Positions 1 through 64,000 of a DNA stretch of 64,000 nucleotides are shown one piece after another (the first letter of the stretch is position 1; every line of letters begins with the position of its first letter). This stretch comes from Microcoleus sp. bin48.metabat.b7b8b9.023. GTDB lineage: Bacteria; Cyanobacteriota; Cyanobacteriia; Cyanobacteriales; Microcoleaceae. The stretch is from the NCBI RefSeq assembly GCF_013299185.1, contig NZ_JAAFKG010000047.1:1-64000 (forward strand). Direction: 5' to 3'. Below the pieces are notes generated by a model. It saw only the letters and a program-made list of their open reading frames with translations. It did not search any database and was not told the origin of the DNA. The position numbers and the translations under genes are program-made.

Positions 1-60
1 AGCTCGATCGCCTGCTTGTCAGCTCGATCGCCTGCTTGTCGGCTCGATCGCCTGATTGTT
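1..60. repeat. 20-base tandem repeat, three copies
   Basis: Three head-to-tail copies of a 20-base unit built around CTCGATCGCCTG; the third copy is diverged at its end. The array touches the window edge, so more copies may lie to the left. It sits beyond the 3' end of the ROCO gene and has no coding potential I can support. Confidence 0.85.
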
Positions 61-115
61 CGTATGATTGAATCAATGACGTGGCGATCGACTGACTCAC
101 TCTTTTAAGATACAA

Positions 116-480
116 GGGGCGGGTTCACCAACCATTTACGATCGCAACGAATAATCTCAAAAACCCGCCCCCACCTACAAACAATAAAAATGTACCGTAA
201 ATTTATTGTGGAATGTTCGTATAAAATGTACCGTAAATTTATTGTGAAATGTTCAGATTTGTAGGGGCGGGTTCACCAACCATTTACGATCGCAATCAAT
301 AATCTCAAAAACCCGCCCCCACCTACGAACAATAAAAATGTACCGTAAATTTATTGTGGAATGTTCGCATAAATTATACCGTAAATTCATGATGGAATGT
401 TCACATAAATTATCGCAGGGAGGGGGCGGGTTTTTGAGATTATTTTAAAAATTCCTAGATGGTTGGTGAACCCGCCCCTA
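116..480. repeat. Dispersed hairpin repeats, three copies plus short spacers
   Basis: Two direct copies (about 116-175 and 261-327) and one inverted copy (about 421-480) of an element whose ends pair: GGGGCGGGTTCACCAACCAT on one side, AAAACCCGCCCC on the other. Between them a shorter motif, ATGTACCGTAAATTTATTGT, recurs four times with variation. This fills the gap downstream of the ROCO gene; no gene is visible in 1-521. Confidence 0.8.
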
Positions 481-521
481 CAGCATTTTGGGATGTTTTT
501 ATGAAACAAACTGCATCTAAT

Positions 522-3500
522 TTACCGTGCGGAAGGTAGCTTGAGTTCAATACCCACTTTTTGACCTAAATCGATCGCACTATTGGCAAAATCAGTCACG
601 CCAGCGACACCAATGCCGATCGCAGTAGCCGCCCCAATCATCGCAGTCAAGCTCTTCTTTAACCTAGCTTTACTCCATTGGCTTTCCGGCTTCTTGATTT
701 CCGCTTCGACATCTTCAATATCAATAATTACCCCTTCGCGGATGTCTTCGGGAAACTGCGTCGCGGTTTCGCGCATTGATGAAATTAGTTGCAGAATTTC
801 CGCAGTATTCGCGTTATTAATTGTAATGCCACCAGAGGCTGTTTGTTGCGCGTTGTCTTTCATTTCGTTGGCAAGCGCCATGCTGCCGATTTGTGCGCCG
901 GAAAAGTTGTTATTTTGAGGAGAATTAGTCATTTTTGCTTCTGCTTTATTAATAATAGGTCTACTAACTGCTAGTTTAGCGATATCTACAAGGTCATCAT
1001 ATTCTCTTCCGTATTTTTCATCGCCCATCTGCCTTCTGCGCCGAAGTTCGATCGACTCATAGCCATCCAACAACGGCCGCAAATCCCAACTCTTTTTAAG
1101 TTTCCCCACCCGCACCTTAGTCTCCCCCATCTCCTCCAATCCTAGCAACTCCTCGTAATCCAGCGGATCGGCATCGGGATAACCCGGAACCGGCACCCAT
1201 TGACTGATTTCCAGATTCGCAAAAGAATTGTGGATTTTGGTAAACGTATCCCGAATCATACTGAGAAAAGAACGCCGCGTCGATTCCCGCCCGCTAACCG
1301 CGATCGAGATTTTTTCATCTTCCGGATCAGACTTAATTCGGGCGATATTATACACCTCAGTGCCTTCCGTGTACTCCAGCATTACCCCCGTGCGCCAGTG
1401 GGTGCTGTTGTGGATTTTCTCGTGCATGAGGACGATGAAACGGGAGAGGATGCTGTCCGGGAGGATGCGGTAGTGATATTGAAATTCCAGGGTTTCGCCT
1501 TCGAGTTGGGTGTTTTCCGGTTCTTCTTTGGGCAAAATGCCGGGGATGAGGAAAGTCGGCGCGTGGCAATGGCTGAGGGGGAAGCAGAGTTGAAATTCGC
1601 CCATCAACTCGGTGAGGCAGTTGTAACGGTGGCTGGGATATTTAGTTGAATCCAGGATGCGGCTGAGATCGGCGTAGGTGAGAATGCCTTTAGTTTTGAC
1701 TTTGAGTGCCTCATCGCTGAGGAGGGCATAGATGCCTTCTGTCACCCAGTGGGGATTGAGAATGTTGGTGGATTGCAGGATGGGGTGTTCGCGGAAGTTG
1801 AGGACAATGCCCAGATTGTGCAGCAGTCCAAGTAGTTGGGTTTGATCGGTTTCTGCGAGGATGTTTTCGGTGGCGCAGATGGTGGCGTATTCGCTGATGC
1901 TGATGAAGTCTTTGTCGAGGTTTTCCAGGCGCTGCTTGACTTGGAACCAGCTTAGCGGCAAAAGGTCGTAAACTTCTTTGAGCTGGGAAATTTCGGTGTG
2001 GATGGCGCTGCGGAGTTCGTCGATTCCGGTGCCGCTTTGGCAGGAGGTTTCGATAATCGCTTTGATGTTGGGATATTTGTCGCGCAAGGCTTTGCGGTTG
2101 AGATCCAGGGGTTGTTCGTCGCACTTGTTGCCGACGAGGATGACGGGGGATGCGTCGCCGAAGCTTTCGATCAGTTTCAGCCAGTATTCGAGGCGGTTTT
2201 CGTCTTCGCTGGTGCGGCAGTTGGAGACTAGGAGGTAGAGGCTGCGTTTGGTGAGGAAAAATTGGTGGGTGGCGTGGTAGATTTCTTGTCCGCCGAAGTC
2301 CCAGACGTTGAGTTTGACTGGTTTGGTGTTAACTGTTATTTGCCAGTTTGTGATGTTGAGTCCGTCGGTTTGGGGTTCGTTGGGGTTGTATTGGTTGTGG
2401 GTGAGGCGGTTGATCAGGGAGGTTTTGCCGACGCTTCCTTGGCCGACGAGGAGGACTTTGGCTTCGTTGAGGGGGAGGACTTTGCCACTGCGGAGTTGGC
2501 GGATGTAGTTGAAGATGGCGGCGGGAGTACCGGGTTTTTCTCTCCAGTTGGCCGGCCCTAGAACTTCTGGAGAAATGGGTAGGGGATTGCGGCGGAGATC
2601 GAGTTTTTCAAGTTTTGGGAGGGTTTCTAAGCATTCGGGAATCTTTTCAATCTGATTGCTGCTGAGGTCAAGTTCTGTCAGATTGAATAATTTGGCGATC
2701 GTTTCTGGGATCTCAGTAATCTGATTATTATAGAGGTCAAGCCGTGTCAGATTTGACAGTAGGGCGATCGCTTCTGGGATCTCAGTAATCTGATTGTTAC
2801 TGAGGAAAAGGTGTGTCAGATTTGACAGTTGAGCAATCGCCTCTGGGATGACGGTAATGTTATTCTGACTGAGATAAAGCTGTGTCAGATTCGACAGTTG
2901 AGCGATCGCATCTGGGATGACGCTAATCTGATTGTAATTAAGGACAAGCCATGTCAGATTCGAGAGTTGGGCTATGGCATCTGGGATGACGCTAATCTGA
3001 TTATTCCAAAGGACAAGCTGTTTCAGATTCGAGAGTTGGGTGATCGCCTCGGGGATGTGTATTATCTGATTGAAACTGAGGTTAAGCTGTGTCAGATTCG
3101 AGAGTTGGGCGATCACCTCTGGGATTATGGTAATGTTATTCTGACTGAGGTCAAGTTCTGTCAGATTGGACAGTTGGGCTATCGCCTCTGGGATTACGGT
3201 AATCTGATTGTAACTGAGGTCAAGCTCTGTCAGATTCGACAGTTGAGCGATCGCCTCTGGGATGACGGTAATCTGATTATAACTAAGGTTAAGCTGTTTT
3301 ATGTTTGACAGTTGGTCAATTCTGTCCGGGATTTCTGGAATCTGATTGCCACCAAGGTTAACCTCCGTCAGGTTGAACAGTTTGCCGAGTATTTCCCAAA
3401 GCTTTGGTAACACTTCTAGGATATTTTCAATCTGATTAAAACTGATGTCAAGTTTTGTCAAATTGGATAATTTGCCGATCGCATCTGGAATTTCTGTTAA

Positions 3501-3839
3501 ACTAATACTGGTTAAATTTAAACTCTCTAATTGCGTCATTTCCAGCAGCGATTCTGGTATTGTCCCGAATGGATTCCCGCTGAGGTCGATCGATCGCAAA
3601 TTTTTCAGTGATCGCAATTCCTCCGGCAGTGTCCTTAATTGATTAGTGATTAGTTTCGGAATCCTTTTATCATTAACATATTGCCATCTCTCCATCTTCC
3701 CCAACACCAACGTCTCAAGCTGCGTGCACTTGCCAATCTCCGGCGGCAATTCCTCCAACCCCAACCCCGCCAAATCCAATTCTGTGGAGCCCTCATCAGC
3801 CGCTTTGTCGATTAACTGCAACAACTCTTCTCGCGTCAT
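522..3839 (-). CDS. ROCO-family protein: leucine-rich repeats, Roc GTPase, COR domain
   Basis: About 1105 residues. The N-terminal 430 or so are leucine-rich repeats of about 23 residues with the pattern LSNLTxLDLSxNQIxxIPEAI, roughly fifteen units. A Ras-of-complex GTPase follows, with P-loop GQGSVGKTS near residue 465, switch motif WDFGGQE and base-recognition motif VGNKCD. A COR region comes next, and the C-terminus has a Gly/Ala-rich possible membrane segment (AMIGAATAIGIGVAGV). ROCO proteins are large GTPases for which COR mediates dimerisation; the cellular role of cyanobacterial members is mostly unknown. An in-frame ATG lies 24 codons upstream at 3911. I chose 3839 because MTREE matches the start (MTRDE) of the LRR gene at 6728-7579 and GGGGAG lies a suitable distance upstream. 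The near-identical LRR units at about 2700-3300 imply recent internal duplication. Confidence 0.93.
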   Translation of the reverse strand: MTREELLQLIDKAADEGSTELDLAGLGLEELPPEIGKCTQLETLVLGKMERWQYVNDKRIPKLITNQLRTLPEELRSLKNLRSIDLSGNPFGTIPESLLEMTQLESLNLTSISLTEIPDAIGKLSNLTKLDISFNQIENILEVLPKLWEILGKLFNLTEVNLGGNQIPEIPDRIDQLSNIKQLNLSYNQITVIPEAIAQLSNLTELDLSYNQITVIPEAIAQLSNLTELDLSQNNITIIPEVIAQLSNLTQLNLSFNQIIHIPEAITQLSNLKQLVLWNNQISVIPDAIAQLSNLTWLVLNYNQISVIPDAIAQLSNLTQLYLSQNNITVIPEAIAQLSNLTHLFLSNNQITEIPEAIALLSNLTRLDLYNNQITEIPETIAKLFNLTELDLSSNQIEKIPECLETLPKLEKLDLRRNPLPISPEVLGPANWREKPGTPAAIFNYIRQLRSGKVLPLNEAKVLLVGQGSVGKTSLINRLTHNQYNPNEPQTDGLNITNWQITVNTKPVKLNVWDFGGQEIYHATHQFFLTKRSLYLLVSNCRTSEDENRLEYWLKLIESFGDASPVILVGNKCDEQPLDLNRKALRDKYPNIKAIIETSCQSGTGIDELRSAIHTEISQLKEVYDLLPLSWFQVKQRLENLDKDFISISEYATICATENILAETDQTQLLGLLHNLGIVLNFREHPILQSTNILNPHWVTEGIYALLSDEALKVKTKGILTYADLSRILDSTKYPSHRYNCLTELMGEFQLCFPLSHCHAPTFLIPGILPKEEPENTQLEGETLEFQYHYRILPDSILSRFIVLMHEKIHNSTHWRTGVMLEYTEGTEVYNIARIKSDPEDEKISIAVSGRESTRRSFLSMIRDTFTKIHNSFANLEISQWVPVPGYPDADPLDYEELLGLEEMGETKVRVGKLKKSWDLRPLLDGYESIELRRRRQMGDEKYGREYDDLVDIAKLAVSRPIINKAEAKMTNSPQNNNFSGAQIGSMALANEMKDNAQQTASGGITINNANTAEILQLISSMRETATQFPEDIREGVIIDIEDVEAEIKKPESQWSKARLKKSLTAMIGAATAIGIGVAGVTDFANSAIDLGQKVGIELKLPSAR

Positions 3840-3914
3840 ATCTTTTGTCTCCCCGTAATCTTCATTTGATTGTGACAGGATTTTTTGCTTGGTGGGGAGT
3901 CGATCGCACACCGT

Positions 3915-4160
3915 AATCTAAGAAACCGGGTTTTTTCCCATATCTACGGCTATCACCAACAATTCTGGCAAAAACCCGGTTTCTGGCTACCCACCATAAT
4001 CTAAGAAACCGGGTTTTTTCCCATATCTACGACTATCGCCAACAATTCTGGCAAAAACCCGGTTTCTGGCCACCCGTGAGAATCTAAGAAACCGGGTTTT
4101 TTCGGTTTTCTACGCTGTCACCAACAATTTTCGCAAAAACCCGGTTTCTAGCCACCCGCG
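3915..4160. repeat. Three tandem copies of an 83-84 base palindromic repeat
   Basis: Units start near 3917, 4001 and 4084. Each opens with CTAAGAAACCGGGTTTTTT and closes with AAAAACCCGGTTTCTGG, so every unit folds as a long hairpin. The same family returns at 4960-5200 and as single copies near 7790, 7915, 7960, 32045 and 32095. It fills the 370-base gap between the ROCO start and the next gene. Confidence 0.9.
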
Positions 4161-4209
4161 CATCAGTCCTCAAGCTATAATGAAGCAGCAACGCAAACTT
4201 ATAGATTCT

Positions 4210-4410
4210 ATGTCCACTATTGAACAAATCGAAGCCGCAATCCTCAATCTACCTCCCGGTGACTATCAAAAATTGGTGCAATGGCTGCTAGATATAGAAT
4301 ATCAACGCTGGAGCGAACAGCTCGAACAAGACATCCTTGGTGGTAAACTCGATACTCTGGCCGAAGAAGCACTAGCTGACTTTGAATCAGGGCAATACCG
4401 GGTCATCTAA
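4210..4410 (+). CDS. Small antitoxin-like protein paired with a RelE/ParE-like toxin
   Basis: 66 residues from MSTIEQIEAAILNLPPG. Acidic and helical, with a core resembling small antitoxins that precede RelE/ParE-type toxins in cyanobacteria. An in-frame ATG ten codons earlier (4180) is less likely because conservation in such proteins begins at the MxxIEQIE segment. Its TAA stop overlaps the ATG of the next gene by one base, the translational coupling usual for toxin-antitoxin pairs. Function is inferred from size and context, not from a diagnostic motif. Confidence 0.65.
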   Translation: MSTIEQIEAAILNLPPGDYQKLVQWLLDIEYQRWSEQLEQDILGGKLDTLAEEALADFESGQYRVI

Positions 4411-4661
4411 TGCACTATACAACCCGCCGTTTTTGGAATTGCTACGCTGCACTCCCAGAAAATGTGCAATCCACCGCCGATCGCGCTTATGAACTTCTCA
4501 AAGTCGATCCTAGTCACCCATCTTTACCTTTCAAAAAAGTTGGCAAATACTGGTCAGTTCGAGCTGGGCAAAGTCATAGAGCTTTGGGTATAGAAATCAA
4601 GCAAGGAATTCTCTGGTTCTGGATTGGTACTCACGCAGAATACGACAAATTAATTAATTAG
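4410..4661 (+). CDS. RelE/ParE-family toxin-like protein
   Basis: 83 residues. The sequence has the compact fold signature of the RelE/ParE superfamily as seen in cyanobacterial relatives: FWNCYAALPENVQ at the start, HPSLPFKKVGKYWSVRAG in the centre, then a strand-rich end (RALGIEI, ILWFWIGTHAEYDKLI). RelE-type members cleave ribosome-bound mRNA and ParE-type members poison gyrase; this sequence does not let me say which. It overlaps the upstream antitoxin candidate by one base, so the two form a two-gene operon between arrays of the AAACCGGGTTT repeat. Confidence 0.75.
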   Translation: MHYTTRRFWNCYAALPENVQSTADRAYELLKVDPSHPSLPFKKVGKYWSVRAGQSHRALGIEIKQGILWFWIGTHAEYDKLIN

Positions 4662-4706
4662 TAAAAGTTTTGTATGCGAGTATTTAAGCGCCATTCCTTT
4701 TATAAT

Positions 4707-4890
4707 GTCTTAAGCTGCGTGCACTTGCCAATCTCCGGCGGCAATTCCTCCAACCCCAACCCCGCCAAATCCAATTCTGTCCAGGCCTCATCTGCCGATG
4801 AGTCGATTAACTGCAACAACTCTTCTCGCGTCATATCTTTTGTCTCCCCGTAGTCTTCATTTGATTGTGACAGGATTTTTTGGTTGGTGG
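4707..4890 (-). pseudogene. Duplicated 5' fragment of the ROCO gene
   Basis: This stretch repeats the 5' end of the ROCO gene (about 3713-3897) almost base for base, with only scattered substitutions. It includes the start region (TCTCGCGTCATATCTTTTG) and the first LRR cap. It stops abruptly; no LRR array, Roc or COR follows, so it cannot make a functional product. Either a segment was copied with the flanking repeats, or a whole paralogue was here and was deleted down to its first 60 codons. The AAACCGGGTTT array follows both copies on the same side. Confidence 0.85.
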
Positions 4891-4892
4891 AT

Positions 4893-4936
4893 AGCAGTTG
4901 ACAGTTGACAGTTGACAGTTGACAGTTGACAGTTAG
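4893..4936. repeat. Heptanucleotide repeat (TTGACAG)n
   Basis: About six direct copies of the seven-base unit CAGTTGA. The same heptamer recurs at 11925-11940 and 32127-32158. Such short tandemly repeated repetitive sequences are typical of filamentous cyanobacteria. Confidence 0.9.
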
Positions 4937-4957
4937 AGTTTCTGGCCACCCGCGACT

Positions 4958-5200
4958 ATCTAAGAAACCGGGTTTTTATGGGTTTCTGCGCTGTCACCAA
5001 TAATTTTCGTAAAAACCCGGTTTCTGGCCACCCGCGAGAATCTAAGAAACCGGGTTTTTTTGAGTTTCTGCGCTATCACCAACAATTTTCGTAAAAACCC
5101 GGTTTCTGGCCACCCGCGAGAATCTAAGAAACCGGGTTTTTTTGAGTTTCTGCGCTATCATCAACAATTGTCGTAAAAACCCGGTTTCTGGCCACCTGTC
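4958..5200. repeat. Second array of the AAACCGGGTTT palindromic repeat
   Basis: Three tandem units of about 82 bases starting near 4960, 5042 and 5124, closely matching the 3915-4160 array (AAGAAACCGGGTTTTT ... AAAACCCGGTTTCTGGCCAC). Together with the ROCO fragment and heptamers it fills the 4662-5304 gap. Confidence 0.9.
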
Positions 5201-5304
5201 CATAATCTGGAGAGGAAAAAAGCTTGGAATGCGAAAAATTTGTTAAACTAGGATTGTTAGCTAGCGAGTCGATAGACCATACTTTGCACGCGAGGTGAAT
5301 CATT

Positions 5305-5538
5305 ATGCTCCAAGCATTTGAAGGGATTTACAGAAATGGAGTTATCGAACTTTTAGAATTTCCTGAAAACATTTATGAAAGCCGCGTCCTAATTACTTTT
5401 TTGACCGCGCCATCCATACCTAAATCGCCTACATTTATCCAGTTTGGAATGTTTGCAGGCACTCAACAATCCACCGAAGCCGATTTCGAGATTTCCCAGT
5501 TTCGAGGGGATGCAGACGATGAATTAGATTGGTCGTAG
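5305..5538 (+). CDS. DUF104/AF2212-like small antitoxin candidate
   Basis: 77 residues opening with MLQAFEGIYRNGVIELLEF, which resembles the short beta-hairpin start of AF2212/DUF104 proteins that accompany PIN-domain toxins. The C-terminus is acidic (DADDELDW). GAGGTG lies about ten bases before the ATG. It ends six bases before a PIN-domain gene, so the two are probably one toxin-antitoxin operon in which this product would neutralise the nuclease and repress the promoter. The family call rests on the N-terminal pattern only. Confidence 0.7.
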   Translation: MLQAFEGIYRNGVIELLEFPENIYESRVLITFLTAPSIPKSPTFIQFGMFAGTQQSTEADFEISQFRGDADDELDWS

Positions 5539-5544
5539 CTGCCG

Positions 5545-5943
5545 ATGAAATATGTAATCGATACCCACGCATTGATTTGGTTTCTCGAAGGAAATCCAAG
5601 ATTGGGGACTCAAGCCCGAGCAATTCTTTCCAATTTGGACAGTCAGCTTGTTTTACCCGCGATCGCCCTTGCTGAAGCTGCATGGATTGTAGAACGAGGA
5701 AAAACATCAATTCCATCTGTGAATGCTTTGTTTAATGCGATTAATAGCGATTCCAGAATCACAGTTTATCCACTCGATCTAACTATCGTCGATCGAACGC
5801 TTAGCTTATTGACTATCCATGAAATGCACGATCGCCAAATTGTCGCAACTGCAATGATTTTGCAAAATCAAGGTGAAACTGTTGCATTGTTGACGTGCGA
5901 TGGAAATATTACAGCTTCAGGTGTAATCTCTGTTATCTGGTGA
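5545..5943 (+). CDS. vapC: PIN-domain ribonuclease toxin (VapC family)
   Basis: 132 residues with the four acidic positions of the PIN nuclease fold: Asp6 in YVIDTHALIW, Glu44 in ALAEAAW, Asp96 in MHDRQIVATA and Asp119 in LLTCDGNI. VapC toxins are Mg-dependent endoribonucleases that cut tRNA or rRNA and stop translation. Length and motif spacing are normal, so this copy appears intact, unlike the frameshifted PIN gene 250 bases downstream. It follows its antitoxin candidate by six bases. Confidence 0.88.
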   Translation: MKYVIDTHALIWFLEGNPRLGTQARAILSNLDSQLVLPAIALAEAAWIVERGKTSIPSVNALFNAINSDSRITVYPLDLTIVDRTLSLLTIHEMHDRQIVATAMILQNQGETVALLTCDGNITASGVISVIW

Positions 5944-5983
5944 TTGTGTTTATAATAAAACAACGGTTAAAAGAGGAAAGCCA

Positions 5984-6184
5984 ATGGTGACAAACCTGAA
6001 TGTGGATACGGCGCTGCTGCAAGAGGCGATCGAACTGACGGGAGAAATGACAATGGAGAATCTAGTTGAAATTGCCTTGCGCGCATACATTCAACGCCTC
6101 AAGCAGATGAAAATCTTAGAACTCTTTGGCGCGATCGACTACGAAGAAAGTTACGATTACAAACAGCAGCGAAATATCGCCTAA
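5984..6184 (+). CDS. vapB: VapB-type antitoxin
   Basis: 66 residues, MVTNLNVDTALLQEAIELTG then TMENLVEIALRAYIQRLKQ: the ribbon-helix-helix VapB pattern (short beta strand, two helices) followed by an acidic toxin-binding tail. AGAGGAAAG precedes the ATG. The partner gene starts eleven bases after its stop and carries a frameshift, so this antitoxin may now be an orphan, free only for autoregulation or cross-talk. Confidence 0.82.
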   Translation: MVTNLNVDTALLQEAIELTGEMTMENLVEIALRAYIQRLKQMKILELFGAIDYEESYDYKQQRNIA

Positions 6185-6194
6185 GTATCCCGTC

Positions 6195-6604
6195 ATGAAT
6201 GTAATTGTCGATACGGCTATTTGGTCGTTAGCGTTGCGCCGGAATTCTCCCGAATTGAATTCTGCTGTGGTGAATCAATTGCGATCGCTCATTGCCAATG
6301 GTCGAGTTATAATGCTCGGAAGCATCCGACAAGAGATTTTGTCTGGTGTTCGCACTTCCGAACAATTTGCGATCGTCTCCGCAACACCTTACAAGCTTTT
6401 CCAGACTTGAATTTAGTTGAGGCAGACTACGAAATCGCTGCTCAATTTTCTAACACTTGTCGTCGCAATGGTATCCAAGGTTCAAATACTGATTTTCTGA
6501 TCTGTGCTGCTGCCCATCGTCGCAGCTATTCCATTTTTACAACCGATCGAGATTTCCACAATTTTCAAGCTCATATTCCTGTCAAGTTTCTAGAAGTTGA
6601 GTAA
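6195..6604 (+). pseudogene. vapC: VapC PIN-domain toxin, frameshifted
   Basis: The reading frame opens at ATG 6195 with MNVIVDTAIWSLALRR (PIN Asp6) and runs to SGVRTSEQF near 6370. It then goes off into a short tail that ends at 6410. The expected continuation, RLRNTLQAFPDLNLVEADYE and NTDFLICAAAHRR with the distal acidic residues, is in another frame and runs cleanly to 6604. One base is missing, or two are extra, at about 6368-6375 inside TTGCGATCGTC. Unless there is programmed frameshifting or a sequence error, the toxin is inactive. Confidence 0.82.
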
Positions 6605-6727
6605 AAATGGCGATCGCAAAATCTACACTCTTAATACAGCCTCACCCTTTCTATCATCGGTTTGATGAGAAACTATCATGCGATCGACTTGTTCGCGGTG
6701 GCGATCGCTCCACCGATCGTATCAAAT

Positions 6728-7579
6728 TTACCTTAGAATCGGATTGCCCCGCAAATCGAGTTTTTCTAGATTCTCCATACAGTCGATCGCCCTTGGGATT
6801 GCTGTAATCTGATTATCATTCAGGTAAAGCTGTCTCAGATTCGACATTTGGGCGAGATTCTCAGGAATTTCTGTAATTTGATTGCTGCTGAGGTAAAGCT
6901 GTGACAGATTCGAGAGTTGGGCGAGATCCTCTGGAATTGCTGTAATCTGATTGTATCGCAGGTAAAGCTCTGTCAAATGCGACAATTGGGCGAGATCCTC
7001 TGGGATTACTGCAATCTGATTTTTACTGAGATTAAGCTGTATCAAATTCGCTAATTTTCCTAGCGCCTCTGGGATAGCGGCAATCTGATTGTTCGTGAGG
7101 TAAAGCTTTGTCAAATTCGACAATTGGGCGAGAGATTCTGGGATTTCGGCAATCTGATTATTATATAGGTCGAGGTCTGTCAGATTCGACAATTGGGCGA
7201 GAGAGTCTGGGATTTCGGTAATCTGATTGTAACTGAGATCGAGCAGTTTCAGCTTTGAGAGTTTTCCGAGTGCCTCGGGGATGACAGCAATCCGATTATT
7301 ATAGAGGTCAAGGTCTGTCAGATTCGATAGTTGGGCGATAAAATCTGGGATTGCTGCAATCTGATTGTAACTTAAGTCAAGCACTGACAGATGCGATAGT
7401 TGGCAGATAATTTCTGGGATTTCTGTTAAACCTATATTGCTTAAATCTAAACTTTCAAGCTGCGTACATTTGCCAATCTCCGGTGGCAATTCCGGCAAGT
7501 CCAATCCCGACAAATCAAGTTTTGTAAATTTTTTATCAGTAGCTAGATTAATTCGTCGTAGTGCTTCATCGCGCGTCAT
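6728..7579 (-). CDS. Leucine-rich repeat protein without GTPase domain
   Basis: 283 residues, almost entirely LRR: an N-terminal cap (MTRDEALRRINLATDK, then LPPEIGKCTQLESLDLS) and about ten 23-residue units of the form LSNLTDLDLYNNQIAEIPE. The end, MENLEKLDLRGNPILR, matches the point in the ROCO protein (LPKLEKLDLRRNPLP) where the LRR block gives way to the Roc GTPase. So it looks like a ROCO-type gene cut off at that junction, or a free-standing LRR adaptor. LRR blocks bind proteins; the partner is unknown. No signal peptide, so probably cytoplasmic. Confidence 0.88.
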   Translation of the reverse strand: MTRDEALRRINLATDKKFTKLDLSGLDLPELPPEIGKCTQLESLDLSNIGLTEIPEIICQLSHLSVLDLSYNQIAAIPDFIAQLSNLTDLDLYNNRIAVIPEALGKLSKLKLLDLSYNQITEIPDSLAQLSNLTDLDLYNNQIAEIPESLAQLSNLTKLYLTNNQIAAIPEALGKLANLIQLNLSKNQIAVIPEDLAQLSHLTELYLRYNQITAIPEDLAQLSNLSQLYLSSNQITEIPENLAQMSNLRQLYLNDNQITAIPRAIDCMENLEKLDLRGNPILR

Positions 7580-8478
7580 ATCCTTAGTCTCCGCGTGTGT
7601 TTCCCCGTCATCTTGTTTCTATTCGGGCAGGAATTGGGAAGATCCGGAAAAATTGGCGCGTCGATATAAGGAATGAAAAATCAATAACTTGCACAATTAC
7701 AGCCCAGAAGCCTTGATGCGAGGTAGAGTATTCCTCAAATTAGTCACCTTATTTATTTTTCATTCCTAAGGAACCGCATCAAGGTGAGAAACCGGGTTTC
7801 TATCATAAATAAACGTCCAAAATTGTCATTGCGAGGCACGAAGCAATCTTAGTCTTGGCGATTGGTTCGTGCCTCGCAATAACATATATCAGTTATTTGT
7901 GCATCTGGCGAGAAACAGGGTTTCTATGAGTTCATGGTTGGGTGACGATAAATATGGAAAGAAACCGGGTTTCTGAGGTATGTGTTACCAAGAGAACGCA
8001 AATGATGCTAGGCTTGGCATAGAAACTTGTTTGTTTTTGACACTCTCAGGGCTAAAGCCGCTGAGATTCTGCTGACAGAATAACTTTAATTATTACTAAA
8101 GTCTGATTCTCGCTACGATGGCCAAGCACCGTCTACTTAGTCGCCCAAATCAAGTTTGGGTTTCTAGCTACTTTTGTCATTTTAACGCTTTCTGAACCAT
8201 CACTAAGCCAAAATGCGGTACGCTCAACAACCTGCTATTATTTGCCCTTTACTGTCATACTGTCATCAAGCTTGTGCCTAACCGTTGTTTCCAGGGGCGG
8301 GAATTTCTCCGTACTAGGATGTCTCAACACGTAGATGTTTGTTCTTACTCACTTGTCGAACATAATACAATATTTCAATAAAAATAGCAACAAGAAAGAA
8401 CATGGGGACTTCAGTCCCCGTGCCGCTTCCCTCTCAGGACTAAAGTCGCTGAGTTTCCCGCATCCGGTATTAATTTTT
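7580..8478. other. Intergenic region with several dispersed repeats
   Basis: No supportable gene. It holds solitary AAACCGGGTTTC elements (near 7790, 7915, 7960) and a perfect-ended hairpin at 7828-7880 (ATTGCGAGGCACGAAGCAATC pairing with its complement). A block at about 8190-8330 resembles 33980-34130 (shared GGTACGCTCAACAACCTGC and TTTGCCCTTTA). A GGGGACTTCAGTCCCC palindrome lies at 8403-8418. An open frame running into the aspartoacylase from 8335 passes through these repeats and is not part of the gene. Confidence 0.75.
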
Positions 8479-9366
8479 ATGAATCAAATTAAACGTGTTG
8501 CCATAGTGGGAGGAACCCACGGAAACGAACTCACAGGAGTATACCTTGTGAAGAAGTTCGATCGCGCGCCAGAGTTAATTGGGCGATCGACTTTTGAAAC
8601 AATTACCATGTTAGCCAATCCCCAAGCCTGCGAAATTGGCAGACGCTACATCGACATCGACCTCAACCGCTGCTTTCGCCAGCAAGATTTAGAAAATCCT
8701 CGCCTCTCCAGCTACGAAGCCCAGCGGGCGAAAGAAATATATCACATTTTTAGCTCAAAAAACACCGATCGACAAAGCTTAATCGTGGATTTGCACAGCA
8801 CCACATCGAACATGGGGCTAACATTTATTCTCGCCAGCCAGCATCCCTTTAACCTGCAACTAGCGGCTTATTTAACCTCTGTCTATCCTCACCTCAAGCT
8901 ACTGGCTTCGCCAAGCAACCATCAAGATAGTCCTTTGTTGCGATCGATTTCTGAGTTAGGCGGTACGCTGGAAGTTGGTGCAGTGCCGCAAGGCGTGTTA
9001 GATGCGTCTTTATTTCAGCAAACCGAGCAAGTTATTGGGACAATATTAGATTGCACAGAAGCCTACAATCTAGGCACAATGCCCGTTGTCAATAATTCCC
9101 TGACTATTTATCAAAGCATTCGGGCGATCGACTATCCGAGAAACAACTCTGGAGAAATTCAGGCAATGATTCATCCTCAGCTACAATCGAGGGATTATGA
9201 AGCCTTGAATCCGGGCGATCCGATGTTTTTGACCTTTGAGGGCGAGTCTGTCTTGTATGAAGGTACATCGACAGTATATCCAATTTTTATTAATGAGGCG
9301 GCTTACTACGAAAAAGGAATTGCCATGTGTTTTACCCAAAAGGAAATAGTTCTTCCTGGTTCGTAG
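8479..9366 (+). CDS. Aspartoacylase (N-acyl-aspartate amidohydrolase)
   Basis: 295 residues from MNQIKRVAIVGGTHGNE, the conserved beginning of the aspartoacylase/succinylglutamate desuccinylase (M14-related) family. Visible zinc ligands are His14 and Glu17 in GGTHGNELTG and the His of VDLHSTT; the catalytic Glu is in GGTLEVGAVPQG. It hydrolyses N-acetyl-aspartate to aspartate and acetate in the family; the substrate here is not known. I chose 8479 rather than an in-frame ATG at 8335 because the added 48 residues are encoded by repeat DNA. The last codons and the TAG stop lie inside the first unit of the hairpin array downstream (CTTCCTGGTTCGTAG), so the present C-terminus is repeat-derived. 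Confidence 0.9.
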   Translation: MNQIKRVAIVGGTHGNELTGVYLVKKFDRAPELIGRSTFETITMLANPQACEIGRRYIDIDLNRCFRQQDLENPRLSSYEAQRAKEIYHIFSSKNTDRQSLIVDLHSTTSNMGLTFILASQHPFNLQLAAYLTSVYPHLKLLASPSNHQDSPLLRSISELGGTLEVGAVPQGVLDASLFQQTEQVIGTILDCTEAYNLGTMPVVNNSLTIYQSIRAIDYPRNNSGEIQAMIHPQLQSRDYEALNPGDPMFLTFEGESVLYEGTSTVYPIFINEAAYYEKGIAMCFTQKEIVLPGS

Positions 9367-9953
9367 TGAGGACTTTAGTCCTTAAAAAAATAGTTCTTCA
9401 TGGTTCGTAGTGAGGACTTTAGTCCTTCTTAAATGGGGACTGAAGTCCTCACTACGAACCTTGCTCTTCCTGGTTCGTAGTGAGGACTTTAGTCCTTCTT
9501 AAATGGGGACTGAAGTCCTCACTACGAACCTTGCTCTTCCTGGTTCGTAGTGAGGACTTTAGTCCTTCTTAAATGCGGACTAAAGTCCTCACTACGAACC
9601 TTGCTCTTCCTGGTTCGTAGTGAGGACTTTAGTCCTTCTTAAATGGGGACTGAAGTCCTCACTACGAACCTTGTTCTTCCTGGTTCGTAGTGAGGACTTT
9701 AGTCCTTCTTAAATGAGGACTGAAGTCCTCACTACGAACCTTGTTCTTCCTGGTTCGTAGTGAGGACTTTAGTCCTTCTTAAATGGGGACTGAAGTCCTC
9801 ACTACGAACCTTGTTCTTCCTGGTTCGTAGTGAGGACTTTAGTCCTTCTTAAATGCGGACTAAAGTCCTCACTACGAACCTTGTTCTTCCTGGTTCGTAG
9901 TGAGGACTTTAGTCCTTCTTAAATGCGGACTAAAGTCCTCACTACGAACCTTG
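9357..9953. repeat. 70-base tandem array of perfect hairpins, eight full units plus one partial
   Basis: Full units begin at 9401, 9471, 9541, 9611, 9681, 9751, 9821 and 9891, exactly 70 bases apart, after a shortened unit at 9357. Each unit is a hairpin: GGTTCGTAGTGAGGACTTTA pairs with its complement after a short loop, then a 10-base linker. Units differ by one or two bases, often in compensating positions. The array fills the whole gap between the aspartoacylase stop and the PAP2 gene. There are no unique spacers, so it is not CRISPR. Related elements lie at 43450-43505 and 62866-63336. Confidence 0.95.
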
Positions 9954-9960
9954 ATTATGG

Positions 9961-10671
9961 TTATTTTTCAGCCATATTTTGATAGTCAGGTGACAAAAAC
10001 TTCTCTTCAGGAACAGGACGAGAATCATGAAACTGCTTCCATACTTTTAAACTAAGAATGCAAGCAAGCAGCCACACAAAACCCGCAATATAACCAGCAA
10101 TAACATCCGTAGGCCAGTGAACTCCGAGATAAAGCCGGCTCAAACCAATGCCAGCAATTAATACAACTGTCAAGCCGTAAATCAACCAGCGCTGTCTGGG
10201 AAAGCGCGCAGCCAAAAAATATCCTAGCAAACCGTAAACAACCATTGAAATCATTGCGTGTCCGCTAGGAAAACTGTAAAACTTTACCTCAACTGCACGC
10301 TCCCAAAGTTGAGGTCGATCGCGCGCAAAGAGTTGTTTTAAAAGCATATTTAAACCAACAGCCCCAGCGCCCGTAATTGCGATCGTTATGGCTTCCGATC
10401 GATGTTTTCGCACCCACAACATGATACCCAAACTCACGCTCAGCATCAGCAGCAAATTTGGTTCCCCCAAAGCTGTCAAGGCGAGCATGATGCGATCGCG
10501 CACCGGATCGTGCAGGCTCCTGAGATATAGTAAAATTGATTTATCGAAAGCGTCTGTTTCCGAGTCCAAAACCTCATGGGCAATGGTGGCAAATGCCCAC
10601 ATCGCCAAACCAGCAACAGCCAGCCCACCAAGCCGAATTATCGAAATTAGCGATCGAATTTTAGAGAGCAT
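9961..10671 (-). CDS. PAP2-superfamily membrane phosphatase
   Basis: 236 residues with about six hydrophobic segments and all three PAP2 signature motifs: KQLFARDRP (motif 1), PSGHAMIS (motif 2, catalytic His) and SRLYLGVHWPTD (motif 3). Members dephosphorylate lipid phosphates such as phosphatidate or undecaprenyl pyrophosphate at the membrane face; which substrate applies cannot be read from sequence. It is divergent from the M23 peptidase gene across about 160 bases, and both could act on envelope metabolism. Confidence 0.9.
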   Translation of the reverse strand: MLSKIRSLISIIRLGGLAVAGLAMWAFATIAHEVLDSETDAFDKSILLYLRSLHDPVRDRIMLALTALGEPNLLLMLSVSLGIMLWVRKHRSEAITIAITGAGAVGLNMLLKQLFARDRPQLWERAVEVKFYSFPSGHAMISMVVYGLLGYFLAARFPRQRWLIYGLTVVLIAGIGLSRLYLGVHWPTDVIAGYIAGFVWLLACILSLKVWKQFHDSRPVPEEKFLSPDYQNMAEK

Positions 10672-10830
10672 TTTTTAAGTAATTAACAATTAATTATCAA
10701 AAACAGACAATAATACAACAAATCTAGGAAACGAAAATGCCCGATCGCTCGTCGAGATTCCTGAGCAAGTATATTTTGAATGATTAATAGATTTTTCACT
10801 ACCCACCTCAGCTTTACATCCCACCGGCGA

Positions 10831-11910
10831 ATGATTTTACTATCAAAAAAACAGATTTCTACAATTTTGTTGACCGTGGGGTTGACAAGTATTTCTAGTT
10901 GTGGTAATAACACCGGAGTTAATGCGCCGATCGCCCAAGCCAACTCGATCGCCCAACGCCTCGTCTCCTCAGCAGTCGCCCAACAGCCCAACAACCCCAA
11001 ATTCGGTCAGCCGATCGCCTGTACCCTAGGAAAAGACTGTTTTGTGATGCACTATTTCGATCGCGATCCAAGCCCTGCCGCCGTTGAATTCGGCTGCGGG
11101 CGACAAACCTACGACGGGCACGACGGCATAGACTTCGCCATTCCCGACGCTAAAGCAATGGCTAAAGGAGTCCCCGTTGTCGCCTCCGCTGCGGGGAAAG
11201 TTTTGCGAGTGCGAGATGGTGTAGTCGATCGACGCTTGCAAAACCAGACAGACAAAACCAACGTCGCAGGTACAGAATGCGGCAACGGCATGGTAATCGA
11301 TCACGGCGCAGGCTGGGAAGCCCAATATTGCCATCTCCGCCAAAACAGCCTTGTTGTGAAACCGGGAATGCAAGTACAAAAAGGCACTGTTTTGGGTATG
11401 GTAGGAAACTCTGGCTTGGCATCTTTCCCCCACGTACATATCACTTTTCGGTACCAAGGTAAGCCCGTAGATCCGTTTGTCGGCCCAGACGCGAAGTTAG
11501 GCTGCAACACCGCCCGCAATCCAATTTGGGACAAGCCGATCGACTATGTTCCCACCGGTTTAATTCGCGCCGGTTTTGCCCCCAAGCCGCCGGATGAGAA
11601 CACTGTCTGGGCGGGACAATTTTCTGAGACTAAATTACCTGTAAACAGCCCGGTTTTATTGTTTTGGGTGCAGAGTTACGGAGTCCTTAAGGGCGATCGC
11701 GAACAATACAAAATCTTTGCACCCGATGGCAAAACTATCGTCAATACCAGCAAGGAAATTCCAGCCCCCAACCGCACTTGGTTGGGTTATGTCGGCAAAA
11801 AAAACAGCACAAATTCTCCCCTCATTCCCGGAGTGTGGCGCGCCGAATATCGGTTGACGCGGGGCGATCGGGTTCTGGAAGAAGTTAAGCGAGAAGTTGA
11901 ATTGCGTTAG
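10831..11910 (+). CDS. M23-family metallopeptidase, predicted lipoprotein
   Basis: 359 residues from MILLSKKQISTILLTVG. The N-terminal hydrophobic stretch ends in ISSC, which fits a lipobox, so the product is probably a lipid-anchored envelope protein. The M23 (LytM) zinc site is present: His97-x3-Asp101 in HDGIDF and His201-x-His203 in PHVHITF. Such enzymes cut peptidoglycan cross-bridges, usually glycyl or D-Ala-meso-DAP bonds. The C-terminal 120 residues form a separate beta-rich region of unknown role. An ATG 17 codons earlier (10780) would spoil the signal peptide, so I prefer 10831. Confidence 0.88.
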   Translation: MILLSKKQISTILLTVGLTSISSCGNNTGVNAPIAQANSIAQRLVSSAVAQQPNNPKFGQPIACTLGKDCFVMHYFDRDPSPAAVEFGCGRQTYDGHDGIDFAIPDAKAMAKGVPVVASAAGKVLRVRDGVVDRRLQNQTDKTNVAGTECGNGMVIDHGAGWEAQYCHLRQNSLVVKPGMQVQKGTVLGMVGNSGLASFPHVHITFRYQGKPVDPFVGPDAKLGCNTARNPIWDKPIDYVPTGLIRAGFAPKPPDENTVWAGQFSETKLPVNSPVLLFWVQSYGVLKGDREQYKIFAPDGKTIVNTSKEIPAPNRTWLGYVGKKNSTNSPLIPGVWRAEYRLTRGDRVLEEVKREVELR

Positions 11911-12057
11911 TTAGTTAACTGTTGACAGTTGACAGTTGTTAGTTGGTAGGGGCGGTGCCCCCGTGCTCGCCCTGACAGTTGGCAATATTTAATCCCTATC
12001 TCCGTGTCAAAATCACTCTCTTGTGCTTCCTTTACATCCGTTATAACGGTTCTCAAG

Positions 12058-12142
12058 CGTGGTGAGGTATGCGTGCGATGCCTATGCCCTATGCCCCATG
12101 CCCTATGCGTACCTCATGTTAGTGAGAAAGGCTATACATCCC
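12058..12142. repeat. Short imperfect inverted-repeat element, left of the Uma2 gene
   Basis: Contains GAGGTATGC, a run of CTATGCCC steps, then GTACCTCAT and a GAGAAAGGCTATAC end. A matching element lies on the other side of the Uma2 gene at 12772-12858 (ATAGCCTTTCTC, GAGGTATGCCC, GTACCTCAT, AAGGCTATG). The region 11911-12183 also has CAGTTGA heptamers and a copy of the GTTGCCGAACTTCC repeat (about 12132-12178). Confidence 0.7.
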
Positions 12143-12183
12143 GTACATTGCTTGTTGCCGAACTTCCTTCTTCCTACCGAAGA

Positions 12184-12747
12184 TTATTTCAGCAGCCAGC
12201 CAAACAGTTCTCCGACACTCAACCGCAGTTCGCTAGCGAAGGACGGCACAGGTAGCAGCATTTCTGGTCGATCAAATACTGCTGTCTGTTGCTGGGGAAG
12301 ATAAACAAAAACACATTGTTCGTCAGGATCGATCATCCAGCCCATTTGAGTTTCATGATTTAAGCAATGCAGAATATTTTTAGTAACTTTAGTCTGACTT
12401 TGGTCTGGCGACAAAATCTCAATTGTCCAATCAGGAGCTAGGGGAAAAGCATTAGCAATTTCGCCATTATCATCGGCGGGAATTCTGTTCCAGACAAATA
12501 CTGAAACATCAGGCACTGTTGACCTGCCACCAAAGGTACACCGGAGTTCTGGAAATGCCCGTGCAACTTTTTTGGGTTTCAATATAGCGTTAATAAAAAT
12601 AATTAGTTCACATTGAGTTGCACTGTGTTTTCCCTGTGGCATTGGCTTCTGAATAATTTGATTGTCAATGTATTCGCTGGCAGGTTTAGTTTCTGGGAGT
12701 TGGAGAAACTCTTCTATAGTTAAGGATTTTAATCTTGTTTGTACCAT
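12184..12747 (-). CDS. Uma2-family (DUF820) putative restriction-type endonuclease
   Basis: 187 residues from MVQTRLKSLTIEEFLQLPE, the usual start of cyanobacterial Uma2 proteins. The PD-(D/E)xK-like core is visible: PDVSVFVW, then PDWTIEILSPDQSQTKVTKN (with the E-I-L-S-P-x-Q and following Lys) and a GWMIDPDEQCVFVY strand. These genes are numerous in filamentous cyanobacteria and are thought to be nucleases; their biological role is unproven. An in-frame ATG 21 codons earlier lies in the flanking repeat and was rejected. Two copies of one short repeat flank the gene, hinting at past mobility. Confidence 0.85.
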   Translation of the reverse strand: MVQTRLKSLTIEEFLQLPETKPASEYIDNQIIQKPMPQGKHSATQCELIIFINAILKPKKVARAFPELRCTFGGRSTVPDVSVFVWNRIPADDNGEIANAFPLAPDWTIEILSPDQSQTKVTKNILHCLNHETQMGWMIDPDEQCVFVYLPQQQTAVFDRPEMLLPVPSFASELRLSVGELFGWLLK

Positions 12748-12771
12748 TTTAAGTTTACTTATAATTAGGTA

Positions 12772-12858
12772 TAGCCTTTCTCGAAAAAGCGAGGTATGCC
12801 CTATGCCCACGGAGGCCTATGCCCATCAGTACCTCATCTTTCTGAACAAGGCTATGAG
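12772..12858. repeat. Short imperfect inverted-repeat element, right of the Uma2 gene
   Basis: Ends ATAGCCTTTCT and AAGGCTAT are inverted, with inner arms GAGGTATGCCC and GTACCTCAT. It resembles the element at 12058-12142; the pair brackets the Uma2 gene. Confidence 0.7.
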
Positions 12859-12875
12859 TATTTTAGCAGTTTACT

Positions 12876-13109
12876 CTAAGGTAAATTTTCCCAAGCTTGA
12901 GCCACAATCTCACTCAGCCAACGCCTTTGAGTCAAATCGAGCAGATTGTCGTCCGCCAGTACCTCAGCCTTTAACTCATCCAAAGACTGCGATCGCGATC
13001 GGGCAATCTGAACCACACCCACGATCGCAGATGCCACCAATTCTTCATTCAGCGGCTGCTGTCGCAAAGCAATCATTTCTTGAGGATTCGTAGGAATGGG
13101 ATAATTCAT
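12876..13109 (-). CDS. Conserved-looking small protein, unknown function
   Basis: 77 residues from MNYPIPTNPQEMIALRQQPL. Predicted mostly helical, acidic, soluble, no signal peptide or cysteines. Codon use is like that of its neighbours, and the start has a clear N-terminal pattern seen in small cyanobacterial proteins, but I do not recognise the family. An upstream in-frame ATG (13163) is possible but adds a hydrophobic stretch of doubtful coding quality. The gene is divergent from the cyclase-like gene at 13290. Confidence 0.6.
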   Translation of the reverse strand: MNYPIPTNPQEMIALRQQPLNEELVASAIVGVVQIARSRSQSLDELKAEVLADDNLLDLTQRRWLSEIVAQAWENLP

Positions 13110-13289
13110 GATATTGCATACCCAAGGGAATAGATATTCAGCCACTGCGGGGTTTCCAGGCAATTAGCTAAAAATCTGAGAACAATGTAAACTTATTTAA
13201 AACTAAATAAGTATTTGGGAGTATAGCCTACTTTGCTCCCTTGTCAACTCCCCCATCTTTATGAATTTATTGAGAATTGAGACATTAAA

Positions 13290-15476
13290 ATGCAAGAAAT
13301 TCTTTATTTAGAAGTCCCCACACCGGATACAGCAGCCGTCTGCACTTGGTTGCAACAGGAATTCGATCCCGGAATCGGAGAAAAAATTATTACTCCTGAC
13401 GGTTTTCGCCTGCTTTCCAACGTCACAACAGCCGAATTGGTCAAATCTGGAGCTCAAAATGCTAATCTAAAACCGACATTCACTGGTAGCAATTCCGAAA
13501 ACCGCAATTCGCGATCGACAGAACTTTCGACCTTTGTCTGGTCAGTCCAGCGTACAACCTATCTAAAAGTCTTTCGTCTAGAAGACGCGCCCGCTGGAGA
13601 AAGAAAGTTCCTAGAAGCTCTGAATCTGGCTGTAAGAAACAAGTTTCCAGAGCGATACCCCCAACCCCCTGTCATAGACCTCTCCAAACAGTCAATTTTT
13701 GAAGCTCTTGCCCCCTATTACCCCCTCACCGTCAAATACTTCCAAAAAATGCCCAAAGGCGACTACGACCTACAGCGCGTCTACTGGTGGGAGCAGCGCT
13801 GGCGTGAAGGTACTCGCAATCCTCAAGCGCCAAAGCAAGTAGTGTTTTTGAAGGAAGAAGGTTCGGCAACGAGCACTGTACAAGATGTAGCGGATGTAAC
13901 GGATGTTAAGAAGAATGTAAAAAGTACAGTTGCGGTGTCCGATTCTAGGGATACTGTTTACGACTTGATTTATATTGGCGGGGCTTTGGGGGTAATTCAC
14001 GCCGCAGTCATGGCGAGATTGGGCTACCGAGTGCTGCTGCTGGAAAGAATGCCTTTCGGGCGGATGAATCGCGAGTGGAATATTTCGCGGGATGAAATTC
14101 AAAGCTTAATTGATTTGGGTTTGTTTACGGCTGCGGAAATCGAAACTTTGATTGCGCGAGAATACAAAGATGGCTATAACAAGTTTTTTGATGCTAACAA
14201 TCCGCCCGTTGCTCAAGCCCCAGTCCTGCACACGCCGAAGGTGCTGAATATAGCTTTAGATGGCGAGAAATTGCTGTATTTGGCGGGAGTTAAGCTAACA
14301 GAAGCTGGTGGGGAAATTTGGGACGAAACTGAGTTTGTTAGAGCCGATGTTGAAGCGAAAAAAGTAGTGGTTCAGGCCACCCACTTGCCGACAAAAGCCG
14401 ATCGCACAACCTCCGCCAGACTGCTCGTGGATGCCATGGGTTCAGCTTCTCCCATCGCTTGGCAATTGAACGGAGGGCGGGCGTTTGACAGCGTTTGCCC
14501 CACCGTCGGAGCTGTCATTGACGGAGGATTTGAGCCGGGAGTTTGGGATTCCGACTATGGGGATGTTCTCTACAGTCACGGCGATATCTCCCGGGGACGC
14601 CAACTCATTTGGGAACTGTTTCCCGCTGCTGGTGGAGAACTCACCGTTTATCTTTTTCACTACCACCAAGTACATCCCGAAAATCCCGGTTCTTTGCTAG
14701 AACTGTACGAGGACTTTTTCACTATTTTGCCGGAGTACCGCCGCTGCGATATCGACAAATTGGTGTGGAAAAAGCCGACTTTTGGTTATATTCCGGGGCA
14801 TTTTAGCAGCAACAGCAGCGATCGCGCCGTGGCAGTCGATCGCCTAATTGCGATCGGCGATGCAGCATCTTTGCAATCTCCATTAGTATTCACCGGTTTC
14901 GGCTCCCTCGTCCGCAATCTTTTCCGCTTAACTGACTTGTTGGATACAGCATTAAAACACGATTTATTAAGTGCCAATCACTTAAACCAAATCCGCGCTT
15001 ACCAGAGCAACGTGTCAGTAACTTGGCTGTTTTCTAAAGGGATGATGGTTCCCACCGGCCGCAGTTTGCCACCCCAGAGAATTAATTCAATTCTCAATAC
15101 CTTCTTCGGTATTTTGGCAGGACAAGAACTCACCGTAGCCGAAACTTTTATCAAAGATAGAGTCGATTGGCTAACTTTCAATCGATTGGCGATTGAAGCA
15201 GCCGGAAAAAATCCTTCTCTCCTGCTGTGGATTTTAGATTTTGTCACCTTGCGCGATGTTTGGCGCTGGTTGGGGAGTTACTTGACTTTTACTCTGTTGG
15301 CTTTAGCTAGTTGGTTGTTCGGATGGCTGCCCAGTTTCGCCCGCAAGGTACAGCCTTGGTTGGAACCCAGGTATCCGGGTGTTTGGTTGTGGCTGTTGGC
15401 TACCAGCTATGCTCTCACCTACGGTATGGGAAAGGGAAAAAAAGAGTTTTCAGTTGATAATTGTCGTCAGACTTAG
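13290..15476 (+). CDS. CruA/CruP-type lycopene cyclase family flavoprotein
   Basis: 728 residues. After a roughly 220-residue N-terminal region comes an FAD-binding Rossmann start (DLIYIGGALGVIHAA, near 224-238), then RMNREWNISRDE, a CruA/CruP hallmark. LLVDAMGSASPIAWQL and the FAD-contacting IAIGDAASLQSPLVFTGFG follow. The C-terminus has one or two hydrophobic segments (LTFTLLALASWLFGWLP). CruA-type enzymes cyclise lycopene in carotenoid synthesis; CruP paralogues have a less clear protective role. I cannot separate the two by eye. Residues about 188-207 (EEGSATSTV...DVTD) are encoded by a dispersed repeat inserted in frame just before the Rossmann fold, in a region that looks like a linker. 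Confidence 0.8.
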   Translation: MQEILYLEVPTPDTAAVCTWLQQEFDPGIGEKIITPDGFRLLSNVTTAELVKSGAQNANLKPTFTGSNSENRNSRSTELSTFVWSVQRTTYLKVFRLEDAPAGERKFLEALNLAVRNKFPERYPQPPVIDLSKQSIFEALAPYYPLTVKYFQKMPKGDYDLQRVYWWEQRWREGTRNPQAPKQVVFLKEEGSATSTVQDVADVTDVKKNVKSTVAVSDSRDTVYDLIYIGGALGVIHAAVMARLGYRVLLLERMPFGRMNREWNISRDEIQSLIDLGLFTAAEIETLIAREYKDGYNKFFDANNPPVAQAPVLHTPKVLNIALDGEKLLYLAGVKLTEAGGEIWDETEFVRADVEAKKVVVQATHLPTKADRTTSARLLVDAMGSASPIAWQLNGGRAFDSVCPTVGAVIDGGFEPGVWDSDYGDVLYSHGDISRGRQLIWELFPAAGGELTVYLFHYHQVHPENPGSLLELYEDFFTILPEYRRCDIDKLVWKKPTFGYIPGHFSSNSSDRAVAVDRLIAIGDAASLQSPLVFTGFGSLVRNLFRLTDLLDTALKHDLLSANHLNQIRAYQSNVSVTWLFSKGMMVPTGRSLPPQRINSILNTFFGILAGQELTVAETFIKDRVDWLTFNRLAIEAAGKNPSLLLWILDFVTLRDVWRWLGSYLTFTLLALASWLFGWLPSFARKVQPWLEPRYPGVWLWLLATSYALTYGMGKGKKEFSVDNCRQT
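13851..13915 (+). repeat. In-frame copy of a dispersed repeat inside the cyclase-like gene
   Basis: The sequence AAGGAAGAAGGTTCGGCAAC, followed by GAGCACTGTACAAGATGTAG and then CGGATGTAACGGATG, matches the ABC ATPase copy at 55164-55220 with only a few differences. Non-coding relatives lie at 12132-12178, 18076-18121, 35143-35285, 48962-49021 and 54288-54345. Its frame here adds EEGSATSTVQDVADVTD to the protein. Confidence 0.9.
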
Positions 15477-15740
15477 GTATGTAGTTGGGCTTCAGCGCTC
15501 TTTATAAATATTAGGAAAGAGGGCTAAAGCCCAACAACGTACCAATTACCAACTTGCATTTGCTATCGAAAACTTGGCAATTCAATTTCAGCCGAATGCA
15601 GTTTTATTGTCGTCAGACAATTTAGGTACGTAGTTGCGCTTCAGCGCTCTTTTGGGATATCGGAAAGAGGGCTAAAGCCCAACAACGTACCAATTACCAA
15701 CTTGCGTTTGCTATCGAAAACTCGGCAATTCAATTTCAGC
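15466..15740. repeat. Duplicated block of about 140 bases, including the end of a neighbouring gene
   Basis: Two direct copies: about 15466-15600 and 15610-15740. Each has GTCGTCAGAC, then a hairpin (GTAGTTG.GCTTCAGCGCTC pairing with GAGGGCTAAAGCCCAAC), then ACCAATTACCAACTTGC and TATCGAAAACT.GGCAATTC. In the second copy the last part is the 3' coding end of the coiled-coil gene on the minus strand. A related hairpin lies at 48140-48232. Confidence 0.88.
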
Positions 15741-17048
15741 TAGCGATCGACGTTTTTTAGAAGAGCGCAACGGATTGGAAATCAAAGTCAGCCACTCGGG
15801 TTGTCCGGGTGCTGTAGGTTTCACCGCACTCGATCGCACTTCCTGAAGCCCAAAAGTTTCAACTGAATTCAAAATTTTAACCGCCTTGGCCAATTCTTGG
15901 CTGCCTAAGGTAGGCGCAGCAGTTTCTGGTTCTGGTTCAGGCTCAGCCGCCGGCAGTTGAGGTTCCGCAACCCCAAGGGGCGAGTTTGTTTCTGGCTCAA
16001 ACGGCTGGTAGGTTTCGGTCTTCTGTAATAGAATGCCGGATGCTTGGGCTAATTTGTTAAGTTCCGTATTGGCGATCGACTCAGGATCGATCGCATATTC
16101 AGCAAACGCTGCCTCTACATACTCTTCGGGATCTGACCAAGCTTGGACAGGGGAAGCGTTGAAGGCTGGCGGTAGCGGACTCTGAGAGCTTCTTACCGCC
16201 GCTAGCAAGGATTCTAATTGCTTGTGGGCGCTATCCTCCGCATCATGAGGTGGCTCAATAATTGGAGATTTCTGTGGCCTTTCCAGACTTTTTTCCAAAG
16301 CAGCTTTAAATTGCAGAGTGTGGCGCTGCTGGCGGTGCAAGCGCGATCGCAATTCCCTGCAAACATTTTCGGTAGCTACTAGCTGGTGAAACTGTTCGTT
16401 GTAGCGCTGCACAGTAGCCGCACATTCTCGCTCAACAACCGCTAGCCTGGTTTGGCTGATTGCTAACTGACTGCTTAAACTCTCCACTAAAATTTCTTGA
16501 CCTTGCAGAGTTTGATGAGAAACTTCCACTTTCCCAAACAGTCGCGTCAATTGTTCTTGAGTGTTTTCTAGCTCAGCAGTCCGCTGTTCTAGTAAAATTT
16601 CGCGCTCCTGCAAGTTTTTATGGGACTCTTCGAGAGCTGTTTCTAGCTGAGCGATGCGCTGCAAAAGGTCGCGGTTGCATTCGTGCAGCGCTTGCATGAG
16701 GGTGACTGGGGTCGATCCTTTACTCTTAGCCTGTTCGGCATTGCCAAGCAGATTTTTGAGATTGTCTGAAATCACGGGCGCTCCCACCTCTGGCGGCTGT
16801 GTATGAGATGGCAAATTGTTCGGGGAGGGTGTTGTGGGAATTGCATCTACGCTGATCGCGTTGGGAAAATCTAGTGTTTGCCAGTCTTCTTCTGGCTGTT
16901 GGGGCACCGTTGCGGGAGTATCTGTCGGACGGGGGGCGATCGGCTCAAAACCCCCAGCAGCAGCAAAATTTGACTGCAATCGTTCGTTCTCGGATCGAAC
17001 AGCAGGGTGGAGTTGGTGCTGACTGGCTCGAAGATCAGCTTCTGACAT
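15711..17048 (-). CDS. Coiled-coil protein of unknown function
   Basis: 445 residues. The first 115 are Pro/Thr-rich and probably unstructured. Residues about 120-270 form a long coiled coil (heptads such as LLQRIAQLETALEESHKNLQ and LEQRTAELENTQEQLTRLF). The last 170 are again low in predicted structure, with a run of Pro/Glu, and end in IELPSFR. No signal peptide or transmembrane segment. I do not recognise the family; cyanobacterial coiled-coil proteins of this shape are often scaffold or polarity factors, but nothing here proves that. The 3' end is duplicated downstream. Confidence 0.7.
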   Translation of the reverse strand: MSEADLRASQHQLHPAVRSENERLQSNFAAAGGFEPIAPRPTDTPATVPQQPEEDWQTLDFPNAISVDAIPTTPSPNNLPSHTQPPEVGAPVISDNLKNLLGNAEQAKSKGSTPVTLMQALHECNRDLLQRIAQLETALEESHKNLQEREILLEQRTAELENTQEQLTRLFGKVEVSHQTLQGQEILVESLSSQLAISQTRLAVVERECAATVQRYNEQFHQLVATENVCRELRSRLHRQQRHTLQFKAALEKSLERPQKSPIIEPPHDAEDSAHKQLESLLAAVRSSQSPLPPAFNASPVQAWSDPEEYVEAAFAEYAIDPESIANTELNKLAQASGILLQKTETYQPFEPETNSPLGVAEPQLPAAEPEPEPETAAPTLGSQELAKAVKILNSVETFGLQEVRSSAVKPTAPGQPEWLTLISNPLRSSKKRRSLAEIELPSFR

Positions 17049-17116
17049 GGCTTTCTATCCCAATAGTCACAGGGTCTCAAATACAGTCTATCCTTATAGA
17101 TTCTCCAAAAGGAAGT

Positions 17117-17181
17117 CCCTGGTTATTGGTTATTGGTCATTGGTTATTGGTCATTGGGCATTGGGCATTGGGCATTGGTCA
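17117..17181. repeat. Heptanucleotide repeat (TTATTGG / TCATTGG)n
   Basis: About eight tandem seven-base units alternating TTATTGG, TCATTGG and GCATTGG. Same family as the CCAATGA runs at 43695-43753 and the GCCCCAT runs near 54600-54750. It fills most of the 196-base gap between the coiled-coil gene and the ferredoxin-like gene. Confidence 0.88.
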
Positions 17182-17243
17182 CAAGCAAAATTCTCCGATT
17201 GGGGACTCGGACATTCGGGCATTCCGAGATTTCCTGCGATCGG

Positions 17244-17903
17244 CTAAACTTTAACAACTGCAAAATGTTTGTCAACAATTGCTGCAACTTCTGCCGGTTT
17301 GATGCGACTGTAGCGAGTTTTATCCGGCATCACCACTATATTTGGCGCTGCTTTGCACTGTTTGAGACATCCGGTTCCCTGAACAGTCACTTGCTCTTCT
17401 AAACCCCGCGCCTTCAAAGCATTTTCTAAAGCTTTACAGATTGCTGCGCCGCCCCGCTTTTGGCAGTCAGATTTTTGACATACTAATATTTTGGTTTGAG
17501 TTTTTGCCGCAGCTTTGACAGTTTTAGCTGCGCTAGGAGAGCTGAATTCGGTTTTGCCGATCGCGCCATCGGATGTCAGTACCCCAGCAGGTACGCTGGT
17601 AGAGTCGAGGTGTTCGGGCGATCGATCGTTGTGGCCCGGAGCCAGAGTGAGGCTGCTAGCTTTCAGTTTTATTTTACCGTTTTTCAAATTTAGTTCTTTC
17701 TCACCTGCAACTATAACTCTCAACCCAGGAGTCAAAACAGGCGCTAAAAATGACCGTAATTCCTTAGAAAGTTTAACAAGGTACTCTACTTTGCGATCGC
17801 TGCTAATACGCAAATATTTAAGTTTATAACCATCTTCAATAATCAGGCTGAGGATTTCTCCCTCTAGGCTGAATTCAGAAACTTGCTTGCCACACTTATA
17901 CAT
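17244..17903 (-). CDS. Thioredoxin-like [2Fe-2S] ferredoxin-domain protein
   Basis: 219 residues. The C-terminal 80 residues are a thioredoxin-fold ferredoxin: KILVCQKSDCQKRGG supplies two cysteines and GTGCLKQCKAAPN two more, the pattern that binds a [2Fe-2S] cluster in NuoE/HoxE-type and stand-alone proteins (COG3411 type). The N-terminal 110 residues are an unrelated strand-rich domain (FSLEGEILSLIIEDG), joined by a Ser/Pro/Ala linker. The role is probably electron transfer or cluster sensing; the partner is unknown. AGGAG lies eight bases before the ATG at 17903, which favours that start over 17909 or 17966. Confidence 0.8.
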   Translation of the reverse strand: MYKCGKQVSEFSLEGEILSLIIEDGYKLKYLRISSDRKVEYLVKLSKELRSFLAPVLTPGLRVIVAGEKELNLKNGKIKLKASSLTLAPGHNDRSPEHLDSTSVPAGVLTSDGAIGKTEFSSPSAAKTVKAAAKTQTKILVCQKSDCQKRGGAAICKALENALKARGLEEQVTVQGTGCLKQCKAAPNIVVMPDKTRYSRIKPAEVAAIVDKHFAVVKV

Positions 17904-18057
17904 TGTCATAACTCCTGAGTTGACTGTTCGGTGAAAATTATCGAACTTGACAATAAACGTCGCCACTGAAGGTATTTATGCGTTGAATCGCATCATTATT
18001 TTTCTTTCAACCTTTAACCTTCTTCCGTCTTTTTACCTTGAGCGAAGTCGAAAGCCC

Positions 18058-18121
18058 GTCTTCCTTCTTCCTCCTGGCATCCGTTACATCCGTTACAGAA
18101 TACGTTGCCGAACTTCCTTCG
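18058..18121 (-). repeat. Dispersed repeat, non-coding copy
   Basis: On the minus strand this reads GAAGGAAGTTCGGCAACGTA, then TTCTGTAACGGATGTAACGG, the family found in frame in two proteins (13851-13915 and 55164-55220). Here it lies between genes, ending five bases from the stop of the small gene at 18126. Confidence 0.85.
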
Positions 18122-18125
18122 GGCT

Positions 18126-18371
18126 TTACCCAATTTGCCAGCAGCATTCCAGCAACTGCACCAGTTCGCGCCGAGGGGCACTAACTTGCCTCAACACGCT
18201 CATTAGCTGAGCAGCTTGTCTGACAGTGTTGACTTTTACCCGCAAAGGTTGGTCAACCGCACACCAGCAGGGAATTTCGAGTTCTTGCAAGCGTTTGTAA
18301 ACTTGCCACCTGTCTAGCCAACTAACTTGCACAATCTCAGAAACTTCTAACTCTCGATCGGCTGGATTCAT
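18126..18371 (-). CDS. Asr1405/Asl0597-family small protein
   Basis: 81 residues. The pattern DRWQVYKRLQELEIPCWC, then QPLRVKVNTVRQAAQL and RRELVQLLECCWQ, is that of the small cyanobacterial Asr1405/Asl0597 family, whose function is unknown. It is rich in Trp and Cys for its size, with paired cysteines (C35-x-C37 region and CC near the end), and has no signal peptide. Confidence 0.72.
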   Translation of the reverse strand: MNPADRELEVSEIVQVSWLDRWQVYKRLQELEIPCWCAVDQPLRVKVNTVRQAAQLMSVLRQVSAPRRELVQLLECCWQIG

Positions 18372-18726
18372 CTTGTGACAACAATAATAATTTGCATTAA
18401 TTTTTACCCGGACTGATAGCGGGCAGAAGTTAAAAGCCAGATTTCAGAAGAGAATCAAGGATTGTCAAAAGCCCTTTCTGAAAAATTATGCCTTTTGCCT
18501 GCTGCTTTCTGCCTTCGGAATATTCGCCCCACATTCAGGAAGCATTCAGAACGAGCATCTTTTTCCAGCATAACGCAACTGCTAATAATTCTCAATAGGT
18601 TTTGAAAAAAATTTTGCTATTGTACAAAGTCTGCCACTATCGAGGCAGACCCTGCTTGACTGGTAAATCTAGGGTGCTAGACTAACTCTATTGGCAACAA
18701 AACTGCCTATTGAGAGGAAAACACTA
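18372..18726. other. Intergenic region upstream of dpsA
   Basis: 355 bases between the divergent Asr1405-like gene and dpsA. AT-rich, with a possible promoter zone close to dpsA and the ribosome site AGAGGAAA just before its ATG. I see no repeat array, RNA gene or reliable operator; an open frame from 18691 simply runs into dpsA. Confidence 0.6.
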
Positions 18727-19269
18727 ATGGCCCAGACTCAGAGTGCATTGAGACCGTTTGGTCACATAGCTGAAAACCCAATTTTGTTAGAACATTCCGT
18801 CACTGCACCGATTTGTGAAGGAATGAACGCCCTGCTGGCAAGTTTTCAGGCTCTATACCTGCAATATCAAAAACATCATTTTGTCGTGGAAGGGGCAGAA
18901 TTTTACTCCTTGCACAAATTCTTTGAAGAAAGCTATGGAGAAGCTCAAGATAGCGTCCACGAATTCGGCGAACGCTTGAACGGATTGGGAGGCATACCAG
19001 CAGCCAGCTTTAGCAAGTTAGCCGAGCTGTGCTGTTTCGAGCCGGAAGCCGACGGCGTGTATTCGTGCCGCCAAATGCTGGAACACGATTTAGTCGCAGA
19101 ACAAGCTATTATCGGTTTGTTGCGGCGCCAAGCATCACAAGCAGACAGTTTGGGCGATCGAGCTACGCGCTACCTCTACGAAAAAATCCTGCTAAAAACA
19201 GAAGAGCGAGCTTACCACATTTCCCACTTCCTCGCCCCCGACACCTTAGTGCAATTGAACTTGAATTAA
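18727..19269 (+). CDS. dpsA: Dps-family DNA-binding ferritin (DpsA type)
   Basis: 180 residues from [12 protein letters not shown]. Ferroxidase residues of the Dps family are visible in [20 protein letters not shown] and [15 protein letters not shown]. Dps forms a dodecamer that oxidises Fe(II) with hydrogen peroxide, stores iron and protects DNA; in cyanobacteria DpsA supports oxidative and high-light survival. Length is normal for the cyanobacterial type. AGAGGAAA sits eight bases before the ATG, which decides for 18727 over an in-frame start at 18691. A hairpin terminator follows. Confidence 0.93.
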
Positions 19270-19333
19270 CAATTCTTCTTCTTTCTCTTCCTTCGCGCCC
19301 TTTGCGCCTTCGCGGTTCGTTAATCTTAGCTCT

Positions 19334-19369
19334 AAAAAAAGCGAGCAGTCACAACTGCCCGCTTTTTTA
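19334..19369. terminator. Bidirectional hairpin terminator between dpsA and chlP
   Basis: AAAAAAAGCGAGCAGT and ACTGCCCGCTTTTTT pair with one mismatch around a short loop. The A-run on one side and T-run on the other allow it to end transcription from both convergent genes. Confidence 0.88.
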
Positions 19370-19387
19370 TACCAAGTGCGTTAAAAA

Positions 19388-20608
19388 TTAAGGAGCTAAA
19401 GCACTACCGCGCAACAAGCTACCAATAGTTTTCGCAGTAATCTTCATCTGAATCAAGGGATTAGCCGGTACTACAGTCTTATACAAGTAGCTATCGAATG
19501 TGAGCTTCTGCACATCGCGATCGGCACACATTTCCACAAAAGCTTCGCGAGTAGCATCGGAACGGTAGAACACGCGCTGCAAAATGTCAAGCACCTTGTA
19601 GGTAATACCGTAAGCCTTATCCCAGCGCTTCAGATACAGCTTAATTTCTTGTTCAGTCGGAATCCGCGCGCCCTTATTGGAAATTTCCACAATAGTTTCA
19701 GCGCACATCCGGCCAGACTTCGCAGCAAAATAGATACCTTCGCCCGAAGACTTGGTAACATAACCGGCAGCGTCACCTACAAGAGCAACTCGGCCAACAA
19801 CCCGGCGGGGACGCGGATGTTCTGGGATGGGGTGAGCTTCCACTTTAATGATTTCACCGCCGAGGAGTTTTTTGGCAGCGCGGGCGCGGACTCCTGCTTG
19901 CAGCTTTTTGATATCGGCTTGATTGACTTTCATCGTGCCGGTACCGACGGCTACGTGGTCGTATTTGGGGAACACCCAGGCGTAGAAGTCGGTGGAAACG
20001 TCATCGCCGACGTACATTTCGGCTAGACCTTCGTAGTAAGCCATTTTATCTTCTGGCAGGCGGATGCGCTCTTGGAAGGCGATCGCATAATTGTAATCAC
20101 CAGCATCAATCGCCTTAGCTACGCGGGAGTTAGCGCCATCAGCGCCGATTACCAAATCCACTTTCAGAGTTTTCTGAGTTCCCACAGCGGTGCCGTTGGA
20201 GTGGTCGGCGTAGTGGAGAATGTAGGGGTCGGTGTTGTTGCCTGGAATTTCTAAGGTGTGAACAGTACCGTTAATCAGTTTGGCACCTAAGGAAGCAGCC
20301 CGATCGCGCAAAAAGCCATCGAGGACTTCGCGGCGGCACATTCCGATGTATTCGTGTTCGTTTTCGATGTTGATATCCACCTCTACGTTGGAGGGGGAAA
20401 TCATTTTCATTTTTCTGACTTGGCGATCGATAATACTTTGTGGCAAGTCAAATTCTTCAACCATGCACAGAGGAATTGCCCCACCGCAGGGTTTAGCGTT
20501 GTCTAATTTGCGTTCAAATAAATAAGTTTCGATGCCTGCTTTTACCAATGTTTCGGCGGCGCAAGAACCCGCTGGCCCCGATCCAACAACTGCAACCCGT
20601 AGTGTCAA
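19388..20608 (-). CDS. chlP: Geranylgeranyl diphosphate/chlorophyll reductase
   Basis: 406 residues. FAD-binding start VAVVGSGPAGSCAAETL, then CGGAIPLCMVEEFDLP, DLVIGADGANSRVAK, and GRVALVGDAAGYVTKSSGEG: the complete motif series of ChlP. The enzyme uses NADPH to reduce three double bonds of the geranylgeranyl group, giving the phytyl tail of chlorophyll a and the phytyl precursor of tocopherol and phylloquinone. Length is typical. It faces dpsA and shares its terminator. Confidence 0.96.
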   Translation of the reverse strand: MTLRVAVVGSGPAGSCAAETLVKAGIETYLFERKLDNAKPCGGAIPLCMVEEFDLPQSIIDRQVRKMKMISPSNVEVDINIENEHEYIGMCRREVLDGFLRDRAASLGAKLINGTVHTLEIPGNNTDPYILHYADHSNGTAVGTQKTLKVDLVIGADGANSRVAKAIDAGDYNYAIAFQERIRLPEDKMAYYEGLAEMYVGDDVSTDFYAWVFPKYDHVAVGTGTMKVNQADIKKLQAGVRARAAKKLLGGEIIKVEAHPIPEHPRPRRVVGRVALVGDAAGYVTKSSGEGIYFAAKSGRMCAETIVEISNKGARIPTEQEIKLYLKRWDKAYGITYKVLDILQRVFYRSDATREAFVEMCADRDVQKLTFDSYLYKTVVPANPLIQMKITAKTIGSLLRGSALAP

Positions 20609-20814
20609 AGCTTTTCTCCCAATTTTTTCTATAAGTCTTTACCCAGTCAGATGTGATGGTATCACGGAGTTTCTGTGCTGTGGGGTGAGAATCGGAGATT
20701 TAAATGAAATGCAACAGAGCTTAACAATTGGATACAAAAATGGGGTTTTTGATGCTGGTTTCTATGGAAAATCTTAAATTTTTTATGGTAGATGAATGCG
20801 GATGGACGCTAATG

Positions 20815-20894
20815 TGCGATCGAATTAAATACAGTGCGATCGAATTAAATACAGTGCGATCGAATTAAATACAGTGCGATCGAATTAAATACAG
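20815..20894. repeat. 20-base tandem repeat, four copies
   Basis: Four exact copies of TGCGATCGAATTAAATACAG, each holding a CGATCG core. The last copy runs into the left end of the inverted-repeat element at 20898. Part of the 558-base gap upstream of 21167. Confidence 0.93.
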
Positions 20895-20897
20895 ATG

Positions 20898-21042
20898 CAG
20901 ACGGCGGTTGAAACCGCGTCTACACAAACGATGTCCGCCGGACGCCGACTGAAGAAAACAACGTAATTTCCAAACACCCGCCCGGTCTTCAACCCGCGGA
21001 GGCGGGTTTTGTTTGTGTAGACGCGGTTTCAACCGCCGTCTG
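20898..21042. mobile_element. MITE-like element with 32-base perfect terminal inverted repeats
   Basis: 145 bases. The ends, 20898-20929 and 21011-21042, are perfect inverted copies over 32 bases (CAGACGGCGGTTGAAACCGC then GTCTACACAAAC). Inside is a smaller hairpin (CCCGCGGAGGCGGG). No transposase; it could only be moved in trans. A short related scrap (GGCGGTTGAAACCGCC) lies at about 34151-34166. The open frame across it is not a gene. Confidence 0.85.
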
Positions 21043-21166
21043 TATTTTGCCATCGTGTGCCGGCCCCGATATCTCGACTGAAAACTGTACGTGGGGTCGA
21101 TCGAACTCCATGCAATTACGTTACATTTAAATCAAGTAAAGCTCCTATATAAAATTTCAAATTGCT

Positions 21167-21559
21167 ATGCTAGGTAATTTTCAACAAAGCCAATTGCGGA
21201 TTGAGGTTGAAGCTTCGGAGACTGCGATTCGGGACAGTTTGGTGCGTCCGGTGCAGTTGCAGCAGTGGCTGTGGCCTCAGCAGTTTTCTAAGGGTTTGCC
21301 CGAATTGCTCGATCGCGAATTGACATTCACAAGTTGGATAGGCCCGGTAGCGGTGCAGCACTATGTGGAGATTGCAGAGTCAAATTGTCTGCGGCTGTTG
21401 TTGAGTCAGGGAATTGACGGGTTTCACGAGTGGTATTGGGGCGACGGTTGGGTGCAGTCTCGGTTGGAGGGAGTGTCGCTGTTACCGCTGAATTTGGGAC
21501 AAACCGCTAGTTTGTTGCGTTTGCGGGAGTTTTTGACGGGGAAGGGTAAGGGGAAGTAG
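21167..21559 (+). CDS. SRPBCC-like small cyanobacterial protein
   Basis: 130 residues. LRIEVEASETAIRDSLVRPVQLQQWLWPQQF opens like a START/SRPBCC helix-grip domain, and LLLSQGIDGFHEWYWGDGWVQSRLEG gives the curved sheet with aromatic residues seen in such proteins. These bind hydrophobic ligands or act as small cyclase-like proteins; no ligand can be named here. It lies alone, convergent with the large minus-strand cluster that follows. Confidence 0.7.
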   Translation: MLGNFQQSQLRIEVEASETAIRDSLVRPVQLQQWLWPQQFSKGLPELLDRELTFTSWIGPVAVQHYVEIAESNCLRLLLSQGIDGFHEWYWGDGWVQSRLEGVSLLPLNLGQTASLLRLREFLTGKGKGK

Positions 21560-21640
21560 GGGAGATATTAAAATCATCTCTTGTTCCTTGGCATAGCCAA
21601 GGAATCCCTTTCTGGAGGCTGGGCCGACCGTTAAACAAGA

Positions 21641-22294
21641 TTACTGCGGTATCCGACTATCCAGTTTTCTGGCGAGTTCGCGAATGGGAACAGCGGAAAC
21701 ACTGCCATCAATATACGCAACACACACAACCGCAAATACTTTACCGCGCTGAAATCCTACTACATCCATACGCAGAGAAAAACCCTTTACATTCAGTAAT
21801 GTAGTTGCTCCGGCTGCGAAATTGCCAATCCCGTCGAGATTAGTTAATTGCTGTATTTGTTGTCTGCCAAGGTCTACTCCCCGAGATTGTTGAAATGCAC
21901 CTGCCAACCCATTAGTTAGCGATCGCGTCAGAGTTTGTGCATTAAAATCGGGTGAATTAAAATCAACTCTGGTGTTTCCAATGCGATCGGGAATAAGATA
22001 AGTAGCACCCATGATGATTTGTAATTGAGATATATCCTGAGTATTGGCAAACTGGAAAACTGTTTTAGCAGTAATTTCCTGTAGATTTAAGTCTTTTTTT
22101 AGTGCTGCTAGCTCAGCAGATGGGGACTCTTCAAAATTAGGCGGAAGGTCTTGCTTAGTGATTACTGCCTTTGATAAATCTGGTTGTTGGGCAACAGTTT
22201 GTATGTCTTCAGCATGACTGACTTCCGGGACAAGACTCCCAGCTAAAATAACACAGGTCAAAAGACTTAAAGCAAACAGCGATCGCTTTTTCAT
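21641..22294 (-). CDS. Exported protein, paralogue 1, last gene of the CHAT cluster
   Basis: 217 residues with a clear signal peptide (MKKRSLFALSLLTCVILAGS ... SHA). The mature part is about 190 residues with no known motif to my eye. The segments DLSKAVITKQDLPPNFEE and VSAVPIRELARKLDSRI are closely matched in the neighbour at 22328-22981 (DLSRTVITLEDLPTGFQE, VAAVPIVEIARKLDNRI), so the two are tandem paralogues. Being last in a five- to six-gene minus-strand run suggests it is an extracytoplasmic component or target of that system. Confidence 0.78.
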   Translation of the reverse strand: MKKRSLFALSLLTCVILAGSLVPEVSHAEDIQTVAQQPDLSKAVITKQDLPPNFEESPSAELAALKKDLNLQEITAKTVFQFANTQDISQLQIIMGATYLIPDRIGNTRVDFNSPDFNAQTLTRSLTNGLAGAFQQSRGVDLGRQQIQQLTNLDGIGNFAAGATTLLNVKGFSLRMDVVGFQRGKVFAVVCVAYIDGSVSAVPIRELARKLDSRIPQ

Positions 22295-22327
22295 AGTTGG
22301 GAAATGAATCAGACTCTTCTACAGACC

Positions 22328-22981
22328 TTATTGTAAATGTTGTTGGATGCGATTATCCAATTTTCTGGCGATCTCGACAATTGGCACAGCAGCAACATCA
22401 TCCTCGAAATACACAACTACAATTAAGCTCATTACTCGGCCTCTTACAAATACGACCCTATCCATTCGGGGACGCCGCCCAGGCATTTCAATAAGTCTAG
22501 TCTCTCCTAAAGATATATCACCAATATCGTTAGGGATAGGTAGTTCCTTTAATTCTAAAGTTTTGACCTGTCTGCCTAACTGTTGGCTTAATAACTGAGC
22601 AGTGTTGTCGAGAGTTAAACTGTGCTGTAATATTTTTCGTAAATCCTGCCTATTTTCTTTAGTGAATCTGAGTCTAGCTTTTGCAAAGTTGTCGCTCAGC
22701 AAGTCAGTATAACCCACAATGATTTGACCAGTTATGTTAGTTTCACGCAAAAAAGCAAATTCACCTTTACTTTTTGGGCTCGTTAGATTTTGGATCTCTT
22801 GAAACCCAGTAGGTAGGTCTTCTAAGGTAATGACTGTCCTCGATAAATCAATGGGTTCACCAATATTTTGGCTTTGAGCTATATGAAGAAAATGATTTGG
22901 CGTGAATGCTTTAGCAGGAAGATCAGTTATAATGACACCAAAAGTAAAAATACCTAAAACTCTGTGCAATACACTTTTCAT
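22328..22981 (-). CDS. Exported protein, paralogue 2 of the CHAT cluster
   Basis: 217 residues, weak signal peptide (VLGIFTFGVIITDLPAKAF). Same domain as the 21641-22294 product: an ITLEDLPTGFQE motif early, a hydrophobic strand pair with FVRGRVMSLIVVVYF, and ARKLDNRI at the end. It starts 19 bases after the CHAT gene ends, which supports cotranscription. Function unknown; the family name cannot be given from sequence alone. Confidence 0.76.
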   Translation of the reverse strand: MKSVLHRVLGIFTFGVIITDLPAKAFTPNHFLHIAQSQNIGEPIDLSRTVITLEDLPTGFQEIQNLTSPKSKGEFAFLRETNITGQIIVGYTDLLSDNFAKARLRFTKENRQDLRKILQHSLTLDNTAQLLSQQLGRQVKTLELKELPIPNDIGDISLGETRLIEMPGRRPRMDRVVFVRGRVMSLIVVVYFEDDVAAVPIVEIARKLDNRIQQHLQ

Positions 22982-22999
22982 TGACTTGACCTCAATTAA

Positions 23000-24973
23000 C
23001 TATAACTTACCCCAATCTCCAGTCAACATAAATCCCCCCCAGTAAAACGGATGAGAATATTTAGAATTGTGATTCCTGACATCTATTTGAGCTTGACGCA
23101 GGGCTTTGGCTTTACCCATCTTTGGTAAATAGGTATAAAAGCGCTGCATCAATATTTTTGTGCTTTCATCATCTGAAGTTTTCCAGAGATTCGCAATAAT
23201 ACTCGGGGTTCCAGCATACATAAAACCTCGGCTAAGAGATGTTATTTCATCTCCGTAATTCACATCTCCTCTTTGAGATGTTATTTCATCTCCGTAATTC
23301 ACATTTCCTCTTTGACCTTCACAGCCAGTCAATACTACTAAATTTGTTGCTGCTGTTAAATTAAGTCCGTATAAATCGCGTACTTGCAAATTGCCATCAT
23401 TCTGATTGTCTTTTGCTAAATATATAGTGCTGGATAACGGATTATTTTTATTGTATACGGCGTGTGCAGCTATATGCAAAATTTCATATTTTCCTGCTTG
23501 TGATACTACAGCAGTTTCTGTAGCCACTTGCTCCACTAACACTTGAGTTTTCGGGTATATTTCTTTAATCGCTCTTACTTCTTCACCAACACCTGTTAAC
23601 ACAAGTAAGCTCACCTCACTAGGGGGAGTGCTGAGTTGGGGATTTCCCATACCTAGAGCTAGAATTGTGCCAGCAGATGGCTTGCGTTTTCCTCGTAAAA
23701 AAGGCAAAATGCTGGCATTAGGAAGCACAAACATAGCATAATCATCTATCAAATTACGCTTGCCATCTGTTAACCCAGGAAAAGGTACTGAGTTAAGCAA
23801 ATCATGTGGAATAATGCCAATGGTAGAAGTAGTTATATAGGGCTTGATAGGAGCAATCAGCTCTTTGTATAACTCTTGTAAACTAGCTGGATGGGGGTTG
23901 TTGTCTCTGTTTGTGGCATCGCCTTCACTCCACCTATCGATAGCTGCTCTTAAATCTTTGCGACTTGCTGGCAAGCGCAGCATTTTCAAACTGTTAGCAG
24001 TGATGATAAAAACCAGTGTCCCTCCGTTGGTGACAAAATATTCAACTAGCGTCGTGTCACTGTCTATCTGAGCAATAGCTTTTTGAATTTCACCCAATGA
24101 AGCTACCTCAACTCGTTTTAATGAAGCGGTTTCTGGACTCCGATTTTTTAGCTCTAAGTACCAATCTTCATACTGTTTTTCGAGGCTCTCAAGTTGAGGA
24201 TCTAATGTTTCTCTTATATTGTTGAGTTCCTGATTATTTTGAGCATTGATTAGACGGTTGCGTACAGTAGCAATTTCTTGTTCGAGCCCATCTCCATTTG
24301 CTAATAACTCAGCATCCCCGTTTTTTCTAAAATCGATAGAGCCGCGAACATATTGATCTAGAAAAGCTCTGGCTTTGGCGCGTTCAACATAGTTAAAACT
24401 TTCTTCATAACGACCTGCTAGAGATAATAGAATGCTCAATCGTTCGGACATTAATCCCTGCATCCTGGCAAAAGATCTTTGATGCTCTTGAACCTTGATA
24501 CCACCTACAATTTTCTCGTTGACATCAACAGCTTGCTTGTAAACATTAACAGCCTCTTCTAGATTGCCCTGCCCCTCATAGGCCAACCCAATAAGAGTCA
24601 GTGTCATTGCTTTTAAGGTGAAGTTGCGAGTTTCCTGCCAGAAAAGAAGAGTAGGTTGTAGGGACTTAATAGCTCCAGCAAAGTCTCTCAACCCCTGTTT
24701 AGCAAATCCAATATGAAACAGACAGGAAGCCTCTTGGAGGCGGGAACCTGTAGCTCGGTAAATAGTTAGTGCAGCTTCCAGTTTTGAGATAGCTTCGTTG
24801 AATTTACGCTGGTAAAATAGCTTCAGACCTTCATCCAATAGCATATCGGCTTGCGATCGCGAATTATCAGCCTTATATACGGGCAGGGATGCTGCTAGAA
24901 GTGGGAAAATAGCTGGAGATAGTGTTGCTATTATCAGGCTAATTCCGATCGAATACCAAAATTTTATCCTCAC
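23000..24973 (-). CDS. Exported TPR-CHAT domain protein (caspase-like peptidase)
   Basis: 657 residues. N-terminal signal or anchor (SIGISLIIATLSPAIFPLLAAS), TPR repeats at about 45-170 (EAISKLEAALTIYRATG, EEAVNVYKQAVDVNEK), a helical linker, then a CHAT domain at about 380-655. The catalytic dyad is visible: His in EILHIAAHAVYN near 502 and Cys in LVVLTGCEGQ near 550. CHAT domains are caspase-related cysteine peptidases, including separase and the craspase protease of type III-E CRISPR systems. Directly after the Cys motif, a 39-base tandem duplication (23236-23313) repeats VNYGDEITS. The export signal is unusual for a signalling protease. Confidence 0.88.
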   Translation of the reverse strand: MRIKFWYSIGISLIIATLSPAIFPLLAASLPVYKADNSRSQADMLLDEGLKLFYQRKFNEAISKLEAALTIYRATGSRLQEASCLFHIGFAKQGLRDFAGAIKSLQPTLLFWQETRNFTLKAMTLTLIGLAYEGQGNLEEAVNVYKQAVDVNEKIVGGIKVQEHQRSFARMQGLMSERLSILLSLAGRYEESFNYVERAKARAFLDQYVRGSIDFRKNGDAELLANGDGLEQEIATVRNRLINAQNNQELNNIRETLDPQLESLEKQYEDWYLELKNRSPETASLKRVEVASLGEIQKAIAQIDSDTTLVEYFVTNGGTLVFIITANSLKMLRLPASRKDLRAAIDRWSEGDATNRDNNPHPASLQELYKELIAPIKPYITTSTIGIIPHDLLNSVPFPGLTDGKRNLIDDYAMFVLPNASILPFLRGKRKPSAGTILALGMGNPQLSTPPSEVSLLVLTGVGEEVRAIKEIYPKTQVLVEQVATETAVVSQAGKYEILHIAAHAVYNKNNPLSSTIYLAKDNQNDGNLQVRDLYGLNLTAATNLVVLTGCEGQRGNVNYGDEITSQRGDVNYGDEITSLSRGFMYAGTPSIIANLWKTSDDESTKILMQRFYTYLPKMGKAKALRQAQIDVRNHNSKYSHPFYWGGFMLTGDWGKL

Positions 24974-24988
24974 GCTAACCTCTACTGT

Positions 24989-25942
24989 TTAGGAACTTAA
25001 TTTCTTAATCTGGTCTTGCAGTTCGATAAGCCGCTGCTGGTTTCCTAATTTTTTGTATAGCTCTAAGGCGCTTTTGAAATTCTCGATTGCTTTAGCTTTA
25101 TCGCCCAGCGTCACATAAACTTGACCTAACCCTGATTGTGCTGCTGCTAGTTCTGCTAATTCTTGATTAGAATTAGCCAGCTTCACTGCCTGCAAATAAT
25201 AGGGTAGAGCTAGAGAAGCCAGTCCAACCTGCTGGTAGAGGTCTCCCAACAAGCGATGTACGGCTGGCGTTTGACTTTTAATAGCTAGCGGTTCAAGTAG
25301 TTCAATTGCTTCAGCTCTCAAGTAATATCCAGTGTAAAGATAAGCCACTAACAAAGACTTAGTTTCCTCAGGCAACTGCTGTTTAGAAATCAGAGCCGAT
25401 GCAGATCTCACATCATCAGCATCCTTGGCATCCAACACTCTAAACTCTACAGATACTTGTTCCTCTACAGAAGATGATCCATCTTCTGCTTTCACAATTA
25501 ATGAGTATTCTACTCCTGGTTCCAATGGAGGTTGATCGGACGGATAGGGAAGTTGGTTATCCGTCACGTTTTGTTTCTGCCAAATATCTTTGTTCAAGCT
25601 TCGAGATGTCAGGCGCACGGTGTAACTTTTTCCGCCCCGTATAGGACGGTTCCACCGAAATGTTGGTCTGTTCGTCAGCAAAAAGGTATTGCGGGGACTG
25701 ATGATGTATGGAATGCGATTGCTTTGTCCGCCACGATAGTTAGCAGGATCGTTAGGACATGGCCTGCACCTAGCTAGCAGCCATCCTCTCTTTTCTTGAG
25801 AGATCCGCGTGTCAGCAGTCGTGTCGGCAACAGGTGCTGCTACCGCCAGCGTTGCTTTTGACCATTTGAATCCCTCAGTTTCTATATTTATGGTTGCCAA
25901 AATCAAACTTAAGGCAATTAAAATAGATCGGTTGCATTTCAT
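24989..25942 (-). CDS. Exported TPR protein with an Ig-like N-terminal domain
   Basis: 317 residues from MKCNRSILIALSLILATIN, a signal peptide. Residues about 80-180 resemble a beta-sandwich (RPTFRWNRPIRGGKSYTVRL, VEYSLIVKAEDG), and about 200-310 are TPRs (HRLLGDLYQQVGLASLALPY, AIENFKSALELYKKLGN). Its ATG overlaps the TGA stop of the kinase gene by four bases (ATGA), which both fixes the start and shows coupling. Proteins of this build often sit next to CHAT proteins in cyanobacteria and probably scaffold them outside the cytoplasm. Confidence 0.78.
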   Translation of the reverse strand: MKCNRSILIALSLILATINIETEGFKWSKATLAVAAPVADTTADTRISQEKRGWLLARCRPCPNDPANYRGGQSNRIPYIISPRNTFLLTNRPTFRWNRPIRGGKSYTVRLTSRSLNKDIWQKQNVTDNQLPYPSDQPPLEPGVEYSLIVKAEDGSSSVEEQVSVEFRVLDAKDADDVRSASALISKQQLPEETKSLLVAYLYTGYYLRAEAIELLEPLAIKSQTPAVHRLLGDLYQQVGLASLALPYYLQAVKLANSNQELAELAAAQSGLGQVYVTLGDKAKAIENFKSALELYKKLGNQQRLIELQDQIKKLSS

Positions 25943-27561
25943 TTTTGAGTATTTTGAAGTTGCAGGCGCTTTTGTGCCTGATTCTTCCAAATTTTCTCAT
26001 CTGGGTTGTCTTCAGAAGCATATCTTAAGCAATTTTTCCATTTTTCTCCAACTTCTACTTTATTCCCCTGGATCTCTAGTATCTGTGCCAACAGGCAATA
26101 CGCGGGCGCACGCTTCCCATCCAAGGCAAGAGACTTTTGCAAATATATTTTAGCTTCCTCGTATTTTTCTTGTTCCTTCAACGCCAATCCGAAGTTTTTC
26201 AGCAAGGCAGATTCTACTGCCTTATCCTTAGTTAACTCTAGACCCTGTTTGAGGAGTGCAATAGCAGCAGAATACTGTTTTTTGTGAATGTACAATCGTC
26301 CCAAGTTGTTGTAAGGTTTGTCATAATCAGGTTGTAAAGCAATGGCTTTTTGGTATTCTGCCTCGGCCAATTCCCACTTAGCTCGTTTTTCGTGAACTTT
26401 TCCCAGACTGAAATAAATTTCTGCAAAGTTGGGATCTAGAAATAGTGCCAAACGATAGTATGACTCAGCTCGCTCCAAATCACCTGCTTGGAAACTCTCA
26501 AATCCGCGATGATAGAAGTTAAAAGGAATTCGCTGCAAAAAATACCGCCCGCTAAAGAAACCTAGTGGCAACAACACCCCCAGTGCGATCGCTGCCTTAA
26601 TGACACTGGAAATGTTGATTAATTTAGCAATGCCATGTTTTAAACTAGCGGAGAGTTTTTTTTCAATTTTATCTCGATTATTTACAGACAAATCAGTTGG
26701 CTTATCTTCTACTACAGAAGGTTCTTTTTCTAGCGTTGCCAAATATTTCAAAATAATTTGCGTATCTTGAGGTCGCTCCCTATGTAAAGGAGCTATCATT
26801 CGATCGATTAAATTAGCTAGATTCTCGCCGACTGTAGGAGCATGATGTCGCCAAATCAACAGATCATCATCATCTGTATCAAACTGTTCTGGAGAGATTC
26901 CCGTTAGCAGGTAAACCAATGTGCAGCCCAAGGCAAAAAAATCAGATTGTTTAAGAGGTTTTCCCTTCCTTTGCTCCTGGGGCGTGTAACCGGCCGTCCA
27001 TAGCTTTGTCGCATCAACATCGTCAACTAATTTGGCAATATAAGTATCAGTGATTTGCTTGACACCACCAAAATCTATCAGCACTAGCTGTCCGTTTGGT
27101 TTTAGCATAATGTTGGGAGGCTTAATGTCACGGTGAATATAATTATGCTGATGCAAATATTCCACTATTTCTAGCAGTTGTTTTAACCACTCTATAGCTT
27201 GTTTTTGGGTAATAAACTTATCATCTCTCTCCCGCCGCCAATTCTCTAAATTTTGTCCGTCAATTTTCTCCATTACCAAGCAGTGCCTAGTATCAATTCC
27301 ATCTTGCCAAGTAAAATAGCAGTCGGATTCAACTCTGGGAATGCCTGGATGATTCAGCCGTTTTAATATCTCAGCTTCTCGCTGAAATAAAGAGAGAGCT
27401 GTTTGTCTCTTTTCTGAATTATATAAACTATCTAGATTAAGAAGTTTTAGAACCTTTAGTGTCCCTTCGTCATCAACTTCATAAGTTTTACCAAAGCCTC
27501 CTTCACCGAGTAACCGCACAATGCGATAGCGATTTTTAACAACTGTTTCCGGTTTAATCAT
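25939..27561 (-). CDS. Ser/Thr protein kinase with C-terminal TPR repeats
   Basis: 540 residues. Hanks-type kinase at about 1-270: P-loop GEGGFGKTYEV, catalytic loop HRDIKPPNIML near 142, Mg motif IDFGGVK near 164, APE-like region GYTPQEQ. A transmembrane segment at about 318-340 (IKAAIALGVLLPLGFFSG) is followed by TPR units to the end (YYRLALFLDPNFAEIYFSLG, AIALQPDYDKPYNNLGRLYI). The kinase is cytoplasmic and the TPR part outside, so it can join an exported sensor to internal phosphorylation. It starts 16 bases after the NB-ARC gene and overlaps the next gene by four. Confidence 0.9.
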   Translation of the reverse strand: MIKPETVVKNRYRIVRLLGEGGFGKTYEVDDEGTLKVLKLLNLDSLYNSEKRQTALSLFQREAEILKRLNHPGIPRVESDCYFTWQDGIDTRHCLVMEKIDGQNLENWRRERDDKFITQKQAIEWLKQLLEIVEYLHQHNYIHRDIKPPNIMLKPNGQLVLIDFGGVKQITDTYIAKLVDDVDATKLWTAGYTPQEQRKGKPLKQSDFFALGCTLVYLLTGISPEQFDTDDDDLLIWRHHAPTVGENLANLIDRMIAPLHRERPQDTQIILKYLATLEKEPSVVEDKPTDLSVNNRDKIEKKLSASLKHGIAKLINISSVIKAAIALGVLLPLGFFSGRYFLQRIPFNFYHRGFESFQAGDLERAESYYRLALFLDPNFAEIYFSLGKVHEKRAKWELAEAEYQKAIALQPDYDKPYNNLGRLYIHKKQYSAAIALLKQGLELTKDKAVESALLKNFGLALKEQEKYEEAKIYLQKSLALDGKRAPAYCLLAQILEIQGNKVEVGEKWKNCLRYASEDNPDEKIWKNQAQKRLQLQNTQK

Positions 27562-27577
27562 GACAGTTTTTATGTAG

Positions 27578-28891
27578 TTAATTGTTATTAAATCGATTGA
27601 ACATGTACTTTTTAATTATAGGTCGCAGGGTGAAAAGGCTGTTACCACCGACATTGATTTTTTCAATTAGCGATCGCCATTCCAAAGATTGGAGAGCGTC
27701 CGTTACTTGCGAGCTGGAGGGAGAGGAAGGCATATTCTCCCGCAATTGCGATCGCGTCAGGGGTTGAGAAGCAAGTGCAAGCTGGTACATCACTTCAATT
27801 TCTACTCTAGAAATTCGCTGAAACTGTCGGTCTAATTCTTCCGTTAGTTGATTGCCGAGAAAAGTTGTATTTTGCCCCAAAAAATCAGTAGCTCTGCCAT
27901 TAAAGATTTCTAAAATCGTTGTTGCCACAATTTTGAGCAACAAAGGATTACCTTCGTAGCGATCTATGAGGCTAGTCCATTCCGGTTCTTCAACTAGCTC
28001 TCTGTCTCTGAGGATTTGCTTAGCTGCGTCTTTTCTTAAACCATCTAACTTATAATAGCGAACCGGGCTGTTTCTGTCTGCCATCAAATCAATTACCCTC
28101 AATTTTTCAGAACAAGTAAGCACTAAGCAGCTTTGATGGCTCAATTCCCCTATCTGTCTGAAGAATTGCCCGTAATCCTGATATCCTTCTCGATATCTTC
28201 CGGCTAACTGACTGGTTTCCAGAATTGTTTCCACTCCATCCAGTATTACCAGACACCGGTGCGATCGCAAACATTCCATCAGTCGCGAAACGTCACTGAC
28301 TGAGGTACCTGGCAACGTTGTTTCTGTACAGTCAGAAAAGGATTCGAGCAAGTCAGCGAGAATGTTTTGCAGCGGTGGAGATCCCCTGAGACTTCGCCAA
28401 ATAACAAATTGAAAGCTGTCTTGAATTTGCCGTCCCAACTTCACAGCGATCGCCGTTTTACCCACTCCCACCATACCTCCCAACGCCACGAGGCGACAGC
28501 GATCCGTTACTATCCACTTCTCCAAGGTGTTTAGTTCATCCGCGTATCCGTAGAAAACCGAGAGTTCCGGTGCATCATCACTCCAAATCTTCCGCTGTAG
28601 AGGTTTTAGTGAGTGCTGTTGGCGCGATCGCACCTTCAGTGGGGGTTCAATCACTATTCTGAGAGTGTTTTTAGTCACTGGTTCTCCTATAACCTCTGAG
28701 AGTAGCTTCCACAGCTTAGGTGCCAGCATTTTCTTTATATAGTCAGTGCTATAGCGAGAAATTTCCATATCATCGTATTCCTGACCCTCCCAAGAGCGTC
28801 TAAAAATCTCCTTTTGCTGAGGACTTAAGCCTTGTCCTCTACTTTCAACAACCCAATTATCCAATAAAATTAACAAGTTTTCAATATCCAC
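27578..28891 (-). CDS. NB-ARC ATPase, first gene of the kinase-CHAT cluster
   Basis: 437 residues. The N-terminal 80 (LSPQQKEIFRRSWEGQEYDD, then LAPKLWKLLSEVIGE) match the helical domain that starts many cyanobacterial NB-ARC proteins (vMAP-N type). The NB-ARC ATPase follows: P-loop GGMVGVGKTAIA at 148-159, Walker B RCLVILDGVE, GLPL-like NPLLLKIVATT, and a winged-helix end. Unlike most relatives there is no WD40 or TPR sensor block; the protein stops after the winged helix, so sensing must come from the N-terminus or from a partner. Bacterial relatives (STAND ATPases) switch on upon ligand binding and oligomerise. Confidence 0.86.
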   Translation of the reverse strand: MDIENLLILLDNWVVESRGQGLSPQQKEIFRRSWEGQEYDDMEISRYSTDYIKKMLAPKLWKLLSEVIGEPVTKNTLRIVIEPPLKVRSRQQHSLKPLQRKIWSDDAPELSVFYGYADELNTLEKWIVTDRCRLVALGGMVGVGKTAIAVKLGRQIQDSFQFVIWRSLRGSPPLQNILADLLESFSDCTETTLPGTSVSDVSRLMECLRSHRCLVILDGVETILETSQLAGRYREGYQDYGQFFRQIGELSHQSCLVLTCSEKLRVIDLMADRNSPVRYYKLDGLRKDAAKQILRDRELVEEPEWTSLIDRYEGNPLLLKIVATTILEIFNGRATDFLGQNTTFLGNQLTEELDRQFQRISRVEIEVMYQLALASQPLTRSQLRENMPSSPSSSQVTDALQSLEWRSLIEKINVGGNSLFTLRPIIKKYMFNRFNNN

Positions 28892-29077
28892 AGTTTAGCC
28901 AAATCTCAAGGTTGCTATTCATTGTACTTAATTTTATGAACTTTATGAACTAACTGTATGAACTGAGGATGAATTGACTGATAAAGACCATGAACTTTCA
29001 CTATTTACTTTTTACTTTATAAAGTAGACGCTTAACAAAGAAGTTACTCAAAACAAATCAGCAGGACAGGTAATTAT

Positions 29078-30808
29078 ATGTCTTACCCTTTCACCCCTGA
29101 TGACCGCCAAAACTTGCTGGCATCTGCCAACCCTCCCATCCCAGGTTTGAATGACACCCTTGAAGCGAACAAAGGAATTATTCCACAGTTAGATCCTAAC
29201 CGCTTCTTAAGAGGTGGTGCTAGCCAAGAAGCTAACATCACGACTCTAACACCAGACAATAACGAAAACTTTATCTTGTCTAACGCACCGTTGCCGTTCC
29301 AGACAACAGATTTCTCACTAGCCGATGTTAGCACGATCGCAACCGCTCCCTCTGTAGATTCACTAACGGGTGAGGCAATGCCAAAGGTTTACGAGGAACT
29401 CAAGAACTTTGCCACCGATCCAGATTTTACGGCTAAGATGAATGAGGCTTTTGGGGATAGTTGGGATACTGAGAAAGCGAAAGCCTTAACACAAGAATGG
29501 ATCGGCGACGATTTTAGTGGTATCCCACAGGTGAAGGTTATCTCTGAATCTGAAATTAATGGAGCGAATGGGGCTTTTGCTGCTGCGACGGATACGATTT
29601 ACTTATCTAAGGAATTTTTGGATCGGAATGTGGGGAACCCGACGGCGATTGTCGATGTGTTGCTCGAAGAGATAGGTCACTCTGTTGATTCGCACTTGAA
29701 TATTACGGATTCACCGGGAGATGAGGGGGCAATTTTTGCGGCGGTTGTTCAAGGGAAGGAATTGAGTCAAGGTGAGCTTCAGGACTTGAAGGGTGAGGAT
29801 GATCGTAGCAGTGTCGTGATAGACGGACACCAATATCTAGTAGAGAAGCAGTTGAGTTCATTTCCGATCCAAGGTAGCATTGGTTCTTTTTACAACAGAA
29901 ATCCAGCTATAGCTAGCCAGTTGGGTAAAGCTACCAGTGCTGAATACCAATTTGTATATAGTAAATGGCGACAAAACTTCCAAAATGGTGCAATCTTTCA
30001 TTCCGCCAATGGTACTTTCTCTGTTCGCGGTAGCCTGGGCAATAATTACCTGAATTTAGGAGGTCAAAATAGTCAGCTAGGCTTGCCTACCAGTGAAGAA
30101 TCGCATCTTGGCAACGGCAATTGGCGACAAAATTTTGAGAAGGGAACTCTCGATTGGCTGAATAATGGTACGGCTAAAGTCACCCTCTATTCGGGAAATA
30201 ATAGTCAATTACCTACTAGCATACAACAGGCTGATCCTTTCTTCAAGCTTCAATACCTTAATGCTAAATATAATCCAAATGGACCTAACGGCAGCAATAA
30301 CTGTGGTCCTGCTAGTTTAGCTATGATTTTGAAGATGCTTGGTAAAGAACCAGCTAATATCAGCGTTGAAACTAGCATAGACTATGCACGGGCCCAGATG
30401 TTTGGATATTCCAATAGTGTCAAACAAGGTTTGAATGTGCTGGATTTAGACAGACAAAGCACTAACTGGGATCAAATCAAAGCAGGAATCACAAAGACAG
30501 GTGGTAAACCAGAAGATTTACAAGGATGGGATCAGTTAGATCAATCTCTTAATCAAGGAAAGCCTGTTATATCTTGGGGATTTTTACGACCTGAGTGGCG
30601 TCAACAGTTCCCGCAAAGAGTGGGTGATGGCTATACACCACACCTCAATGCAATTCTCGGAAAAACAACTGATGGCAAATATATCGTTGCCGATCCAATG
30701 CACCAGGGAGGTCCTGTTGCAATGACGAAACAGCAACTTTCTGTTTTCTATTGGCAGCCAGATCGAGGCTCCTACCAGCCTGTATTCATCGCTTTTGGCA
30801 AAAAGTAA
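29078..30808 (+). CDS. Multidomain protein: metzincin-like segment, LGFP-like repeats, C39-like peptidase
   Basis: 576 residues. Residues about 100-240 contain AIVDVLLEEIGHSVDSHLN, the LEExGHxxD pattern found in cyanobacterial secreted, often calcium-binding, proteins. About 270-370 carry repeats of the LGFP type (NSQLGLPTSEE, NWRQNFEKGTLDW). About 385-576 are papain-like: NNCGPASLAMIL (catalytic Cys), YTPHLNAILG (His) and VADPMHQG (Asp), a C39-like arrangement. No Sec signal peptide is visible, so it is either exported by a signal-less route such as type I secretion or cytoplasmic. It is divergent from the NB-ARC cluster across 186 bases. Confidence 0.75.
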   Translation: MSYPFTPDDRQNLLASANPPIPGLNDTLEANKGIIPQLDPNRFLRGGASQEANITTLTPDNNENFILSNAPLPFQTTDFSLADVSTIATAPSVDSLTGEAMPKVYEELKNFATDPDFTAKMNEAFGDSWDTEKAKALTQEWIGDDFSGIPQVKVISESEINGANGAFAAATDTIYLSKEFLDRNVGNPTAIVDVLLEEIGHSVDSHLNITDSPGDEGAIFAAVVQGKELSQGELQDLKGEDDRSSVVIDGHQYLVEKQLSSFPIQGSIGSFYNRNPAIASQLGKATSAEYQFVYSKWRQNFQNGAIFHSANGTFSVRGSLGNNYLNLGGQNSQLGLPTSEESHLGNGNWRQNFEKGTLDWLNNGTAKVTLYSGNNSQLPTSIQQADPFFKLQYLNAKYNPNGPNGSNNCGPASLAMILKMLGKEPANISVETSIDYARAQMFGYSNSVKQGLNVLDLDRQSTNWDQIKAGITKTGGKPEDLQGWDQLDQSLNQGKPVISWGFLRPEWRQQFPQRVGDGYTPHLNAILGKTTDGKYIVADPMHQGGPVAMTKQQLSVFYWQPDRGSYQPVFIAFGKK

Positions 30809-30930
30809 CGTTAGCAGATATCAGTGCTACCTAACTGTGACTGACTAAAGATAGCGATCGCCTTCCTCATCCGACGGGCGATCGCTCCTATTACTCTCGC
30901 TTGCGAATCCATTCAAATCCACGTAAACCT

Positions 30931-31386
30931 ATGTCTAATCAGAGTCAAAAAATGTCGAAAAGCACTACAAAAATTACGGTTTTAGGAGCTACATTTTCCA
31001 TCCTAGCAACTCTAGTGTCATTTCCCCTTGTGGCTTTAGCCAACAACTGGGCTGGTCCAGAAAGAAGAGGGTCTTGTTTCATTCCCAGAGCTGAATTTAG
31101 CTTTGAATGCAAGTTTGGCCCCTATAACTCAGATAAACAGATTGGTGGTTTCTATGTCAATCCAGAGCAGACTGCTGGCTATACGGGTCCTATGCCATTT
31201 CGGTATAGGGTCAATGGTGGTAATTGGCAAGAGACTGTGCTTATTATGGGTCGAACTGGTAGTAATTACATCGATTTTGGCAATGGAGTGTCTAGTTTCG
31301 AGTTCCTATTTCCCCGTTCTGTGCGTACTCCTTTAGGAACCGGAGAAAGCACCATCAATTTTACTATGAATTATGACCTAGATTGA
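30931..31386 (+). CDS. Small exported protein, unknown function
   Basis: 151 residues from MSNQSQKMSK, followed by a signal peptide (ITVLGATFSILATLVSFPLVALA). The mature part of about 115 residues is rich in Gly, aromatic residues and strands (PMPFRYRVNGGNWQETV, NFTMNYDL) and has two cysteines (GSCFIP, FECKFG) that could pair. It lies 122 bases after the C39-like gene and may belong to the same unit. An upstream TTG start is possible but not supported by a ribosome site. Confidence 0.65.
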   Translation: MSNQSQKMSKSTTKITVLGATFSILATLVSFPLVALANNWAGPERRGSCFIPRAEFSFECKFGPYNSDKQIGGFYVNPEQTAGYTGPMPFRYRVNGGNWQETVLIMGRTGSNYIDFGNGVSSFEFLFPRSVRTPLGTGESTINFTMNYDLD

Positions 31387-31515
31387 TAGTAGTGGGGTGC
31401 GTCATATCCCGTTATATTATCGGCAAATTGAATAACTCTTGGCTGACGCACCCTACAAGTTTTAGCTACTGTGCAACAAGCGTCTCGCCTGTCCATCCCT
31501 GCGGTTCAATTCCCC

Positions 31516-31938
31516 CTACCTAGCCCGCACAACCAGCACCGAACAAGGAGCCTCAGCCACAACCTCAGCACTCACCGAACCCTCCAAAATCCGCTTCAAA
31601 CCTGTTAAACCCCGACAGCCGATCGCTATTAAATCCGCTTTATAAATATTCGCCAAACGTAAAATCTCCTCGGCCGGTTCCCCCGCAACAATCTCCAACT
31701 CACTCTCGCAAGGCAAAGTTTCCTGATAAGATTGCAACAACTTCTCTACTTCTCGGTAAGCAATCTCATTTCCCTGAGCGTGAGGTCGATCGACCACCGC
31801 ATCAAAATCTAACGTATCAGAACTCACAACATGAACTAAAATCACCTTCGCCGTCGGTTCTAGTTTAAACTGTCCCACAGCTTGCAAAACCTGTGCTGCA
31901 AACTCAGAATTGTCGATCGCCACCAAAACAGTATTCAA
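31516..31938 (-). CDS. Universal stress protein (UspA family)
   Basis: 140 residues. The Usp fold is clear: MNTVLVAIDNSEFA (strand plus nucleotide Asp), IGCRGLTGLKRILEGSVS (the ATP-binding GxxG-x9-GS loop) and CSVLVVRAR at the end. Usp proteins bind ATP and aid survival under stress; the particular stress is not predictable. Single gene between repeats. Confidence 0.9.
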   Translation of the reverse strand: MNTVLVAIDNSEFAAQVLQAVGQFKLEPTAKVILVHVVSSDTLDFDAVVDRPHAQGNEIAYREVEKLLQSYQETLPCESELEIVAGEPAEEILRLANIYKADLIAIGCRGLTGLKRILEGSVSAEVVAEAPCSVLVVRAR

Positions 31939-32042
31939 TACAATGCACCTTTAAATATCAGATATTAGACTTTAAACTTCTCATTGATATTCGCCTACTT
32001 TCCCCAATTTAGCGCTTCCCACCAACAGCATCATTACTACAC

Positions 32043-32158
32043 AGAAACCCGGTTTCTTAACATAATTGCCTAATTTTAGCAAGATATTGGAAGAAACCGG
32101 GTTTCTTAAGCCCGAAGTGCTTCAACAGTTGACAGTTGACAGTTGACAGTTGACAGTT
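32043..32158. repeat. AAACCGGGTTTC elements and (TTGACAG)n heptamers
   Basis: AGAAACCCGGTTTCTTA (32043) and its near-copy AGAAACCGGGTTTCTTA (about 32092) face each other, followed by about five CAGTTGA heptamers at 32127-32158. Both families match those at 3915-5200. Together they make up most of the 31939-32291 gap, in which I see no gene. Confidence 0.85.
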
Positions 32159-32291
32159 TGAGAGCGACCTCTACCTAGAAGTCAGAGGATTGGAGTAATG
32201 AATAGTCTGATTTTAATTTCTCCCTCAAAGACTTGGGGCTTTCAACCAATTCTTTCTGGTAAATCTCGATCGCCAACCTCAAATGTACCAT

Positions 32292-33605
32292 CTAAAACTC
32301 ATCATCCCCCTCATTTTCAGTCCGCAAGCGCACCGAATCAGCATGAGAAGGTAAACCCTCAGCTTCGGCCAACACATTAATCGCCCTACCCACCTTCTTA
32401 AGTGCAGCCGGCGAATATTGAATCAAACTCGAATGCTTCATAAAAGTTTCCACACCCAGCGGCGAAGCATAGCGCGGAGCACCAGAAGTCGGCAAAGTAT
32501 GATTCGGGCCAGCCAAATAATCGCCCACAGCTTCCGGTGTGGAACAGCCTAGGAAAATCGCCCCAGCGTGCCGAATTTGGTCGAGCAAAGCCCAGGGATC
32601 TGCCACTTGCAATTCCAAGTGTTCGGGAGCAAACTCGTTAGAGAGTTCCGCCGCCGCTTTCAGAGAATCAACCACTACAACTAAACCGTAATTGATGATC
32701 GCCTTTTCCGTCAAAGTCCGGCGCGGGTGATTTGTCAACTGTCTGTCAACCTCAGCCACCACCTTCCTAGCCAACACTGAATCCGCCGTCAGCAAAATCG
32801 CCGACGCCATCGAATCGTGCTCGGCTTGAGCCAACATATCCGCAGCTACGTGTACGGGATTCGCCGAAGCATCAGCAATAATCAGCACCTCCGACGGCCC
32901 CGCCAGAGAATCGATCCCGACAGTTCCGTAAACCAGTTTTTTCGCCAGCGTTACGTAAATATTCCCCGGCCCAGTAATTAAATCTACCTTGGGAATAGTT
33001 TCTGTACCGTAGGCCAAAGCTGCGATCGCCTGGGCCCCACCTACCCGATAAATCTCATCAACTCCCGCCTCCTGAGCCGCTACCAGCACCGCAGGATTCA
33101 TTTTCTTCTCCTGTCCGGGGGGAGTACACATCACCAGTTTCGGAACCTTGGCGACCTTCGCAGGCACCGCATTCATGATTACCGAGCTGGGATAGGACGC
33201 CTGACCGCCAGGGATGTAAATTCCCGCGCGATCGACTGGCGTGTAGCGCTTGCCCAAAACAACCTCGTCATCACCAAACTGCACCCAAGACTTGGGGACG
33301 CGCTGTCGGTGAAACGCTTCTACCTGTTTGCAAGCCAACCGGATGGCATTTAATAATTCTTTCGATATTTGCTGATAAGCAGCATCCAATTCGGCGCCAC
33401 TCACGCGCAAATCCGCCGCATTTAGAGTCATGCGGTCAAATTCAGCAGTATATTGCAGCACAGCCTGATCGCCTTTGCGTCTTACAGCTTGCAGCACCTC
33501 CCGCACGGTGGCTTCTTTGTGAATAACAAGTTCGTCGTGGGTGCGATCGCAGATTCGTCGCAGTTCAGCTTGCGCCTCAACCCACTGAGTAATAATTCGC
33601 AGCAT
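32292..33605 (-). CDS. hisD: Histidinol dehydrogenase
   Basis: 437 residues from MLRIITQWVEAQAELRR. The full motif series is present: VDRAGIYIPGGQASYPS, DLITGPGNIYVTLAKKLVYG, GIDSLAGPSEVLIIAD, QAEHDSMAS, FAPEHLELQ, and GAIFLGCSTPEAVGDYLAGPNHTLPTSG split by the zinc-site His. The enzyme makes histidine from histidinol in two NAD-linked steps. The start codon seven residues into the longest frame was preferred. hisD next to rpsT and tatD is a familiar cyanobacterial order. Confidence 0.96.
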   Translation of the reverse strand: MLRIITQWVEAQAELRRICDRTHDELVIHKEATVREVLQAVRRKGDQAVLQYTAEFDRMTLNAADLRVSGAELDAAYQQISKELLNAIRLACKQVEAFHRQRVPKSWVQFGDDEVVLGKRYTPVDRAGIYIPGGQASYPSSVIMNAVPAKVAKVPKLVMCTPPGQEKKMNPAVLVAAQEAGVDEIYRVGGAQAIAALAYGTETIPKVDLITGPGNIYVTLAKKLVYGTVGIDSLAGPSEVLIIADASANPVHVAADMLAQAEHDSMASAILLTADSVLARKVVAEVDRQLTNHPRRTLTEKAIINYGLVVVVDSLKAAAELSNEFAPEHLELQVADPWALLDQIRHAGAIFLGCSTPEAVGDYLAGPNHTLPTSGAPRYASPLGVETFMKHSSLIQYSPAALKKVGRAINVLAEAEGLPSHADSVRLRTENEGDDEF

Positions 33606-34838
33606 GGAGATTAGGAATGCCGTCAATAATTCACGCTTGATTTGCTTGACAATTGGGGATTTTTGTGACTATCTCCTGGATAAGTCAGCCACCACCAGTC
33701 CACAAGCTTAAACCGCGAGTCTCGCGGCTGTTTCAAAGGCTTCGTTTCCCATCGTCAGTGCAGCGTTTAAATCTCTGTCGAGGATTTTTTTGCCAAACTG
33801 ACGACAAGTCACAACCTTCCTTGAGGAATTGCCTTTGATACTCCCCAGCCCTAAAGGGACGGAGATTCTTGAAGAGTTCGTATTTGAACTTTCAAAGGCG
33901 AAATCAAAGCGCCTCTACCCACTCAGCTTAGACAAATCCAAACTTTGCGTATACTTTTAGCTTTTTTATGTTTTCGGAGTCCATCACTAATGCCAAAGAT
34001 ACGGTACGCTCAACAACCTGCCTTTTGTTTGCCCTTTAACTATTCCGAATCAAGTCGGATATGTCCGTTGCCGGGATTTCACCGCACTAGGTTGTTTCAA
34101 CACGCAGATGGTTATTCTTACTTGCTACTTGAATTATATCAAATACTCAAGGCGGTTGAAACCGCCGCCGACTTATCCCCGTGTCTGAAGCCAGGGGCAC
34201 GGGAGGCTCGTTTTTTGGTCAGAGAACCGGGTGCACAGAGGGGGAGGGAGGAGGGGAGGAGGGGAGGAGGGGGAGAGGGGGAGAGGGGGAGAAGGAAAAA
34301 ATCTTCCCTCTTCCTTCTTCCTTCTTCCTTCTTCCCTCTTCCCTCTTCCTTCTTCCTTCGACGAAGCCCAAATAACCCGTACTCTTTGTTATAGCTTAAC
34401 TTGGATTTTTCAGGGAATGGGATTTTGAGCCGAATCGATGCTATATTAGTTTTTTCGACACCTGATAATTTTTTATAAAAAAACGCCAAGTTATTGTATA
34501 CTTGAAAATTGCGCGCAATAAACCGTGACTTTAACTCGTGACGGTGTGAAACCCCGCAAGACGCCTCGATCGCACCCTTGTCATACCTTTGGGTATCGTC
34601 AGAGGTAAAAAAAGGGCAGTTAAATGAGTCAATTAAAAATTATTGCGCGATCGCTCTTGAAAAAGTAGCCCCAGGCTCAGCTTGAATCCGATCGATCGGC
34701 TCATGGCTGACTCAGCTTTAAAAAAATCAAGCTTTTTGCGGCTCCCACCCGAAAAGATTGTCCCTCAAAATCTCCGTGTCTTGAGACTATCTTGAGACTA
34801 TGATGTATCAATCAATACCTACTTCCACAAACTGAACT
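33606..34838. other. Repeat- and IS-remnant-rich gap between hisD and rpsT
   Basis: Holds the possible TnpB scrap (33708-33836), a CCCTAAAGGG palindrome near 33849, and a block at about 33980-34130 that resembles 8190-8330. A mirror-like low-complexity run follows at 34240-34360: purines (GGGAGGAGGGGAGG type) on one half and pyrimidines (CTTCCTTCTTCC) on the other. The last 300 bases before rpsT have no repeat and are likely its promoter and leader. No gene supported. Confidence 0.7.
33708..33836 (-). pseudogene. Possible TnpB C-terminal remnant
   Basis: The minus-strand frame ending at 33708 reads KKILDRDLNAALTMGNEAF, which contains the RDLNAA signature that follows the zinc ribbon in TnpB proteins of IS200/IS605-type elements. 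Nothing intact lies upstream. The match is short and the upstream cysteine pairs are missing, so this is tentative. Confidence 0.35.
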
Positions 34839-35138
34839 ATGGCAAATATTAAGTCCGCCGTCAAACGAGTCAAAATCGCCGAGCGCAACCGCTTGTACAA
34901 CAAGTCGTACAAGTCAGCGGTAAAAACTTTGATGAAAAAGTATTTTGCAGCCGTCGATAAATACGCCGCATCTCCGACACCAGAATTAATGCAAGAAGTC
35001 CAGCAGCGGATGTCTGAGGCCTATAGCAAAATAGACAAAGCTGTGAAAAAAGGTGTATTGCACCGTAACAACGGCGCTCGCAAAAAGTCCCGCTTGGCAA
35101 GAACCCTCAAGCCACACGAAACACAAGTAGCATCCTAA
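34839..35138 (+). CDS. rpsT: Small-subunit ribosomal protein bS20
   Basis: 99 residues, [20 protein letters not shown] at the start and a basic helical body ([18 protein letters not shown]) typical of S20. The protein binds the 5' domain of 16S rRNA. Normal length for cyanobacteria. tatD and the rpoBC operon follow on the same strand. Two copies of the GTTCGGCAAC repeat lie between its stop and tatD. Confidence 0.96.
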
Positions 35139-35142
35139 GACA

Positions 35143-35285
35143 GAAGAAGGAAGTTCGGCAACGATCAATGTACAAGATGTAACGGATGTACAGGATGGAA
35201 GTCCGATGGAAGTCGGAAGAAGGAAGAAGTTCGGCAACGGATTTTGTAACGGATGTAACGAATGTAAGGGATGGAAGTCCGATGG
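35143..35285 (+). repeat. Dispersed repeat, two tandem non-coding copies
   Basis: Copies at about 35143-35210 and 35216-35285 each read GAAGGAAG(AA)GTTCGGCAAC, then GATGTAACGGATG steps, then GGAAGTCCGATGGAAGTCGG. Same family as the in-frame insertions at 13851 and 55164. Between rpsT and tatD. Confidence 0.85.
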
Positions 35286-35455
35286 AAGTCGGAATAAGGA
35301 AAAAAGCAGCAGGAAGTAAGGAAGAAGGGAAAAAGTAGCAGGAAGCAAGGAAGAGAGAAGATTTGTTCCCTCTCCCCCTCTCCCCCTCCCCCAATCTCGC
35401 ACTCCCCCCTCCCCCAATCTCGCACTCCCCCACTCTCTCAGTCTCCAATTCGCCC

Positions 35456-36235
35456 ATGCAGCTCATCGATACTCACGTTCATATCAACTTTCAGACTTTC
35501 AAGTCGGAGTTAGAAGCCATTCGAGAACGCTGGCGCGAAGCTGGTGTAGTTCGATTGGTTCATTCTTGTGTAGAGCCCGAAGAGTTTGCTGGAATTCAAG
35601 CAATTGCCAATCAGTTTGCAGAAGTCTCTTTTGCGGTGGGGCTTCATCCCCTAGATGCCGCCAAGTGGAAAGACGAAACTGCAAGCCTGATTAGGGAATT
35701 GGCAAGTTCTGACTCTCGGGTAGTGGCGATCGGCGAAACAGGACTAGACTTTTTTAAGGCTGACGATCGCGAACACCAGTTTAAAGTGTTTGAGGCACAG
35801 CTTGAAATTGCCCGGGAACTTGACAAACCAGTCATTATCCACTGCCGCGACGCCGCCGCCCCGATGGCCGAAATGCTGCGGAACTTTTGGGAAAGACGCG
35901 GCCCGGTGCGCGGGGTGATGCACTGCTGGGGAGGCACGCCAGAAGAAACCCAGTGGTTTTTAGATCTGGGTTTCTACATCAGTTTTAGCGGCACTGTCAC
36001 CTTTAAAAAAGCCTTGCAAATACAAGAATCAGCTTGTATGGTAAATAGCGATCGCATCCTAGTCGAGACAGATTGCCCTTTTCTCGCGCCCGTACCCCAG
36101 CGGGGAAAACGCAACGAACCAGCCTACGTCTACTACGTAGCCGAGCAAGTTGCTAAATTGAGAGGAGTTTCTCTGTTAACTTTGTCCCAGCAGACAACCG
36201 AAAATGCCTGTCAGCTATTCGGGTTGTCACTTTAG
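35456..36235 (+). CDS. tatD: TatD-family metal-dependent deoxyribonuclease
   Basis: 259 residues from [12 protein letters not shown]. Metal-site motifs: [37 protein letters not shown] and [19 protein letters not shown], all in order. TatD enzymes are 3'-5' exonucleases/hydrolases of the amidohydrolase fold. An in-frame ATG at 35363 would add a proline-rich stretch encoded by a CCCTCTCCCC low-complexity run, so 35456 is preferred. Conserved neighbour of rpsT and rpoB. Confidence 0.94.
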
Positions 36236-36838
36236 TTGCTAGCGCATAGAGAAACGAGGAAAACAGGTGGAGTTCGGGGCAAAAGATAGGAAAAATCCCA
36301 TCTATATCCCGATCCAAAAAACCGGATTCATCCTTAATCTCAGATTCTTTGGGAGTTGCCGTAGTGCGATCGGATTTGCGTCCTATAATAATAAAAAGAA
36401 CCGACCGATCGGGCGATCGCTTGCTCTGGGAGCCGTCGCAGTCGCCGAACTGCTAGCTTGGGCGAGGGCGCGCTAACCTTCCGGGCAGACAAAAACGTCA
36501 AGCAATACCTCAAACTTACACTCAATTTTACACATTACAAGCAACTTGGAACCTCAGCAATTTGGCAATAGCTGTAAAGTCAATTTTAGGAGTCAAATGT
36601 GTAAGGGATTTACCCTGGAGTACCAAGAGATCGGAGCTAAAAGAATCTCGATCGCAGGCAGAACCCGCACAAAAATAATGCGAGCAACCAATAAAAATAA
36701 CCGTTGCAGCAGTTGGTAGGCGATCGAAAACATCATATAAATTCTCTCACACAATCCATCAAAAAAACGCAACAAGGTAAAAACGCCAAGCCTTGGCGCC
36801 ATGTAAAAAGCTAGAGCCACTGCGGAAAAAGGACACCC
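36236..36838. other. Leader region of the rpoB operon
   Basis: 603 bases without a supportable gene or array. HIP1-like GCGATCGC sites lie at about 36414 and others nearby. Since rpoB starts at 36839 after ACAAGG-poor sequence, the promoter and a long untranslated leader probably lie here. No known leader motif (for example an L10/L12-type) was recognised. Confidence 0.55.
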
Positions 36839-39800
36839 ATGACGACTAAAGATTACACAGAATTCGCCTTCACCTTGCCCGACTTGATCGAAATCCAGCG
36901 GGCAAGTTTTCGCTGGTTCCTAGAAGCCGGACTGATTGAAGAACTAGACAGCTTCTCCCCGATTACAGACTACACGGGAAAGCTGGAACTCCACTTCATC
37001 GGTAAAGACTTCAAACTCAAGCGCCCGAAATACGATGTAGACGAAGCTAAGCGCCGGGACAGCACCTACTCGGTGCAAATGTATGTCCCCACCCGCTTGA
37101 TTAACAAAGAAACAGGCGAAATCAAAGAGCAAGAAGTCTTCATCGGCGATTTGCCGTTGATGACCGAACGCGGCACTTTCATCATCAACGGTGCGGAACG
37201 AGTCATCGTCAACCAAATCGTCCGATCGCCCGGGGTATACTACAAATCAGAAACCGACAAAAACGGCCGCCGTTCCTACAACGCCAGTCTGATTCCCAAC
37301 CGCGGCGCGTGGCTCAAGTTTGAGACGGACAAAAACGATCTCGTCTGGGTGAGAATTGACAAAACCCGCAAGTTGTCAGCCCAAGTGCTGCTCAAAGCCC
37401 TAGGCTTGACGGACGGCGAAATCTACGACAGCCTGCGCCACCCCGAATACTTCCAAAAGACGATCGAGAAAGAAGGACAATTCGGCGAAGAAGAAGCTTT
37501 GATGGAGCTCTACCGCAAACTCCGTCCGGGTGAACCCCCCACCGTAGCTGGTGGCGAACAGCTCCTCAACTCGCGCTTTTTCGACCCCAAACGCTACGAT
37601 TTGGGCCGGGTAGGCCGCTACAAACTCAACAAAAAACTGCGGTTGACAGTCCCCGATACAATGCGGGTACTGACATCCCAAGATATCTTGACGGCGATCG
37701 ACTATCTTATAAACCTGGAATTCGACATCGGCTCAACGGATGACATCGACCACTTAGGCAACCGTCGCGTCCGCAGTGTGGGCGAACTGTTGCAAAACCA
37801 AGTGCGCGTCGGATTGAACCGCCTAGAACGGATTATCCGCGAACGGATGACCGTTTCCGATGCCGACGCCCTCAGCCCTGCTTCCCTAGTCAACCCAAAA
37901 CCGCTGGTAGCAGCAATCAAGGAATTCTTCGGTTCCTCGCAGCTATCCCAGTTCATGGATCAAACCAATCCTCTAGCAGAACTGACCCACAAACGCCGGC
38001 TGTCCGCCCTCGGCCCAGGAGGCTTAACTCGCGAACGCGCAGGTTTCGCAGTGCGGGACATTCACCCGTCCCACTACGGCCGGATTTGCCCCATTGAAAC
38101 ACCAGAAGGCCCCAACGCCGGACTGATCGGTTCTTTGGCAACCCACGCCCGCGTCAACCCCTACGGCTTCATCGAAACCCCATTCTACCCAGTCGAAAAA
38201 GGACAGGTACTGCGGGATAAAGCCCCGGTATACATGACAGCCGATGAAGAAGACGACTTGCGCGTCGCCCCCGGAGACATCAGCCTCGACGAAAACAACA
38301 ACCTCTTGGGCGAAACCGTAGCTGTTCGCTACCGCCAAGAATTCACCACCACCACCCCGATGCAGGTGGACTACATGGCGATTTCGCCAGTGCAAATCGT
38401 CTCCGTCGCCACCTCCCTGATCCCGTTCTTGGAACACGACGACGCCAACCGAGCTCTGATGGGCTCGAATATGCAGCGGCAAGCTGTGCCGCTACTGAAA
38501 CCAGAACGCCCCCTCGTGGGTACGGGCTTGGAAGCTCAAGCCGCCCGAGATTCCGGGATGGTGGTAGTTTCTAAGGTCAACGGCGAAGTAATTTACATCG
38601 ATGCTACCCGGATTATTGTCAAGCCCCTGGCGGTAGATGCAGAGTCGAATTCCAGCGAAGAACATTTCATGATTCGCGAATACGACGAGCTCAAAGCCAA
38701 ACAGCCCTCGGTGTGGAAGCAAAAATATGCCGGCTGCATCGAACACGAATTGCAAAAATATCAGCGCTCTAACCAGGATACCTGTTTAAACCAGCGTCCT
38801 TTGATCTATGAGGGCGATCGCGTCGTAGCAGGTCAAGTGCTCGCCGACGGTTCCTCCACCGAAGGCGCCGAACTCGCCCTGGGTCACAACATCCTTGTAG
38901 CATATATGCCCTGGGAGGGATACAACTACGAAGACGCCATGCTCATTAGCGAGCGTTTGGTGTACGAAGACGTATACACCTCGATTCACATTGAGAAATA
39001 CGAAATCGAAGCCCGCCAAACCAAACTCGGCCCTGAAGAAATCACCCGGGAAATTCCCAACGTCGGGGAAGACGCGCTGCGCCAGCTAGACGAACAGGGC
39101 ATCATCCGCAAAGGTGCTTGGGTAGAAGCCAGCGACATTTTGGTAGGGAAGGTGACTCCGAAAGGCGAATCCGACCAACCCCCCGAAGAAAAACTGCTCA
39201 GAGCAATCTTCGGCGAAAAAGCCCGAGACGTGCGCGACAACTCCCTCCGCGTCCCTAACGGCGAAAAAGGCCGCGTGGTGGACGTGCGGGTTTTCACCCG
39301 GGAACAGGGCGACGAACTGCCCCCCGGCGCCAACATGGTTGTCCGCGTTTACGTAGCCCAAAAACGCAAGATTCAAGTCGGCGACAAAATGGCCGGCCGC
39401 CACGGTAACAAAGGTATCGTCTCCCGGATTCTGCCGATGGAAGATATGCCCTACCTACCCGACGGCACCCCGGTTGACATCGTACTCAACCCGTTGGGCG
39501 TACCGTCGCGGATGAACGTAGGTCAGATTTTCGAGTGCTTGCTGGGCTGGGCCGGCGAAAATTTGTCGATGCGGTTCAAGATGGTGCCGTTTGACGAAAT
39601 GCACGGCGCTGAAAAGTCGCGGGAAACCGTTCACGGCAAATTAGAGGAGGCGCGCGAAAAAACTGGTAAACCTTGGGTATTTAACGAAAAACACCCAGGC
39701 AAAACTATAGTTTACGACGGCCGCACCGGCGAACCGTTCGATCGCCCCGTAACAGTCGGCATCGCCTATATGCTCAAACTCGTCCACTTGGTAGACGACA

Positions 39801-40225
39801 AAATCCACGCCCGGAGCACGGGGCCTTACTCGCTGGTAACGCAGCAGCCTTTGGGCGGCAAAGCGCAGCAGGGGGGTCAGCGGTTCGGAGAAATGGAAGT
39901 TTGGGCTCTCGAAGCGTTCGGCGCAGCTTATACTTTGCAAGAGTTGCTGACTGTCAAGTCGGACGATATGCAGGGTAGAAATGAGGCTTTGAATGCGATC
40001 GTCAAAGGCAAAGCTATTCCCCGCCCCGGTACGCCGGAATCCTTCAAAGTGCTGATGCGGGAGTTGCAGTCTTTGTGCTTGGACATTGCCGTGCACAAGG
40101 TGAATACGAACGACGAAGGCAGCGAGCACGTAGAAGTGGATTTGATGGCGGATGCTGGCGGGCGGCGATCGCCCTCCAGGCCTACCTACGAATCGCTTTC
40201 TCGCGACGAACTCGACGAGGATTAG
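36839..40225 (+). CDS. rpoB: RNA polymerase beta subunit
   Basis: 1128 residues, complete. Recognisable beta landmarks include [36 protein letters not shown] with the following [13 protein letters not shown] (rifampicin region), [15 protein letters not shown], and the C-terminal [21 protein letters not shown]. It forms one side of the active-site cleft. The gene starts the rpoB-rpoC1-rpoC2 operon, with an HNH gene between it and rpoC1. Confidence 0.99.
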
Positions 40226-40227
40226 GA

Positions 40228-40275
40228 ATTAAAGATTTTAGATTTTTTGGCAACATTCAATCTAAAATCTTTAAT
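40228..40275. promoter_or_regulatory. Perfect 17-base inverted repeat just after rpoB
   Basis: ATTAAAGATTTTAGATT (40228-40244) pairs perfectly with 40259-40275 around a 14-base loop, starting three bases after the rpoB stop. It may be a processing site, 3' stabiliser or weak terminator within the operon. The AAAATCTAAAATC motif is also dispersed near 51490 and 54765. Confidence 0.8.
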
Positions 40276-40296
40276 CGATACTCTCAAATGAAAATG

Positions 40297-40325
40297 CCTC
40301 AACAGTGTTCGTACCACTGTTGAGG
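40297..40325. promoter_or_regulatory. Perfect 11-base hairpin before the HNH gene
   Basis: CCTCAACAGTG (40297-40307) pairs with CACTGTTGAGG (40315-40325) with a 7-base loop. No T-run follows, so it is not a simple terminator. It lies 19 bases before AAGGAG, the ribosome site of the HNH gene, where it could control translation or mark an insertion end. Confidence 0.8.
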
Positions 40326-40359
40326 CGAATCAACGCTCTAACTAAGGAGATGCGCTGAC

Positions 40360-41448
40360 ATGATCATTGTAACAGTTATCCCCGGAATTGAAGGAGAATT
40401 CGATCGGGAGACAGGCTGTATTAACTGGCAAGGCAGTAAGTTTAAAAACGGTTACGGGCGCAAGTGGCTCGATGGCAAAACGGTATTAGTCCACCGCTTA
40501 GTCCTCGAATCGAAAATAGCAGGATTCCTCGATTCCGGTTATTTTGCTTGCCACACCTGCGACAATCGAAGCTGCATCAACCCGGAACATCTCGTAGCAG
40601 GGTCTGCGGCTGAGAATACCGGACAGATGATGGGGCGCGATCGCAAAACTCCCAGACGCAAAAGTATTCCGGGAATTGATAAATTGTCCATCCAACAACT
40701 GCGCGAAATTCAGACTAAATATTTATCGGGAAAAGTCAAGAACCACCTAGCAAAAGAGTATGGGGTACAACATGAAACTATTACTAAGATAGTTCAGACA
40801 AATATCCCCGATAACTTCACCACAGTTTCCCCACGCTTTGTAGGAGAAATTCAAGACAATGGCTGCATAATTTTCCAAGGCGCAAAAGATGGTTCAGGCT
40901 ATGGTAGGTACTTCAAAAATGGGAAATTAAAATCAGTTACTCGTGCTGTTTTAGCAGAGAAATTAGGATATGAACTTCCCACCTATATGGATGCTTGTCA
41001 TACTTGCGATACTCCCAGTTGTATTAATCCAGAACACCTCTGGGCTGGTACTCGCACTCAGAATTTATTAGATGCTTCCAAAAAAGGACGCACCCAAGGA
41101 AAAAGTCATCCCCTTTCCAATGCCAAATTAGACTGGGAAAAAGTGCGAGAAATCCGGCAAAAACTAGCAGCAGGAGAGAAGATGAAGGATCTAGCTGAAG
41201 CATACGGCGTAAATCCGATAACTATACACAATATTAAGTATCACGTGACTTGGAAGGAAGAAGGCGAAGAGGTTCCGATTCCTCGTATGGGTGGATATCT
41301 CGATCGCAAGCTGACTTTTGCTCAAGCAGAGGATGTGCGAGAACGAATTAAAGCTGGAGAATCCATTGCTAAAATTGCTCTGGAATTTGCAGTATCGACA
41401 AGTGTCATTTATGACATTAAAAATAATGTCACATATAAAGGAGTCTGA
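40360..41448 (+). CDS. Free-standing double-HNH endonuclease with three HTH modules
   Basis: 362 residues between rpoB and rpoC1. Two HNH motifs: residues 64-78 (CHTCDNRSCINPEHL; His65, Asn74, His77) and 213-227 (CHTCDTPSCINPEHL; His214, Asn223, His226), each with paired cysteines for zinc. Three similar helix-turn-helix modules follow at about 106-145 (LAKEYGVQHETITKI), 256-297 (LAEAYGVNPITIHNI) and 317-356 (IALEFAVSTSVIYDI). The order is HNH-HTH-HNH-HTH-HTH, so an HNH-HTH unit was probably duplicated. HNH homing endonucleases cut at a target site and spread by repair. The ribosome site is AAGGAG ten bases before ATG. Both flanking genes are intact, so this is not an intein. Confidence 0.88.
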   Translation: MIIVTVIPGIEGEFDRETGCINWQGSKFKNGYGRKWLDGKTVLVHRLVLESKIAGFLDSGYFACHTCDNRSCINPEHLVAGSAAENTGQMMGRDRKTPRRKSIPGIDKLSIQQLREIQTKYLSGKVKNHLAKEYGVQHETITKIVQTNIPDNFTTVSPRFVGEIQDNGCIIFQGAKDGSGYGRYFKNGKLKSVTRAVLAEKLGYELPTYMDACHTCDTPSCINPEHLWAGTRTQNLLDASKKGRTQGKSHPLSNAKLDWEKVREIRQKLAAGEKMKDLAEAYGVNPITIHNIKYHVTWKEEGEEVPIPRMGGYLDRKLTFAQAEDVRERIKAGESIAKIALEFAVSTSVIYDIKNNVTYKGV

Positions 41449-41540
41449 CATTGATTTAATTGCCAAACAAACAAACAATCAATCAAAACAGATAAATTAC
41501 AGCAAATAATTTCAAGTAAATCCATCGATTGGAGTCAAGA

Positions 41541-43415
41541 ATGGCTAAGATAGAACAACGATTTGATTACGTAAAGATTGGGTTAGCTTCACCTGAAAGA
41601 ATTCGACAATGGGGAGAGAGAACTTTACCCAATGGTCAGATGGTTGGCGAAATCATCAAACCAGAAACAATTAATTACCGTACATTAAAACCGGAAATGG
41701 ACGGGTTGTTTTGCGAGCGCATTTTTGGGCCTGCAAAAGATTGGGAATGTCATTGTGGCAAGTACAAAAGAGTTCGTCATAGAGGCATTGTTTGCGAGAG
41801 ATGCGGTGTTGAAGTTACTGAATCTCGCGTCCGCCGCCACCGCATGGGATTTATCAAATTAGCAGCTCCAGTAGCTCACGTTTGGTATCTCAAAGGCATC
41901 CCCAGTTACATGGCAATTCTGTTAGATATGCCGCTGCGAGATGTCGAACAAATTGTCTATTTCAATGCCTATGTTGTGCTGAATGCTGGTAATGCGGAAA
42001 AGCTCCAATATAAGCAATTGCTTACCGAAGATGCTTGGCTGGAAATAGAAGATGAACTTTACAGCGAAGATTCCACGCTGACAGGCGTAGAAGTAGGCAT
42101 TGGTGCGGAAGCTTTGCAAGTTTTGCTGCAAAATATTCCGCTAGAGAGCGAAGCGGAAAAGCTGCGGGAAGATATTGCTAATGCTAAAGGTCAAAAACGC
42201 GCGAAGTTAATTAAACGTTTGCGGGTAATTGACAACTTTATCGCTACGGGTTCTCATCCCGATTGGATGGTACTCAATGTGATTCCGGTGATTCCCCCAG
42301 ACTTGCGGCCGATGGTACAGCTAGATGGTGGACGTTTTGCAACGAGTGACCTGAATGACCTTTATCGGAGAGTTATTAACCGCAACAATCGCTTAGCCAG
42401 ATTGCAAGAAATTTTGGCGCCGGAAATTATCATTCGCAACGAAAAGCGGATGTTACAAGAAGCTGTGGATGCGCTAATTGATAACGGCCGCCGGGGCCGG
42501 ACTGTGGTGGGCGCAAACAACCGTCCGCTGAAGTCGCTTTCGGACATTATTGAAGGGAAACAAGGTCGTTTCCGGCAAAACTTGCTCGGTAAACGGGTTG
42601 ACTATTCTGGACGTTCGGTAATTGTGGTGGGGCCGAAACTGAAGATTCATCAGTGCGGTTTGCCGAGGGAAATGGCGATCGAGCTTTTCCAGCCCTTTGT
42701 CATCCACCGCCTGATCCGTCAAGGATTGGTCAACAACATCAAAGCAGCCAAAAAATTGATTCAACGCAACGATCCTAGCGTTTGGGACGTGCTGCAAGAA
42801 GTGATTGAAGGACACCCCGTCATGCTGAACCGGGCCCCGACGCTGCACCGTTTGGGGATTCAAGCTTTTGAGCCGATTTTGGTGGACGGGAGGGCGATTC
42901 AGCTTCACCCGCTAGTCTGTCCGGCTTTTAACGCTGACTTTGATGGCGACCAAATGGCGGTACACGTGCCTTTGTCTCTGGAATCTCAGGCTGAAGCGCG
43001 CTTGCTGATGCTGGCTTCTAACAACATTATGTCGCCGGCAACCGGAAGACCGATCGTCACTCCTTCTCAAGATATGGTGCTCGGTTGCTATTACTTGACA
43101 GCCGACAATCCTAACGGTCAAAAAGGAGCAGGTCACTACTTCTCTAATCTTAATGATGCGGTTGTCGCTTACGAACAAGGCATCGTGGACTTGCACTCCT
43201 ACGTGTGGGTGAGGTTTCAAGGCGCGATCGAAAACACAGAACCCGAAGGTGAACCGCTGAAGGTGGATCGATCGACTGACGGTACTGTGACGAAAGAATA
43301 CAAGTTCCGTCGCGTTCGGGAAGATGCAGAGGGTAAGAGGATCAATCAGTTTATTCGGACTACTCCGGGCAGGATTATTTATCACCAAACGATCGAATCG
43401 GTAATTAACAATTAG
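41541..43415 (+). CDS. rpoC1: RNA polymerase gamma subunit (N-terminal part of beta')
   Basis: 624 residues from [15 protein letters not shown]. The zinc-binding start [20 protein letters not shown] and the catalytic loop [14 protein letters not shown] with three Asp for Mg are visible. Cyanobacteria split beta' into gamma (rpoC1) and the rpoC2 product. GGAG lies about eight bases before the ATG; a GTG-type upstream start (41529) is not needed. It follows the HNH gene by 92 bases. Confidence 0.98.
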
Positions 43416-43449
43416 AAAGATGGTAAGTAAGTCGGTGTAAATAATTCAA

Positions 43450-43505
43450 GGTTTGTAGTGAGGGCTTTAGCCCTGTCAAAAAGGACTAAAGCCCTCACTA
43501 CGAAA
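43450..43505. repeat. GTAGTGAGGGCTTTAGCCC hairpin repeat inside the rpo operon
   Basis: GTAGTGAGGGCTTTAGCCC pairs with AGGACTAAAGCCCTCACTAC around a short loop. It is a diverged single copy of the family expanded at 9357-9953 and 62866-63336. It lies between rpoC1 and rpoC2. Confidence 0.88.
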
Positions 43506-43561
43506 AAATCTCAGTAATTGTCAAATTACTTAACACACTTTGTTTTATTAGTGCCTACTTA

Positions 43562-43753
43562 CTTAATTGGTGATTGGTGATTGGTAATTGTAATTGGTAA
43601 GTCCTAAAGACGAAAAAATGAGGTGCGATTTAGCGGCAAGGTACACAAAGCGCACCCTAAATATCGATGTTAGGCTGCTGAAATTCTATTAATTGCCAAT
43701 GACCAATGACCAATGACCAATGACTAATGACTAATGACTAATGACCAATGACT
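43562..43753. repeat. Heptanucleotide repeats directly upstream of rpoC2
   Basis: TGATTGG/TAATTGG units at 43562-43602 and about eight CCAATGA or CTAATGA units at 43695-43753, ending 20 bases before the rpoC2 ATG. They face each other as complements (TTGGTGA against CCAATGA). With the hairpin at 43450 they fill the 358-base gap inside an essential operon. Confidence 0.88.
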
Positions 43754-43773
43754 AAATTACTAACAGCAGAAAA

Positions 43774-46700
43774 ATGACAGAAAATAAGGAAAATAAGGAA
43801 ATTGTTTTTCGCAATCGAGTTGTTGACAAAGGTCAGCTCAAAAAATTAATCTCTTGGTCATTCATGAACTATGGAACAGCCCGCACGGCGCAAATGGCCG
43901 ACAAACTCAAAGACTTGGGTTTTCGGTTTGCGACCAGAGCGGGAGTTTCGATTAGCGTAGACGACCTCCAAGTACCGCCAATCAAACGACAACTGCTCGA
44001 AGCAGCCGAAGAAGAAATCCGGATTACCGAACAGAAATATACCAGAGGCGAAATCACCGAAGTCGAACGCTTCCAAAAAGTAATCGACACTTGGAACAGC
44101 ACCTCGGAAGACCTCAAAGACGAAGTAGTCAAAAACTTCCGCGCCACCGACCCGTTGAACTCGGTGTACATGATGGCATTCTCCGGCGCCCGGGGGAACA
44201 TCTCCCAAGTGCGGCAACTCGTCGGAATGCGTGGATTGATGGCAGACCCCCAAGGCGAAATCATCGACTTGCCAATTAAAACCAACTTCCGGGAAGGACT
44301 CACCGTTACCGAGTACATCATTTCATCCTATGGAGCCCGCAAAGGCTTAGTAGATACCGCCCTCCGCACCGCCGACTCGGGCTACCTGACTCGCCGGTTA
44401 GTGGATGTATCCCAAGATGTCATCGTGCGGGAAGTAGACTGCGGCACCCAACGGGGAATTCGCGTGCGGCCGATGACTGACGGTGCTACTGTGCTGATTC
44501 CCCTGAAAGATCGGCTGCTGGGGCGGGTGTTGGCCCGAGATGTGGTCGATCCCAAAACCAAACAAATCGTGACTTTTGAGAAGGAAAGAGCTGTCCGCAA
44601 CCAGCCGATTACTGAGGAGCTGGCAGGGGAAATTGGTAAGTCGGGAGTGCCGGAAGTTTATTTACGATCGCCCTTAACTTGCGAAGCTACCCGTTCGGTT
44701 TGCCAGTGCTGCTACGGTTGGAGTCTCGCCCACTTGCAAATGGTGGATATGGGAGAAGCGATCGGGATTATTGCCGCTCAGTCGATCGGGGAACCGGGAA
44801 CCCAACTCACGATGCGTACCTTCCACACGGGCGGCGTATTTACTGGAGAAGTTGCAAAACAAGAACGGGCACCATTTCCCGGTACCGCCAAGTTCAAGAA
44901 CTTACGCACCCGCGCCTTCCGTACCAGACACGGTGAAGAAGCCCTCGTCGCCGAAAACAACGGCAAACTTGTATTCGAGGGCGACGGCTACGAAGAAGGC
45001 AAATCCGGCGCCAAAAATCAGAAACTGAAAGTAGAATTCGCGATCGTCCAAGGTTCGACTCTGATGGTCAAAGACGGACAGCGCGCCATCCCCGGTCAAG
45101 TTTTGGCAGAAGTGCCGATCGTCGGACGCGCCGCCCGCAAAACCACCGAAAAAGTCACAACGGACGTAGCATCCGACTTGGCCGGCGAAGCTAAGTTTGC
45201 CGACTTGGTACCGGAAGAAAAAACCGACCGTCAAGGCAATACCACCCGCACCGCCAGCAGGGGCGGGCTGATTTGGATTCTTTCGGGCGAAGTCTACAAC
45301 TTGCTCCCGGGTGCCGAACCTGCGGTCAAAAATGGCGATCGCATCGCAGCCAACAGCGTCATCGCCGAAACCAAACTGATCTCCGAACACGGTGGCGTAG
45401 TCCGCATCGCCGACGAGCGAGAAATCGAAATCATCACCGCGCAAGTGCTGCTAGATCAAGCCATAGTTCGGGCAGAAAGCGCCGGCGGCCGCGACCACTA
45501 CATCATCGAAACTGCTTCCAACCAACGGTTTTCGCTGAAAACAGCACCAGGAAGCAAAGTCATCAACGGCGAAGTCGTGGCAGAACTGCTCGACGACAGC
45601 TACCGCACCGCCACCGGAGGCATCGTCAAATACGCCGGCGTCGAAGTTCACAAGCGCGGCAAAGCCAAACTCGGCTACGAAGTTGTCAAGGGCGGCACCC
45701 TCCTGTGGATTCCCGAAGAATGCCACGAAGTCAACAAAGACATCTCCCTGCTGTTGGTAGAAGACGGCCAGTACGTCGAAGCCGGTACCGAAGTTGTCAA
45801 AGATATTTTCTGCCAAACCAGCGGTGCGGTAGAAGTTACCCAGAAAAACGACATCCTCCGGGAAATTGTGATCAAGCCCGGGACGCTGCACTCGGTCGAT
45901 CGCCCGCCGCTCACTTTGGGCGAAGGTCAAATAGTCAGTGCGGGTCAAGAAATCTTCCCCGGCTTGGTTGCCGAAGAACTCGGCTATGCGGAATACATCG
46001 AAACCCCCGAAGGCCCGGCATTGCTGCTGCGCCCCGTCGTCGAGTTCCCCGTACCCGACAAACCACCCATACCTTCTCAAACAGCGCTCAACGAGTCGAT
46101 CGCCCTCAAAGCAGTCCAGCGCCTCCCCTACAAAGACGGAGAGCGCGTCAAATCAGTCGAAGGACTCGAACTGCTGCGGACTCAGCTCATCTTAGAAATC
46201 GGTTCCGGGGCGCCGCAACTGGCTGCGGATATCGAACTTTTGCCCGATGAGGGGGACGCTTTGGCTTTTGGTGCCGACGGTTCCGGCCCGGCTTGGGGTG
46301 GCGACGAAGCGGCGGTGGCGTCGCAAGAAATGGTTCTGGTTGAAGGCGAAGAAGTCGCAGCGCCTTCTCGGATTTTCCGCTTGCAGTTGGTAATTTTGGA
46401 ATCGCTGGTAATTCGGCGGGACGTATCGGCCGATCCGACCCAAGGCAGCACCCACACCAGGCTGCTGGTAGAGGACGGACAGTCGATCGCCCCCAGCGCA
46501 GTAGTCGCCCGCACCGAGATTCTCTGCAAAGAAGCGGGGATCGTCCGGGGCATCCGCGAAGGGCAGGGCGAACCCATCCGCCGGTTGTTAGTCATGCGGG
46601 ATGCCGATTCTGTGACAGTTTCAGTAGCGGGTACGCCGGAAGTTAGCCCCGGTCAATTACTCGTAGCCGGTACCGAAGTAGCGCCGGGAGTCATTCTGGA

Positions 46701-47913
46701 AGAGTCCGGCCAAGTCGTGAAAGTTATACCAGCCTCCGATAGCGGAGAACAAGCCAAAATAGTTTTGCGAGTAGCCCGTCCTTACCGGGTTTCCGGGGGT
46801 GCGGTGCTCCACGTAGACGACGGCGACTTGGTGCAACGGGGAGACAACTTAGTCATCCTGGTGTTCGAGCGAGCCAAAACTGGGGACATCATTCAAGGTT
46901 TACCCCGGATTGAGGAATTGCTCGAAGGCCGGAAACCGAAGGAAGCTTGCATTTTAGCCAAGCGCCCAGGGACGGCTCAGGTAGTTAACGACGACGATAT
47001 GATCGAACTGGCAGTAGTAGAAGATGACGGCCGGATCGAGCAATATCCTTTATTACCCGGCCAAAACCCGATCGTCACTGACGGACAGCGCGTTGGCGTC
47101 GCCGAAGCCTTAACCGACGGCCCCGCGAACCCCCACGAAATTCTGGAAGTATTTTTCCAGGTACTCAAAGAGCGCCAGCCTACCTTCGAGGCTGCTTTGG
47201 AGAGTTTCCAGCAGGTGCAGACTTTCCTCGTCAACGAAGTGCAATCGGTTTACCAGTCTCAAGGCGTGGATATTTCCGACAAACACATCGAAGTCATCGT
47301 CCGCCAGATGACCAACAAAGTGCGGATGGAGGATGGCGGCGACACCACCATGCTCCCGGGCGAGTTAGTCGAACTGCGCCAAGTCGAACAGGTGAACGAA
47401 GCGATGTCGATTACCGGCGGAGCGCCAGCAGATTACACTCCCGTACTGTTGGGGATTACCAAAGCTTCGCTGAATACCGACAGCTTTATTTCCGCTGCTT
47501 CCTTCCAAGAAACCACAAGGGTGCTTACCGAAGCTGCGATCGAAGGCAAGTCTGACTGGCTGCGCGGCCTCAAGGAAAACGTGATTATCGGCCGCCTGAT
47601 TCCTGCCGGCACTGGGTTCAACGCCTATGAGGATGCCAGCGTTCAGGATGCCGGTTTTGACGGTGCCGTGTTTGACGACGACATCCAGGATTTGCAGGAG
47701 GATGTTGTGGACGATCGTACTGCCCGTCGCAAGTATACGATCGAAAGTCCTTTTGATGTTGGTCGCGCCTCTGACATTGAATCCGATGAGGATTTTGAGG
47801 AAGTTGAGGTTGATGAGGACGATTTTGTCCCTGATACTGATGATGATTCCTTAGGTGCGATCGCCGATGATGATGATGATATCGGTTACGACTTCGACGA
47901 GGACGAAGATTAA
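43774..47913 (+). CDS. rpoC2: RNA polymerase beta' subunit (C-terminal part)
   Basis: 1379 residues, complete. Landmarks: [20 protein letters not shown], the bridge-helix region [34 protein letters not shown] (zinc) and [20 protein letters not shown] (trigger loop). The long insertion of repeated beta domains typical of cyanobacterial beta' (SI3) occupies roughly 340-970. The end is very acidic ([15 protein letters not shown]). A strong terminator follows. Confidence 0.98.
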
Positions 47914-47932
47914 AACGAGTGTTTTGAGATAG

Positions 47933-47974
47933 ATTGCCGCGCAGCCAGCGATCCTGAACTGCGCGGCAATTTTT
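47933..47974 (+). terminator. Rho-independent terminator of the rpoBC operon
   Basis: ATTGCCGCGCAG and CTGCGCGGCAAT form a perfect 12-base stem, followed by TTTT, about 20 bases after the rpoC2 stop. Confidence 0.92.
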
Positions 47975-49033
47975 GAGAGATACTCCCAACCAACAGGCGC
48001 AAGCGTTGGTTGCAATACGGTTTACATAAGGCAGATCCCCCCTAACCCCCCTTCCCAAGCAGGGTGGATTAATTGTCAGGATAGGAGATATAAAACTACC
48101 AAAAGTATCGCTCAAAGGTCGGCTCGCGCGATCGGCCAAGGTACGTAGTTGCGCGAAGAGCGCTCTTTATAAGATTAAGAAAGAGCGCAAAGATCGCAAC
48201 TACATACCTAATTTGTCTGACGACAATAAAACCACCCTGCCTAACCCCCCTTCCCAAGGGGAGTAGGGGGTGGGACAAGAAAGCTCTTAAGTCCCCCTAC
48301 AACCAGGGGGATGCGAGGGGGATCTCCGGGGCATAAAAAGTGTTAAGTAAACCGTATTGGGGTTGGTTGAAAAATCTTAAATTTTTGCTTTCAAAACTTA
48401 AAATTAAAAATTCACAGCCGAAAGTGCGATCGGCACATCAAATCGCCCGAAAAAAGAACGCAGAAGATATTCAGCCGCAGGCATAAATCAGAATTCAATA
48501 AAACTTGAAAATTAAAAATTTTAATTTTTTGAATCAACCTAAAATTAAAATTATTTCTCCCTTATAATACCAATTTAACAAATTAATACAACATTAGTTG
48601 TAGGCTGTGGATCCACGAAAAATTCGTAGCTATATATCGACAATTTGACAGAGCCGCACCTGACCACAATGGTACGATCGACCAAACACAACATTTATTG
48701 TGTCGCAATCTTTTGTCAAAATGGTATTATAAACACGCTCGCATTATTCAAGCCAGTCTGCGAAAATAACTATTTGTTCTGATGTGGGTTTAAGCACGAA
48801 TTCGTAGGTTAGATTGAACACTAGGTCTTTAAGAAATATCAAGACTTTTCTTAAAAAGTCGATCAAATAAAAGCCGTCCTAGAAGGACGGGGCTGAAGAA
48901 GCCAAGTTTTCGGTAAAAGACCGCTAACCCAAGCGTATTAAACTACAAACTTCGTGGCTTCCCTCCGTTACAGTTGTTACATCCGACAGCCGACGAATCC
49001 GTTGCTGAACTTCCTGCTTCAAATATGATTCGC
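47975..49033. other. Repeat-filled gap between rpoC2 and the response regulator
   Basis: No gene supported. Contains a nested inverted-repeat element (48013-48359), a second element with imperfect ends (about 48563-48732: TATAATACCAATTT and the inverse of TATAATACCATTTT), an IS200/IS605-style GCCGTCCTAGAAGGACGGGGC hairpin at about 48873-48893 (written in two halves, GCCGTCCT and AGGACGGGGC), and a GTTGCTGAACTTCC repeat copy at 48962-49021. Confidence 0.75.
48013..48359. mobile_element. Composite MITE-like element with inverted CAATACGGTTTAC ends
   Basis: The ends 48013-48025 (CAATACGGTTTAC) and 48347-48359 (GTAAACCGTATTG) are perfect 13-base inverses, extending to 17 with one mismatch. Within are two direct CCTAACCCCCCTTCCCAAG blocks and, between them, a hairpin element (48140-48232) related to that at 15466-15740. 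So one repeat appears to have inserted into another. No transposase. Confidence 0.72.
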
Positions 49034-49429
49034 TTACTCAGGGAGCAAAGCCTTGATCCGATCGACAAACTCTTGATGGTCTACTACGGGTTTAGAGATG
49101 TAACCGTCGGCACCGCTTTGATCCAGAAAAGTTTCTCTATCACCGGCCATCGCGTGAGCCGTCACCAATATAATCGGCAGCGAGGCGGTTTGCGGGTCAG
49201 CTTTCAGCAGTTGAGTAATCTTAATGCCGTCAACAGATTTTCCCTGGTACACGCTGCGCGAAAGAGACACGTCCATTAAAATCAAATCAGCTTGGCCGGC
49301 CGCAGCAATCTGCATCACCTCTTCAACATTTTCCGTGTGCTTGACAGCTAAGCCCCCCCGCTTAGTAAGTATTTTGGAAAAAACTCGAGCATTAACCAAA
49401 TCGTCCTCTACAATCAGAACGGTTTTCAT
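49034..49429 (-). CDS. Single-domain response regulator (CheY-like)
   Basis: 131 residues, a receiver domain only: acidic pocket Glu8-Asp9-Asp10 in VLIVEDDLVN, phosphoacceptor Asp53 in LILMDVSL, Thr90 in LVTAHAM and Lys113 in ISKPV. It would take a phosphate from an unknown histidine kinase and act by protein contact, since there is no output domain. The chain between Asp53 and Thr90 has an insertion (SRSVYQGKSVDG) of the kind found in DivK/PleD-like cyanobacterial regulators. Confidence 0.93.
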   Translation of the reverse strand: MKTVLIVEDDLVNARVFSKILTKRGGLAVKHTENVEEVMQIAAAGQADLILMDVSLSRSVYQGKSVDGIKITQLLKADPQTASLPIILVTAHAMAGDRETFLDQSGADGYISKPVVDHQEFVDRIKALLPE

Positions 49430-49730
49430 AAATAAATATGGGAAGTATGGAAACTTTGCGACATTAGTCCAAAGAGGAACACGGCACGGGGATTAGATTC
49501 CCCGTCAAAAATGCAGAGTTTTTAGCGCCATCAGCCGGGAACCCTGAAAAACCCGCATATATTCGTTGAGTGACTACCGTGGGAGGGTGTACAGATGCCG
49601 AGAAGCATCCATTACCATCATTTAGACTACTACTACAGACAGATACATTTAACCCGGTAGAAGCTGAAAATCAACCTTTACTGTGTATGGCACAATTTTG
49701 TAAGATGCAATCTTACGCCTTTGTTTCGCG

Positions 49731-49892
49731 GATCTGTCACAGCCTTTAACAAAAGGCTAAAAGTGCCATTTATATCACGCCCGATGCCATGACCGCAAGA
49801 AGGGCAAACTGTTGGTTACCTTCTAACTTTTTGTGGTTATGTCCATACTTTGAACAGGTTTTAGATGTATATTCTTCAGTCAGTCTGCTACA
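49731..49892 (-). pseudogene. TnpB zinc-ribbon fragment with frameshift
   Basis: On the minus strand: EEYTSKTCSKYGHNHKKLEG, then after a one-base frame change TVCPSCGHGIGRDINGTF and LLLKAVTDP. This is the C-terminal zinc ribbon and RDxNG motif of the TnpB nuclease of IS200/IS605-type elements. The second Cys of the first pair is Tyr (CSKY instead of CSKC), and the frame is broken, so it is dead. No intact TnpA or TnpB is nearby. Confidence 0.85.
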
Positions 49893-50593
49893 ATACATCC
49901 GCGCTTAGATGCGGAAATGCTTTAACCTAAAATAGGGTGAACCTATTGATATTACTACAATCTACCACAGTCTACTAGAATATTTCAAATAATTGTCTAC
50001 CTTAGATAGAGTGTTTAGTTGTTTTTTAGAACTAGACCTGACACTGGCGCTCGTCTCACGATCCCCCGGTAGCAAGTTTTTAGTAACCTGTTGTCGATTT
50101 AAATTGTATATTTGAATTCTCTATTCCCCTTCACGGTTACATTTTCTCCCCGACGACCGAGAATCTCCCTCTCTCCCCCGAATATCGCAGACAATTTCGG
50201 GATTGCTACTGCTTATCCTCTCTTGTGGTCAGGACTCCAACTTGTACCATTTTAGATTTTAGATTTTAGACTGGGGACGATCGCTCGGATAGGGGTATGA
50301 AGGTGGACTGAGGTTGAGGGCAGTTCCATTACTTTTTGTAACTGCTATGGGAGTCTCGGAGCCTTGACAATTATTTTCTTTCTTGCTCTTAGAGTCAAGC
50401 AATGTTGATTGACCTACTCGGGCCTTCGCATTCGGATCGGAGTACCCAATATAGCGGGGATGGTTGGGGATTCGCCATTCTCAGTTTTGACCGCTATCGA
50501 GCTGGTGTCAGAGGCTTGAGAGTTCGCCCGGATAGATTTTGAATCCGCTGAATTCTGAACGATCGGCCTTTGTGAGCGATTATAAGGAAAAGC

Positions 50594-50671
50594 ATGACTG
50601 TGAATCAACCTTCTCGCGGCGGCGGAGGTAAATCGACAGGTAGGCGCAAAGGTAGGCAACATAGACGTTAG
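50594..50671 (+). CDS. Possible 25-residue basic Gly/Arg-rich peptide
   Basis: ATG at 50594 preceded by AAGGA at a normal distance. The product, MTVNQPSRGGGGKSTGRR then KGRQHRR, is strongly basic, as in small RNA-binding or ribosome-associated proteins. I do not recognise a family and there is no partner gene. A chance ORF inside an IS remnant is the main alternative. Confidence 0.3.
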   Translation: MTVNQPSRGGGGKSTGRRKGRQHRR

Positions 50672-50676
50672 CTATC

Positions 50677-50720
50677 TCACGGGAAGCCCCGCGCTCTATC
50701 TGAAAGATGAGCGTCGGGAT
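50677..50720 (+). repeat. Hairpin motif, possible IS200/IS605 right-end scrap
   Basis: ACGGGAAGCCCCGCGCT then a small hairpin (TATCTGAAAGATGA) and GCGTCGGGA. A diverged second copy is at 51166-51230 (ACGGGAAGCCCGCACTG, hairpin ATGCATAGCAT, GTGTCGAGTACGTCAC). The motif resembles the ends of IS605-type elements in cyanobacteria, which I recall but cannot verify. Confidence 0.4.
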
Positions 50721-51554
50721 GAGAGCAGGGCTGTTGACGACGCTCCCTGAACGAATTGGGCGTTGCCCAACAGACTCGCAGGAGATGGAGGAAACAGTCA
50801 GTTAACCTCCTGGATTGTCGAAAACCTTGAAATGCCCTCAGAGAATTGTTTTCACGCTATATTGTCAATGGTCGTTGACCCGCCCGACTGCTCGAACAGA
50901 CAGGCTACAGTAGCGGTCAAACGCTTGCCACAGCAAGACCAGAGTTCGGGGAAGGAATACGCCTAGCTGGTTGGCAATTGCCGTAAATCCATGGTGTATT
51001 GTGCGAGTAGAACTTAAACTCCTTGGGACGCAGGGAGCCTGCCCGGTCACTATCACGGGATAGCGAAAGAGTCAGTAGCAATGTGTTGATTGATTCATTG
51101 ACTAAAACCTCTGGACGCGGTGTAAGACCAACACTATCTTCGGATAGTAGAGGCAACGGCGGATGAAACGGGAAGCCCGCACTGTATGCATAGCATCAGT
51201 GTCGAGTACGTCACTGTAAGAGTGGAGAGTAAGAGGCAAGTCTTGCCAGTCTTCGGCACTGCTTTTACCTGTTACATTTATTTTTCTCCTCCCGCTGGGC
51301 GGTTTGGTCGAACTATTGGTTCGCTGCACCAGCAAACGCTTTTCATTCGATACAGGCAACCCGATCGCGATCGACCCCGCCCACAAACGGATACCGTGTC
51401 CCCACAATCGTCGTGGAGATCCCAAAATTTTAGACTAAGAGTTCAATCCCCGAGATTGATCTGTGGAGTAAATCTAAAGTCTACAATCTAAAATCTAAAA
51501 TCTATGGACTGACAGGGGCTGTCTTCACTCAGGAATTAACGGACATAAGGACTC

Positions 51555-54107
51555 ATGGCTAAACAACTCAACCTACTTTCCGGGCAAGTAATTTCTACGC
51601 CTCTGCACGCCGAGATGCAGCAATCGTACCTCGAATATGCCATGAGTGTGATCGTCGGGCGAGCTTTGCCTGATGTCCGCGACGGTTTAAAACCTGTGCA
51701 CCGTCGAATTTTGTACGCGATGCACGAACTCGGTTTGACACCAGACCGACCTTACCGCAAGTGCGCCCGGGTAGTTGGAGATGTTTTGGGAAAATATCAC
51801 CCCCACGGCGACCAATCGGTTTACGACGCTCTAGTCCGCATGGCTCAGGAGTTTTCGAGCCGCTATCCTTTGCTGGCGGGTCACGGCAATTTCGGTTCGG
51901 TGGACAATGACCCCGCTGCTGCGATGCGCTACACGGAAACTAGACTGGCATCGATCGCCCACGAAGCCATGCTAACCCAAGTCGGCGATGCAACTGTTGA
52001 TTTTACTGGTAACTTTGACAATTCCCAGCAGGAACCGACGGCGCTTCCTGCCCAGTTGCCGTTTCTTTTGCTCAACGGCTGTACTGGCATTGCTGTCGGG
52101 ATGGCTACTAATATCCCGCCGCACAATTTGGGCGAGGTGGTAGACGGTTTAATTGCTTTGATTGAAAATCCGGAGATCTCGGATGAAAAGTTGATCGAAC
52201 TGATTCCGGGCCCAGATTTTCCGACCGGAGGGGAAATCGTCTCTACAGAGGGCATTGTTGACGCCTACACTAAGGGTAGAGGTAGTATTGCGGTCAGGGG
52301 TATAGCTGGGGTGGAAGAAGTACCTGGGAATCGCAAGGTACGAACTAAAACGGCGATCGTCGTGACGGAGTTTCCGTTTCAGGTAAATAAGGCGGCTTGG
52401 ATTGAAAAGGTGGCGGACTTGGTAAATGCCGGCCGCCTCGACGGTATTTCTGATTTGCGTGACGAGAGCGATCGCGAAGGCATTCGAGTTGTAATTGAAC
52501 TTAAACGAGAATTTACTCCAGAGGCGGTGCTGGCTCGTCTTTACCAACAAACTGACCTGCAAACAAATTTTGGCGCGATTTTGCTGGCAATTGTCAACGG
52601 TCAACCCCGACAGTTGACCCTCAGACAATTGTTGCAAGAATTTCTGGATTTCCGAGAGGTGACTCTCACCCGCCGCTACAATTACGAGTTGCAGGCGGCA
52701 GAACGTCGCTGTCACATTGTCCAAGGCTTAATGTTGGCTTTGACAAATCTTGATACTACGATCGACATTCTCAGAAATGCTCCTGACGGTTCTACGGCTA
52801 AGCAAATTTTCCAAGTTCGCCTCAATTTGAGCGAAAGTCAATCTGATGCGATTTTGGCGATGCCGATGCGCCGGCTAACTGGTTTGGAAAGAGAAAATTT
52901 GCAGTCAGAGTTGGATGAGTTGACGGCGAATATTCAAGAATTGCAGCGGCTGTTGAGCGACAGGCGCGAACTTTTGAAGGCTTTAAAGAAGGAATTGCGA
53001 TCGCTAAAACGCAAGCATGGTGACGAACGCCGCACTAAATTTGCTCATGGAATTGGACGCGCGAGAACTTCTGAGACACAACCGGCTGGCAAGAAAAATG
53101 CTGGTGTGAAGCCTTTGTTGCCGGCAATAATTTCTCCTAATCTATTGCCCGATATTGAGCCGGAGGAAACTATTGTTGAATTTTCGCACAAGCAGTACGT
53201 GAGACGCTTGTCGGCTGGGGAACGTCCGCGCTCGAAAAGTCGCGAAAAATCGGTTTCAGCTTTAGAAAAAAATGAAGATTTTATTGTGACGGCAAACCTG
53301 ACAAAAACCGATCGCACTTTGGTCGTCTTAATTCCTAACGGCAAAGCTTATCCGCTGAAAGTCGCCGATATTCCTAGTAGCAGCCAAAAAGACCGGGGAA
53401 CGCCGATTGTTAGTTTGTTGTCGCCCAGTGCTACTAAAGAAAGTGCAGGTCGTGCTTTCTCGGAAATCACAGTTGCACACTTTATTTTGCCGGAAAATTC
53501 GGAGGCTGCGGATTTAGTAACTCTGACTCAACAAGGCAAAATTAAGCGCTTGCCGATGCAGGAATTTGCTGAGCTGACTAATCGCGGTGTGACTGTTGTT
53601 AAACTCAAGGAGGACGATCGACTGCGTAATGCTAGTCTCAGCAAAGTTGGCGACCAAGTGGTCGTCGCAACTTCGGGAGGTCGAGTCCTCCGATTTGATG
53701 TTGATGACGAACAACTGCCGCCCATGGGCCGCACCGCCCAGGGTTCTCAAGTCACCAGGTTGCGGAAGCAGGAACAGTTGGTGGGTTGTATTACGATCGA
53801 CCGGGAGGACAGTCTGGTGCTATTTTCGGAGTTGGGTTGGGCAAAACGAATGCCTGCGGGTTCTGTCAGGCTGACTAACCGCGGCGAAATCGGCACTCAG
53901 GCTTTTCGCTTTGCAGAGCCTAAAGATGCTTTGGTTGGATTGCTGCGGGCTGTTCCGGGTACGGATGTTAAACTTTTTACTACCGCTGGCCGCTTGCTGC
54001 GATCGACTGTTGATGCTATAGCTTTTTGGGGGAAGGATGCTCCGGGCGATCGGGTTTTTGACCTCAATCCTGGTGAAAAAATTATCAAAGTTATCAGTAG
54101 TCAATAG
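51555..54107 (+). CDS. Type IIA topoisomerase subunit A (GyrA/ParC-like)
   Basis: 850 residues. Breakage domain: [29 protein letters not shown], split before the active-site Tyr in AAMRYTETR; quinolone-region sequence [19 protein letters not shown]. The C-terminal beta-pinwheel follows from about 540. The GyrA-box, QRRGGKG in true gyrases, appears here only as QKDRGTP, which suggests decatenation (topo IV-like) rather than negative supercoiling. Cyanobacteria usually also have a canonical gyrA elsewhere, so this is likely the second paralogue. At the usual Ser83 position there is Gln (GDQSVY). Confidence 0.93.
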
Positions 54108-54346
54108 TTATTGGGGATTGGGGATTGCGAATTGGGCGAAGCGAAGCGGAGGGATGGGGCATGGGGCATTAGCCAAACAGGTCATTGGGCGAAGCGAAGC
54201 GGAGGGATGGGGCATTGGGCATTGCGAATTGGGCATTGCGAATTGGGGATTAATCTGATTTCTTGTTTCTGACTTCTGAATTCAACATCCATCCGTTAAA
54301 TCAATTAAATCCCGTACACTGCTGATTGCGGAACTTCCTCCTTCAT
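54108..54346. repeat. GCATTGGGC / GAAGCGAAGCGGAGGGATG repeats after the topoisomerase gene
   Basis: Several copies of GCGAAGCGAAGCGGAGGGAT followed by GGGGCATTGGGCATT runs. The inverse of this arrangement is found at about 54580-54750, so the two regions could pair. A GTTGCGGAACTTCC-type repeat copy is at about 54288-54345. Confidence 0.8.
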
Positions 54347-54485
54347 TAGACCTCCTGCGAAAGTATTTTATCGATCCTTTAACAGTAGCCATTTCAGCCA
54401 TTATTAACTAATAATAAAAGATTGGCCAGACATACTGGTAATTATCGGTTCTGTCGATTAGGTGAGGACTTTCGCAGGAGGTCTA
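54347..54485. mobile_element. 139-base MITE with 18-base perfect terminal inverted repeats
   Basis: TAGACCTCCTGCGAAAGT (54347-54364) is perfectly inverted at 54468-54485. Counting the element as AGACC...GGTCT, it is flanked by ATT on each side, a possible 3-base target duplication. The inside is AT-rich with no ORF. Confidence 0.85.
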
Positions 54486-54493
54486 TTGAATAT

Positions 54494-54772
54494 CCCAATT
54501 ACAAATTACAAATTACAAATTACAAATTACAAATTACAAATTACAAATTACAAATGCCCAATGCCCAATTCCCAATGCCCAATTCCCCATCCCTCCGCTT
54601 CGCTTCGCCCCATGCCCAATGCCCCATCCCTCCGCTTCGCTTCGCCCAATGCCCCATGCCCCATGCCCCATGCCCCATGCCCCATGCCCCATCCCTCCGC
54701 TTCGCTTCGCCCCATGCCCCATGCCCAATGCCCCATGCCCCATGCCCCATGCCCAATCTAAAATCTAAAATC
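54494..54772. repeat. ATTACAA, GCCCAAT and GCCCCAT heptamer runs
   Basis: About eight ATTACAA units at 54498-54555, then alternating CCCAATG and CCCCATG units broken by three CCCTCCGCTTCGCTTCGCCC blocks, up to the start of the ABC gene. The open frames through it are not genes. Confidence 0.88.
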
Positions 54773-54777
54773 GTTTG

Positions 54778-56262
54778 ATGGCGCAAGTTGTATTAGAAAA
54801 TATCTACAAAAGTTTTCCCCTCCGCCAAGGAGAACAGGAAAAAGTAGCAAACAACGTCGCAGAAAGTGTCTCAACAGAGACTCCTAGCTCTTCGGCTAAC
54901 ACTGTTTTGCGGCGGATTAACCTGACCGTCCTAGACGGAGAATTCATGGTGTTGGTGGGGCCTTCGGGCTGCGGAAAAAGCACTTTGCTGCGATCGATCG
55001 CCGGTTTGGAAGTTTTGACAGCCGGCAATATCTGGATTGGCGATCGGCTCGTTAACGATTTGCCTCCAAAAGACCGAGATATCGCTATGGTATTTCAAAA
55101 TTATGCTCTCTATCCTCACTTAACAGTCTACGATAATCTCGCCTTTGGATTGCGCCGCTCACAGAAGGAAGAAGGTTCGGCAACGAGCACTGTACGGGAT
55201 TTAACGGATGTAACGGATAGAACGAACAAGGTAAAAGAGAGAAGGAAAAAGGAAAATGTTAAAAGGAAGCAGCTAGAAGTTAGCGGGTATTCAGTAGAAG
55301 AGAAAGAGAAAGATCAAGACAAAACAAGCAGTGAGAAGGCAAAAGAAATTAAAAATCAAATAAAAAAGGCGATCGATTATTTAACTTCTAATACTGTAAA
55401 CAAGGAGCGAATATATACTTTAGGGGAGGACTTTTTAGTGGGAGCAACTCGCAAGCTTCCTCCGGGTTTACGCTATTTGTCTGAACGGGAAAAGGCGGTA
55501 GGAGAACGAGTTCTGAAGGTAGCTCAATTATTGCAAATAGAACCGCTTTTAAATCGCTTTCCGAAACAACTTTCGGGAGGACAAAAGCAGCGGGTGGCTT
55601 TGGGTAGGGCGATGGCTCGAAATCCTGAAGTGTTTTTGATGGACGAACCGCTATCGAATCTTGATGCGAAGTTGAGGGCGGAAACTCGATCGCAAATTGT
55701 GCAGTTACAGCGGCAGTTGGGCACTACTACTATTTATGTGACTCACGACCAAACTGAGGCGATGACTATGGGCGATCGCATTGCTATTATGAATGCTGGC
55801 CAGCTTCAGCAAGTCGCTAAGCCTCTGGAGCTTTACAACAAGCCGGCGAATCTATTTGTGGCTGAGTTTATTGGTTCTCCGCCGATGAATTTTTTGCCCG
55901 TGCAGTTTACCGCCCCGCTGTTGATTTCTCACCCGCAATTTCGCTTTACTTTACCAGATATTTGGGCGAAAAATCTACAAAAATATGACGGGCGAGGACT
56001 GATTTTGGGCATTCGCCCGGAACATCTCAGCATCAACCCTCCTGCTACCAAAAATCTGTCTGTACAAGTGGAAATTGTGGAGGCTTTGGGACACGAAACT
56101 TATTTGCGGGTGTGTTTGACTGACGATCCGGCTGTGCGGATGCAGGTGCGGGTGCCTCCCGATCGATCGATCCGTGTTGGCGAAGAGCTTTGGTTGGCGA
56201 TCGCCCATGACAAAATTCACTTATTCGATCCTGATAACGAATTGGCGATTTTTCCTCGGTAG
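54778..56262 (+). CDS. MalK/UgpC-type ABC transporter ATPase with a large insertion
   Basis: 494 residues. Walker A GPSGCGKST, Q-loop VFQNYALYPH, signature LSGGQKQRVALGRA, Walker B VFLMDEPLSNLD, His-switch YVTHDQTEAM, and a C-terminal TOBE/OB region (LGIRPEHLSI). It would drive a sugar or glycerol-phosphate importer; no permease or binding protein is nearby. Between Q-loop and signature there are about 160 residues rather than about 50: first the repeat-encoded EEGSATSTVRDLTDVTD (about 129-150), then a Lys/Glu-rich stretch, then a conserved-looking LPPGLRYLSEREKAV. The ATG at 54778 was preferred over a TTG one codon earlier. Confidence 0.9.
   Translation: MAQVVLENIYKSFPLRQGEQEKVANNVAESVSTETPSSSANTVLRRINLTVLDGEFMVLVGPSGCGKSTLLRSIAGLEVLTAGNIWIGDRLVNDLPPKDRDIAMVFQNYALYPHLTVYDNLAFGLRRSQKEEGSATSTVRDLTDVTDRTNKVKERRKKENVKRKQLEVSGYSVEEKEKDQDKTSSEKAKEIKNQIKKAIDYLTSNTVNKERIYTLGEDFLVGATRKLPPGLRYLSEREKAVGERVLKVAQLLQIEPLLNRFPKQLSGGQKQRVALGRAMARNPEVFLMDEPLSNLDAKLRAETRSQIVQLQRQLGTTTIYVTHDQTEAMTMGDRIAIMNAGQLQQVAKPLELYNKPANLFVAEFIGSPPMNFLPVQFTAPLLISHPQFRFTLPDIWAKNLQKYDGRGLILGIRPEHLSINPPATKNLSVQVEIVEALGHETYLRVCLTDDPAVRMQVRVPPDRSIRVGEELWLAIAHDKIHLFDPDNELAIFPR
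55164..55220 (+). repeat. In-frame copy of the dispersed repeat inside the ABC ATPase gene
   Basis: GAAGGAAGAAGGTTCGGCAA then CGAGCACTGTACGGGATTTA and ACGGATGTAACGGAT. It is nearly the same as the cyclase-gene copy at 13851-13915 and in the same reading frame relative to the repeat, giving KEEGSATSTVRDLTDVTD. Confidence 0.92.
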
Positions 56263-56388
56263 GAAACAAGAGATAGGTCGATCGACCGCTGTGACCGATA
56301 TCAGAGATCGCACACTTGCACTTTTTTCAAGTAACTGTTATATTAATTAACATAAGCCTTACAAAAGTTAACGAAGGGAGTTCGCACT

Positions 56389-56541
56389 ATGCAAGAACAA
56401 AAACGCAACGCTTGGAACTGGGGCTTCAGCGAGGGAGCTGAAAATTGGAACGGTCGTTTAGCAATGATCGGTTTCTCGGCCGCTGTGATTATCGAATTGG
56501 TTTCTGGTCAAGGGCTGCTTCACTTCTGGGGCCTGATCTAA
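56389..56541 (+). CDS. High-light-inducible single-helix protein (Hlip/SCP)
   Basis: 50 residues. ENWNGRLAMIGFSAAVIIE is the chlorophyll-binding helix of the CAB/ELIP/HLIP family, with the ExxNGRxAMxGF motif, followed by the usual GQGLLHFWGLI end. Hlips bind chlorophyll and beta-carotene in thylakoids, quench energy and protect photosystem II assembly. GAAGGGAG lies eight bases before the ATG. A TTCG-loop terminator follows. Faces sigA. Confidence 0.95.
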   Translation: MQEQKRNAWNWGFSEGAENWNGRLAMIGFSAAVIIELVSGQGLLHFWGLI

Positions 56542-56570
56542 TTTTCTAGTTAAGACTTTTGTGACACTGC

Positions 56571-56606
56571 AAAGCTTGGGAGTTCCTTCGGGAACTCCCA
56601 AAATTT
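56571..56606 (+). terminator. Hairpin terminator of the hli gene
   Basis: TTGGGAGTTCC and GGAACTCCCAA form a perfect 11-base stem with a TTCG loop, followed by AATTTT. It can serve hli and, on the other strand, help end sigA transcription. Confidence 0.88.
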
Positions 56607-56779
56607 TGCAGGTGCGTTTTTAGCAGGGCAATTTTTGCAGGACAATTTAGCAGGAGCAAATAGCGAATTGCGGCCCTGCATTCAGCAGCACAATGTTTAA
56701 CAGCGATCGCTCTTTTTGGGGTAGGGGGTTCCACCCCAAAAGAGTAAATCACTCTTTTGGGTGATGCGAGACAAATGCT

Positions 56780-57949
56780 CTAGCGGATATATTCTTTTAA
56801 GATGCTGTTGCGGTTGGGATGGCGCAATTTCCGCAGGGCTTTAGCCTCGATTTGGCGAATCCTCTCGCGAGTGACGTTAAAGATTTGACCAATTTCCTCC
56901 AAGGTCTTCATCCGTCCGTCATCTAAGCCGTAACGCAGCCTCAGTACATCCCGTTCTCGGGGGCTGAGAGTATCCAAAACGCTTTCCAAATCTTCCCTGA
57001 GCAAGTTCTTCGAGACTTGATCTTCTGGCGTTTCCCCGTCAGATTCAATAAAGTCTCCCAGACGCGAGTCTTCCTCTTTGCCGATCGGAGTTTCTAAAGA
57101 AATTGGCAACTGTGCGGATTTAGCAATAAAGCGCAACTTCTCGATCGTCATCTCCATCTTGGTGGCGATTTCTTCTTCCGTAGGCTTGCGGCCCATTTCC
57201 TGAGAAAGCAGCTTGGTAGTTTTCTTAATCCGCGAGATGGTTTCGTAAAGGTGAACCGGGAGGCGGATAGTCCGGGATTGATCGGCGATTGCTCTGGTGA
57301 TGGCTTGACGTATCCACCAAGTTGCGTAGGTAGAAAACTTGTAGCCTTTTTCGTGGTCGAATTTTTCAGCAGCCCGGATTAGACCCAAAGAGCCTTCTTG
57401 AATCAAATCTTGGAAAGACAAACCGCGATTCATGTACTTTTTGGCGATCGACACCACCAAACGCAGGTTTGATTGCACCATCTTCTCCTTGGCGCGCCTA
57501 CCGACGTGGAGTCGGTGACGGAATGCAGGTAGTGCCATTTCTACAGCAGTAGCCCATTCGTTGTCTTTGGGCTCGCGGTCTAACTCTTCGAGCAATTGTT
57601 CTCGAACTCGCTCCAATTCCAGCAAATCTGCAATCTTGCGGGCGAGTTCAATCTCTTCGTCGGCTCGCAACAGTCGAATCCGACCGATTTCTTGCAGGTA
57701 GAGACGAATAGAGTCTTCTGTATAATGCTTTTTCTTTGCCTGAGCCCGACGGCGGGCTTTCGCGCCTTTGCCAGCTTTAGTGTCGTCCTCCTCAGACGGG
57801 TTGTCTAGAAAATCTTCTCGATCGTCTTCTTCGTCGATAAAGAGTTCCAACTCGCTCTCAGGTAGAACGCTTTCGGCGTTCCTCAGCAACTCGATAGTTT
57901 CCATTTTGGGTGTAATTTTGGTTTCGAGTACGGTGTTAGCCTGGATCAT
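56780..57949 (-). CDS. sigA: Principal group 1 sigma factor SigA (RpoD)
   Basis: 389 residues. Region 1.2 ([16 protein letters not shown]), region 2 ([40 protein letters not shown]), region 3 ([19 protein letters not shown]) and region 4 ([36 protein letters not shown]) are all present. The acidic N-terminal 80 residues and the basic linker [11 protein letters not shown] are normal for cyanobacterial SigA. It directs housekeeping transcription. A gap of nearly 1.9 kb lies upstream. Confidence 0.97.
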
Positions 57950-59823
57950 GCCGCCTTCCTCATGCTCCTGAATTAAAGAATAAATAACAGTGGAATAGTG
58001 TCTGTTTGTAGTTTAGACAAGTTAGCCAGTATTGACATTCCCGCAGGAAGAAATCGTGGGATTTTCGGTCTGCTAAATGAAGCAGTGACCGAAACTGCAC
58101 CAAGTTTATGAGTCAAAGTTCCAGTTCTGGGAAAGAAGTAGCCAGCGCATTCACTCGATCGCCGACTTTAACATCGCAACCTCGGATTGAGCGTGCGGCT
58201 TTTTCTTGTTTGTGCGAGTTAACGCATCGTCTGCGATACCTGACCCAGAAAAGCAAACCCGGAGATGCGATCGCACCTCAAAAAATACTGGCTTTTTTAC
58301 TCGGTACTTCGATCTTTTACCCGTACAAGTTTTCCGGCATGGAACCCTCTAACTTTTCTGTTATGGGTATCCAACTTTTGATTTGCTTGCTGCTTTCACG
58401 ATGTCGTCAGACATCACAGTTGCACGGCAAATTTTCGCCACCTTGGATGCGGGTCTGCTGCCTCAAATGTAACAGCAGAGAGTCGAAGCACCAAACTGTG
58501 AGAATCGGATCTTGCAAAGACCCTTATGATTGTAGCCGTTCTCACAAAAAATGGAAGTTGTTTTCCGTTTTTTGTCAAGAACTAGGAAAACTCTGTCAGC
58601 TTAGCTTGACAATACGGACTAATGCCTGACTCTGCTAAATTCTGAGAATGGCCCCCAAAAACTTTGGCACGATCGAACGGCGCTGTTTTGTGTGGATATC
58701 TGGGTTAACGGCTGCGGCGCAGTCTGCTAGAGAGTTAGCAGACAATTTTTGATTTGCCGGAATTGAGACCAATACAATCCGTGTAGGTGCACCCATCTTT
58801 ACCCTGTTTCCCTGAATTGAATCATACGCAATCTGCGATTGAATAAAGCTTGTGAGCTTTAGTTGTAAGCCGGCAACTCTGGATGAGAGACCGACGATCG
58901 CCCCCAATGAAGCGTTGCGGGTTTAGTAGTGCAACAGGGGCTTTCTTTGTTAAGTTAGCTCAATTTTGAAAAATTGGGGCTGCTTTTGACATTACATCAC
59001 ATTAAGTTCGTAACGTCACATTCTCATTTAAGCTTGTCTGTGAGCTTTGCTGCCTGAGAGATAACAGCCAGAATGAGAAAGTTTGCTAAGAGTTCGCTCC
59101 TGCGGTAATTGTTACGCTGCGAACTGCTCGGGGATTGCTCGTCTCTCTAGCTAATATCTACATTCATTTTAATCCCAGAAACAACTTAAGTCCAATATTA
59201 CTAAGTTCACCTCGATCTCGCCGAGGCAGATCTTCCTCACCGGCGATCGCCTCCATGGCAGTACTCGATGGATTTGAGAAACTCCAAGCTCTCTGTTGAG
59301 AGCAGCTAGCCGTTCAACCGACACCTGTTCCCTCAAAAAATGCGATGTTAGACCCGCGATCCCAACCATTATGGTATAGCTGATTCCATCGAAAATCTCA
59401 AATCGAAAATTGTCTGACCTGATTGTTGCAAAGAAGTGCAACTTTATACTTGCTTAAAAAATATCCGCTGCAATATAAAGACGCGATGAACCTTTTCTCC
59501 GCCATACTAAGTAATATTACGCAACGACCTGCTGTATTTAAAGCCAACTCATACTATTTTAGATGAAAGATTGGCGATTGGGCATGGAAATTATTCATGG
59601 GATCGAGGCTGGGATCTGACAAAACAGTTGTCTTATGTGGGAAAACAGGGAGCGACAAAACCAGACTCAGGCTTAAGTATAAAGGTTGGTGGCAAGGACA
59701 AAAAATTTGCCGCCATCATTATCCTATTAAAAACAACTGTGCAACAGATCGCGATCGCCACGGATGTTGGGCAGTCAATCACCGCTTGGCGACTCCAAAC
59801 CTCCGACAAGCGCGATCGAATAA
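57950..59823. other. 1.9 kb gap upstream of sigA
   Basis: No gene I can support. Open frames of 173 codons (58108-58629, plus) and about 90 codons (58635-58907 and 59169-59441, minus) exist but have unbiased codon use, no ribosome site and no family pattern. The region is poor in the dispersed repeats that fill other gaps. It may hold the sigA promoters and a long 5' leader, or untranslated RNA. Confidence 0.6.
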
Positions 59824-62800
59824 TTAAACTGACTCAACTGCACGATAATAAAAAGCTTCCAGGGCTGCGACGCAAGTTTTATCGCCGTACAGACGCCCTT
59901 GTCTTTGCAAAATTCGATCGGCAATACTCTGCCTCCATTCCGATTCTAATCCCAGCCTCACAGCTATTTTTACGTATTCTGCTGCGGTTTGAGCAACTGT
60001 TTCGGTCACTCCCAGCATTTCCAAAATCCCAGAGGAATGGCGGCCCCGCATAAATTCTCCCGGACAAGTGACAATTGGTAAATTGCACGCGATCGCTTCC
60101 AAAGTCGTGTGACCTCCAGACCAACCGAAACTGTCGAGAAAAACATCAGACAAAAGTTGAAGATTCCAATAAGCTTTCTCATCCATTTTAGGTAAAATCG
60201 CGCAAAAATCAGCGCTATCCAAACCGTACTTAGCAAAAGTCCGCTGGAGGCGCTGCTGAAACAGTTTACCAATATCAGCATTCGGACGCGATATAAAGGC
60301 AAACTGAGCTTGAGGAACCTGTCGGGCAATTTCTGCGAAAATATAGTCGTGTTGCGGCAGGTATTTGCAGAGAGTTTGACAGCAGAGATAAACAACAGCT
60401 TCCTCCGGCAGCCCAACATTTCCACGAGTGGCTGTTGTGCTAGGAATCGCGGGCTGCCGGTAAGAAATGCCAATATTCGGCAATCGAATTAATTTTTCTG
60501 AATAATGTAAAACTGCATTTTCCGGTTCCATCAAGTCGCTGGAAAGGAAATAATCGACAGTCGGCAATCCTGAAGTCACCGGATGCGCCCAGGATGTACA
60601 CTGAATGGGAGCAAGGCGCAAGGCTGCAAGTTGAGTCATTTGCGGTTGCAAGCCAATATCGAGGAAAACCAGTACGTGTAATTGGTCAGCAATAATTTGT
60701 TGGCAGATTAATTCTAAGTTGCCGGGGATGTAGTGGAAAGTATCGCTGTAAAATCGGAACTGTTGAGTAAAATGGTCTTGCGTCTCGGTAATTTGATAGC
60801 AATATACTTCAAATTCGCTGCTGCTGTGTTGCAGCCAGCCGAGGGTTAATTTGCCGACTGTATGTCCCCACAAGCAGCCAGAGATGTAGCCGATACGAAT
60901 TTTGCCGGTTTGGCTGGGGGGAGGTAGCGGTAAATCCTTTGCCCACTGCGGATAGTTAGCCGCCATGACTCTGCGAACAAATTGCCCGTACTGTTTCTGG
61001 ATATCTAAGTCGTTGCAGCCTTGATAAGCTAGAAAGAAGTTGGTGTGCTGACTGATAATTGTTAAGGCTTTTTGTTTGCCTGCATCTGTATCGAGGCTGG
61101 TTTGTTGAATTAACAGTTTGATTCCCGTCTCGAACCGATCGCGATAAACAACTATTTCCTCTACACTTTCATAAATCACCGGCAAAATTAGATACTGTCC
61201 CGGATTAAAAAAAACCTCTTCGGGAAATAAACTCGACGCATCGGTCGCAATTGCGATCGCATCTGAAGTTCTCCCGGATGCTAGCAATGCCAAGACTAAA
61301 CTGCGGTGAAGACTGGCGTCTGCTGGATAAAGCTCGATCGCCTCCCGGCAAACTTGAATGGCGGCTGCATATTCCTCTAAGTGTTGGTAACACTCAGCCA
61401 AATTCAAGTATAATTGGATGTCGCCTGTTTGAACTTCTAAAAATTTGCTGTACTGGATAACGGCTTGTTGATATTCGCCGCGCCCGTAGCGATCGCTGCC
61501 AAAATAAAGGTATGCTTGAATTTGGTCATTTTTGAGACGGCGGGCAAAGTCGAGATTGGCGACAACTTCAGCAGCATCGGCCTGCAATTGGAGGGCAGTT
61601 TCATAAAGATCGATCGCGCGTTCGACTTCTGTTTGCGACAGCAGCAAGTTGCCGAGATTCAGGTAGCTGCCAAAATGAGCTGGATTAAGTGCGATCGCTT
61701 GACGGTAAATTGACTCAGCTCGATCGACATCGCCGATTTGTCCTAAAATATTGCCTAAATTATTATAAGCATCAATGTAGTTGGGTTCGAGGGCGATCGC
61801 TTCTCGATAAGCTCTCACCGCACCGATAACATCCCCGGTTTTTTCAAGTACCAAGCCCAAGCTGTAATGAGCGCCAGCTACGGAGGAATCCAGCGCCAAA
61901 CACTCGGTCAGCACCTGTTGCGCTTCTCGATACCGCTCTGTGGCATAATAAAGTGTACCGAGATTTTGCCAAGCATCTACTTGATTTGGATCGTACTGCA
62001 AAACTTGCTTGTACTTCTCCTCTGCTGCTATAAATTTTCCGACTTGGTGCAGGTTTAAAGCTTGACTGTACAGCTTTTCGGTGATTTTTTTCCGGTCGGA
62101 TTGCTGCAAATCGTAAATTGATTGAATCGCAGCCCGACTTCCCAATTGCTGAAAAGTTGACCAATCGTAATTGCCGGATGTATTGACGACATCCCAACTA
62201 AAAACTTGCAAGCCATTCCAAGCATTGCTAAATTCAGGTGCAGAAAAATCCAGCAGCAGTTGGCATTCAGGGTGGGCGGCGATAAAATCCCAGTTGGCTT
62301 GACGCGGAGTCTCCCAATTGCTATTGCTCACAACAATCAGTGCCGAGTCTGCTAAAAACGGTTTGGATAAAAGTAAAGCCAGTAAGTGCGATCGATAATC
62401 GTGAGCGGCATCATAAAACAATACACCAATGCGATCGGCAGATTGCATTTCCCGCAAATCCCAGAAAAATTCCTCAAAATTTTGATTGCAAAAGAAAACT
62501 TGTTCTGATAAATTAAAGTTGGCTAGGTTTTCTCCTAAATTATCGCTGCTGTCGCCAAAAGTATCAAATTCAGAAAAGTCATCAACGGCACAAGCGGTTA
62601 TTTGTGAATGATTTAGCAGTGTACCGATTAAGCTACCGCCTTGAAAGCAGCCGATTTCGCAGTAGATTTCTTCGGAAGACATACATTCGACAGCAAAATT
62701 TAGCAACTGCATTGCATTGACTGTCGTTGTGGTTTGCAGAGAGTTGATTATTTGCTGAAATTGGCTGGATTTTGGTTCGGCTTGCGGTTGTCCCCAGTTA

Positions 62801-62844
62801 TTGTAAAAGTCAGATATTTGTTCTATAAATCTTTGGTATTCCAT
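59824..62844 (-). CDS. Methyltransferase-like + TPR + GT41 (SPINDLY-type) glycosyltransferase fusion
   Basis: 1006 residues. Residues about 35-225 look like a class I methyltransferase: IYCEIGCFQGGSLIGTLL, ACAVDDFSEF, GVLFYDAAHDYRSHLLALL. TPR units at about 245-540 (AEEKYKQVLQYDPNQVDAW, NLGNILGQIGDVDRAESIYR) lead into a GT41 domain at about 640-1000: KIRIGYISGCLWGH, GLPTVDYFLSSDLMEPE, and SGGHTTLEAIACNLPIVTCPGEFMRGRHS. GT41 enzymes put GlcNAc or another sugar on Ser/Thr. The front domain, if active, would use S-adenosylmethionine; its substrate is unknown, and it may only bind. No signal peptide; likely cytoplasmic. Confidence 0.88.
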   Translation of the reverse strand: MEYQRFIEQISDFYNNWGQPQAEPKSSQFQQIINSLQTTTTVNAMQLLNFAVECMSSEEIYCEIGCFQGGSLIGTLLNHSQITACAVDDFSEFDTFGDSSDNLGENLANFNLSEQVFFCNQNFEEFFWDLREMQSADRIGVLFYDAAHDYRSHLLALLLSKPFLADSALIVVSNSNWETPRQANWDFIAAHPECQLLLDFSAPEFSNAWNGLQVFSWDVVNTSGNYDWSTFQQLGSRAAIQSIYDLQQSDRKKITEKLYSQALNLHQVGKFIAAEEKYKQVLQYDPNQVDAWQNLGTLYYATERYREAQQVLTECLALDSSVAGAHYSLGLVLEKTGDVIGAVRAYREAIALEPNYIDAYNNLGNILGQIGDVDRAESIYRQAIALNPAHFGSYLNLGNLLLSQTEVERAIDLYETALQLQADAAEVVANLDFARRLKNDQIQAYLYFGSDRYGRGEYQQAVIQYSKFLEVQTGDIQLYLNLAECYQHLEEYAAAIQVCREAIELYPADASLHRSLVLALLASGRTSDAIAIATDASSLFPEEVFFNPGQYLILPVIYESVEEIVVYRDRFETGIKLLIQQTSLDTDAGKQKALTIISQHTNFFLAYQGCNDLDIQKQYGQFVRRVMAANYPQWAKDLPLPPPSQTGKIRIGYISGCLWGHTVGKLTLGWLQHSSSEFEVYCYQITETQDHFTQQFRFYSDTFHYIPGNLELICQQIIADQLHVLVFLDIGLQPQMTQLAALRLAPIQCTSWAHPVTSGLPTVDYFLSSDLMEPENAVLHYSEKLIRLPNIGISYRQPAIPSTTATRGNVGLPEEAVVYLCCQTLCKYLPQHDYIFAEIARQVPQAQFAFISRPNADIGKLFQQRLQRTFAKYGLDSADFCAILPKMDEKAYWNLQLLSDVFLDSFGWSGGHTTLEAIACNLPIVTCPGEFMRGRHSSGILEMLGVTETVAQTAAEYVKIAVRLGLESEWRQSIADRILQRQGRLYGDKTCVAALEAFYYRAVESV

Positions 62845-62865
62845 CTTTTGCGTTTTGTTCTTAAA

Positions 62866-63336
62866 CGGTTCGTAGTGAGGACTTTAGTCCTCGGGAAGGA
62901 AAGGACTGAAGTCCTCACTACGAACCTTTTTAGGGCTTTACGGTTTTTTGGGGGGGGAAGGACTAAAGTCCTTACTACGAACCTTGATCCGAAGCTTGTT
63001 CTAGTTGTTCTTAAACGGTTCGTAGTGAGGACTTTAGTCCTCGGGAAAGAAAGGACTGAAGTCCTCACTACGAACCTTTTTAGGGCTTTACGGTTTTTTT
63101 TGGGGGGGAAAGGACTAAAGTCCTCACTACGAACCTTGATTTGAAGCTTTTTTAGAGCTTTACTGTTGGGAAAAGAACGGACTGAAGTCCTTACTACGAA
63201 CCTTAATCTAAAGCTTTTTTAGAGCTTTACTGTTAGGGAGGAAAAGGACTAAAGTCCTCACTACGAACCTTGATTTGAAGCTTTTTTAGAGCTTTACTGT
63301 TGGGAAAAGAACGGACTGAAGTCCTCACTACGAACC
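62866..63336. repeat. Second array of GGTTCGTAGTGAGGACTTTA hairpins
   Basis: Two full hairpins (from about 62866 and 63016) and about five half-units, with linkers of TTTTTAGGGCTTTACGG or TTTTTTAGAGCTTTACTG. Same arms as 9357-9953 but less regular, so probably an older array. It fills the 503-base gap; no gene. Confidence 0.9.
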
Positions 63337-63347
63337 AATCTTGCCTA

Positions 63348-64000
63348 TTACTGTTGGTTTCGCAGGCGGGGATTGACAAATTCGTTCAATCCTTCTCCCA
63401 CCAAAGATAGCCCAACTACCATTAAAGTCATTGCCAAACCGGGAAACAAAGCCGTCCACCAAATGCCCGTAGGTAGCGCATCTAAAGCTAAACGCAAATC
63501 GTGTCCCCATTCCGGAGTTTCTTCGGGAAGTCCCAAACCGAGAAATCCTAAGCCTCCTAATGTTAAAATTGCATCGGCGGCGTTGAGCGCGAACAGCACC
63601 GGTACGCTCTGAATCACGTTGAGAAACAAGTAGCGCGACAACACTGTCCAAGTGTCAGCACCCATTGCGCGGGCGGCTTCGACAAATAATTCGTTTTTGA
63701 CGCTAGTGGTGTGATTTCTGACGACGCGGTAGTATTGAGGGATGTAGGAAATGCTCAGGGCGATCGCAGCATTCAATACTCCTTTTCCCACGACAAATGC
63801 TAAAGTTAAGGAAAGCAGCAATCCCGGCAACGTATAAATTGTATCCATTAAAAATAACAGCACGCGATCGAGCTTGCCACCCAAATAACCGCTAACCAAA
63901 CCCAGCGGCACGCCGACAAACAAACTCAACGCTGTGGCTAAAATCACGACTTGCCAAGCCGCCCGCGAAGCAAACAGCGTGCGCGAAAAAACATCGTAGC
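63348..64000 (-). CDS. DppC/OppC-type ABC transporter permease, cut by the window edge
   Basis: About 217 residues seen, 5' end beyond position 64000; reading upstream of GTG 63947 the frame stays open (YDVFSRTLFASRAAWQVV), a normal part of this family. Membrane segments include ALSLFVGVPLGLVSGYLGG, YTLPGLLLSLTLAFVVG and TLMVVGLSLVGEGL. The EAA loop EAARAMGADTWTVLSRYLF, which docks the ATPase, is clear. DppC-type permeases import di- or oligopeptides or nickel. The C-terminus, GLNEFVNPRLR, is typical. Confidence 0.9.
   Translation of the reverse strand, partial: YDVFSRTLFASRAAWQVVILATALSLFVGVPLGLVSGYLGGKLDRVLLFLMDTIYTLPGLLLSLTLAFVVGKGVLNAAIALSISYIPQYYRVVRNHTTSVKNELFVEAARAMGADTWTVLSRYLFLNVIQSVPVLFALNAADAILTLGGLGFLGLGLPEETPEWGHDLRLALDALPTGIWWTALFPGLAMTLMVVGLSLVGEGLNEFVNPRLRNQQ

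Follow-up and report, generated by a model that had tools for sequence, protein, structure and literature searches.

The DNA analysed here, a 64,000-nucleotide stretch of a Microcoleus genome referred to below as the window, raises the question of how one short repeat comes to lie in frame within two unrelated protein genes. Eight copies matching our profile model were found in this 64-kb window, two genic and six others. The first genic copy (13850..13908, plus strand, subtype A, 59.5 bits, peptide KEEGSATSTVQDVADVTDVK) is in frame in a lycopene-cyclase-like gene, a 728-aa ORF (13290..15476, plus strand) to which the original prediction gave the putative name CruA/CruP-like; its best same-genus orthologues are 84–95% identical, and the protein matches nothing in Pfam at E 1e-3 or in NCBIfam at E 1e-10. 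The second (55164..55222, plus strand, subtype A, 64.3 bits) is in frame in a 495-aa ORF (54775..56262, plus strand) with starts at 54775 (TTG) and 54778 (ATG), which encodes a MalK/UgpC-type ABC transporter ATPase, as indicated by ABC_tran, OB_MalK and TOBE_2 matches and by MalK structures; its score against PRK11650/UgpC is 427.3 bits, slightly under the cut-off of 432. As had been predicted, both copies are read in one frame, as KEEGSATSTVQDVADVTD in the CruP-like protein and KEEGSATSTVRDLTDVTD in the ABC ATPase. They are 86% identical over 73 nt (BLAST, E 2.4e-18), so their likeness is not due to chance.

Both copies had been placed in linkers. This is borne out for the CruP-like protein, where the copy has a linker position in orthologues, whereas the copy in the ABC ATPase sits inside the Pfam ABC_tran match (45-293) and not between domains, within a loop of 111 aa as compared to 5 aa in MalK 1g29. 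At least five further non-coding copies had also been expected, and all six other model matches in the window fail our in-gene criterion. Two are in tandem on the plus strand (35140..35200, followed by GGAAGTCCGATGGAAGTCGGAAG, and 35217..35276). The other four are on the minus strand: a partial copy (12135..12176), a copy at whose place the close relative G008 has a GGAAGAA tract (18072..18121), a degenerate copy found in G008 too (48959..49021), and a degenerate copy in the stretch rich in repeats that precedes the ABC gene (54288..54347).

The repeat has the core TTCGGCAACG...GTAACGGATGTAACGGAT and is about 45–60 bp long, the unit being this specific core plus 9-bp units. Two subtypes were distinguished, A (AGCAATGTACGGGAT) and B (GATTCTGTAACGGAT). 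At least 118 copies are present in the 7.5-Mb genome by the profile model, with which 150 of 2368 candidates were scored, and BLAST with the genic copy from the CruP-like gene gave 43 matches in the same genome at 74–100% identity. Judged from sequence searches as far as they went, the repeat is found almost solely in Microcoleus and close relatives; 13 candidates per genome were scored in the phylum scan, which makes the per-genome counts lower bounds. The left end mostly abuts GGAAG, the motif repeated in a purine-rich array of heptamers, (GGAAGAA)n. The five nucleotides to the left of TTCGG are exactly GGAAG in 60 of the 92 copies with a recognisable core, a set that leaves aside the 26 of 118 without one and includes 11 untyped copies. 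On the right the repeat closes with a run of the nonamer GTAACGGAT that varies between copies; the six bases after the final nonamer take at least 25 different forms. GTAG is present inside some nonamers.

Folding of six single copies gave z-scores of -1.60 to +0.39, with no significant stem, REP-type stem-loop or long inverted repeat. The sole hairpin is a GCAA-capped 5-bp stem at the left end, in which 97.6% of cells are paired and no two-sided changes occur. A palindromic element was ruled out by these z-scores together with the pair counts. The terminal inverted repeats of a MITE would appear as paired ends, and none were present in the six folds; no clean empty site pointing to a target-site duplication was seen, GGAAG standing on both sides within arrays. 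Nor is the core built of head-to-tail 7-bp units as in STRR arrays, heptamers being confined to the tracts that flank or replace it. A longer unit ending in the hairpin TCCGATGGAAGTCGGA was considered and rejected. This hairpin lies near 7 of 69 non-genic copies (one of which, the second copy of L013, shares an ORF with a genic copy) and near 0 of 23 genic ones, and in G008 the repeat core is upstream in 2 of 22 strand-wise matches to the hairpin pattern, each place being matched on both strands. Such rarity indicates that the hairpin is not part of most elements.

The original prediction would have given up an insertion if distant orthologues all carried the segment. Among orthologous linkers from outside the genus, the repeat was found in 0 of 33 for four hosts (CruP-like 0/6, CobB 0/10, TrmJ 0/10, ABC 0/7). 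Within the genus it is present in 42 of 107 linkers over six hosts, a contrast between linkers with and without the repeat that lies mostly within one genus and among orthologues that are not independent events: 7/23 for the CruP-like protein, 8/19 for CobB, 5/16 for TrmJ, 3/18 for ABC, 9/15 for GT61 (one in the other sense frame) and 10/16 for ComEC. Because of these two counts, the segment is, as far as sequence comparison goes, not ancestral protein sequence. A copy was counted by script at up to 6 mismatches to the 34-nt subtype consensus, compared with 13–21 in random windows, one real copy aside. This leaves out of the 42 a rearranged copy in GT61 (L406, 14 mismatches) and the degenerate copies L196, L151 and L155 (8, 9 and 12 mismatches, respectively). 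Four of the 107 in-genus linkers (L069, L152, L155 and L439) have a length not divisible by three, possibly through assembly or alignment error; none is among the 42 repeat-bearing ones, and L155 has its degenerate copy.

Where a linker lacks the repeat, a different one usually takes its place, most often GGAAGAA heptamers that encode EEGRRKK. The predicted insertion stands with respect to the absence outside the genus, but not with respect to a clean site, since the alternative state is usually another repeat. We compared 19 typed sites with G008. Seven keep the repeat, four with the same and three with the other subtype, and 12 are without it; a GGAAGAA-type tract occupies 10 of these 12, whereas the same pattern hits 82 of 20,000 length-matched random windows of G008. 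At the other two, sites 35 and 44, the repeat is absent in G008 and there is no GGAAGAA tract. The copies at sites 50, 72, 79, 80 and 102 are untyped and outside the 19, and two of them (72 and 79) are shared by eye; in the comparison with named genomes (27 site pairs), site 1 was scored absent despite a visible variant copy. Of the 92 copies with a core, 28 have a heptamer tract upstream and 26 have one downstream, as compared to none at 183 control places. In 64 of the 92 there is no heptamer tract within 60 nt upstream, so the repeat can do without an array. Heptamers found beside the repeat or in its place are of the GGAAGAA, CCCAATG, CAGTTGT and CTCCCCC types. The repeat families seen in Microcoleus are SAT, GGAAGAA, CAGTTGT, CCCAATG and the CCCCCCAAGGGGGG type.

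Our preferred explanation, to which we give a probability of about 0.7, is that a genus-specific, non-palindromic dispersed repeat is exchanged between GGAAGAA-type arrays and kept in genes as a tolerated loop. From the junctions and the subtype differences we infer that the repeat would spread by copying between dispersed arrays and not by cut-and-paste transposition, either through template switching or through ectopic gene conversion via the shared flank. Inside genes the array may act as a landing pad, since (GGAAGAA)n is stop-free in all frames of the purine strand and encodes the charged linker EEGRRKK. Selection would then retain those inserts that leave the frame intact and add a peptide rich in Ser, Thr and Asp to a loop that tolerates it.

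The GGAAG left junction and the left-end hairpin could also be ends recognised by an enzyme. The repeat would then be a small mobile element, itself non-autonomous, mobilised by a transposase cutting 3' of GGAAG, whether of the single-strand kind (HUH/Y1, IS200/IS605- or RAYT-like) or another, and arrays would merely be frequent GGAAG targets. This is consistent with the frequency of the GGAAG|TTCGG junction, with the high conservation of the hairpin and with the lack of significant long inverted repeats in the six folded copies, as well as with the GT61 and ComEC orthologues, in which heptamers and repeat meet the host at the same GGAAG. However, the right end varies, none of the compared sites was cleanly empty, and different subtypes occupy one site in different genomes, which is unexpected from a single insertion. 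On this sequence evidence we regard a transposase as rather unlikely.

By a coding-score criterion, 25 of the 118 copies are genic, at 22 loci, and 93 lie outside genes. The hosts come from unrelated families by Pfam/NCBIfam identification and include CobB, TrmJ, Lnt, ComEC, UvrC, the MalK/UgpC-type ATPase, GT61 and an EgtB-like enzyme; the CruP-like protein is a further host. The SAT sense frame, with the peptide (EEG)SSAT..V.DVTDVTD, is used at 18 of the 22 loci, in line with the predicted donation of a peptide to unrelated families; 17 loci use it alone, one uses both sense frames, two the other sense frame and two an antisense frame. Under equal use of five open frames, 18 or more of 22 at 1/5 has p = 8e-10, and the bias persists when thresholds are varied (14–21 SAT copies versus 5–7 in other frames). 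The other sense frame is found at L040, L096 and one copy in L078, plus L407 in a relative, and antisense copies at L100 and L113; these genic copies indicate no strict requirement for the peptide. In loci from named genomes of Microcoleus, Tychonema and their relatives, all 14 genic copies, at 13 loci, are in the SAT frame. This set comprises 112 loci and 128 copies, of which 95 are not genic and 19 lie at locus edges that allow no decision; it overlaps with the first, as 8 of the 13 loci are orthologues of this genome's hosts (75–91% identical).

The suggestion that the element avoids stop codons in one special frame did not hold. Among 69 non-genic copies, the SAT frame is open over 51 nt in 56, compared with 59, 51 and 49 for the antisense frames; the remaining sense frames are open in 43 and 8. 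As five frames are usually open, tolerance on the part of the host protein is a better explanation of the preference within genes. Order-promoting residues make up 0.19–0.24 of the SAT frame, the lowest share of the five open frames, and 0.41–0.59 of the others, the antisense values being computed for subtype A alone. The other sense frame has a mean hydropathy of -1.19/-0.86 and is more hydrophilic than the SAT frame (-0.76/-0.58), so hydrophilicity alone does not account for frame choice. The encoded loop is probably disordered; two structure models had a pLDDT of 35 and are unusable for judging this. For the host protein, the repeat probably does little more than lengthen a disordered linker, a near-neutral change that serves no dedicated function.

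The strong bias to a single frame and the recurrence in many proteins could instead mean that the peptide is functional, for example as a tag for a protease, for localisation or for phosphorylation, and that its frame is kept for this use. We consider such a tag very improbable, because the repeat is polymorphic in all six hosts (from 3/18 to 10/16 of same-genus linkers), the hosts belong to unrelated families, and the same linkers are filled by unrelated repeats with other peptides. Convergence by local drift or slippage in fast-evolving, low-complexity linkers, which are indeed hypervariable and carry slippage-prone heptamers and nonamers, is scarcely credible and, at the level of sequence, largely refuted, as the linkers have their specific core in common with the 93 copies outside genes and the 43 BLAST matches, linker copies are 0–6 mismatches from the 34-nt consensus, far from the random windows, and local slippage cannot make the core independently at 22 loci.

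The exchanged repeat can be compared with several known systems. Rickettsia palindromic elements, to which the original prediction likened it, are palindromic and have a preferred frame. They are described as dispersed elements of about 150 bp that lie in frame in unrelated ORFs and add a peptide to apparently working proteins (PMC10969869). The likeness holds in that the Microcoleus repeat is in frame in unrelated genes and absent from the same proteins outside the genus. It fails in that the repeat is shorter and non-palindromic, is often joined to GGAAGAA arrays and is replaced by other repeats at the same sites in sister species; it works like these elements without being one. Another report describes GTAG/CGTC-tagged REP elements within ORFs of Opitutus terrae, R. 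conorii, Thauera and others, many of which encode 20–30 aa; their hosts are often repair enzymes, and REPs are stem-loops with tetranucleotide tags, some RAYT-linked (PMC3733652). The Microcoleus repeat is similarly a short repeat within ORFs, with UvrC among its hosts, but unlike REPs it has no such stem. The GGAAGAA-, CCCAATG-, CAGTTGT- and CTCCCCC-type heptamers presumably resemble cyanobacterial STRR heptamer arrays, from which the repeat differs in having a core of specific sequence plus nonamers; no report of translated STRR-type arrays in proteins was found in the literature searched. The small dispersed repeats of Nostoc, reportedly described by Elhai in 2008, are said to be very short, and the Microcoleus repeat is like them in being very short and dispersed in a cyanobacterial genome, a likeness by description and not by sequence.

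In-frame repeats in proteins are already known from Rickettsia and some REP-rich bacteria. In the present case the repeat is non-palindromic, the carrier is a cyanobacterial genus with large genomes, and about 20 genes are affected, conserved enzymes among them. With one repeat in frame in some 20 unrelated proteins and other repeats in the corresponding loops of sister species, our results suggest that protein linkers in one mat-forming cyanobacterial genus are being rewritten by genomic repeats. Somewhat short of even odds, we tentatively propose that Microcoleus linkers are exchange sites, in which arrays serve as frame-tolerant pads, repeats are copied in and out by homology, and the loop peptide differs among sister species. 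Many sequenced sister species show alternative states in orthologues, which opens two questions to testing, how DNA that is selfish or prone to slippage turns into protein sequence and which loops tolerate insertion; natural variants of CobB, TrmJ, the MalK-type ATPase, ComEC and Lnt offer a ready map of insertion-tolerant sites. If the exchange-site reading is true, it would represent a general route, independent of a transposase, from intergenic repeat to protein sequence.

Two copies of the SAT repeat, a dispersed repeat of about 45-60 bp, lie within open reading frames (ORFs) of the window, at 13850-13908 inside a 728-aa ORF that the original prediction named CruA/CruP-like (below, CruP-like) and at 55164-55222 inside a 495-aa ABC ATPase ORF, and they match at 86% across 73 nt (BLAST). 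As had been predicted, the two are read in one common frame and their translations agree; at least five further non-coding copies had been expected in the window, and six were found, none of them genic by our criterion. A copy was taken as genic when one frame ran through it and, on each side, extended for at least 40 codons with a codon score of at least 3, flanks being taken up to 2 kb per side and at least 700 nt long except at contig ends. The window also carries direct-repeat arrays with a 69-bp period at 2558-3431 and 6715-7497 (mutually related, at least 60% identity), arrays of period roughly 57-93 bp at 9253-10092 (70 bp) and 62855-63341 with the common unit GGACTAAAGTCCTCACTACGAACC, and a 20-bp perfect tandem repeat, GTGCGATCGAATTAAATACA, at 20814-20893.

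In the 7.5 Mb genome from which the window comes (125 contigs), BLAST with the first copy as query gave 43 matches, while a sequence-only model made from 41 aligned copies gave at least 118 at E <= 1e-3, a lower bound with 150 of 2368 candidates scored; these make up 105 clusters. Twenty-five of the 118 are genic, at 22 loci. The SAT frame, with the peptide (EEG)SSATSNVRDVTDVTD, is the only one used at 17 of these loci and is used by one of the two copies at L078, the other being in another sense frame; that other sense frame gives KFGNGFCNG at L040 and L096, and the repeat is antisense to the host gene at L100 and L113. Since the repeat usually leaves five of the six frames open, equal use of five frames was taken as the null, under which the SAT frame at 18 of 22 loci has p of about 8e-10. 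Varying the thresholds gave 14-21 SAT-frame copies versus 5-7 in other frames. Among the frames compared the SAT frame has the fewest order-promoting residues, and by mean hydropathy it is not the most hydrophilic. We read the frame bias in genes as selection against the other frames, with no need for the peptide to be useful.

Similar peptides in other protein families had been named as what would support the prediction, and the repeat lies in many differently named hosts. Pfam and NCBIfam searches (L078, L100, L113 and L125 left out) named a MalK/UgpC-type ATPase (score under the UgpC cut-off), CobB (cobyrinic acid a,c-diamide synthase), a TrmJ-family methyltransferase, apolipoprotein N-acyltransferase, an EgtB-like enzyme (score under the family cut-off), a TIGR03960/TIGR03936 radical SAM fusion, a GH116 enzyme, ComEC (Competence domain), and TPR-GT61, GT2/GT4 glycosyltransferase, GGDEF/EAL, hybrid histidine kinase and RNase_H_2 proteins. 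An Orn/Lys/Arg decarboxylase and a poly(A) polymerase-domain protein were named likewise and hold the repeat in the other sense frame. At the thresholds used, the CruP-like protein and the hosts at L021 and L034 had no match that names them. In the decarboxylase linker the repeat is read in the KFGN frame here (L040) and in the SAT frame in L334, an orthologue from Microcoleus.

That the segment is ancestral protein sequence is dismissed by orthologues from outside the genus, none of whose 33 linkers carries it (6 CruP-like, 10 CobB, 10 TrmJ, 7 ABC). Within the genus, a scripted recount scoring the repeat as present at no more than 6 mismatches to either 34-nt consensus (600 random 150-nt windows gave 13-21, one real copy aside) found it in 42 of 107 linkers: 7/23 CruP-like, 8/19 CobB, 5/16 TrmJ, 3/18 ABC, 9/15 GT61 (8 in the SAT frame, 1 in another) and 10/16 ComEC. 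Leaving out the genome of the window, picked for having the repeat, brings the count to 36/101. The 42 exclude a rearranged copy (L406) and degenerate ones (L151, L155, L196); nine loci were dropped for a missing flank (L071, L154, L172, L177, L183, L194, L213, L403, L443), and four more distant ABC paralogues (L221-L224), which are without the loop, were kept out of the counts. The CobB loop measures 75-192 nt in the genus and 18-42 nt outside it, with L158 (60 nt) and L156 (183 nt) as exceptions. Of the 107 linkers, 4 have a length not divisible by three (L069, L152, L155, L439), none of them among the 42.

By eye, linkers without the SAT repeat are mostly filled by different repeats that these genomes also carry, namely GGAAGAA heptamers (EEGRRKK, EEGRGKK), CCCAATG-type (IPNSQFPIPNSQ), CAGTTGT (SVVSCQLSVVS), CTCCCCC-type (SPPLPLSQSPP) and CCCCCCAAGGGGGG-type (TPPYPPQGGKK) repeats. 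A dispersed-looking repeat whose arms are CCCCCC-AAGGGGGG, palindromic in look unlike the SAT repeat, lies in CobB, TrmJ and GT61 linkers (L150, L152, L170, L171, L412), where its in-frame translation is TPPYPPQGGKK or PPLPPPRGEKK. In L018, L399, L169 and L067 heptamer arrays of the CCCAATG/CCAATTC type give the peptide IPNSQFPIPNAQFP, and because L067 is an out-of-genus CruP-like orthologue, heptamer-filled linkers occur beyond the one genus. A CTTCGACTTCGCTCAGGGTAC-like repeat is translated as PSTSLRVQRMPFDFAQGTKK or LRLRSGYKEG in L147, L174, L405 and L439.

Comparison with 1.19 Mb of the close relative G008, whose CruP-like protein is 95% identical in amino acids, allowed 24 of the 105 sites to be aligned on both sides. 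At 19 of them our copy could be assigned to one of the two sequence subtypes; in G008, 7 of these sites have the repeat (4 with the same subtype, 3 with the other) and 12 are without it, 10 of which, including those in CruP-like, ABC and CobB, have a GGAAGAA-type tract in its place. Random G008 windows of equal lengths show this pattern in 82 of 20,000 cases, and strict three-unit tracts number 39 in the 1.19 Mb. Among 27 site pairs with loci from named species, which were selected for carrying copies, 13 had the same subtype, 1 overlapped, 8 had the other subtype (in 6 of them the copy of this genome was typed) and 5 were scored absent. Of the 92 copies considered in this genome, 28 have a heptamer tract close upstream and 26 have one close downstream; none of 183 control places, 900 nt off, has one.

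Of 92 copies, 60 have GGAAG|TTCGG as their left junction; the heptamer array of orthologues of GT61 and ComEC meets the host at the same GGAAG, and the right end of the repeat is a variable run of 9-bp units. Because of this shared junction and the variable right end, the repeat probably spread on the basis of arrays, by what would be exchange between purine arrays. Alternatively, an enzyme cutting after GGAAG might move it, which a GCAA-capped 5-bp hairpin at the left end would fit. The hairpin, GTTCG-GCAA-CGAGC/CGGAT, pairs columns 15-19 with 24-28 of alignment A1 (first row from window 13861) in both subtypes; three of its five 3' positions differ between subtypes, and its conservation is weak evidence because all three changes are transitions keeping standard or G-U pairs.

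A single scan of a collection of named species gave at least 112 matching loci. Of these, 80 are from Microcoleus, Tychonema, one Lyngbya strain, Oscillatoriales, Microcoleaceae and unspecified cyanobacterial MAGs, and one contig labelled Pseudanabaena; the filamentous cyanobacterium 'Phorm 6' is also among the 112. These 112 loci hold 128 pattern copies, of which 14, at 13 loci, are genic and without exception in the SAT frame, 95 are non-genic and 19 are undecidable at locus edges. The host ORFs at eight of these 13 loci share 75-91% identity with hosts of this genome, so the two host sets are not independent; the other five are UvrC (L258), an SNF2 helicase (L262), an Opp/Dpp-type ATPase (L227, L270; the name comes from L227) and the host at L327. 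Of 386 genomes sampled across the phylum, the model matched 9 (E <= 1e-6). Seven belong to the same genus, among them the genome of the window; an eighth, from another genus in the family, has three weak matches, and the ninth, from the same order, has a single match at E 3e-9.

We found no published account of the SAT repeat or of in-frame repeats in the genus in the literature searched, subscription papers lying outside it, and a word search of two Microcoleus/Tychonema genome papers (PMC8546630, PMC9958718) found no mention of either. Earlier work treats Rickettsia elements (PMC10969869), PARCEL repeats (PMC2996958), cyanobacterial HIP sites (PMC4390886), REPINs (PMC3116915) and REPs, including their genome distribution (PMC3733652). 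The SAT repeat is real and well documented as a dispersed source of peptide for proteins; in-frame peptide-donating repeats also occur in Rickettsia and some REP-rich bacteria, and the SAT repeat is a further, new version of them.
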